IMG/VR virus record: IMGVR_UViG_3300032236_001168 | Coordinates: 1-28,167 of that record | Direction: 5' to 3' (one strand) | DNA from: a virus | DNA length: 28,167 bases | Shown: positions 1 to 28,167 of the stretch, piece by piece | How positions within the stretch are numbered: position 1 is the stretch's first letter | Layout of the letters: every line of letters begins with the position of its first letter | Translations under genes and position numbers: made by a program | The notes under the pieces: model-generated | Seen by the model: the letters and a program-made list of their open reading frames with translations, nothing else | The model's database searches: none | Told to the model about the DNA's origin: nothing

Positions 1-318
1 TTCATTTCAACTACTGCAATTCGTGGTATCTCTATTGATGATGCGATTATTGTGGTTGACGAGGCACAGTCTATGACTTTCCATGAACTGTCATCGGTTA
101 TCTCACGTGTTGGCCATCGTTCCAAGATTATCTTTGTTGGTGACCTCAAACAGAACGATTTATTGAAGTCTAAATATGACGTATCCGGCCTACAAGAATT
201 TCTGAATGTGGCTAGAATTATGGACGAATTTACTGAAATTACGTTCACCCCGGATGATATTGTTCGTTCATCTCTGGTCAAGTCTTTTATTGTGGCTTGT
301 GATAAATTAGGAATTTAA
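1..318 (+). CDS. phoH: PhoH-like ATPase, C-terminal part
   Basis: The reading frame is open from the first base of the window, so the N-terminus and the Walker A motif lie outside it. The visible 105 residues begin FISTTAIRGISIDD and contain a Walker B-type strand IIVVDEAQ at residues 16-23, followed by an SRVGHRSKIIFVGDLKQND segment typical of the PhoH / superfamily 1-like NTPase fold. PhoH-like proteins are common in T4-like marine and freshwater phages; their role in infection is not settled, with phosphate-stress or RNA-related functions proposed. The gene ends two bases before the next start, so it is probably co-transcribed with the genes that follow. A GTG at 52 is internal and is not the true start. 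Confidence 0.85.
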   Translation, partial: FISTTAIRGISIDDAIIVVDEAQSMTFHELSSVISRVGHRSKIIFVGDLKQNDLLKSKYDVSGLQEFLNVARIMDEFTEITFTPDDIVRSSLVKSFIVACDKLGI

Positions 319-320
319 TT

Positions 321-551
321 ATGGAAAAACAAAAAACAACCCTCTATCTTGTTACAAAAACAGTTTTGTATAGAATTTTATCGGTTTCAATGAATACTGT
401 GCTTCTGTATATACTATTAGGTGATGGAAAGAAAGCTGCTCAGTTTGCTATAGTTGTTTTTATCGCACATACTTTATTTTATTATTTGTATGAGTGGCTA
501 GCAACTAAGTATGATGAAAAATATTATTATAAGGTTAAAAATGAAACTTGA
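321..551 (+). CDS. Small two-helix membrane protein, DUF2061-like
   Basis: This is a 76-residue protein with an N-terminal KTVLYRI stretch and two hydrophobic segments at about residues 19-35 and 40-56, ending in a YYLYEWLATKYDEK tail. This arrangement (lysine-threonine-x-x-x-arginine, two short helices, then a YLYEW/YLHER-type motif) resembles the DUF2061 family of small predicted inner-membrane proteins, whose function is unknown. The start lies two bases after the phoH stop, and the 3' end overlaps the next gene by 11 bases. The membrane location is inferred from hydrophobicity; the family call rests on motif memory only. Confidence 0.6.
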   Translation: MEKQKTTLYLVTKTVLYRILSVSMNTVLLYILLGDGKKAAQFAIVVFIAHTLFYYLYEWLATKYDEKYYYKVKNET

Positions 552-1137
552 AGATGGTATAAATTATAGATTTCTAGATTTACCTGTATTACCACCAGAA
601 TTGGAACAGGAATGTTTGGATCAGTTGAATAGGAAAGAATTTTTCTTGTTCGATTTGGGCCGTTTAAATGGTGGTAACTGGACTTTTGAACGGCAAATGA
701 TGTATAAAGGTGAAATGGTTTTTAAAAAACAATGTATTTTTGAAGTATTTGATGCACCAGAAATTGTAAAAGAATGGTTACTAGATAACAAAATCATTAA
801 TGATTTATCTGCCAGAGTTGGTGTGCAGAGAAGTTATGGTGGAAATACACTTTTACCTCATGTTGATAAAGGCAATTCTTATGGTGACCTAAGACATGAG
901 AGTAATTTAAAACAAGAAAAGAAATATTATACTGATTCCAGAAGTACCGCATGGAATTATCTATTGACAGAACCTGGTCCAACTACATGTTTCTATGAAT
1001 CACAAGATATAAATAGTATAATAGAGTCAATTGTTATTCCAAAAAGTGCGTGGCATGAACTGAATGTTAGTGTTCTTCATGGTGTGGAAAATATTGAATT
1101 GGATAGAATTTCTTTGAGTGTATCGTTAAACAAATAA
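541..1137 (+). CDS. 2-oxoglutarate/Fe(II) oxygenase-like protein
   Basis: A longer frame opens at 511, but the ATG at 541 is preferred: it has an AAGG Shine-Dalgarno just upstream and overlaps the preceding gene by only 11 bases. The resulting protein is 198 residues. It carries the three metal-binding positions expected of a 2OG-Fe(II) oxygenase: HVD at residues 107-109 (HxD), a distal histidine in SVLHGVENI near residue 180, and an arginine at about residue 189 in LDRISLSVSL that would bind 2-oxoglutarate. Enzymes of this class hydroxylate proteins or small molecules and are frequent in T4-like environmental phages, often near fibre genes. The substrate is unknown. Its neighbours include an adhesin-like gene and two ligases, so either protein or metabolite hydroxylation is possible. 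Confidence 0.65.
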   Translation: MKLEDGINYRFLDLPVLPPELEQECLDQLNRKEFFLFDLGRLNGGNWTFERQMMYKGEMVFKKQCIFEVFDAPEIVKEWLLDNKIINDLSARVGVQRSYGGNTLLPHVDKGNSYGDLRHESNLKQEKKYYTDSRSTAWNYLLTEPGPTTCFYESQDINSIIESIVIPKSAWHELNVSVLHGVENIELDRISLSVSLNK

Positions 1138-1151
1138 AAAAAGGTGAAAAT

Positions 1152-1841
1152 ATGAGTGATAATAAATCTTTGCAAATTGATGTTGAAAATTTAAGTAGTG
1201 TTGAAAGTGTTATATCGGAAATAGAGGATAGTTTTTATGACATTCCTTTTGGTAACACAGCATATCAAACAAAAACTTTTGTCGTAGCAGCAGGAATAAC
1301 ACCTGAACGTGCATATAGAGCTATAGGATTACAAATGTTAAGCGTACTCAATTCTTTACGTAATTCTATAATTGGTTACAAAATTGGACAAATTCAACTC
1401 GAACAAAAGAAAGAATTATTAAATACCACTACTGATAAATTCGAAAAACAAATTTTGGAGTTGGAAATTTTAAGAGATTCGACAGGCGAAAATTATCATA
1501 AAAAAACAATTAATGATATCATATGTGAATTGAATGTTTTGTATAGTGAATTTAAAAAACTTCCAAAGTTCACTAGAGAACAATTTGAGATTGCTGAACA
1601 AAATTATTTTACTCAAAGTTTAGAAAGACAAGCTAGAGGTGTTACTGGAGCTGTTGAAGGCATAATTAACATGAATGAAGATATTCGTGCATTAGAAGAT
1701 TATAAAGAAAAGATTGCACAAATTGAATTATTAGATAATGAAACATTAAATGCTTTGAGGTTATCTATGACCAATCAAATAAAAGTTGATAAAGATGAAA
1801 CTTCAGAAAGAAGAAAAGCTTATATCGCACATATTAATTAA
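1152..1841 (+). CDS. Unknown helical protein
   Basis: I do not recognise this 229-residue protein. It starts at an ATG preceded by a good AAGGTG ribosome-binding site. The sequence is rich in Lys, Glu, Asn and Ile, has no signal peptide or membrane segment, and looks largely helical with coiled-coil-like stretches at about residues 75-125 and 150-200. A short ordered block around FVVAAGITPERAYRAIGLQML (residues 44-64) may be a helical bundle core. It lies 15 bases before the adhesin-like gene, so it could be a virion or fibre-associated factor, but this is inference from position only. Confidence 0.6.
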   Translation: MSDNKSLQIDVENLSSVESVISEIEDSFYDIPFGNTAYQTKTFVVAAGITPERAYRAIGLQMLSVLNSLRNSIIGYKIGQIQLEQKKELLNTTTDKFEKQILELEILRDSTGENYHKKTINDIICELNVLYSEFKKLPKFTREQFEIAEQNYFTQSLERQARGVTGAVEGIINMNEDIRALEDYKEKIAQIELLDNETLNALRLSMTNQIKVDKDETSERRKAYIAHIN

Positions 1842-1856
1842 AAAGAGAAAATAAAA

Positions 1857-3029
1857 ATGGCATTAAATGCATCAGGTCAAATAAGCATAGGCGGTTCTAC
1901 TGTTGGTCAATCTATTAATTTAGAACTTGGGTTGTCTGCGGCCGCAACATCTAGTATGAATGATGCTGGTCTTAGAACTTTAGCCGGTGTTGCATCTGGT
2001 GCAATTTCTTTAAGTAATTTTTATGGTAGAAGTAATAGACTTGGTTATGGATTCGTTTACACAGCTGGTTATTATAATTCGGGCGGTAACCTTGGTTATG
2101 CAGATTCATTGGCAAAATTAACTTTTTCAACAAACACATTTACTTCAGGTGTCGCAAGTTTAAGTACCTTGGTGTTGGGATCGTATGGGGTAGAATCTAG
2201 CACAGTTGGTTTGCTTATGGGTGGCCGGTCATTGCTAGGTGCTGGAGATAAAACTGCGGAGATATGGGGTGTTAATTTTGCAACTTCCACACTAAACAAT
2301 CCAGCAACAACTTTTGGGTATGTAGCATATGGTAGTTCATTTTCATCATCAACAAATGGTTATTCTTCTGGAAGTTTTACATTTACCACAGCTGGGGCAG
2401 GTTCTAGTTTAACACAAAAAATTAATTTTTCTACCTATGCAATAAGTACTACAACTTCTATTCCAGGATCAGTATCATTAACTTCGGCCGCTGCAGGTAA
2501 TGGCATAAATTCTAAAGAAGCTTTATCAGCTTATGATTCAACAAAAGGATATGGATTTTATGTTACATTTAATTCATCTTATAGTTTATTATTTTCCACC
2601 GACACTTATTCAGCAATAACTAACGGTAGTTGGGCATCAACTTATGTGACAGCGGGTCAATGTCAAAGTAAAACTGCACTTTATTATTGGATGTACAATA
2701 TATCATCCGCAGGTTCTCAGTATGGTAACAAATACACCATTGCAACAAATACTCATTCAACTTTTACTGGTGGTTCTACACTTGTTGGTTATTCTACTGG
2801 AATCCTAGGTGAAGTAACCGCATGTACCTGGAAAGGCATTACTGATCCAACTTTACAAAAAGGTTATTATTTGGGTAGTTTGAATGCTCAAACATTTTAT
2901 TCATTATCTTTTTCATCCGAAACAGTAACAACTACTGGTATTACAAATTCAATTCAGACAGCAAATCCATTTGTTGGAGTAAATGATCCATCGGCCGCTG
3001 GCGGACTTGTACAAAATTTATTTACATAA
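1857..3029 (+). CDS. Fibre/adhesin-like virion protein with six internal repeats
   Basis: This 390-residue protein begins with a module of about 58 residues (MALNASGQISIGGSTVG through GAISLSNFYGRSN) that I recognise as a recurrent N-terminus of phage fibre or minor structural proteins. The rest is rich in Ser, Thr, Gly and aromatic residues. It shows six related strands of the type (K)xxFSTxT at about residues 87, 138, 188, 244, 292 and 348, spaced 48-56 residues apart, which suggests a six-bladed beta-propeller-like fold. No signal peptide is present. A host-surface binding role is plausible. It is followed by an ATGA overlap into the next gene, so the genes are translationally coupled. Confidence 0.7.
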   Translation: MALNASGQISIGGSTVGQSINLELGLSAAATSSMNDAGLRTLAGVASGAISLSNFYGRSNRLGYGFVYTAGYYNSGGNLGYADSLAKLTFSTNTFTSGVASLSTLVLGSYGVESSTVGLLMGGRSLLGAGDKTAEIWGVNFATSTLNNPATTFGYVAYGSSFSSSTNGYSSGSFTFTTAGAGSSLTQKINFSTYAISTTTSIPGSVSLTSAAAGNGINSKEALSAYDSTKGYGFYVTFNSSYSLLFSTDTYSAITNGSWASTYVTAGQCQSKTALYYWMYNISSAGSQYGNKYTIATNTHSTFTGGSTLVGYSTGILGEVTACTWKGITDPTLQKGYYLGSLNAQTFYSLSFSSETVTTTGITNSIQTANPFVGVNDPSAAGGLVQNLFT

Positions 3030-3280
3030 TGAGTAGTGAAATAAAAGATTTGGTTGTTGTATATTGGTCCATAGAAACAAAACGACCAATTTATAATTTT
3101 GCAAATGAAAATATCGAAAATATTGATGAATTTGCAAAACTTGTTGTGCCAGAAGGTATACATTACAATATTGTACATAAAGATGAAGTAAATCAAAAGG
3201 CAGTTCCTGGATTAAAAAAAGAAAATTTAACAGACTCTGAATACGAATCTTTATTTTATCATTACTTAAATAATTTATAA
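3029..3280 (+). CDS. Small unknown protein
   Basis: This is an 83-residue protein with no recognised motif. It starts within the stop codon of the preceding adhesin-like gene (ATGA overlap) and its own stop overlaps the next start (TAATG), a strong sign that it is a real gene in a coupled operon. The sequence is acidic with a mixed alpha/beta pattern (DLVVVYWSIETKRPIYNF, then AKLVVPEGIHYNIVHKDEV). By position it could be a fibre chaperone or assembly factor for the upstream protein, but nothing in the sequence proves this. Confidence 0.6.
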   Translation: MSSEIKDLVVVYWSIETKRPIYNFANENIENIDEFAKLVVPEGIHYNIVHKDEVNQKAVPGLKKENLTDSEYESLFYHYLNNL

Positions 3281-3855
3281 TGTTGTATGAAATTCCAAAA
3301 TATGTTGATGTGACAGGTAAATTGCAACATTCTTTAAAAACAAAAGATGTTGTTCTTTGTCTTTGTTATCAACCACCAAATTTAAGATACAACCATCCTA
3401 ATAGAAATTCCGGCACTTTCAGTCAGGCTGTCTATGTGGTTTCTGGAGAATATACTTGTTGGCCAGCTTTTCGTGCTTGCGGACTGAATCGTGATACAAA
3501 AGATGAGGATGTACTACATATAAAATCAGGTGATTTTGTAAATCTTGAACATTTACAAAATATAACCACACATGACACAGCAGGACCTAATGGTGTTATG
3601 ATGATTCATATAAATCCATTATCTGGTAAACCACAATTTGATTTTGAGTTTATTGGTTCAAACGAAAAAAAAATAATAAAATCTTCAAACAGAAGAAAAA
3701 TTATATTTTGTTTCAAAGAAGAAGTTTTTGTGAATGGTGTTGAATTGTCTTTGTTGAATAGAATGAGAATGAAATATAATGACACTGTTGAAATTGAAAC
3801 TGGTGAAAATGGTGCATGTTTAGTTATGGAAAACCGAGATGAAAAAGAATTATAA
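3280..3855 (+). CDS. Cupin-like protein
   Basis: This 191-residue protein is beta-rich. The segments YVVSGEYTCWPAFRACGLNR, LHIKSGDFVNLEHLQNITTHDTAGPNG and VMMIHINPLSG resemble the alternating strands and turns of a small cupin or cupin-like barrel, with candidate metal-ligand histidines in EHL and THD. The N-terminal LCLCYQPP and FRACG cysteines are unusual for a phage protein. It sits directly ahead of the adenylating enzyme, whose start lies inside its 3' end (17-base overlap), so the two are likely made together. Cupins can be isomerases, oxygenases or sugar-modifying enzymes. The fold assignment is tentative. Confidence 0.45.
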   Translation: MLYEIPKYVDVTGKLQHSLKTKDVVLCLCYQPPNLRYNHPNRNSGTFSQAVYVVSGEYTCWPAFRACGLNRDTKDEDVLHIKSGDFVNLEHLQNITTHDTAGPNGVMMIHINPLSGKPQFDFEFIGSNEKKIIKSSNRRKIIFCFKEEVFVNGVELSLLNRMRMKYNDTVEIETGENGACLVMENRDEKEL

Positions 3856-5197
3856 TTGTTTAACACATTTAGAAGAAATTGCAAAAGAATTAAATGTAAT
3901 TGACAAGATTGCCTTTATAGAGAATGGAAAAACTATAACATATGGTCAGTTATATTCAAATGCAAAAGAATTTGGTCAATCACTTCTAAAACTTGGCCAA
4001 AAAAAATCAGACAGAGTTATTCTTTCAAAGAAAGATTCGATTGAGTTTGTTGTAAACTTTCTTGGTTTTTTATACGTTGGTGTAATACCAGTATTAGTCA
4101 ATAGTTCTATGTCACAAAATGATATAGATGATATCACTAAAAAGATTCAAGTCGATTATGAAACTGATGGTGCATTTATTCTATGTACATCTGGTACCAC
4201 TGGTCAAACCAAACTCGTAATACATTCACACGAAAGTATTTGTGGTACCGGTCTACAATATGGTAAAATCTTACAAATTACCAAAGATGATGTGGTTTTT
4301 TCCGCAGCTAAGATGACCCATGCCTATGGCTTAGGTAATTCACTTTCAATACCATTAACTTACGGTGCAACCGTTATTTTAGAACCAGAACTGCCGACAC
4401 CGGAAAAAATTGTTAGTCATATTGAAAATGGCAAAGTTAGTATTTTTTGTGGTGTACCAAGACACTTTACATCATTGTTGAATACTACCAGAAATTATGA
4501 TTTTGGTTCTTTGAGAATCTGTTTGTCAGCTGGTGAATCTTTACCAAAAAAAGTTGGGGAAGACTTTACAAATAGGTATGGTTGTGATATACTCGATGCA
4601 ATTGGTTCAACTGAGTTACTTGGTTTTGCATTGACAACCAGAATAGATGAGGTTGTTTATGGTGTTACTGGTAAACCAGTTGAAGGTGTAGATGTTAAAC
4701 TTGTTGATGAATATGGTGTAGAAGTTTCTACAGGTGAAATTGGTGAATTGTTTGTAAGAAGTGAATTTGCTTCAACAAACTATTATGATGATGCACCAGC
4801 AACAAATTACACATTTAGAGATGGTTGGATTAAAACGAATGATATGTATCAGGTCAAAAATGACCAGTTTATACATCGTGGAAGACGTAATGATTGTATT
4901 AAAATCAATGGTTTGTATGTATCATTGACTGGTTTGGAGAAAGACTTATATGAGGTGAATTCTATTTTAGAGGCGGCTGTCGTTTCTGGTGATAATAAAT
5001 ATGGACTGAGTAGAATAGAAATATTCGTGGTTTTGAAGGATGGTTATGACAAGAAACAAGAATATGTGAACATTCTTGAAAGATTCAAAACACATAATAC
5101 TATGTTTAAAAGACCTTATACCATCAAAATGGTAGATTCATTACCGAGAACTGCATCGGGAAAAATTAAGAAATACATACTTTTAAGTAGAGACTAA
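3839..5197 (+). CDS. Acyl/aryl-adenylating enzyme, benzoate-CoA-ligase-like (ANL superfamily)
   Basis: This 452-residue enzyme carries the full set of ANL motifs: the ATP-binding TSGTTGQTK at residues 117-125, GSTE at 256-259, TND at 333-335, the hinge GRRNDCIKINGLYVS at 348-362 and the C-terminal PRTASGKIKK at 436-445 with the catalytic lysine. The stretch AKMTHAYGLGNS and the region around residues 256-345 look most like benzoate-CoA ligases. Such enzymes activate a carboxylic acid as an acyl-adenylate and usually pass it to CoA or a carrier; no carrier protein is visible here. It is shorter than the usual 510-530 residues because about 70 residues are missing between the PVLVNSSM segment and the P-loop. 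The ATP-grasp gene follows after 2 bases. An ANL enzyme is unusual in a T4-like phage. Confidence 0.88.
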   Translation: MKKNYNCLTHLEEIAKELNVIDKIAFIENGKTITYGQLYSNAKEFGQSLLKLGQKKSDRVILSKKDSIEFVVNFLGFLYVGVIPVLVNSSMSQNDIDDITKKIQVDYETDGAFILCTSGTTGQTKLVIHSHESICGTGLQYGKILQITKDDVVFSAAKMTHAYGLGNSLSIPLTYGATVILEPELPTPEKIVSHIENGKVSIFCGVPRHFTSLLNTTRNYDFGSLRICLSAGESLPKKVGEDFTNRYGCDILDAIGSTELLGFALTTRIDEVVYGVTGKPVEGVDVKLVDEYGVEVSTGEIGELFVRSEFASTNYYDDAPATNYTFRDGWIKTNDMYQVKNDQFIHRGRRNDCIKINGLYVSLTGLEKDLYEVNSILEAAVVSGDNKYGLSRIEIFVVLKDGYDKKQEYVNILERFKTHNTMFKRPYTIKMVDSLPRTASGKIKKYILLSRD

Positions 5198-5199
5198 AA

Positions 5200-6327
5200 A
5201 TGAAAATTTATTTGCCACCAATGCCAACAGAAATTAAAACTCCATTAATGGAAGCTTTTAATTTGGCTGGAATGAATGTTGTGTTTTCGTTAAATAATTT
5301 AGGTGATGGTGATTTTGTATATTTTGGAAAAAATAATTTTTATTATTTTTATTCAAATTTACCTAAAAAGTTTTTAACTAACATCAACTTAAATTTAATA
5401 GTTAAAGACAAAATGATGGATGAATGCCAAAATGCTGGAATTAATATTATACCATCATATATCATTGAAGATGAAAATACTATTCTGAATTTTTCAGAGA
5501 ATAACATTTTTATTAAACCAAGTGAAAGTGCAGCACAAATAACACCATATACATTTGTATATAAAACATATACATCAAAAACAGAATTATTGAGTGATAT
5601 AAATCAAGAATGTCCTAATTTTTTTAGTATTGATGAAGTAGGTATTTCGATTTCAAAAAAACATATTATACAAAGGGCTTTTTTACCTGAATCAGATGGT
5701 TTTACACATCAATATTTTGTTGCAGGTTTGATAAATGGCCAAGGCGAAATTTATAAAGATGGTATTGCAAGAACTAAATTAGCTTTTAATCCATTAAATG
5801 ATGTTGATGATATAACATATCCTAACCGATATTTAAGAGCAGGCAGTTTAAGAAACTTAGAAGATACTACTGATAAATTTGAAATATATGCACAATTACA
5901 AAAACTTGTGGATTTTTATAATATAAGAAATACACCTTTTGCATGTCAATTTATGTTAGATGAAAATAATAAATCATACTTATTAGATTTCAATTATAAT
6001 TTTCAAAGAGGTTTTCATTTAAATGAAAATGTAGTATCCCGTGAAGAATTTGCTGACAAAATAAAATTTATGTATGATTTACAGCCAGATATAAAAATGC
6101 CACTAACTGGTTATACATGTTTGGTGGATTTTTTGATTGAATCTGACATACAACAAACAATAGATTATGCAAAGACTTTAGGAATTTACACCACTGATGC
6201 ATGGGTATTTTCAAACAGTCCAAATGCAAAAACAAAAACTTTTGTTTGTCGTGGAACATCCGAAGAAGATATTCTTAACAGAATAGAACAGGTGAAAACC
6301 TATATACAAAACAATAAAATTGTTTAA
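5200..6327 (+). CDS. ATP-grasp ligase-like protein
   Basis: This 375-residue protein has the layout of an ATP-grasp enzyme. An N-terminal Rossmann-like part is followed by KMMDECQNAGINIIPSYII, an IFIKPSES strand (residues 103-110, Lys106 as ATP ligand), KKHIIQRAF (about 153-161), and a magnesium/substrate segment FMLDENN...YLLDFNYNFQRG (251-271, with Asp263, Asn265 and Arg270). ATP-grasp ligases join a carboxylate to an amine or thiol through an acyl-phosphate. Placed two bases after an adenylating enzyme, it may form an amide bond in a small molecule, or modify a peptide or protein. The substrate is unknown. The exact family within ATP-grasp cannot be assigned from what I can see. Confidence 0.65.
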   Translation: MKIYLPPMPTEIKTPLMEAFNLAGMNVVFSLNNLGDGDFVYFGKNNFYYFYSNLPKKFLTNINLNLIVKDKMMDECQNAGINIIPSYIIEDENTILNFSENNIFIKPSESAAQITPYTFVYKTYTSKTELLSDINQECPNFFSIDEVGISISKKHIIQRAFLPESDGFTHQYFVAGLINGQGEIYKDGIARTKLAFNPLNDVDDITYPNRYLRAGSLRNLEDTTDKFEIYAQLQKLVDFYNIRNTPFACQFMLDENNKSYLLDFNYNFQRGFHLNENVVSREEFADKIKFMYDLQPDIKMPLTGYTCLVDFLIESDIQQTIDYAKTLGIYTTDAWVFSNSPNAKTKTFVCRGTSEEDILNRIEQVKTYIQNNKIV

Positions 6328-6346
6328 TTTTTATCAGGAGAAGTGA

Positions 6347-8389
6347 ATGAAGAAAAATTTAATCATGGCTTTGTTATTGCCAGTTTTTGGTCATGCAGCC
6401 GAACAAACATTGGATCCAGTTGTTGTTACGGCAACACGTTATGGATCGTATACTCTAGATGCACCAGCATCCATTGGTAAATATGAAGTACCATCAATTG
6501 GGTTGAAACTAACACCAGCTGATGTATTGAGTAGAGTACCAGGTATGCAAGTGGTTGATACAACAGGTACTGACATTAAATTGATGACAAGAGGTTTTGG
6601 TGCAAAAGCCTCTTTTGCTAGTCGTGGAGTTCAACTTTACCGTGATGGAATTCCAGTTAGTACAGCTGATTCAATTGGTCTAACATCACTTGTTGATATG
6701 AATACTATTGATAAAGTTGAAGTTATGCGTGGACCATTCAGTAGTTTATATGGTACAAGTTCCAGTGGTGTTGTACAAATGTTCACTGAAATTCCAACCA
6801 AAGATGAAATCTCTTATGGTGTCGTTAGTGGAAGTTTTGCTACAAAACAACAAAATATCAAATATACTGGCGTATCAAACAATGTCAAATATTTGATTAA
6901 TCAATCACAATTAACAACTGATGGTTATCGTGACTTTTCACATTTTAATCGTGACCAAACTACTGCCAAGTTGTGGGTAGATATGTCAGAATACACCAAC
7001 GTTGAGATTGGTGCAAATCTTTATAAACAAAGTGGTCAAGATTATGGTAATGGAAATGGTGGTATCACATTGTCACGTTTACAAACTAATCCTTATAGTG
7101 TAGATCCATCAGTTTACAATATCAACAGTTGGAAAAATGTTGACCAAAATGATATGAATATGCGTGTCACTCATGCAATCACATCAAATGACATTCTTGT
7201 TGTTACTGCATATGGTGGTAATCGTAACCAAGAACAACTAAGTCCAACAACCGAAAGCAATACTTTGGCTAGAACAACAGATGGGCTTTTGAAAAACTCA
7301 AAAGAATTCTGGGGTACCGAAGCACGTATTGACCATTCAGGAACAATTGGTACTAAAAAATATGATTTAACATTTGGTGTTGCATCACAAACACAAAATG
7401 AATTTGTTACAAACGGCAAATGGATGACACTTGGTGTACAATCTGATGGTAGTACTTTGACTAGAAGTGTTAATCAACAAGCCAGTGTTGTTAGCGAGTA
7501 TGTTCAAGGTCGTTTAGGACTAACCGATAAACTTGACTTTCACATGGGTGTTCGTAATGTTGACATGAATATGGATTATATTGACCATTTGACTACTGTT
7601 GCAAACGGTGGTGATAACAGTGGAAGTATGAAGTATAATGGTGTATTGCCTACTGTTGGTTTAGTTTGGAAAGTACAACCAAAAACAAGTTTGTATGCAA
7701 GTTATGGCAAAGGCATGGAACTTCCAACTTTTGTAGAAACACAATTTTCTACTGCTGTTGCAACAACAAAACCTAATACTACTTTGAAACCTAGTCAATC
7801 AGACAACTATGAATTTGGTGTAAAATCTTATATCACAAACAACAACTATGTTACTGCTGCAGTATTCCAAGCAAAAACACAGGATGAAATTGTTATCACA
7901 CAAAACGTACCTGGTTATAAAATCTATGGTAACTTAGGTTCAACAACTCGTCAAGGTGTTGAAGTTGGTATTGATTCTAAATTTCCTTATGGCTTTGGTG
8001 TATACACTTCAATATCATATTTGACTGCTACATTTGATGATACTGGTAAAACTATTCCAGGTGTTTCTAATACAACATCATTCACTGAATTTAGTTGGAA
8101 AAACAAACCAGAAAACTTTAAAGTTGCTTTAGAAGCAATTCACAATAGTAAAATGTATGGTGAAGTAGACAATTCTGTTTCATCTGATGGATACACAATA
8201 TATAACTTGAAAGTTACTGCAAAACAAAAAGTTAACAAACTAACATTTACAGAGTATGCTGGTGTTAATAACCTAGAAAACAAAGTATATGTTGCTAACT
8301 TGCGTACTGCTGCACAATATGGTCGTTACTATGAAACTGGTATCGCACGTAACACCATGTTTGGTGTAAATGCATCTTATGCTTTCTGA
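6347..8389 (+). CDS. TonB-dependent outer-membrane receptor, complete
   Basis: This is a full-length 680-residue receptor. It has a signal peptide (MKKNLIMALLLPVFGHAA, residues 1-18), a TonB box DPVVVTATR at 23-31, and a plug with LTPADVLSRVPGMQV, RGFGAKASFASRGVQLYRDGIP (about 82-103) and VEVMRGPFSSLYGTSSSGVV (124-143). A 22-strand-type barrel with many YGxGxELP/FETQ and NYEFGVKS features follows, ending in a C-terminal phenylalanine (NASYAF). Such receptors import iron chelates, cobalamin or other scarce compounds using TonB energy. The plug motifs resemble a FecA/siderophore-type subfamily I associate with betaproteobacteria. A strong AGGAG site lies 6 bases before the start. Codon use and base composition look like the phage neighbours, so it is not a recent raw host insertion. 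Its presence in a lytic-type phage is striking. Confidence 0.93.
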   Translation: MKKNLIMALLLPVFGHAAEQTLDPVVVTATRYGSYTLDAPASIGKYEVPSIGLKLTPADVLSRVPGMQVVDTTGTDIKLMTRGFGAKASFASRGVQLYRDGIPVSTADSIGLTSLVDMNTIDKVEVMRGPFSSLYGTSSSGVVQMFTEIPTKDEISYGVVSGSFATKQQNIKYTGVSNNVKYLINQSQLTTDGYRDFSHFNRDQTTAKLWVDMSEYTNVEIGANLYKQSGQDYGNGNGGITLSRLQTNPYSVDPSVYNINSWKNVDQNDMNMRVTHAITSNDILVVTAYGGNRNQEQLSPTTESNTLARTTDGLLKNSKEFWGTEARIDHSGTIGTKKYDLTFGVASQTQNEFVTNGKWMTLGVQSDGSTLTRSVNQQASVVSEYVQGRLGLTDKLDFHMGVRNVDMNMDYIDHLTTVANGGDNSGSMKYNGVLPTVGLVWKVQPKTSLYASYGKGMELPTFVETQFSTAVATTKPNTTLKPSQSDNYEFGVKSYITNNNYVTAAVFQAKTQDEIVITQNVPGYKIYGNLGSTTRQGVEVGIDSKFPYGFGVYTSISYLTATFDDTGKTIPGVSNTTSFTEFSWKNKPENFKVALEAIHNSKMYGEVDNSVSSDGYTIYNLKVTAKQKVNKLTFTEYAGVNNLENKVYVANLRTAAQYGRYYETGIARNTMFGVNASYAF

Positions 8390-8699
8390 GGTTGATTTGA
8401 ATAGAATTGAATTCTGTGTTGGTATTGTAAAAAATACCGAACATGAATTTAAATTAAAGGTTGGAAGAACCAGAAAACTGTGCGATTTTTCCAACACTTT
8501 GTCATTTCAAAAATATGAACCAATAATGACAAAGTGTCATTATATATCAATGGGTATTTTTGAAAATCAAATTATAGAATGTTTAAGAAAAAATGATTGG
8601 CAAAATTTTGGTATTGCCAATCAACCAGATGATGTGTTATACTATATGAATCACAGATTTATGTACAATGCACCAAAATTACCAATCACGAGGTTATAA
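8370..8699 (+). CDS. Small unknown protein
   Basis: This protein of 109 residues (or 106 from the ATG at 8379) overlaps the receptor gene's 3' end. The ATG at 8370 has a GGTG a few bases upstream; the one at 8379 (MLSEVDLNRIEF) is a reasonable alternative. I see no known domain. There are cysteines in FCVG, KLCDF, TKCHY and ECLRK. There is no signal peptide or membrane helix. The stop overlaps the next start (TAATG). The tight overlap with both neighbours supports a real gene. Confidence 0.6.
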   Translation: MHLMLSEVDLNRIEFCVGIVKNTEHEFKLKVGRTRKLCDFSNTLSFQKYEPIMTKCHYISMGIFENQIIECLRKNDWQNFGIANQPDDVLYYMNHRFMYNAPKLPITRL

Positions 8700-9040
8700 T
8701 GAATTATCCTGAAGTTTCTATCGGTGTTGTACACAATGTATGGACACGACAAATGCACTTTCTTAAAAAAGGTGACCATGAGACACAACATACACACCAA
8801 TTTGACCATTTAACTTTATTGGCCAAAGGTTCATTGGATGTTGTGACCAATGGCAAATCGACCATCTTTACTGCACCACATATGATTTTTATTTCTAAAG
8901 ACCATGAACACTCTATGACCGCATTGGAAGATGATACTGTAGCATATTGTATTCATGCTTTAACTGCTTTTGATGGTAAAAATGAATACATTAAACATGT
9001 TGAAGATATTGTATCTGATGACATGATTCCAAAAAAGTAA
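8699..9040 (+). CDS. Cupin-domain protein
   Basis: This 113-residue single-cupin protein has the first motif around GDHETQHTHQFDHLTLLAKG (residues 25-44, with HTH and a further His in the metal-ligand positions) and a second around ISKDHEHSMTALED (64-77). The spacing fits a small RmlC-like barrel binding one metal ion. Small cupins of this kind are common in T4-like environmental phages, usually with no assigned reaction. It begins at a TAATG overlap and is followed after 3 bases by the nuclease gene. Confidence 0.75.
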   Translation: MNYPEVSIGVVHNVWTRQMHFLKKGDHETQHTHQFDHLTLLAKGSLDVVTNGKSTIFTAPHMIFISKDHEHSMTALEDDTVAYCIHALTAFDGKNEYIKHVEDIVSDDMIPKK

Positions 9041-9043
9041 AAT

Positions 9044-9697
9044 ATGTTTAATTATTGTCCACCGGTAAAACTACCGGACTTGAAGTCACAAACATTTCCT
9101 GATGGTAAGCGTTACTATGTGACACCTGCCGGTTCAAAACTACCTTCCGTTACGACTGTGATTGGTGCTCAAAAGAAAGCATCAATCATGGCTTGGCGTA
9201 AACGTGTTGGTGAAGAAGCCGCCAATAAAATCTCCAAACAAGCATCTTCACGTGGTACTAATGTACATACATTATGTGAACGTTATCTAAACAACGATAA
9301 ATTAGGTGATATCATGCCTGATGCCAAAGAAATGTTTTTGGCTTTGATTCCGTTGTTGGACAAAATTGATAACATACATTACCAAGAACAAGCTTTATGG
9401 TCTGAACATCTTGGTCTTGCTGGTCGTGTTGATTGTATTGCAGAGTTTGATGGTGTGTTGTCTGTGATTGACTTTAAAACATCTAAAAGAATTAAACAAC
9501 GTGATGATATCAAAGATTACTTTTGGCAAGAAACTGCATATGCCTTGATGTACGAAGAATTGGTTGGTACACCTATTCACCAATTAGTTACTATCATGGC
9601 TATTGATAATGAACCACCTGGTTTGTTTATTGAATCAACAGAAGACCACATTGATGGTCTCGTTGCTGCTATTGAATTCTACCGAAAAAATTCTTGA
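9044..9697 (+). CDS. PD-(D/E)XK exonuclease, Cas4/RecB-like
   Basis: This 217-residue protein has the core motifs of a RecB/Cas4-like nuclease: a histidine in GTNVHTLCERYL (residues 71-82), GRVDCIAEFDG (127-137, first metal Asp at 130), VIDFKTSK (141-148, Asp143 and Lys145) and QETAYALMY (162-170, the QxxxY motif). I see no four-cysteine iron-sulfur cluster, so it is not a classic Cas4. T4-like phages commonly encode such single-domain nucleases, likely for DNA processing or host DNA breakdown. Its TGA stop overlaps the -35 box of the tmRNA promoter. Confidence 0.85.
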   Translation: MFNYCPPVKLPDLKSQTFPDGKRYYVTPAGSKLPSVTTVIGAQKKASIMAWRKRVGEEAANKISKQASSRGTNVHTLCERYLNNDKLGDIMPDAKEMFLALIPLLDKIDNIHYQEQALWSEHLGLAGRVDCIAEFDGVLSVIDFKTSKRIKQRDDIKDYFWQETAYALMYEELVGTPIHQLVTIMAIDNEPPGLFIESTEDHIDGLVAAIEFYRKNS

Positions 9698-9722
9698 CAA
9701 ACTAAATAATTTAATGTATAAT
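9694..9722 (+). promoter_or_regulatory. Consensus sigma70 promoter for the tmRNA
   Basis: The -35 box TTGACA at 9694-9699 and the -10 box TATAAT at 9717-9722 are both perfect and are separated by exactly 17 bases. Transcription would start near 9729. The spacer holds a CTAAATAA motif (9702-9709) that resembles a T4-type late promoter box, so the site may serve both early and late. The -35 box overlaps the stop codon of the upstream nuclease gene. Confidence 0.85.
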
Positions 9723-9794
9723 GTGAACTTATGGTTGTATGAAGCAACTTGAAATGTGTTCTGGACGGGGGTGCGAATCCCCCCATCTCCACCA

Positions 9795-9862
9795 TATATA
9801 CACTATTGCATAAAACCAACTCAATCATCCGAGTGCAGGCAAACCAATAGTGTTTATATGAT
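9795..9862 (+). other. Intervening segment of the permuted tmRNA precursor
   Basis: This 68-base segment joins the CCA end of the acceptor piece to the GGGG start of the coding piece and would be removed during maturation. ACACTATTG (9800-9808) pairs perfectly with CAATAGTGT (9845-9853), extending the acceptor stem, and ACTC (9819-9822) pairs with GAGT (9831-9834) within the loop. Such a base-paired insert is what is expected of permuted tmRNA precursors. Confidence 0.8.
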
Positions 9863-9944
9863 GGGGATGCATAGTTTCGACAGGGCAAATAGTACAGAAG
9901 TGGACAACTCATCAGAGAAGATGTAAAAACTAAATCAAGTAAAC

Positions 9945-9977
9945 GCAAACGACTCACAGTTCGCATTGGCAGCCTAA
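9945..9977 (+). other. tmRNA proteolysis-tag reading frame
   Basis: The frame reads GCA AAC GAC TCA CAG TTC and then GCA TTG GCA GCC TAA, giving ANDSQFALAA. The AND start and ALAA end match the classic tags recognised by ClpXP-type proteases. The sequence just before it, AGTAAAC, occupies the place of the ATAGTC-type signal that sets the resume codon in E. coli. Confidence 0.9.
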
Positions 9978-10052
9978 ACGCTGACTAGGGTTTCGGTTGG
10001 TTTCCTCGTAACAGAATAACCAACCAATTCTTATAACAACAAGGAGTTAATT

Positions 10053-10619
10053 TTGAAAAAAACAGTTCTAGCAGTAATTATGACCGCTGCATTTGGTTTG
10101 GTCAAAGCAGAAGGTACTTACGGCAGTCTTACGTATGACCAAAAAGACAAACAATCATCTGACCAAGTTAATCATGTTTATGGTTTGAATCTTGGCCAAA
10201 AATTCAAAGATGGTTGGTCAGCAGAAGTTCGCATGGAAGATGAAATCATTGCTGTTGGTAATGGTACACAAAAGCAAGAAGGTCTTGCACAAATTAAAGT
10301 GAGTAAAGATTTCTCATTTGGTATGGTAACACCATATGTTGCCGCTGCAGTTGGTCAAAAGAGCAAATCAACTAGCGATTTCCCATTTTGGGTTGGTGAA
10401 GTTGGTGCAAAAGTTAAATTAGGTGATTCTTTGACTGCTCGTTATGGATGGCGTGACCGTCAAGCATTTGATTTAGCAAACAGTTATAATACACGTGAAC
10501 ATACAGTTGCATTAGGTTTGAATGTAACTAAACAAGATACAGTTACAGCTGCTTATAAACAAGAGCGTGGTACAAGCAATTACAACACAACTGGTGTTTA
10601 TTACACACGTAGTTTCTAA
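10053..10619 (+). CDS. Small exported outer-membrane beta-barrel protein
   Basis: This 188-residue protein starts at a TTG with a strong AAGGAG site 6 bases upstream; no ATG would preserve the signal peptide. Residues 1-19 (MKKTVLAVIMTAAFGLVKA) form a signal peptide. The mature part has alternating amphipathic strands (TYGSLTYDQ, VYGLNLGQKF, WSAEVRMEDE, GEVGAKVKLG, LTARYGWRDR, HTVALGLNV, TVTAAYKQE) and ends VYYTRSF with the terminal phenylalanine of outer-membrane proteins. This fits an eight-strand barrel of the OmpX/OmpW size class. It is the first gene after the tmRNA with no clear terminator between, so they may share a transcript. It could alter adsorption by other phages or the permeability of the host envelope. 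Confidence 0.78.
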   Translation: MKKTVLAVIMTAAFGLVKAEGTYGSLTYDQKDKQSSDQVNHVYGLNLGQKFKDGWSAEVRMEDEIIAVGNGTQKQEGLAQIKVSKDFSFGMVTPYVAAAVGQKSKSTSDFPFWVGEVGAKVKLGDSLTARYGWRDRQAFDLANSYNTREHTVALGLNVTKQDTVTAAYKQERGTSNYNTTGVYYTRSF

Positions 10620-10623
10620 TTGA

Positions 10624-10631
10624 CTAAATAA
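10624..10631 (+). promoter_or_regulatory. Late-promoter-like CTAAATAA motif
   Basis: This CTAAATAA lies just after the stop of the beta-barrel gene and about 70 bases before the next start. It resembles the T4 late promoter box TATAAATA. The same octamer occurs in the tmRNA and gp32 promoters. A transcript begun from it would open with the hairpin at 10636-10655. Confidence 0.45.
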
Positions 10632-10635
10632 GTAT

Positions 10636-10655
10636 ATGGGTTCGGTGGGACCCAT
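10636..10655 (+). terminator. Hairpin, weak terminator or 5' leader structure
   Basis: ATGGGT (10636-10641) pairs with ACCCAT (10650-10655) around an 8-base loop and is followed by TTTAAAT rather than a long T run. It may be a weak terminator of the beta-barrel gene or a stabilising hairpin at the 5' end of a late transcript starting nearby. Confidence 0.35.
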
Positions 10656-10701
10656 TTAAATAATCCACCAATACACTTACACACAACACAAGGAGAAAAC
10701 T

Positions 10702-10980
10702 ATGTCAAATATGACACCATTTGAAATCCGTCTCGAGCTTTTAAAAATGGCAAGAGATATGTTACAAGATGAATATTATGGAAACCGTGAACGCATTTCC
10801 AACAACTGGAACATGCAATGTGAAACCGCTAAGATTAAAGGTGAAAATCCACCAGAACATCCAGGTTTCCCAGCATTCCCCTCTGAACAAGAAATTATCA
10901 ACAAGGCCCAAACCTTAAACGGTTTTGTGTCTAATATTTCTGCGCCTGAAACCGTTAAGGTCACAAGAACTAAGGCTTGA
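10702..10980 (+). CDS. Small conserved-looking protein of unknown function
   Basis: This 92-residue protein starts at an ATG with an AAGGAG site upstream. The first half is a helix rich in charged residues (TPFEIRLELLKMARDMLQDEYYGNRERISNNW). The middle has a proline-rich turn (GENPPEHPGFPAFPSEQEI), and the C-terminus is basic. I recall similar short proteins in T4-like environmental phages but know of no function. There is no signal peptide or membrane segment. It is followed by a G/C-rich hairpin before the hydrolase gene. Confidence 0.7.
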   Translation: MSNMTPFEIRLELLKMARDMLQDEYYGNRERISNNWNMQCETAKIKGENPPEHPGFPAFPSEQEIINKAQTLNGFVSNISAPETVKVTRTKA

Positions 10981-10986
10981 GGGGTT

Positions 10987-11004
10987 AGGGGGTTTTTACC
11001 CCCT
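10987..11004 (+). other. Intergenic G/C hairpin
   Basis: AGGGGG (10987-10992) pairs with CCCCCT (10999-11004) around a TTTTTA loop. There is no T run after the stem on the + strand, so a rho-independent terminator is not supported. It may be a transcript-processing or stability element between the two genes. Confidence 0.4.
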
Positions 11005-11026
11005 TCAACACACACAAGGAGAACCA

Positions 11027-11515
11027 ATGAGGAAACTCATACCAACAGTATTACTTTCTGTTTTAGCATTCTTACCTATATCATCACAACAACAAACAAT
11101 TTCGTTTGAAACTGCCATATCACAAGACATAGGAAAACAAGTACTATGCATGGCCAAAAATATCTACTATGAAGCTGCAATGGAACCTTATGAGGGTAAA
11201 TTAGCAGTAGCACAAGTTACAATCAATCGTGCAAATAGTTCCCAATTTCCATCCACAATCTGTGACGTAGTATATCAGAAAGTGAACAACACCTATCAAT
11301 TCAGTTGGGTTGGTGAAAAAGTTAGTCAAATAAAAAATAAATATGCATGGGAAGAATCCCTAATGGTCGCCAGAAAGGCCTTGACAGAAACAAGATTACA
11401 TGATACAATCTATAGAACTAAAGCAATGTACTATCACAATACATCAGTTAATCCTGGTTGGAAATTAAAGTATGTTGCGAAGATAGGTAACCATTTATTT
11501 TATACGAGAACTTGA
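11027..11515 (+). CDS. Exported SleB/CwlJ-type cell-wall hydrolase
   Basis: The frame is open from 10925, but the ATG at 11027 has an AAGGAG site and gives a signal peptide (MRKLIPTVLLSVLAFLPISS), so it is taken as the start; the protein has 162 residues. Residues about 38-160 match the SleB/CwlJ (Hydrolase_2) domain: CMAKNIYYEAAMEPYEGKLAV with the presumed catalytic Glu49, QVTINRANSSQFPSTICDVVYQK, QFSWVGEK, and AMYYHNTSVNPGW. These enzymes cleave peptidoglycan glycan strands. Export across the inner membrane suggests a lysis role at the end of infection, with the signal peptide possibly acting as a signal-arrest anchor. No holin is recognised nearby. Confidence 0.85.
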   Translation: MRKLIPTVLLSVLAFLPISSQQQTISFETAISQDIGKQVLCMAKNIYYEAAMEPYEGKLAVAQVTINRANSSQFPSTICDVVYQKVNNTYQFSWVGEKVSQIKNKYAWEESLMVARKALTETRLHDTIYRTKAMYYHNTSVNPGWKLKYVAKIGNHLFYTRT

Positions 11516-11516
11516 A

Positions 11517-11741
11517 ATGCCAACAAAGAATGAGATTAGTGAATTCAGTGAGATGATTGAAAAGAAGTTTACAACTGGTAATGATGTAAATATTATGGAC
11601 ACAATCGTTCACTACTGTGAAACAACCGGCATGGAAATTGATGTGGCTTCTACTCTGATTTCTCCTGCACTTAAGGCCAAAATTAGAGAAGAAGCCGAAA
11701 ACTTAAACATGATGAAAAAGAGTGCCAAACTACCACTATGA
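11517..11741 (+). CDS. gp33: Late-promoter transcription accessory protein, gp33-like
   Basis: This 74-residue protein matches the T4-like gp33 family as found in marine relatives. The region IMDTIVHYCETTGMEIDVASTLISPALKAKIREEAENLNMMKKSAKLPL (residues 26-74) has the conserved acidic helix and the ending that contacts RNA polymerase and the sliding clamp. In T4, gp33 with gp55 and the clamp gp45 activates late promoters. The gene follows the hydrolase after a single base and overlaps the next gene (ATGA). Its presence supports reading the CTAAATAA motifs as late promoters. The family match is from memory of conserved residues. Confidence 0.75.
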   Translation: MPTKNEISEFSEMIEKKFTTGNDVNIMDTIVHYCETTGMEIDVASTLISPALKAKIREEAENLNMMKKSAKLPL

Positions 11742-12358
11742 GTTTTACATTTGAGGAAAGGTCTGGCTTTTCAGCCTATGCTTTATTCAATGCAGTTAAA
11801 TTACATTTTACCTCTGATAGTTATGATTATTTTAAGTATGGCGGTAAAACCAATGTTTCAAGAGACAACTTTGCTCAGCGAAAAGATAAGTATACATTTT
11901 ATCGGTTATCCAGAAATTATAGATTAGATGAGTTGAGAGATTTTTATGTTGCCAATTTTTTGGTTAAATCTGTAAACTGGATTGGTGATATTGCCAATGC
12001 GGAAGGTGAAGAAAACTACAAAAAGTGGCAAAAAAGAAACCAGAGCTTGACATATCAGTTTGAACAAGATATAATGGGTCTACTTAACGCAACACAATCA
12101 CCAAATGAAATGTTGGTGGTTACAGATGGACAATATCCATTGTTGCTGAAAGAGGTGATGCAAGGCACAATCAACATTGAAACGATGGTTATACTGAATG
12201 ACATTATGAATTTCTTTCCAATGTGGTCTAAAAAGATATCTGATACGATTGTCTGGCCAGAATATGAAAAGAAGTGTCTAAGTTACCAACCATTCATCAA
12301 TTATGATAAAAATAAATTTGTAAGTATTTTGAAAGAAAGTATCAAAGATTATGCATAA
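11738..12358 (+). CDS. gp59: Replicative helicase loader, gp59-like
   Basis: This 206-residue protein is close in length to T4 gp59 (217 residues) and shares its landmarks: an N-terminal winged-helix part (FSAYALFNAVKLHFT), a YGGKTNVSRDNFAQRKDKYTFYRLSRNY segment, WIGDIANAEGEENYKKW, FEQDI and a C-terminal helical part with ILNDIMNFF and DTIVW. gp59 binds forked DNA and gp32 and loads the gp41 helicase during recombination-dependent replication. It overlaps gp33 at the start and the nucleotidase at the end, so translation is coupled. Confidence 0.85.
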   Translation: MSFTFEERSGFSAYALFNAVKLHFTSDSYDYFKYGGKTNVSRDNFAQRKDKYTFYRLSRNYRLDELRDFYVANFLVKSVNWIGDIANAEGEENYKKWQKRNQSLTYQFEQDIMGLLNATQSPNEMLVVTDGQYPLLLKEVMQGTINIETMVILNDIMNFFPMWSKKISDTIVWPEYEKKCLSYQPFINYDKNKFVSILKESIKDYA

Positions 12359-12842
12359 ACAATTTATTAAGACCATTTATTTGGATATGGATGGTGTGAT
12401 TGCTGACTTTGAGAAGCGATACAAAGAAATGTTTGAAACAATGCCATCACGTGACGATAAGTCAAACAAATTTAACAGAAATTTTGATAAATTTATTGAA
12501 TCAAAACAATTTGCAACACTTGAGATGATGCCTGATGCGGAACATTTGATTAGTTTTTTAAAAGGTATTGATGTGCCAACCAAAATTCTTTCATCTACTG
12601 CAAGTGAAAAAAGACATGATGCTATTGCACCACAAAAAGAACAATGGCTAAATGAACATGATATTAAATTTGAACGTATCTTTGTACCTGGTAAACAATT
12701 AAAGTACAAATATGCAGATTCCGAATCTCTGATTATTGATGATACTGTAAGTGTTATTGATGATTGGCGTAGAAATGGTGGCCACGCAATTTGGCATAAT
12801 AATGTGCCTGCCACCTTGGCAATGTTGAAACTCTATGTTTGA
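12351..12842 (+). CDS. 5'(3')-deoxyribonucleotidase-like HAD phosphatase
   Basis: This 163-residue HAD-family enzyme has motif I YLDMDGVIADF (nucleophile Asp12, acid/base Asp14), motif II around KILSSTASEKR (residues 78-88) with a serine, and motif IV SLIIDDTVSVIDDW (125-138). This resembles the NT5C-type 5'(3')-deoxyribonucleotidases of T4-like phages, which would dephosphorylate deoxynucleoside monophosphates and help balance precursor pools during replication. Its TGA stop overlaps the -35 box of the gp32 promoter. Confidence 0.85.
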   Translation: MHKQFIKTIYLDMDGVIADFEKRYKEMFETMPSRDDKSNKFNRNFDKFIESKQFATLEMMPDAEHLISFLKGIDVPTKILSSTASEKRHDAIAPQKEQWLNEHDIKFERIFVPGKQLKYKYADSESLIIDDTVSVIDDWRRNGGHAIWHNNVPATLAMLKLYV

Positions 12843-12867
12843 CAACGCCTAAATAAAAGTATATAAT
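12839..12867 (+). promoter_or_regulatory. Consensus sigma70 promoter for gp32
   Basis: TTGACA (12839-12844) and TATAAT (12862-12867) are perfect boxes with a 17-base spacer. The spacer contains CTAAATAA (12849-12856), the same late-type motif seen in the tmRNA promoter. Transcription would begin near 12874, leaving a leader of about 50 bases before gp32. Confidence 0.85.
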
Positions 12868-12925
12868 GCATCATGTGGACAATCCGTTTTAAATTTTATA
12901 TTCCGTTTATACTAGAAAGGTAATT

Positions 12926-13804
12926 ATGGTAGATTTCTCTAAATTGAAAACTGGTTCAGGCAATCTGGACAAGTTGAAAAAATCAATCGAAGCTCTTAAC
13001 GCTTCATCAGGCGATGCCTCTGACAAAGAAAAATTCTGGCGACCAGAAGTTGACAAAGCAGGGAATGGCATGGCAACAATCCGATTCTTACCCGCAGCAC
13101 CAGTAGATGGTGACGATGGTTTGCCTTGGGTTAAAATCTTTGGTCATGGTTTTCAGGGACCAGGTGGTTGGTTAATTGACAACTGTTTGACAACTAAGAA
13201 CCAACAATGTCCAGTTTGTGAACACAACAACAAATTGTGGAACTCTGGCATTGAAGCTAACAAAGATATTGTACGTAAACAAAAACGTAAACTAAACTAT
13301 ATCTGTAACGTGTATATCGTTTCCGATCCTAAGCATCCAGAGAACGAAGGACAAGTTAAATTGTTCAAATTTGGTGCTAAGATTTTTGAGAAGATTACAG
13401 AGGCAATGAATCCTCAGTTTGAAGATGAAACACCAATCAATCCATTTGATTTGTGGAAAGGTGCTAACTTCAAGTTGAAGATTACTAAAGTTGCTGGATA
13501 TCAGAACTATGACAAGTCTGAATTCATGTCTCCATCACCATTGTCAGAAGACGATGCGGAACTTGAAAAGATTTGGAAGTCTGAAAACTCTTTGTCTGAG
13601 TTGGTTGCTGACAAAGAATTCAAATCATATGATGCTTTGAAAGACCGTTTGGAAAAGGTTCTTGGCTTGAATGGTGACGTTCCTGCTGCGAAAACAACAG
13701 TCGAACAATTGAAGGCTGCACCTAAGAAACCAGTTGCAGAACCTGATATTGCAGGTGAAGATGATGATGATATGGCATACTTTGCGAAGTTAGCCGAAGA
13801 ATAA
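12926..13804 (+). CDS. gp32: Single-stranded DNA-binding protein, gp32-like
   Basis: This 292-residue protein aligns by motif with T4 gp32. It has a basic N-terminal segment (FSKLKTGSGNLDKLKKS), an OB-fold core with KFWRPEVDKAGNGMATIRFLP and a zinc site with His74, Cys87, Cys95 and Cys98 (NCLTTKNQQCPVCEHN). An aromatic/basic DNA-binding region (RKQKRKLNYICNVYI) follows, and the C-terminus is acidic (GEDDDDMAYFAKLAEE), the usual docking tail for gp59 and other partners. It coats single-stranded DNA in replication and repair. AAAGG lies upstream of the ATG. The gene has its own strong promoter and a clear terminator. Confidence 0.92.
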   Translation: MVDFSKLKTGSGNLDKLKKSIEALNASSGDASDKEKFWRPEVDKAGNGMATIRFLPAAPVDGDDGLPWVKIFGHGFQGPGGWLIDNCLTTKNQQCPVCEHNNKLWNSGIEANKDIVRKQKRKLNYICNVYIVSDPKHPENEGQVKLFKFGAKIFEKITEAMNPQFEDETPINPFDLWKGANFKLKITKVAGYQNYDKSEFMSPSPLSEDDAELEKIWKSENSLSELVADKEFKSYDALKDRLEKVLGLNGDVPAAKTTVEQLKAAPKKPVAEPDIAGEDDDDMAYFAKLAEE

Positions 13805-13835
13805 ACTAAAGCTCCTTTCTCAGAACTTAGTTTAG

Positions 13836-13859
13836 ACCCCGCCTAGTGCGGGGTTTTTT
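13836..13859 (+). terminator. Rho-independent terminator after gp32
   Basis: ACCCCGC (13836-13842) pairs with GCGGGGT (13848-13854) around a CTAGT loop and is followed by a run of T residues to 13859. It lies between gp32 and the convergent minus-strand gene and acts on the + strand; no T run flanks it for the minus strand. Confidence 0.93.
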
Positions 13860-13864
13860 ATTGC

Positions 13865-15352
13865 TTAAACAAGTCTAGTAGAGTTCATTATCATTCGTTG
13901 GAATGACTCCTCCAAGTTCCTAACTGGTGGTATAGGATACTTTTTAAACTCACCTTTTGCTTTGTTGTTGATAATTTTGTTGTTTGAGGCATCATTCACG
14001 GCAGTCTCAACTCTGTTATCTGGCAAATTCAATGAAGTGTTTTCTTTTATTACATTATTCAATTGGTCAGTCTTTGGTGTTTCAATTACTGGTTCTGGTA
14101 AATCAAATTTTCTGGCATCCATACTTTCATTTCTGGAACCACCTTGGTCTAATCTTCTGGTATCATTGGTTGCATTTCTTTGACCTGGTACTTGATTGCC
14201 ACCTTTTAATAAACCATTCTCTTTCATTTTGGCGTCTGCATATGCTTGTGCAGCATCATATGTTGCTTTATCTGGTCTTTCACCAGTCAACATATTCTTA
14301 TAATTTTTATTACCAGACATATCATAGAATTTCTTTGAATTCATGTATTCATCAAGGAATCTTTTTTCAGTCTTAGGTCTTCTACCTTCTTCTTGCTGAT
14401 TTATTTTATTCAATGCTTCTTTGGCTTGTGGTGAACCTGCCGCTGCAGCTTTTTGCAAATAGTCTTTAACACCAGCATCTGTATCACCACCAGTTGCCAT
14501 TGCTTCTTCATCTGACATGGTGCCTTGAACACTTTTTCTCAGGCCCTCAACATCACCTTTACTAGCCAATTCTAATTTTTTGGCTTTGTCTTCTTCTATT
14601 GATAAATGTCCTTCATATATCAATGCTGCGGCCAACACAGCCAAACCAGCAGGACCGGCAAATCTCAATAGTGATTTTAAACCACTGACCCATTCAATAC
14701 CTTTGAATAGATTTTTAAGTGTTTTCAAATCTTCAATAAAACCAGTAATTTGGTCTTGCAAACCCTTTACTATGTTTTTAATGAAATCCATAATACCATC
14801 TAAGAAACCACCACCTTTTTCTTTTACTTTGACCACTGATCCGCTTGGTTTTTCTACACCAAGTGCTTTTAATAATTGTGTATGGCGTCTATCATCAGCT
14901 AATTTTTGGCCTTCTCTTAAGTTGTTTTCTTTTTCACGTAGAACCATATCATCTTCATGACTTTTCTTTAAGAAGGTTAATATCTGATTCAATACAACAC
15001 TCATACCACTTGTATCTTCTCCACCAGTGGTTGGCAATCCAGCAATATTTTTCTTTCTTTGACCAACAGCCTTAGCACGACCAGTAAAATATTCGATATC
15101 TTTTCTGGAACGACCAAATAATCTGCCATATAAAGCAGGACCAAGACGAGAACCAAATGTTAAGAATTTTACAATGTTTAGAGGATCAAATTTCTCTTTG
15201 ATGCCTTTCATCTTTGCCTGGAATTTTAAACCAACTGCACCTTTCAATGCTTGGCCAACACTATCACCACGAATTAATTCATCAGCAATAACATCTCTGA
15301 GTGATTGTTTTCTAATTGCTCTGGCTTGTTGATAATTTAATTTGTTATCCAT
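13865..15352 (-). CDS. Virion structural protein, possible tape-measure or internal tail protein
   Basis: This 495-residue protein starts at a TAATG overlap with the upstream lysozyme-domain gene. The N-terminal 115 residues are basic and ordered (FLTFGSRLGPALYGRLFGRSRKDIEYFTGR). There is an amphipathic GGGFLDGIMDFIKNIVKGLQDQ helix near residues 184-205 and one hydrophobic helix (LLRFAGPAGLAVLAAALIYEG, about 228-248). The second half is polar, low-complexity and Asn/Lys-rich. No enzyme motif is visible. I recall the N-terminus from structural proteins of T4-like environmental phages. Its place two genes after the gp26/gp51 pair, and its membrane-segment-plus-helical layout, would fit a tape measure or ejected tail protein, but this is inference. 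Confidence 0.6.
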   Translation of the reverse strand: MDNKLNYQQARAIRKQSLRDVIADELIRGDSVGQALKGAVGLKFQAKMKGIKEKFDPLNIVKFLTFGSRLGPALYGRLFGRSRKDIEYFTGRAKAVGQRKKNIAGLPTTGGEDTSGMSVVLNQILTFLKKSHEDDMVLREKENNLREGQKLADDRRHTQLLKALGVEKPSGSVVKVKEKGGGFLDGIMDFIKNIVKGLQDQITGFIEDLKTLKNLFKGIEWVSGLKSLLRFAGPAGLAVLAAALIYEGHLSIEEDKAKKLELASKGDVEGLRKSVQGTMSDEEAMATGGDTDAGVKDYLQKAAAAGSPQAKEALNKINQQEEGRRPKTEKRFLDEYMNSKKFYDMSGNKNYKNMLTGERPDKATYDAAQAYADAKMKENGLLKGGNQVPGQRNATNDTRRLDQGGSRNESMDARKFDLPEPVIETPKTDQLNNVIKENTSLNLPDNRVETAVNDASNNKIINNKAKGEFKKYPIPPVRNLEESFQRMIMNSTRLV

Positions 15353-16716
15353 TATTGTTTAGCCTTCTTGTTCATTGGACTTCTATCATCTTCTTTCATT
15401 GGTGTTGGAGAAGTCGTAGCAGGTTGATTGTTAATTATTGTTGTGTTGGTAGATGACGATTGCATTGGGTTCAATTCTTTTTTCAAATCTTTATTCTGAA
15501 TTGAAGATGCATCTATTTGATTGCCTGTTTGTTTTTCAACTGGTATGTTTTGTTGTTTAGGCACACCTTCCAAACCACCTTTCAAAGCAGCTGCATTTTC
15601 AACAGCACGTTGCTTCACATCCTTTGCATACTTAGAATCTAAAACACTTTCAGAAACAAGATTCATATCTAAAGTTTCTAAACCTTTTCTTAATCTTATA
15701 AAAGGTTTTGCCCAACCAACACCCATATTATATGTCATATCAATTAAAGCCATTTGTGCTTTTTGGTTTAATTTATCAAAATTTGGTAGAGTTTTAGCAT
15801 ATTTCTCATATTTCTGGTAATCTTGTTTTACCAATTCATCAGCTTCTTGTTTAGTTAAAGTTGTATCTTTACCTTTATCACCACGAACAGGAACCTTTTT
15901 ATCACCAATTAAAATAAAACCCGATTTGACTTCTTCTTGCGTTATCTGATGACCATAACCAACAGAATAAAATGGAGTAGTTCTGTGTGGATCAAAGTAT
16001 GCTTTTTCAGAATACTTTTCTTTTTCTTTAATCTTTGCAAGTGCTGCTTCAGATAGACCAATTGCAGCTGCGCCGACAACTACAGTACCTACTGATGGTA
16101 ATATTGGTGGTTTTGTAACTGCTGGTGCAACAGGTGCTTGAGGTGCAGGTGTTGTAACCTTTGGTTGTTTGACTGGTGCTGGTTTTTTAGGTGGTGTTCT
16201 TGGAACTTTCTCAACAGCAGGTGGTTTCTCAGGTGCCGAAACTTTTTCTGGAACTTTTGGTTGTTCTGCTGGTTTTGGAGTTGGTGGTTTTTCAGCAGCA
16301 GTTGTTTTTGGTGCAGGTGCTTCTGGTGCAACTTCTTTTTTACCAGGTTCTTTTGTGAATCTACCTTTTTCATCACGGTACACTTGGCGCATTTCACCTT
16401 TTGGTTTTTTTCCAGTAAGTGCTTTGATTATTTCTTTATTTCTTTGTTCTTTTTTAAGTTCTTCAGCTTCCAAATGACTGTTAGCCATTTCATGGTTGAG
16501 TTTTTTATCCTCATCCATAAGTTTCAACATTTTATAGATTTCACCCAACACTTCAGCTGGATCTTCTTTTTTCAAAACCAAATCGGGAGTTTTCTTAGAA
16601 AATGGTTTAGAAACTACACGACCAATACCTTCAACACCACGCATCAATGACTTACCAATACCACCTAAGGTCATCTTACCGGCTGTAGATTTAGTTTCTT
16701 CTGATGGTGTGGCCAT
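15352..16716 (-). CDS. Tail-associated protein with GH24 lysozyme domain
   Basis: This protein has 454 residues. The N-terminal 110 residues are charged and helical. Residues about 125-205 form a long Pro/Lys/Ala linker, followed by a short hydrophobic stretch (GTVVVGAAAIGLSEAAL, 210-226). Residues about 228-390 form a GH24 (T4-lysozyme-like) domain: Glu233 in EKYSEKAY, Asp242 in FDP, Ser251 in place of the usual Thr in YSVGYGH (250-256), and KAQMALIDMTYNMG (319-332). It would cut peptidoglycan. The gene sits between tail genes and lacks a signal peptide, so a virion-borne tail lysozyme is more likely than an endolysin. It follows the gp51-like frame by one base. Confidence 0.82.
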   Translation of the reverse strand: MATPSEETKSTAGKMTLGGIGKSLMRGVEGIGRVVSKPFSKKTPDLVLKKEDPAEVLGEIYKMLKLMDEDKKLNHEMANSHLEAEELKKEQRNKEIIKALTGKKPKGEMRQVYRDEKGRFTKEPGKKEVAPEAPAPKTTAAEKPPTPKPAEQPKVPEKVSAPEKPPAVEKVPRTPPKKPAPVKQPKVTTPAPQAPVAPAVTKPPILPSVGTVVVGAAAIGLSEAALAKIKEKEKYSEKAYFDPHRTTPFYSVGYGHQITQEEVKSGFILIGDKKVPVRGDKGKDTTLTKQEADELVKQDYQKYEKYAKTLPNFDKLNQKAQMALIDMTYNMGVGWAKPFIRLRKGLETLDMNLVSESVLDSKYAKDVKQRAVENAAALKGGLEGVPKQQNIPVEKQTGNQIDASSIQNKDLKKELNPMQSSSTNTTIINNQPATTSPTPMKEDDRSPMNKKAKQ

Positions 16717-16717
16717 T

Positions 16718-16906
16718 TTACTTTCTCATTCGTTCTTTTATCTTTTGGTTTTCTTCCTCAATATATTGTATCAACATTGCAACGTATATGTCCCTTTCCC
16801 ATGGCATCATATTGTCTAATTCAAACAAACTATACTTATGGTGTTGCATCAATGAGAAATTCGTCTTGTAATGATTTCTCAGGTTGTCATGGCGAAAGGT
16901 TATCCG
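16718..16906 (-). CDS. gp51: gp51-like frame, expressed by -1 frameshift from gp26 or separately
   Basis: The -1 frame at the end of gp26 runs open for 62 codons from the slippery site to a TAA at 16720-16718. It encodes FRHDNLRNHYKTNF, then QHHKYSLFELDNMMPWERD and IYVAMLIQYIEEENQKIKER. The core from QHHKY to IEEEN is one I recognise from gp51-like hub-assembly proteins of T4-like environmental phages. The only ATG before this core (16849-16847) would give 43 residues and lose the conserved-looking N-terminal part, and no good ribosome site precedes it. A frameshift would make a 302-residue gp26-gp51 fusion. Confidence 0.75.
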   Translation of the reverse strand, partial: RITFRHDNLRNHYKTNFSLMQHHKYSLFELDNMMPWERDIYVAMLIQYIEEENQKIKERMRK

Positions 16907-17625
16907 AAAAAACTTTCAAGACCCTCCACATTGATGACATGGTGGAAACCACACTTGGTACAAGTCATTTCAATTTTCTCTTTTAATTTTGGTAAATTAT
17001 TAAAGAATGTTTCAATTTTCTCAAATTGATGTTGATTCAAATTCTCAACAAACTCAACCATTTCTTCAATTGGTGTTTCATGTGCATAATAGAACTGTTC
17101 ACCATCATAAATGTATTCTATACTGCGAGCCAACATATTGAATGTAATCTCTGTTTCATCTTGTATATTGATAGAATCTTTAACAATATTGAATTCTGGA
17201 TATTTCATTCTAATTGAAAGTTTATCAGTCAATTGAATGTCAGGTGAAATGTTTTGATTCATTTCAACTTTGATATCTGTCAGATTCAATTCAGATTCCA
17301 TCATATTACCACAATCTTTACCGTTGACTTCATTATTGCAACGATACTTAGATTCAACAACCTCACCAACAGATTTGGCTCTGAGATTGATAAAGTAATA
17401 TTCAATATCAACAATTGGTAACTTACCAATATCAACATTCTCTGTCAACGTACAATTATTCAAAATGTCACTAATGGCATTATGCACAGCACCAGAATCT
17501 TCTGATTCCATGGCCATTAATAAGTTTCTTTGTTCTTTAACTAGAAACGGACGATATTTAATTCTTTTCTTTGAAACCGGTAATTCAATTTCATATGTTG
17601 GCACATCAATTTTTGGTAAAGCCAT
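16900..17625 (-). CDS. gp26: Baseplate hub assembly protein, gp26-like
   Basis: This 241-residue protein starts at an ATG with an AAGGAG site (17631-17636). The opening MALPKIDVPTYEIELPVSKK followed by IKYRPFLVKEQRNLLMAMES is characteristic of gp26 in T4-like phages. A zinc-like set of cysteines is visible in YRCNN...GKDCGN (mid-protein) and CTKCGFHH near the end. In T4, gp26 acts with gp51 in assembling the baseplate hub. The last codons contain T TTT TTC, a canonical -1 slippery heptamer (16912-16906), six bases before the stop, and the -1 frame leads into the gp51-like sequence. Two products are therefore likely: gp26 alone and a fusion. Confidence 0.82.
   Translation of the reverse strand: MALPKIDVPTYEIELPVSKKRIKYRPFLVKEQRNLLMAMESEDSGAVHNAISDILNNCTLTENVDIGKLPIVDIEYYFINLRAKSVGEVVESKYRCNNEVNGKDCGNMMESELNLTDIKVEMNQNISPDIQLTDKLSIRMKYPEFNIVKDSINIQDETEITFNMLARSIEYIYDGEQFYYAHETPIEEMVEFVENLNQHQFEKIETFFNNLPKLKEKIEMTCTKCGFHHVINVEGLESFFG
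16906..16912 (-). promoter_or_regulatory. -1 ribosomal frameshift slippery site T TTT TTC
   Basis: In the gp26 frame the codons read AGT TTT TTC GGA TAA. The heptamer TTTTTTC is correctly phased (X XXY YYZ) for a -1 slip, and the frame entered after the slip is exactly the open gp51-like frame. No strong downstream stem was found by eye. Confidence 0.65.
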
Positions 17626-17645
17626 AATAACTCCTTATATTAAAA

Positions 17646-18164
17646 TCAGTTTTGTTCCCATCTTGTATAGGCAAATGTCACAGATAATTTATGATAACCA
17701 TCAGAACTCCAGTCCAAATCTAATTGATTCACAGATAGTGGATATGCATCAATGATACGTACAGAGTATGTCATATAATTTGATAAATCATATTGATTGA
17801 TAATTAATTCTGTAGTATAATCTTCTTTGTAACCGTAGTTATTAGTTGAATGTGGGTTGATATATTCCAACCATGAATCGAAAAAGTATTTTTCATTCAT
17901 ATCACCATCAACAATAAATGTAAGGTCCAAGTCAGTGTATGTTGTTAGATAAGGATGTTTTTCAATTGGACCATATGTTCTTTGGTCTAATGTATCAAAC
18001 GTTCTACCTGGAAGTTGTGCATTTTCACAACGATATGTTAAACGTGTTGGTGAAAAGTCAATTGTATTCAAACCAGGTGGTGGAATGATATAAACATCAA
18101 ACCTATTTGGTCTTGCGATTTCTGTTTGAAATGTTGACTTGAAATTTTGTATGCTTCTTGGCAT
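17646..18164 (-). CDS. Tail-tube-family protein (gp19/gp54-like)
   Basis: The start at 18164 (MPRSIQNFKSTF) is preferred over the longer frame from 18200: AAGGAA lies upstream and it overlaps the preceding stop by one base (TAATG). The protein has 172 residues with features of the T4 gp19-type tube fold: RPNRFDVYIIPPPG, TYRCENAQLPGRTFDT, YGPIEKHPYLTTYTDLDLTFIVDGD, FFDSWLEYINP and a C-terminal pair of strands SVRIIDAYPLSVNQLDLDW ... KLSVTFAYTRW. Proteins of this family form the tail tube or start it at the baseplate. Located among hub genes, it is more likely the tube initiator or hub-proximal ring than the main tube, but this is not certain. Confidence 0.72.
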   Translation of the reverse strand: MPRSIQNFKSTFQTEIARPNRFDVYIIPPPGLNTIDFSPTRLTYRCENAQLPGRTFDTLDQRTYGPIEKHPYLTTYTDLDLTFIVDGDMNEKYFFDSWLEYINPHSTNNYGYKEDYTTELIINQYDLSNYMTYSVRIIDAYPLSVNQLDLDWSSDGYHKLSVTFAYTRWEQN

Positions 18165-18784
18165 TATGAGTTCCTTATTTCTTCCAAAGATTCTTTCCAA
18201 ACTTTATTCACTGGTGCCTTTTTGAATTGCTGAACAGGCAAATACAATGCAGTATCCCATTCTTGTGGTTCAACGGCAAGTATCCTAGACTTTATATGTG
18301 GATACAAATATCTTTTGATGCATGGTTTAAATTCTTTATATCGTTTGGAAGCCTCTAATATTTGATATGTTATGCGTATGCGTTTGATTTCATCTTCATC
18401 ATTGTAAATTGCAAGTGGCATCAATTTTCGCATAAATATAATTCTATACTTCACAGGTAAGTAATGCAAATTAAGACCTAAAAAACCATCTTCATGTCTT
18501 TGAAGTGGCATTACAAGTGGAAATCTATCATAATAATCCAATGCATCTTTTGTTTTTGGATCATATACAAAGAAATATAAACCACCCATTAAAAACTTTT
18601 GACGGTTAGTTGGTCTTGTAAAACGACCTTTTTCTTTTGTGATTGGAACAACAAGTCGACCAGGATTTCTGAGTTCTGCAACTTTTTTGGCCAACCAAAC
18701 GACAGATTCACGACTCATCGTCTGCAACTCAAGTGCAGATTTTTGTTCGGTTAATGTAGTAAGGATAGAGGGTTTGATAGCCAT
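18164..18784 (-). CDS. Conserved-looking tail/hub-region protein of unknown role
   Basis: This 206-residue protein lacks a known domain. Its centre (FLMGGLYFFVYDPKTKDALDYYDRFPLVMPLQRHEDGFLGLNLHYLPVKYR) is very aromatic and looks like a conserved structural core that I recall from T4-like environmental phages next to gp4 or hub genes. A CTAAATAA motif lies directly upstream of the ATG on the minus strand, with AAAG as the only ribosome-site-like bases. The stop overlaps the next gene. A T4 gp28-like hub role is possible by gene order but not shown. Confidence 0.65.
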   Translation of the reverse strand: MAIKPSILTTLTEQKSALELQTMSRESVVWLAKKVAELRNPGRLVVPITKEKGRFTRPTNRQKFLMGGLYFFVYDPKTKDALDYYDRFPLVMPLQRHEDGFLGLNLHYLPVKYRIIFMRKLMPLAIYNDEDEIKRIRITYQILEASKRYKEFKPCIKRYLYPHIKSRILAVEPQEWDTALYLPVQQFKKAPVNKVWKESLEEIRNS

Positions 18785-18787
18785 GCT

Positions 18788-18795
18788 TTATTTAG
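18788..18795 (-). promoter_or_regulatory. Late-promoter-like CTAAATAA motif on the minus strand
   Basis: CTAAATAA on the minus strand ends 3 bases before the ATG of the 206-residue gene. Its similarity to T4 late boxes is clear, but if transcription starts the usual 5-7 bases downstream the message would be leaderless. It may instead be an A-rich translation enhancer. Confidence 0.35.
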
Positions 18796-19230
18796 TTATA
18801 GACCTAGATGGTCTTCTGTAATCAGTTTGAATTCCCAATTTCTATCTAAACAATACTCTGTTGCGGCTTTCCATTTTGCTTGATTGACACCCCATGTGGT
18901 GACTTCTGTGATATATCTTTTTGTTACTCGTCTTTGTGGTGTAGGTTGTTGAGTTTGTTTTTTTGGCTTTACTTCCAACATTAATGTTCTCAATTTACCA
19001 TCTTTGTCTTTTACTTTTACTACAAAATCAGGAAAATAACGATGAACTCGGCCATCGACAGGTGATACATACGGTATGATTACTTCTTCTGAAGCCCAAG
19101 AAACAATATTTGGATTTTTGTCGAGCCAATTCATCACTCGACATTCCCATGATGAGCGATATACAATGTTTTTATAGTCCCCAACATATTTTTGAGGATT
19201 TGTTGGTTTGAAACGTCCGGAATATGCCAT
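18796..19230 (-). CDS. gp4: Head completion nuclease-like protein, gp4
   Basis: The start at 19230 (MAYSGRFKPTNPQKYVGD) matches the T4 gp4 start MAYSGK; the longer frame from 19410 overlaps the divergent gp48 gene and is rejected. The 144 residues (T4: about 150) include YRSSWECRVMNWLDKNPNI, RYFPDFVV, LMLEVKPKKQTQ and TWGVNQAKWKAA. Glu29, Asp68, Glu86 and Lys88 form a PD-(D/E)XK-type set. In T4, gp4 completes filled heads before tail joining. It heads the minus-strand tail cluster and is divergent from gp48. Confidence 0.92.
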   Translation of the reverse strand: MAYSGRFKPTNPQKYVGDYKNIVYRSSWECRVMNWLDKNPNIVSWASEEVIIPYVSPVDGRVHRYFPDFVVKVKDKDGKLRTLMLEVKPKKQTQQPTPQRRVTKRYITEVTTWGVNQAKWKAATEYCLDRNWEFKLITEDHLGL

Positions 19231-19235
19231 AAATA
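19228..19235 (+). promoter_or_regulatory. Late-promoter-like CATAAATA upstream of gp48
   Basis: CATAAATA at 19228-19235 differs from the T4 late box TATAAATA only in the first base and lies 34 bases ahead of the gp48 ATG, leaving room for a leader with an AAGGAA ribosome site. It overlaps the divergent gp4 start codon. Confidence 0.55.
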
Positions 19236-19269
19236 ATATATATAACAGTTTTTCTACTAAGGAACATAA

Positions 19270-20286
19270 ATGGGTGTTGTAACTCTTGAAAATCCACAAT
19301 TTGTGCCAGCAAATGAATCTACTCGACCATCTGTGGATATAAACAGCCAAGATAGTAAAGGTCCATTGTATACACTTTATAGAGACCCATACAGAAAAAA
19401 CATTTGGCAATATCCAAGAGATTTAGATTCAAATGCAAAAGGACATTCTGTTCAATTTGAAATTTTTCAAACAAATGCAGTCACACTACAAGAATTTAAA
19501 TCAACAATTAGTAATATTGGAGACCAAGTCACCACAGGTCTTTCAGCTGTTAAAACAGCAGTCGTGGATGTTGTAACAAATCCACAAGATGCTGCAAATA
19601 AACTTCAAGCACAAGTCACAGATGGTATTAACAATTTAACAAATGGAACATTAATAAAACAAATAGGTCCAGTTGGCACTAGAGTACAATCACGAAAAAG
19701 TGATACAATCACATTGTATATGCCTGAAACACTAGAATTTCACTATGGCGCACAATATGATTCATTATCATTGGCAGATGCAGCAGGTTCTTTACCAGGT
19801 ATTGGTGGTATATCAAGAGCTATCACATCTACAATTGACAAAGGCGGTAATGCAGCCTTACGATTGGCATTAAATTATGCAGGTTATGTATTTAACCCAC
19901 AACAACAATTAATGTTTGAAGGTATTGATTTTAGAACATATAATATGGCATTTACTTTCACACCATATTCACGTGCCGAAGCAGATGCAGTTCAGAATAT
20001 TATTAAAACGTTCAGACAAAACGCTGCGCCAGAAATTGTGACGAGTTTGGCAGGTTTCTTCTTCAATCCACCATCACTCTTTGATGTTAAATTCATGTAT
20101 CAAGGACAACAGAATACAAACATCAACAAATTGAAACGAAGTGTTTTAGAATCAGTAGATGTTAATTATGCACCAAACGGTTGGTCGGCACATGAAGATG
20201 GTGCACCGGTACAAACAACAATGACACTACAATTCAGAGAAATAGAATTGGTTGACAAAGTTGCAATCGAAAGAGACGGTTATTAA
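19270..20286 (+). CDS. gp48: Baseplate tail-tube cap, gp48-like
   Basis: This 338-residue protein starts at an ATG with AAGGAA upstream. The segment around residues 36-66 (LYTLYRDPYRKNIWQYPRDLDSN then KGHSVQFEIFQ) is a signature I associate with gp48 of T4-like phages. The C-terminal half (YAGYVFNPQQQLMFEGIDFRTYNMAFTFTPYSRAEADAVQNIIKTFR) is a tube-fold-like domain shared by gp48, gp54 and gp19 relatives. A helical, lower-complexity insert at about 80-130 separates the parts. In T4 the protein caps the hub and starts tube polymerisation. The gp53 gene follows after one base. Confidence 0.8.
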   Translation: MGVVTLENPQFVPANESTRPSVDINSQDSKGPLYTLYRDPYRKNIWQYPRDLDSNAKGHSVQFEIFQTNAVTLQEFKSTISNIGDQVTTGLSAVKTAVVDVVTNPQDAANKLQAQVTDGINNLTNGTLIKQIGPVGTRVQSRKSDTITLYMPETLEFHYGAQYDSLSLADAAGSLPGIGGISRAITSTIDKGGNAALRLALNYAGYVFNPQQQLMFEGIDFRTYNMAFTFTPYSRAEADAVQNIIKTFRQNAAPEIVTSLAGFFFNPPSLFDVKFMYQGQQNTNINKLKRSVLESVDVNYAPNGWSAHEDGAPVQTTMTLQFREIELVDKVAIERDGY

Positions 20287-20287
20287 A

Positions 20288-20878
20288 ATGGATTATTTCC
20301 AAACATTACCTAAAGTAATAATTACACAAAATAATACATCAAAGGTTTTCACTAATCTTTTGGCAAGGTCTAGTATTGTTAGCAGTTTGTTGACAAACCC
20401 ATTGTTGTTTTATAGTTATGACATACAAGAAAATGATACACCAGAAATCATTGCTCACAAATATTACAAAAATATGAGTAGATTTTGGGTTGTTTTGTTT
20501 TCAAATCAATTGTTGGATCCACAATGGGACTGGCCAATGGAAAGTTCAGTATTCAATCAATATTTGACAAACAAATATCCATCAAATTTGTATGCTGTAC
20601 ATCATTATGAAAAAATTGTAAAGAAAACTGATAATATCAGTCGTACTTTAACAACAGAAAATATTATCATAGACGAAGAAACATATAATAATTTGGTTGA
20701 GTCTACAGAAACCTACACCTTATCATCAGGTAGTGTAACAGTCAATATTACCAAAAACATTGTTGATAATTATACCTATGAATTGAATTTAAATGAATCA
20801 AAAAGAAACATTAAATTGTTGAACAGTAGTTATGTGCAACAGGTTGAAAAAGAATTTAAGAAATTGATGGAAATATAA
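20288..20878 (+). CDS. gp53: Baseplate wedge protein, gp53-like
   Basis: The ATG at 20288, one base after the gp48 stop, is preferred over 20252 inside gp48. The 196 residues (T4 gp53: 196) include a LysM-like segment DIQENDTPEIIAHKYYKNMSRFWVVLFSNQLLDPQWDWPM (about 50-90), which is diagnostic for gp53 in this phage group. gp53 joins wedges around the hub. The C-terminal part is less conserved. The next gene begins one base after the stop. Confidence 0.88.
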   Translation: MDYFQTLPKVIITQNNTSKVFTNLLARSSIVSSLLTNPLLFYSYDIQENDTPEIIAHKYYKNMSRFWVVLFSNQLLDPQWDWPMESSVFNQYLTNKYPSNLYAVHHYEKIVKKTDNISRTLTTENIIIDEETYNNLVESTETYTLSSGSVTVNITKNIVDNYTYELNLNESKRNIKLLNSSYVQQVEKEFKKLMEI

Positions 20879-20879
20879 G

Positions 20880-22199
20880 ATGGCTGATATTATTGAAACA
20901 CCTGCTGGTGTAAATTATTATCCACAAGATGCAAGCATTGATGATTTATCAATCGTAACAACAGATGGTAAGATTTACACAATCAAAGGTTTGATGACAG
21001 ATTTATCTTATTTTGAAGATATCTACACCTTTGTTATCTCTGGTTATGTCACACTCAGAGATGCTTCTGGACTAATTGAAAATTTACAACTGACTGGTAA
21101 AGAAAGTATTGTTATTGATTTTGATAAAAGTAGAGATGGTCCAAGAAAATCACAAACATTCAGACTGTATTCAATTCCTAGTAGAAAACCAGTAGGTAAC
21201 TTGAACAGTGAATATATTAAGTTATATTTTTGTTCAGAAGAATTATTATTATCAGAACAAACAAAAATAACAAAATCATATTCTGCACCAATATCTGATA
21301 TTATTACAAACATATTGACTGAAAAATTAAAAGTTACCAAACAAATCAATATACAAGAAACAACAGGCACATATGATTTTAATATACCAACATTAAAACC
21401 GTTGGAAGCAATAAGTTGGTTGTCAATTTATGCTAGACCAAAATCAAATGAACTTGTTGGTGCAGATATGTTGTTTTTTGAAACAAAAGATGCTTTTAAT
21501 TTTATGTCGTTAAGTACAATGTACCAACAACCAGTTTACAAAACATACAAATATCAACAACAAAACTTAAATACAGAAAATTATAACGAAAAAGTAACTT
21601 CTGTTTTAGATTTTGAATTTATTAAATCTTTTAATGCTTTAGAAGATATTGATTCTGGCACATTTGCCAATAGATTGATATCTTTAGACCCGTTGACAAG
21701 AACTCAAAAGATAACAGATTTTGATTACAGTAAATATAGAGGCGAAAGTTTGAATGGAAATGGTGTTCTAACTCCCATCAAAAATAGATTGGGTGAAACA
21801 CAAAATCAAGCTTATAAAGGTAAATTGAAATTGGCGATAAGTAATTCAGAACAAAAGAAAAAAGATTTTATTGCAAGTGATACAATTGCACAAGATATTT
21901 TCTTAGAAACATTTGTTCCGAATAGAACAGCACAAATTGCACTTGCAAATTACACAATTATTAAGTTTAAAATTCCTGGCGATCCATTGTTGACAGCAGG
22001 TAAAGTCATTGATTTTCAGATGTTGTCATTGGCTGGCGGTAAAGATAGACAGGCAGATAAATTCTATTCTGGTAAATATTTGGTAACCGCAGTTCGACAC
22101 ATCATCAAATCTGAAGGTGGTTATCAAACAGTTGTAGAAATTGCTAAAGAAAGTACAACTACAGCATATTCAACATTTTATAACAATCCATTAATGTGA
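20880..22199 (+). CDS. gp27: Baseplate hub protein, gp27/gpD-like
   Basis: This 439-residue protein has the layout of a hub protein: an N-terminal tube-like beta domain (DDLSIVTTDGKIYTIKGLMTDLSYFEDIYTFVISGYVTLRD), strand-rich middle sections, and PTLKPLEAISWLSIYARP (about 170-187), a segment typical of gp27/gpD hubs. The C-terminal part reads FKIPGDPLLTAGKVIDFQMLS and YLVTAVRHIIKSEGGYQTVVEIAKES, as in tail hub and spike-base proteins. It would form the trimeric hub that bears the spike. The gp5-like OB gene follows 7 bases later, matching the gp27-gp5 complex in T4. The precise equivalence to gp27 is inferred from order and motifs. Confidence 0.72.
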   Translation: MADIIETPAGVNYYPQDASIDDLSIVTTDGKIYTIKGLMTDLSYFEDIYTFVISGYVTLRDASGLIENLQLTGKESIVIDFDKSRDGPRKSQTFRLYSIPSRKPVGNLNSEYIKLYFCSEELLLSEQTKITKSYSAPISDIITNILTEKLKVTKQINIQETTGTYDFNIPTLKPLEAISWLSIYARPKSNELVGADMLFFETKDAFNFMSLSTMYQQPVYKTYKYQQQNLNTENYNEKVTSVLDFEFIKSFNALEDIDSGTFANRLISLDPLTRTQKITDFDYSKYRGESLNGNGVLTPIKNRLGETQNQAYKGKLKLAISNSEQKKKDFIASDTIAQDIFLETFVPNRTAQIALANYTIIKFKIPGDPLLTAGKVIDFQMLSLAGGKDRQADKFYSGKYLVTAVRHIIKSEGGYQTVVEIAKESTTTAYSTFYNNPLM

Positions 22200-22206
22200 G
22201 ATTATA

Positions 22207-22530
22207 ATGCAAAATTTCTTAGGTAAAGATGGTTTTATTTGGTGGGTTGGTGTTGTAGAGAATCGTATGGATCCTCTTGGATTAGGCCGTTGTCAAGTTC
22301 GTATATTTGGATGGCACACAGATGGTTCAGAAAAAACCAAATTAGAAATGCCGATTGAGGACTTACCTTGGGCAACACCACTACTGCCACTAAATAATTC
22401 GAGAACATTTTCTTCACCAGAATTAGGTGATTGGGTTGTTGGATTCTTTTTTGATGGTATGGCTGGTCAATTTCCTGTTATGATGGGTGTACTGCCTGGT
22501 TATACAGCACCACCAACACAATACATTTGA
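22207..22530 (+). CDS. gp5-like OB-fold protein, without lysozyme or spike domains
   Basis: This 107-residue protein consists of an OB fold like the N-terminus of T4 gp5: FIWWVGVVENRMDPLGLGRCQVRIFGWHT (residues 10-38), DLPWATPLLP, then FSSPELGDWVVGFFFDGMAGQFPVMMGVLPG (62-92). In T4 this domain is fused to a lysozyme and a beta-helix. Here it stands alone, with the spike two genes on and a GH24 domain in the minus-strand gene at 15352-16716. The role is the collar joining hub and spike. Confidence 0.85.
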   Translation: MQNFLGKDGFIWWVGVVENRMDPLGLGRCQVRIFGWHTDGSEKTKLEMPIEDLPWATPLLPLNNSRTFSSPELGDWVVGFFFDGMAGQFPVMMGVLPGYTAPPTQYI

Positions 22531-22539
22531 GGAATATAA

Positions 22540-23442
22540 ATGGCAACAACATCACAACAAACATCAGTTAATTTAGGTGGAAGTGAGATTTTTAACCTAA
22601 AGGTTGTGGAAACATTACCACCAAATTCACCTTTTGGTAAACTACTTAATACACCGCAAGTTCAAACAACACCACAATTGGCCAGAGGTTATATGCCTGG
22701 TTCATCAATTGATTTGTTAAACAATAATTTGGCACACGTTTGTGACTTCAAATTCATTTTTAATATACAAGGTGATTTTACTTTAGGATTAGTCAATCCT
22801 GTTACTGCATTACAAAAAGCAATTAGAAGTGCAAAATTAAAAGCTGCTAATAGATTAAGAAGTTTGGTTCAAGATGGTATTCAAGCATTTAGACAAGCTT
22901 TAGATGCAATTATTAAAGCATTAGGTTTTGATCCTAGTGGCCAATTATCATATTACTGGTCTTTAGGTAAAGATATTATAAGAAAAATAAATGAAGTTAT
23001 TGAATTCATTGCTGAAAAAGTTGAAATTGTTTTAGAATGGATATTTTTGGCACAACAAATTAAACAATTAGTTGATTGGATTTTAAGTTTACCAGATAAA
23101 TTAAAATCTTTACTTGCAGATTGTGTTAAGAATTTTACCACCTCAATTAAACAAGTCGCTACAAGTATAGGTTCAATTCCTGACCAAATTTCAAATTTAA
23201 CTAAAGAACAAACACAAACTATTGCAAATGAATTTAATTTTGCAAATAAATTATTATTAGATTCTTTGCAAGTACAACAATCATCCATTCCATCAAATGT
23301 TTCAACAACGTTAGGTTTTAATACAACTGATCCGGAACATTTAATTATAATTGCAAACTATATAAAAGAATCTACACCAAGTGCAAGTAGTGTTGTTGCT
23401 AATACCACTTATTATCAATTTCAATTAGCTCAATCACCATAA
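22540..23442 (+). CDS. Virion structural protein between hub and spike genes
   Basis: This 300-residue protein has no recognised domain. The start has GAGGAA upstream. The N-terminal 75 residues are beta-like with prolines (VVETLPPNSPFGKLLNTPQVQ). Residues about 90-240 form a long helical region with amphipathic and hydrophobic helices (EVIEFIAEKVEIVLEWIFLAQQIKQLVDWIL), which could be coiled coil or membrane-interacting. The C-terminal SSIPSNVSTTLGFNTTD part is polar. Its position between the OB-fold and spike genes suggests a hub or tail-tip component. Confidence 0.6.
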   Translation: MATTSQQTSVNLGGSEIFNLKVVETLPPNSPFGKLLNTPQVQTTPQLARGYMPGSSIDLLNNNLAHVCDFKFIFNIQGDFTLGLVNPVTALQKAIRSAKLKAANRLRSLVQDGIQAFRQALDAIIKALGFDPSGQLSYYWSLGKDIIRKINEVIEFIAEKVEIVLEWIFLAQQIKQLVDWILSLPDKLKSLLADCVKNFTTSIKQVATSIGSIPDQISNLTKEQTQTIANEFNFANKLLLDSLQVQQSSIPSNVSTTLGFNTTDPEHLIIIANYIKESTPSASSVVANTTYYQFQLAQSP

Positions 23443-23444
23443 TT

Positions 23445-24293
23445 ATGACAACTAAACCAGATTTTGTTACCGCATGGACAGAACCAGAGTCGGCAGCCAA
23501 TACAAATTACCAACCAGTATATCCTTACAATAATGTTACACAAACTAAAGGTGGACATTCATTAGAATTGGACGACACTCCTACACGTGAACGTGTCAGA
23601 CTGCAACATGGTAAAGGAACGTTCTTGGAGATGCATCCTAATGGTGATGAGGTGCATAAAATCATTGGTGACGGTTACACAATTACCTTGGGTGACCACA
23701 ACATTGCGATTGGTGTGGATGACGGTAATCTTGCCAAAAAGTTAAATATTACCGTTTATGGTGATGCATACTTTAATGTTAAAGGTGATAAGATTGAAGA
23801 AATTGATGGTAATTATGAACAACACGTAAAAGGCAATTATACACAAACAGTGAATGGTATTAGTACTATATCTTCTTTAGGTGATATGCGTGTATTTGCT
23901 GGTTCATCAGTTGCAGGAAAATTAACAGTATCTGTGCCAGACCATGTTCGTATCAATGGTGATTTAAGTGTCACTGGTGAAATGAAGGCAGATAAAGTCA
24001 CTTCTGTAACAAGAGTTGATGCTGGAACAGGTATGAGTGCCGGTTCTTTAGGTTATGTAACTTTAACTGGTGGAGTTGCAGTTGGCATACCTGTAGCAGT
24101 ACCTTTGCAGATAAATTGTTCAGGCCCAATTAATTCACTTGTTAGTATGTCTTCGCCAATGGCCAATTTTGGTGTTATGGGTGCTATACTTGCAGGCGAT
24201 ACTGTAAATGAAACTATACGAAACTTTCACATACATATTGCACCATTTGGACCAACATCACCACCAACAACACAAGAAGTGAAAGTAAAATGA
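23445..24293 (+). CDS. Baseplate central spike protein, gp5 C-terminal-like
   Basis: This 282-residue protein has the pattern of a triple-stranded beta-helix spike. GGHSLELDDTPTRERVRLQHGKGTFLEMHPNGDEVHKIIGDGYTI (about 37-81) is a typical spike entry, followed by valine/glycine-rich strands (GDAYFNVKGDKIEEIDGNYEQHVKGNYTQTVNG, DHVRINGDLSVTGEMKADKVTSV). The end has FHIHIAPFGPTSPP with a His-x-His that could bind a metal ion at the tip, as in many spike tips. It would puncture the outer membrane. It overlaps the next gene by 4 bases (ATGA). Confidence 0.82.
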   Translation: MTTKPDFVTAWTEPESAANTNYQPVYPYNNVTQTKGGHSLELDDTPTRERVRLQHGKGTFLEMHPNGDEVHKIIGDGYTITLGDHNIAIGVDDGNLAKKLNITVYGDAYFNVKGDKIEEIDGNYEQHVKGNYTQTVNGISTISSLGDMRVFAGSSVAGKLTVSVPDHVRINGDLSVTGEMKADKVTSVTRVDAGTGMSAGSLGYVTLTGGVAVGIPVAVPLQINCSGPINSLVSMSSPMANFGVMGAILAGDTVNETIRNFHIHIAPFGPTSPPTTQEVKVK

Positions 24294-25114
24294 GTAGTAT
24301 ATACGCAAGATTAGGATTTAATTCTGCTGATCCTTTAACACAATCCACATCTGAAGATTTATCAGCAAATGTTCAAGTACAGTTAAGTTTTTTGCCACCA
24401 CTTCTAACACCATGGCAAATTCAAGATGTTGCAACTTCTAATACTTCAGGTTATTTTTCAAATCCTGTAGCTAACATAATATCATATATCACTTCAAGTT
24501 CACATCAGTTAATGAATTCAATCATTGGAGTGTCTGGAACTACACCTAATATTACAAGCGTGTTGTCAAACACATCAATTGTTGCAAATACAATTGTTAC
24601 AACTACTTGTCCAGGATTTTTATATCATACAAACAGAATATCAAACACTGTTGGTCCTGACACAAATACAAATGAAGTTCATTATCAAACAGCTATGGGC
24701 ATTGGTAAAACGATGGTTTATATCGTCAGTCAATCAGATGGAATTAAAAACAATTCACCTATAATGGGAAATTTTACAGCTTTATATACCAATGATACAT
24801 TAACACAACAAAAAATAACATTGGATGGTTGGATTACGACATTGAATAATAGTATTACTCTTGTTGGATCACCACCAGAAAAACAAACAAGCTTAACATT
24901 ACCTCAAGTACAAGAAATGTATAATGTGGTTTCAACACTAAATTCTACTATGGTAAATTACCGAGCACAAGATAATGCATTTTTTCTAAATTCAAGAGCT
25001 GTTTTGGATGATTTCAACGTTGTTCGTCAATTTACTGGAATGGGTCAGACAGAAACAGATTTAGTTATGAACTATATTGGCTCAGATAAGATTAAGCAAA
25101 GGTTGGAACCTTAA
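24290..25114 (+). CDS. Virion structural protein, unknown
   Basis: This 274-residue protein begins within the spike gene stop. It is rich in Ser, Thr, Asn and Pro with many short strands (STSEDLSANVQVQLSFLPPLLTPWQIQDV, GPDTNTNEVHYQTAMGIGKTMVYIVS), and the C-terminus is helical (NFFN-like ending: DAFNV...MNYIGSDKIKQRLEP). I see no enzyme motif or signal peptide. By position, it is part of the tail tip or baseplate, perhaps a spike or wedge accessory protein. Confidence 0.6.
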   Translation: MSSIYARLGFNSADPLTQSTSEDLSANVQVQLSFLPPLLTPWQIQDVATSNTSGYFSNPVANIISYITSSSHQLMNSIIGVSGTTPNITSVLSNTSIVANTIVTTTCPGFLYHTNRISNTVGPDTNTNEVHYQTAMGIGKTMVYIVSQSDGIKNNSPIMGNFTALYTNDTLTQQKITLDGWITTLNNSITLVGSPPEKQTSLTLPQVQEMYNVVSTLNSTMVNYRAQDNAFFLNSRAVLDDFNVVRQFTGMGQTETDLVMNYIGSDKIKQRLEP

Positions 25115-25115
25115 A

Positions 25116-25202
25116 ATGGAAAATTCGAAATTTTGCGTTCCGGCCCAAGAATTTTCTCCGACAGCTCCAAAAGTCCAAAAAAGCGTTTTACTCCTGCGAT
25201 AA
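25116..25202 (+). CDS. Possible 28-residue peptide, or a non-coding leader of gp25
   Basis: The only gap in the baseplate run lies here. An ATG at 25116 opens a 28-codon frame (MENSKFCVPAQEFSPTAPKV...) ending at 25202, eight bases before the gp25 start. Its codons (CCG, GCC, CTC, CTG, CGA) are unlike those of the neighbours and it lacks a clear ribosome site, so it may be non-coding and regulatory. A GATAAATA motif overlaps its end. Confidence 0.25.
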   Translation: MENSKFCVPAQEFSPTAPKVQKSVLLLR

Positions 25203-25205
25203 ATA
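25198..25205 (+). promoter_or_regulatory. Late-promoter-like GATAAATA next to gp25
   Basis: GATAAATA differs from the T4 late box by one base. It ends 4 bases before the gp25 ATG, so a transcript from it would be nearly leaderless. The same TAAATAAAG-N-ATGG layout occurs on the minus strand at 18784. Confidence 0.4.
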
Positions 25206-25209
25206 AAGA

Positions 25210-25602
25210 ATGGCAAACTTAACTAAAATATACTCAGACATAGACTTTACGTTCACCAGAAAACCGGTGACGAATGATGTTGCACTTAGTTATGATGCAC
25301 AGGCTGTCACAAGGTCCATAAGGAATTTGTTGTCAACTAAACACTATGAAAGACTTTGGAATCCAGATTTAGGTTCTGGTATTGAAACTATATTGTTTGA
25401 ACCAATTTCTTCAACCACAGTTTCAATGTTAAAAACAGAAATTATTGAAATGATTTCTCAACATGAACCTAGAGCAAAAGTTAAGGATGTATTGATTACT
25501 CCTAGACCAGATATCAACTCTTATAGTGTTTCTTTGTCTTTTTATCTAGAAAATGCAACACTTCCAACAACAGTAATACTTCTTTTAGAGAGAAACAGAT
25601 AA
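25210..25602 (+). CDS. gp25: Baseplate wedge protein, gp25-like
   Basis: This 130-residue protein (T4 gp25: 132) has the conserved gp25/W-like fold signatures: YSDIDFTFTRKPVTNDVALSYDAQAVTRSIRNLLSTKHYERLWNPDLGSGIETILFEP (residues 8-65) and MLKTEIIEMISQHEPRAKVKDVLITPRPDINSYSVSLSFYL (72-112). In T4, gp25 forms the wedge core with gp6 and nucleates the sheath. No strong Shine-Dalgarno sequence precedes the ATG. gp6 follows after one base, the same partner order as in many contractile systems. Confidence 0.93.
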   Translation: MANLTKIYSDIDFTFTRKPVTNDVALSYDAQAVTRSIRNLLSTKHYERLWNPDLGSGIETILFEPISSTTVSMLKTEIIEMISQHEPRAKVKDVLITPRPDINSYSVSLSFYLENATLPTTVILLLERNR

Positions 25603-25603
25603 A

Positions 25604-27679
25604 ATGGCTGGTGCTAATTCAAATATTCAATTGACAGAATTGGATTTCAATACAATAAAATCCAATTTTAAGACATATTTACAATCACAAGACACACTAA
25701 AAGACTATAATTATGACGGTGCGGCACTGAATGTTCTTTTAGATGTTATGGCATATAACACTCAATATAACGCATATTATCTTAATATGGTTGCAAATGA
25801 GATGTTTTTAGATTCGGCATTGCAAAGAAATTCTGTTATTTCGCAAGCTAAAGTATTGAATTATATACCAAAATCTGTAGTTGCGCCAAGTGCAGAAATC
25901 AATTTGATTGTCAATCAAGTTTCTGACAGTTCCCTTACATTGCCAAAATTCACACATTTTATGTCTGAAGCAATTGATGGTATCAATTATACATTTGTAA
26001 CAACCACATCAAGCACAGTAAATGTAACAAACAATCGGGCTATTTTTAACAACGTTACAATTAAACAAGGTACACCAACAACTATGACCTACACGGTCGA
26101 TTCGTTGACAAATCCAAACTATTTGTTTAAAATACCAAACATTAATGTAGACACAAATACATTACAAGTAACTGTGCAAGATTCGGTTTCAAATTCTTCT
26201 TATGAAATCTACACACAAGCTTCAGACTATTTGAAACTAGAAAACAATTCTCTTGTATATTTCTTACAAGAAGGTATGAATGGTTACTATGAAATTTATT
26301 TTGGTGATGATATATTAGGTAAAAAATTAAAAGATGGCAACATAGTTCAGATGACCTATCTGATAACATCTGGTACTTCTGCTTATCAAGCAAACAGTTT
26401 TGTTTTGATGGATTCAATCAGTGGTTATTCAAATACAATAACACAGTCGGTATCTTCTGCAACGAATGGTGCACCTAAAGAATCACTATCATCAATTAAG
26501 TTTCAGGCACCAAAATCTTATGCGGCTCAAAATCGTGCAGTCACAAAAGAAGATTACATAACAGCGATTCAACAAAACAATTTAGGTTATTCTTTTGATG
26601 CCGTATCGGTATGGGGTGGCCAAGAAAACGATCCGCCTGTTTATGGTCAAGTGTTTATTGCATTAAAACCTGCCGGTAGTTACACACTAACACCAACACA
26701 GAAACAAAAACTGATTGCAGATGTTATCAATCCAATTTCAGTGATGACTGTACAACCAACTATTGTCGATCCAGATTATACTTATATACAATTTAACGTA
26801 AATGTATATTACGATCCAAAGAAAACAAGTTCAACTGCATCACAGATTGAAAACTTGGTAAAAAATTCTGTCAAAAATTATGCAAAATCTTCTCTGAATA
26901 CTTTCAATTCTACATTGATGTTGTCAGAGTTTTCAAATCAAATTAATGCAACTGAACAGTCTATCATTACGAATGAAATTTCTATTCAATTACAGAAAAA
27001 GATTTACCCACAATTAGGTGTTGCAGGCACATATAAACTATATTATGGCGCACACTTGAAAAAAGGTATGTTCCAAAGTGGTGTCAATAGTTCTCCATCA
27101 GTTACGGTTTATAACACAAGTGGTCAAATTGTCAAAGGTGTTTACATTGAAGAAGTACCATCTTCTTCTGGTGGTGTTGAATCTATTTCTGTTATTAATC
27201 CAGGTTTTGGATATCAGAAAGCACCAACTGTAACCATTTTAGGTGATGGTTCGGGTGCGACTGCTCAAGCTGTTATTAATGCAAAAGGTGTTATCTCTGC
27301 AATCAATGTAACGAATGCTGGTAATAATTACACAAGTGCCATCGCAACAATTACAAATGCATCTGGTGATACAACAGGTACATTGGGTGCGGCTGTTGTT
27401 GCACTACAAGGTAGATACGGTACATTGAGAACTTATTATAACAATACACAACAAGTAAAAACAATATTAAATACTAATGTTGGAACGATTGATTATAATT
27501 TAGGTGTAGTTACTTTGAATTCGATAAGACTTTTGGACATTGATAATGATTTAGGACAACTAACAGTTTCAGCTCAGCCAGAAACCACAATCATTTCTTC
27601 ATCGTACAATAGAATTATTACAGTAGATGAATTTGATCCTGGTGCAATCCTTGTCAATGTCATTGCCAAAACAACATGA
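25604..27679 (+). CDS. gp6: Baseplate wedge protein, gp6-like
   Basis: This 691-residue protein is close to T4 gp6 (660). The N-terminus, TELDFNTIKSNFKTYLQSQDTLKDYNYDGAALNVLLDVMAYNTQYNAYYLNMVANEMFLDSA (8-69), is diagnostic for gp6 of T4-like phages and gpJ-type wedge proteins. GYYEIYFGDDILGKKLKDGNIVQMTY (about 226-252) and AVTKEDYITAI (about 312) are further family landmarks. Near the end, SVINPGFGYQKAPTVTILGDGSGATAQAVIN and ISAINVTNAGNNYTSAIATITN are two similar glycine-rich strands (532-585), probably a small repeated beta module inserted before the C-terminus. gp6 forms the inner ring that dimerises wedges. It overlaps the next gene (ATGA). Confidence 0.92.
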   Translation: MAGANSNIQLTELDFNTIKSNFKTYLQSQDTLKDYNYDGAALNVLLDVMAYNTQYNAYYLNMVANEMFLDSALQRNSVISQAKVLNYIPKSVVAPSAEINLIVNQVSDSSLTLPKFTHFMSEAIDGINYTFVTTTSSTVNVTNNRAIFNNVTIKQGTPTTMTYTVDSLTNPNYLFKIPNINVDTNTLQVTVQDSVSNSSYEIYTQASDYLKLENNSLVYFLQEGMNGYYEIYFGDDILGKKLKDGNIVQMTYLITSGTSAYQANSFVLMDSISGYSNTITQSVSSATNGAPKESLSSIKFQAPKSYAAQNRAVTKEDYITAIQQNNLGYSFDAVSVWGGQENDPPVYGQVFIALKPAGSYTLTPTQKQKLIADVINPISVMTVQPTIVDPDYTYIQFNVNVYYDPKKTSSTASQIENLVKNSVKNYAKSSLNTFNSTLMLSEFSNQINATEQSIITNEISIQLQKKIYPQLGVAGTYKLYYGAHLKKGMFQSGVNSSPSVTVYNTSGQIVKGVYIEEVPSSSGGVESISVINPGFGYQKAPTVTILGDGSGATAQAVINAKGVISAINVTNAGNNYTSAIATITNASGDTTGTLGAAVVALQGRYGTLRTYYNNTQQVKTILNTNVGTIDYNLGVVTLNSIRLLDIDNDLGQLTVSAQPETTIISSSYNRIITVDEFDPGAILVNVIAKTT

Positions 27680-28167
27680 TATCAGAAAATCAAAAAACAT
27701 CTCTATTAATTCCATCTCAACTTCCCGAATTCATTCGGGATAATCCTGAGTATGCTAATTTTAATTTATTCCTTCAAGCTTACTATGAATGGATGGAAGA
27801 AAATGACCAGGTTTTGGAAAGATCCAAAAACTTGTTGTCATATAAAGATATTGATACCACAACAAATGAGTTCATTGATTATTTTGTCAATGAATTTTTG
27901 CCATATTTTCCAAATGATGTTCTACTTAGTAAAGAACAGGCAATCAAAGTTGCGAGACAATTATATCAATCAAAAGGAACAATATCTTCTTACAAGTTTC
28001 TTTTCAAAATTTTATATAACTCTGAATTTGAAATTTTCTATACAAAAGATGCTGTATTCAAAGCATCAGCAGGCACATGGTATGTTGCAAGAAGTTTAAA
28101 ACTAAACAGTTTAGACCCTAACTTTTTAAATATAAAAAACTATAGGTTATTTGGTGAATCTACAAAA
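27676..28167 (+). CDS. gp7: Baseplate wedge protein, gp7-like, 5' part
   Basis: The gene starts in the gp6 stop (ATGA) and stays open to the end of the window (164 codons); the ATG at 27752 belongs to another frame. The visible sequence (SLLIPSQLPEFIRDNPEYANFNLFLQAYYEWMEEN, then NEFIDYFVNEFLPYFPNDVL and ARQLYQSKGTISSYKFLFKILYNSEFEIFY) matches the large wedge protein that follows gp6 in marine T4-like phages, usually called gp7. The partner order gp25-gp6-gp7 supports the call. The C-terminus lies outside the window. Confidence 0.72.
   Translation, partial: MISENQKTSLLIPSQLPEFIRDNPEYANFNLFLQAYYEWMEENDQVLERSKNLLSYKDIDTTTNEFIDYFVNEFLPYFPNDVLLSKEQAIKVARQLYQSKGTISSYKFLFKILYNSEFEIFYTKDAVFKASAGTWYVARSLKLNSLDPNFLNIKNYRLFGESTK

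What the first reader, a model, noticed from the sequence alone, without database searches (positions are those of the whole stretch)
9694..10028. Phage-encoded, circularly permuted tmRNA with its own consensus promoter
The 3' half with T-arm and CCA (to 9794) precedes the 5' half that begins GGGGATG (9863). The two acceptor strands pair over seven positions, and the 5' half holds an in-frame tag ANDSQFALAA with a stop in a P5-like hairpin. One-piece tmRNAs are known in some phages, but a permuted two-piece gene in a T4-like phage is, to my knowledge, rare. It would let the phage sustain ribosome rescue or redirect protein tagging during late infection. The perfect sigma70 promoter suggests strong, early expression by host polymerase.
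Basis: partly seen in the sequence, partly recalled or inferred. Interest (0 to 1): 0.9.

Follow-up and report, generated by a model that had tools for sequence, protein, structure and literature searches.

The report
Two-piece tmRNA in a T4-like phage
This phage carries its own complete copy of the RNA that frees stuck ribosomes, in the cut-and-rearranged (two-piece) form; such phage copies are already known, so it is a well-supported new member rather than a new kind, although it belongs to a large, little-described phage branch and runs directly into a downstream protein gene.

Summary
Confirmed. Window 9733-10028 is a circularly permuted (two-piece) tmRNA gene. Rfam gives beta_tmRNA 125.4 bits (cut-off 84) and tmRNA_permuted 121.8 bits (cut-off 47); ARAGORN reads the tag ANDSQFALAA. 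A 12/12 sigma70-consensus promoter lies at 9694-9722. The acceptor stem, the stem closing the intervening segment and the tail hairpin are kept by compensatory change in relatives. The surroundings are T4-like.

"Rare" does not hold. Two-piece tmRNAs are published for marine phages (Melnitz, Mosig; PMC9004378). A beta-type permuted tmRNA is present in a T4-like Stenotrophomonas phage. One 15-mer recovered 85 further viral contigs with permuted tmRNA.

No terminator was found after it; the tail runs into a ribosome-binding site and an ORF, here an outer-membrane beta-barrel. No SmpB gene was found in 14 phage records, so use of host SmpB is inferred. Expression and activity are untested.

The parts
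9694..9722 (+). sigma70-type promoter, 12 of 12 consensus, 17-nt spacer; its -35 box TTGACA overlaps the stop codon (TGA 9695-9697) of the upstream exonuclease gene
   Evidence: at least 11 of 12 matches in 29 of 79 phage relatives against 0.4% of random stretches
9733..9794 (+). 3' (acceptor) piece of the permuted tmRNA: P2 strand, T-arm, 3' acceptor strand, discriminator A and encoded CCA
   Evidence: T-arm and ACCA kept in relatives
9767..9783 (+). T-arm (GGGGG TGCGAAT CCCCC)
9784..9790 (+). 3' strand of the acceptor stem (CATCTCC), pairs with 9863-9869
9795..9862 (+). intervening (processed-out) segment; its ends form a helix that continues the acceptor stem
   Evidence: fold z -7.8; own helix 10.4 bp against 6.8 for exchanged partners in 60 relatives
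9863..10028 (+). 5' (mRNA-like) piece of the permuted tmRNA, from acceptor 5' strand GGGGATG to tail hairpin (3' end approximate)
9945..9977 (+). tag reading frame GCA...TAA, ANDSQFALAA
9963..9991 (+). P5-like hairpin with the stop codon in its loop (predicted)
9995..10025 (+). tail hairpin GGTTGGTT / AACCAACC enclosing TCCTCGTAACAGAAT
   Evidence: covaries in relatives
10041..10046 (+). Shine-Dalgarno-like AAGGAG following the tmRNA tail; no intrinsic terminator between
10053..10619 (+). small outer-membrane beta-barrel protein (188 aa, TTG start, signal peptide-like N-terminus, C-terminal F), first ORF after the tmRNA
   Evidence: PF13505 E 1.3e-5, just under its cut-off; 10 strands, pLDDT 89
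9044..9697 (+). PD-(D/E)XK exonuclease (PHROG 298), upstream neighbour
11517..11741 (+). gp33-like late-transcription regulator, downstream border of the slot

Best explanation
A functional, phage-owned, circularly permuted tmRNA gene. A host RNA polymerase promoter (9694-9722) starts a precursor at about 9730. The precursor folds so that the intervening segment (9795-9862) is a hairpin stacked on the acceptor stem. Host tRNA-processing enzymes cut out that loop, giving an acceptor piece (about 9733-9794, CCA encoded) and an mRNA-like piece (9863 to about 10028) held together by the acceptor stem and P2. Charged with alanine (G3-U70 present) and bound to host SmpB, it would rescue stalled ribosomes and append ANDSQFALAA, a normal ClpXP-type LAA degron. 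The likely benefit is to keep ribosomes recycled while host mRNA is being destroyed. The same transcript probably reads on into the outer-membrane-protein gene at 10053. Shown by sequence comparison: identity, permuted order, covarying stems, tag frame, promoter match, position, lack of a terminator match. Inferred: transcription, processing, charging, SmpB use, tagging, benefit, read-through.
For: Rfam RF01850 and RF04321 above curated cut-offs; ARAGORN permuted call. Of 82 phage sequences parsed, 81 have 7 of 7 acceptor pairs in four covarying versions (GGGCCTG/CAGGTCC 42, GGGGGTG/CACCTCC 23, GGGGCTG/CAGCTCC 15, GGGGATG/CATCTCC 1), with G3-U70 in all of these; all 82 have ACCA. Intervening stem: own mean helix 10.4 bp against 6.8 with exchanged partners, maximum 7.4 in 200 trials. 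Tail hairpin 7.0 against 5.3, maximum 5.7 in 300. Called tag begins with GCA in 75 of 80 and all 80 have a stop. Same chromosomal slot as the tmRNAs of Melnitz and Mosig.
Against: No expression or processing data. The record is a 28-kb fragment, so a phage smpB elsewhere cannot be excluded for this phage, though none was found in 14 other phage records. Rfam beta score (125 bits) is well below that of bacterial permuted genes (155-296 bits), so function has to be argued from conservation.
Confidence: 0.87

Rival explanations
1. A decayed or non-tagging relic of a captured host tmRNA gene, kept by chance or used only as a processed leader or as an SmpB decoy (as proposed for the tRNA-like-only tmRNA of mycobacteriophage DS6A).
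For: Scores are lower than in bacteria; a tRNA-like-domain-only phage tmRNA that may act by titrating SmpB is discussed in PMC4131195.
Against: Complete tag frame with canonical LAA end; three separate stems held by compensatory change; tag and acceptor intact in dozens of relatives.
Confidence: 0.07
2. Main value is regulatory: the tmRNA acts as processed 5' leader that brings transcription, RNA stability or RNase cutting to the downstream surface-protein gene, with ribosome rescue secondary.
For: A Shine-Dalgarno and ORF lie within 130 nt of the conserved AACAGAA tail motif in 49 of 78 phage genes, mostly 25-48 nt away, against 0 of 33 non-window-group genes, of which 32 are bacterial; no terminator in the window between tmRNA and ORF; Mosig gp33 overlaps its annotated tmRNA end.
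Against: The downstream gene differs between loci (barrel, sugar epimerase, hydroxylase, unknown), so no single partner is required; some phage loci do have a terminator-like hairpin just after the tail. Compact phage genomes commonly lack terminators between genes.
Confidence: 0.15
3. Recent capture from the current host chromosome (host gene transfer) rather than a long-standing phage gene.
For: Permuted beta-type tmRNAs occur in Rhodocyclales and in a subset of a Burkholderiales family.
Against: No bacterial contig of 84,980 species holds GCATAGTTTCGACAGGGYAA, present in the window and many relatives; phage sequences fall on one side of a branch with support 99/98, Melnitz included (selected by a 15-mer, so biased); no long match in 399 genomes of the order, only T-arm-sized or similarly short matches.
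Confidence: 0.1

Closest known systems
Rfam RF01850 beta_tmRNA / RF04321 tmRNA_permuted (betaproteobacterial two-piece tmRNA)
   Same: Permuted order, acceptor stem with G3-U70, T-arm, tag frame ANDxxxALAA, tail hairpin; scores above both cut-offs.
   Different: Phage genes have a shorter acceptor-to-GTTTCGAC joint, mostly a longer intervening stem, CCA encoded (the Rhodocyclales genes sampled here read ACCC), and no terminator directly after the gene in the window.
Two-piece tmRNA of Methylophilales phage Melnitz and Pelagibacter phage Mosig (Kyanoviridae; PMC9004378)
   Same: Permuted tmRNA in a T4-like aquatic phage, same slot between PD-(D/E)XK exonuclease and gp33; host-type promoter.
   Different: Those are alpha_tmRNA by Rfam (106.7 and 67.6 bits), the window is beta_tmRNA; Melnitz has a glutamine riboswitch after the gene, the window an outer-membrane-protein ORF.
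Permuted tmRNA of Stenotrophomonas phages (Menderavirus, e.g. vB_SmaM_Bhz51, OR797040)
   Same: T4-like phage, RF01850 92.1 bits, permuted, same GGGGATG/CATCTCC acceptor.
   Different: Lies in a tRNA cluster, tag contains ANDDSYTVRIAA, different neighbours.
One-piece phage tmRNAs (mycobacteriophage Bxz1 group, Bacillus phage G; PMC4131195)
   Same: Phage-encoded ssrA.
   Different: Not permuted (listed as phages with ssrA; form from general knowledge).

Membership tests
Permuted (two-piece) tmRNA, RF04321 / RF01850 | Covariance-model score above the curated cut-off | tested here: met
   121.8 against 47 bits and 125.4 against 84 bits
Permuted (two-piece) tmRNA, RF04321 / RF01850 | 3' acceptor piece encoded before the 5' mRNA-like piece | tested here: met
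Permuted (two-piece) tmRNA, RF04321 / RF01850 | Seven-pair acceptor stem with G3-U70, T-arm, ACCA | tested here: met
Permuted (two-piece) tmRNA, RF04321 / RF01850 | Resume codon, tag frame and stop | tested here: met
   GCA...TAA, ANDSQFALAA
Permuted (two-piece) tmRNA, RF04321 / RF01850 | Pseudoknot next to the tag | not tested
   Covariance models and folds used here do not model pseudoknots
Permuted (two-piece) tmRNA, RF04321 / RF01850 | Two mature RNA pieces produced in the cell | not testable with these tools
   needs RNA from infected cells
Permuted (two-piece) tmRNA, RF04321 / RF01850 | Charging with alanine and SmpB-dependent tagging | not testable with these tools
   biochemistry needed; no SmpB in 14 related or reference phage records, so the host's would be used
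T4-like (Kyanoviridae-related) phage | T4-type gene set and order | tested here: met
   PhoH, gp33, gp59, gp32, gp6 nearest to Mosig, HTVC008M, Melnitz at 37-39%
Melnitz-type phage tmRNA (alpha type) | alpha_tmRNA as best Rfam family | tested here: not met
   beta_tmRNA is the best family of its clan for the window

The most novel reading that the evidence does not exclude
A phage-specific branch of permuted tmRNA that has been kept for a long time in a fixed exonuclease-gp33 slot of T4-like aquatic phages, and that doubles as the processed 5' leader of a surface-protein or sugar-modification mRNA, so that ribosome rescue and surface remodelling are switched on by one early host promoter.
Probability: 0.25. 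Interest if true: 0.6.

Novelty: new member of a known kind. Interest (0 to 1): 0.38.

Why it matters
It adds a large, apparently phage-specific set of two-piece tmRNAs to the few described ones and shows they share a chromosomal slot in T4-like phages of otherwise different hosts. That makes testable why lytic phages carry their own ribosome-rescue RNA, without SmpB. Whether transcription continues from the tmRNA into a coding gene is a simple, open question raised by the anatomy.

Tried and rejected
Close relatives in annotated phages by megablast of 25 kb: none. A protein search for the barrel gene in viral contigs found none. Exact phage-type 20-mer in 84,980 bacterial genomes: none. A blastn search for a bacterial donor in 399 genomes of one order gave only short matches, most of T-arm size. 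First alignment of L052 used wrong coordinates and is not used. The first acceptor tabulation was shifted by one base and was replaced. Rival that it is an ordinary tRNA or a chance hit: rejected by two covariance models and covariation. An E-value Rfam scan of the locus added no further family such as a riboswitch.

Full report
Observation. Two Rfam models exceed their curated cut-offs, RF01850 beta_tmRNA at 125.4 bits and RF04321 tmRNA_permuted at 121.8 bits (repeated on the locus alone). ARAGORN independently calls a permuted tmRNA with tag ANDSQFALAA. The acceptor strands 9784-9790 and 9863-9869 pair in all seven positions with the G3-U70 wobble, and CCA is encoded (9792-9794). The segment between them folds into one long helix (z = -7.8).

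Conservation. ARAGORN calls a permuted tmRNA in 85 of these contigs besides the window. The nearest is about 86% identical. Of 82 parsed phage sequences, 81 have a fully paired acceptor in four covarying versions. The stem closing the intervening segment is kept although its sequence changes: mean helix 10.4 bp, against 6.8 when partners are exchanged between phages (maximum 7.4 in 200 trials). The tail hairpin behaves alike (7.0 against 5.3, maximum 5.7). These tests use related sequences, so the exchange trials are a control, not a strict probability. Called tags start with GCA in 75 of 80 and 73 of 80 end in LAA. Close relatives of the window's phage (exonuclease about 90% identical: L059, L064, L113) keep the frame but differ in the tag (for example ANDESYALAA, ANDESYRIAA).

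Promoter. TTGACA-17-TATAAT is perfect. Three such sites occur in the window against 0.04 expected, so it looks like this phage's early-promoter style. In 29 of 79 relatives at least 11 of 12 positions match just upstream of the 3' piece, against 0.4% of random stretches.

Setting. Upstream lie a PhoH-like gene and a PD-(D/E)XK exonuclease; downstream a barrel protein, a 92-aa protein, a cell-wall hydrolase, gp33, gp59 and gp32. The gp6 homologue is nearest to those of Mosig, HTVC008M and Melnitz. In Melnitz and Mosig the tmRNA lies between the exonuclease and gp33 as well, but both are alpha_tmRNA by Rfam. Among the viral contigs, the exonuclease lies within 1.6 kb upstream in 39 of 79, and gp33 or gp59 downstream in 30 of 43 with enough sequence; these two counts include Melnitz and the window.

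Missing terminator. Bacterial permuted genes of the small-genome Burkholderiales group have a hairpin and T-run right after the tail. No terminator-like site lies between 9994 and the ORF in the window. A Shine-Dalgarno with an ORF of at least 50 codons lies within 130 nt of the AACAGAA motif in 49 of 78 phage genes and in none of the 33 others, 32 bacterial plus Melnitz. The terminator detector was crude, so only the ORF count is relied on. The commonest downstream protein is a small beta-barrel (16 loci including the window), predicted as a 10-stranded barrel (pLDDT 89) with barrel matches in the PDB. Other loci have dTDP-sugar epimerase, GDP-mannose dehydratase or Asp/Asn hydroxylase families.

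Origin. The phage-type 20-mer is absent from 84,980 bacterial and archaeal genomes. In a short-alignment tree (149 columns) the phage rows and Melnitz are on one side of a branch (99/98), Rhodocyclales, small-genome and one-piece genes on the other. Because the phage rows were picked by a shared 15-mer, their grouping is partly built in; Melnitz sits there on a very long branch, and a Stenotrophomonas phage not picked by it has no firm place. A phage-specific branch is likely but not proven. Most genomes sampled in that bacterial order had one-piece or sub-threshold hits.

Function. Phage SmpB was not found in 14 phage records while 10 of 14 control genomes rang, so host SmpB is the likely partner. 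The LAA end matches the normal proteolysis tag (established knowledge). The most likely role is ribosome recycling during infection. This is inference.

Known or new. Two-piece phage tmRNAs were described with Melnitz: 53 of 133 unique phage tmRNAs were two-piece and 50 of those were aquatic (PMC9004378). The permuted tmRNA of a T4-like Stenotrophomonas phage also scores as beta type (92.1 bits). The finding is therefore a new member of a known kind, with a new observation about its neighbours and read-through layout.

Noticed in passing
window 6347-8389: A complete TonB-dependent receptor gene (plug and barrel domains) in a T4-like phage; only distant phage matches, mostly fragmentary or in odd records.
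   Followed up: partly
window 3839-5197: AMP-binding (acyl-CoA synthetase-like) enzyme between structural-type genes and the TonB receptor.
   Followed up: no
window 12047-12075 and 12839-12867: Two further perfect sigma70 promoters; one inside the gp59-like gene, the other just before the gp32-like gene.
   Followed up: no
L004, L088, L016, L064, L107, L252: Phage tmRNA tags with unusual C-termini (ANDSQFRMVA, ANDESYRIAA, ANDSRFLMAA...TVRIAA) that may alter protease recognition.
   Followed up: no
L002, L017, L011 and relatives: Sugar-nucleotide genes (dTDP-4-dehydrorhamnose epimerase, GDP-mannose dehydratase, epimerase) as first ORF after the phage tmRNA in other loci.
   Followed up: partly
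L181, L208-L213: A subset of one bacterial family has permuted tmRNA while most sampled members score as one-piece, so the permuted form is patchy even within a family.
   Followed up: partly
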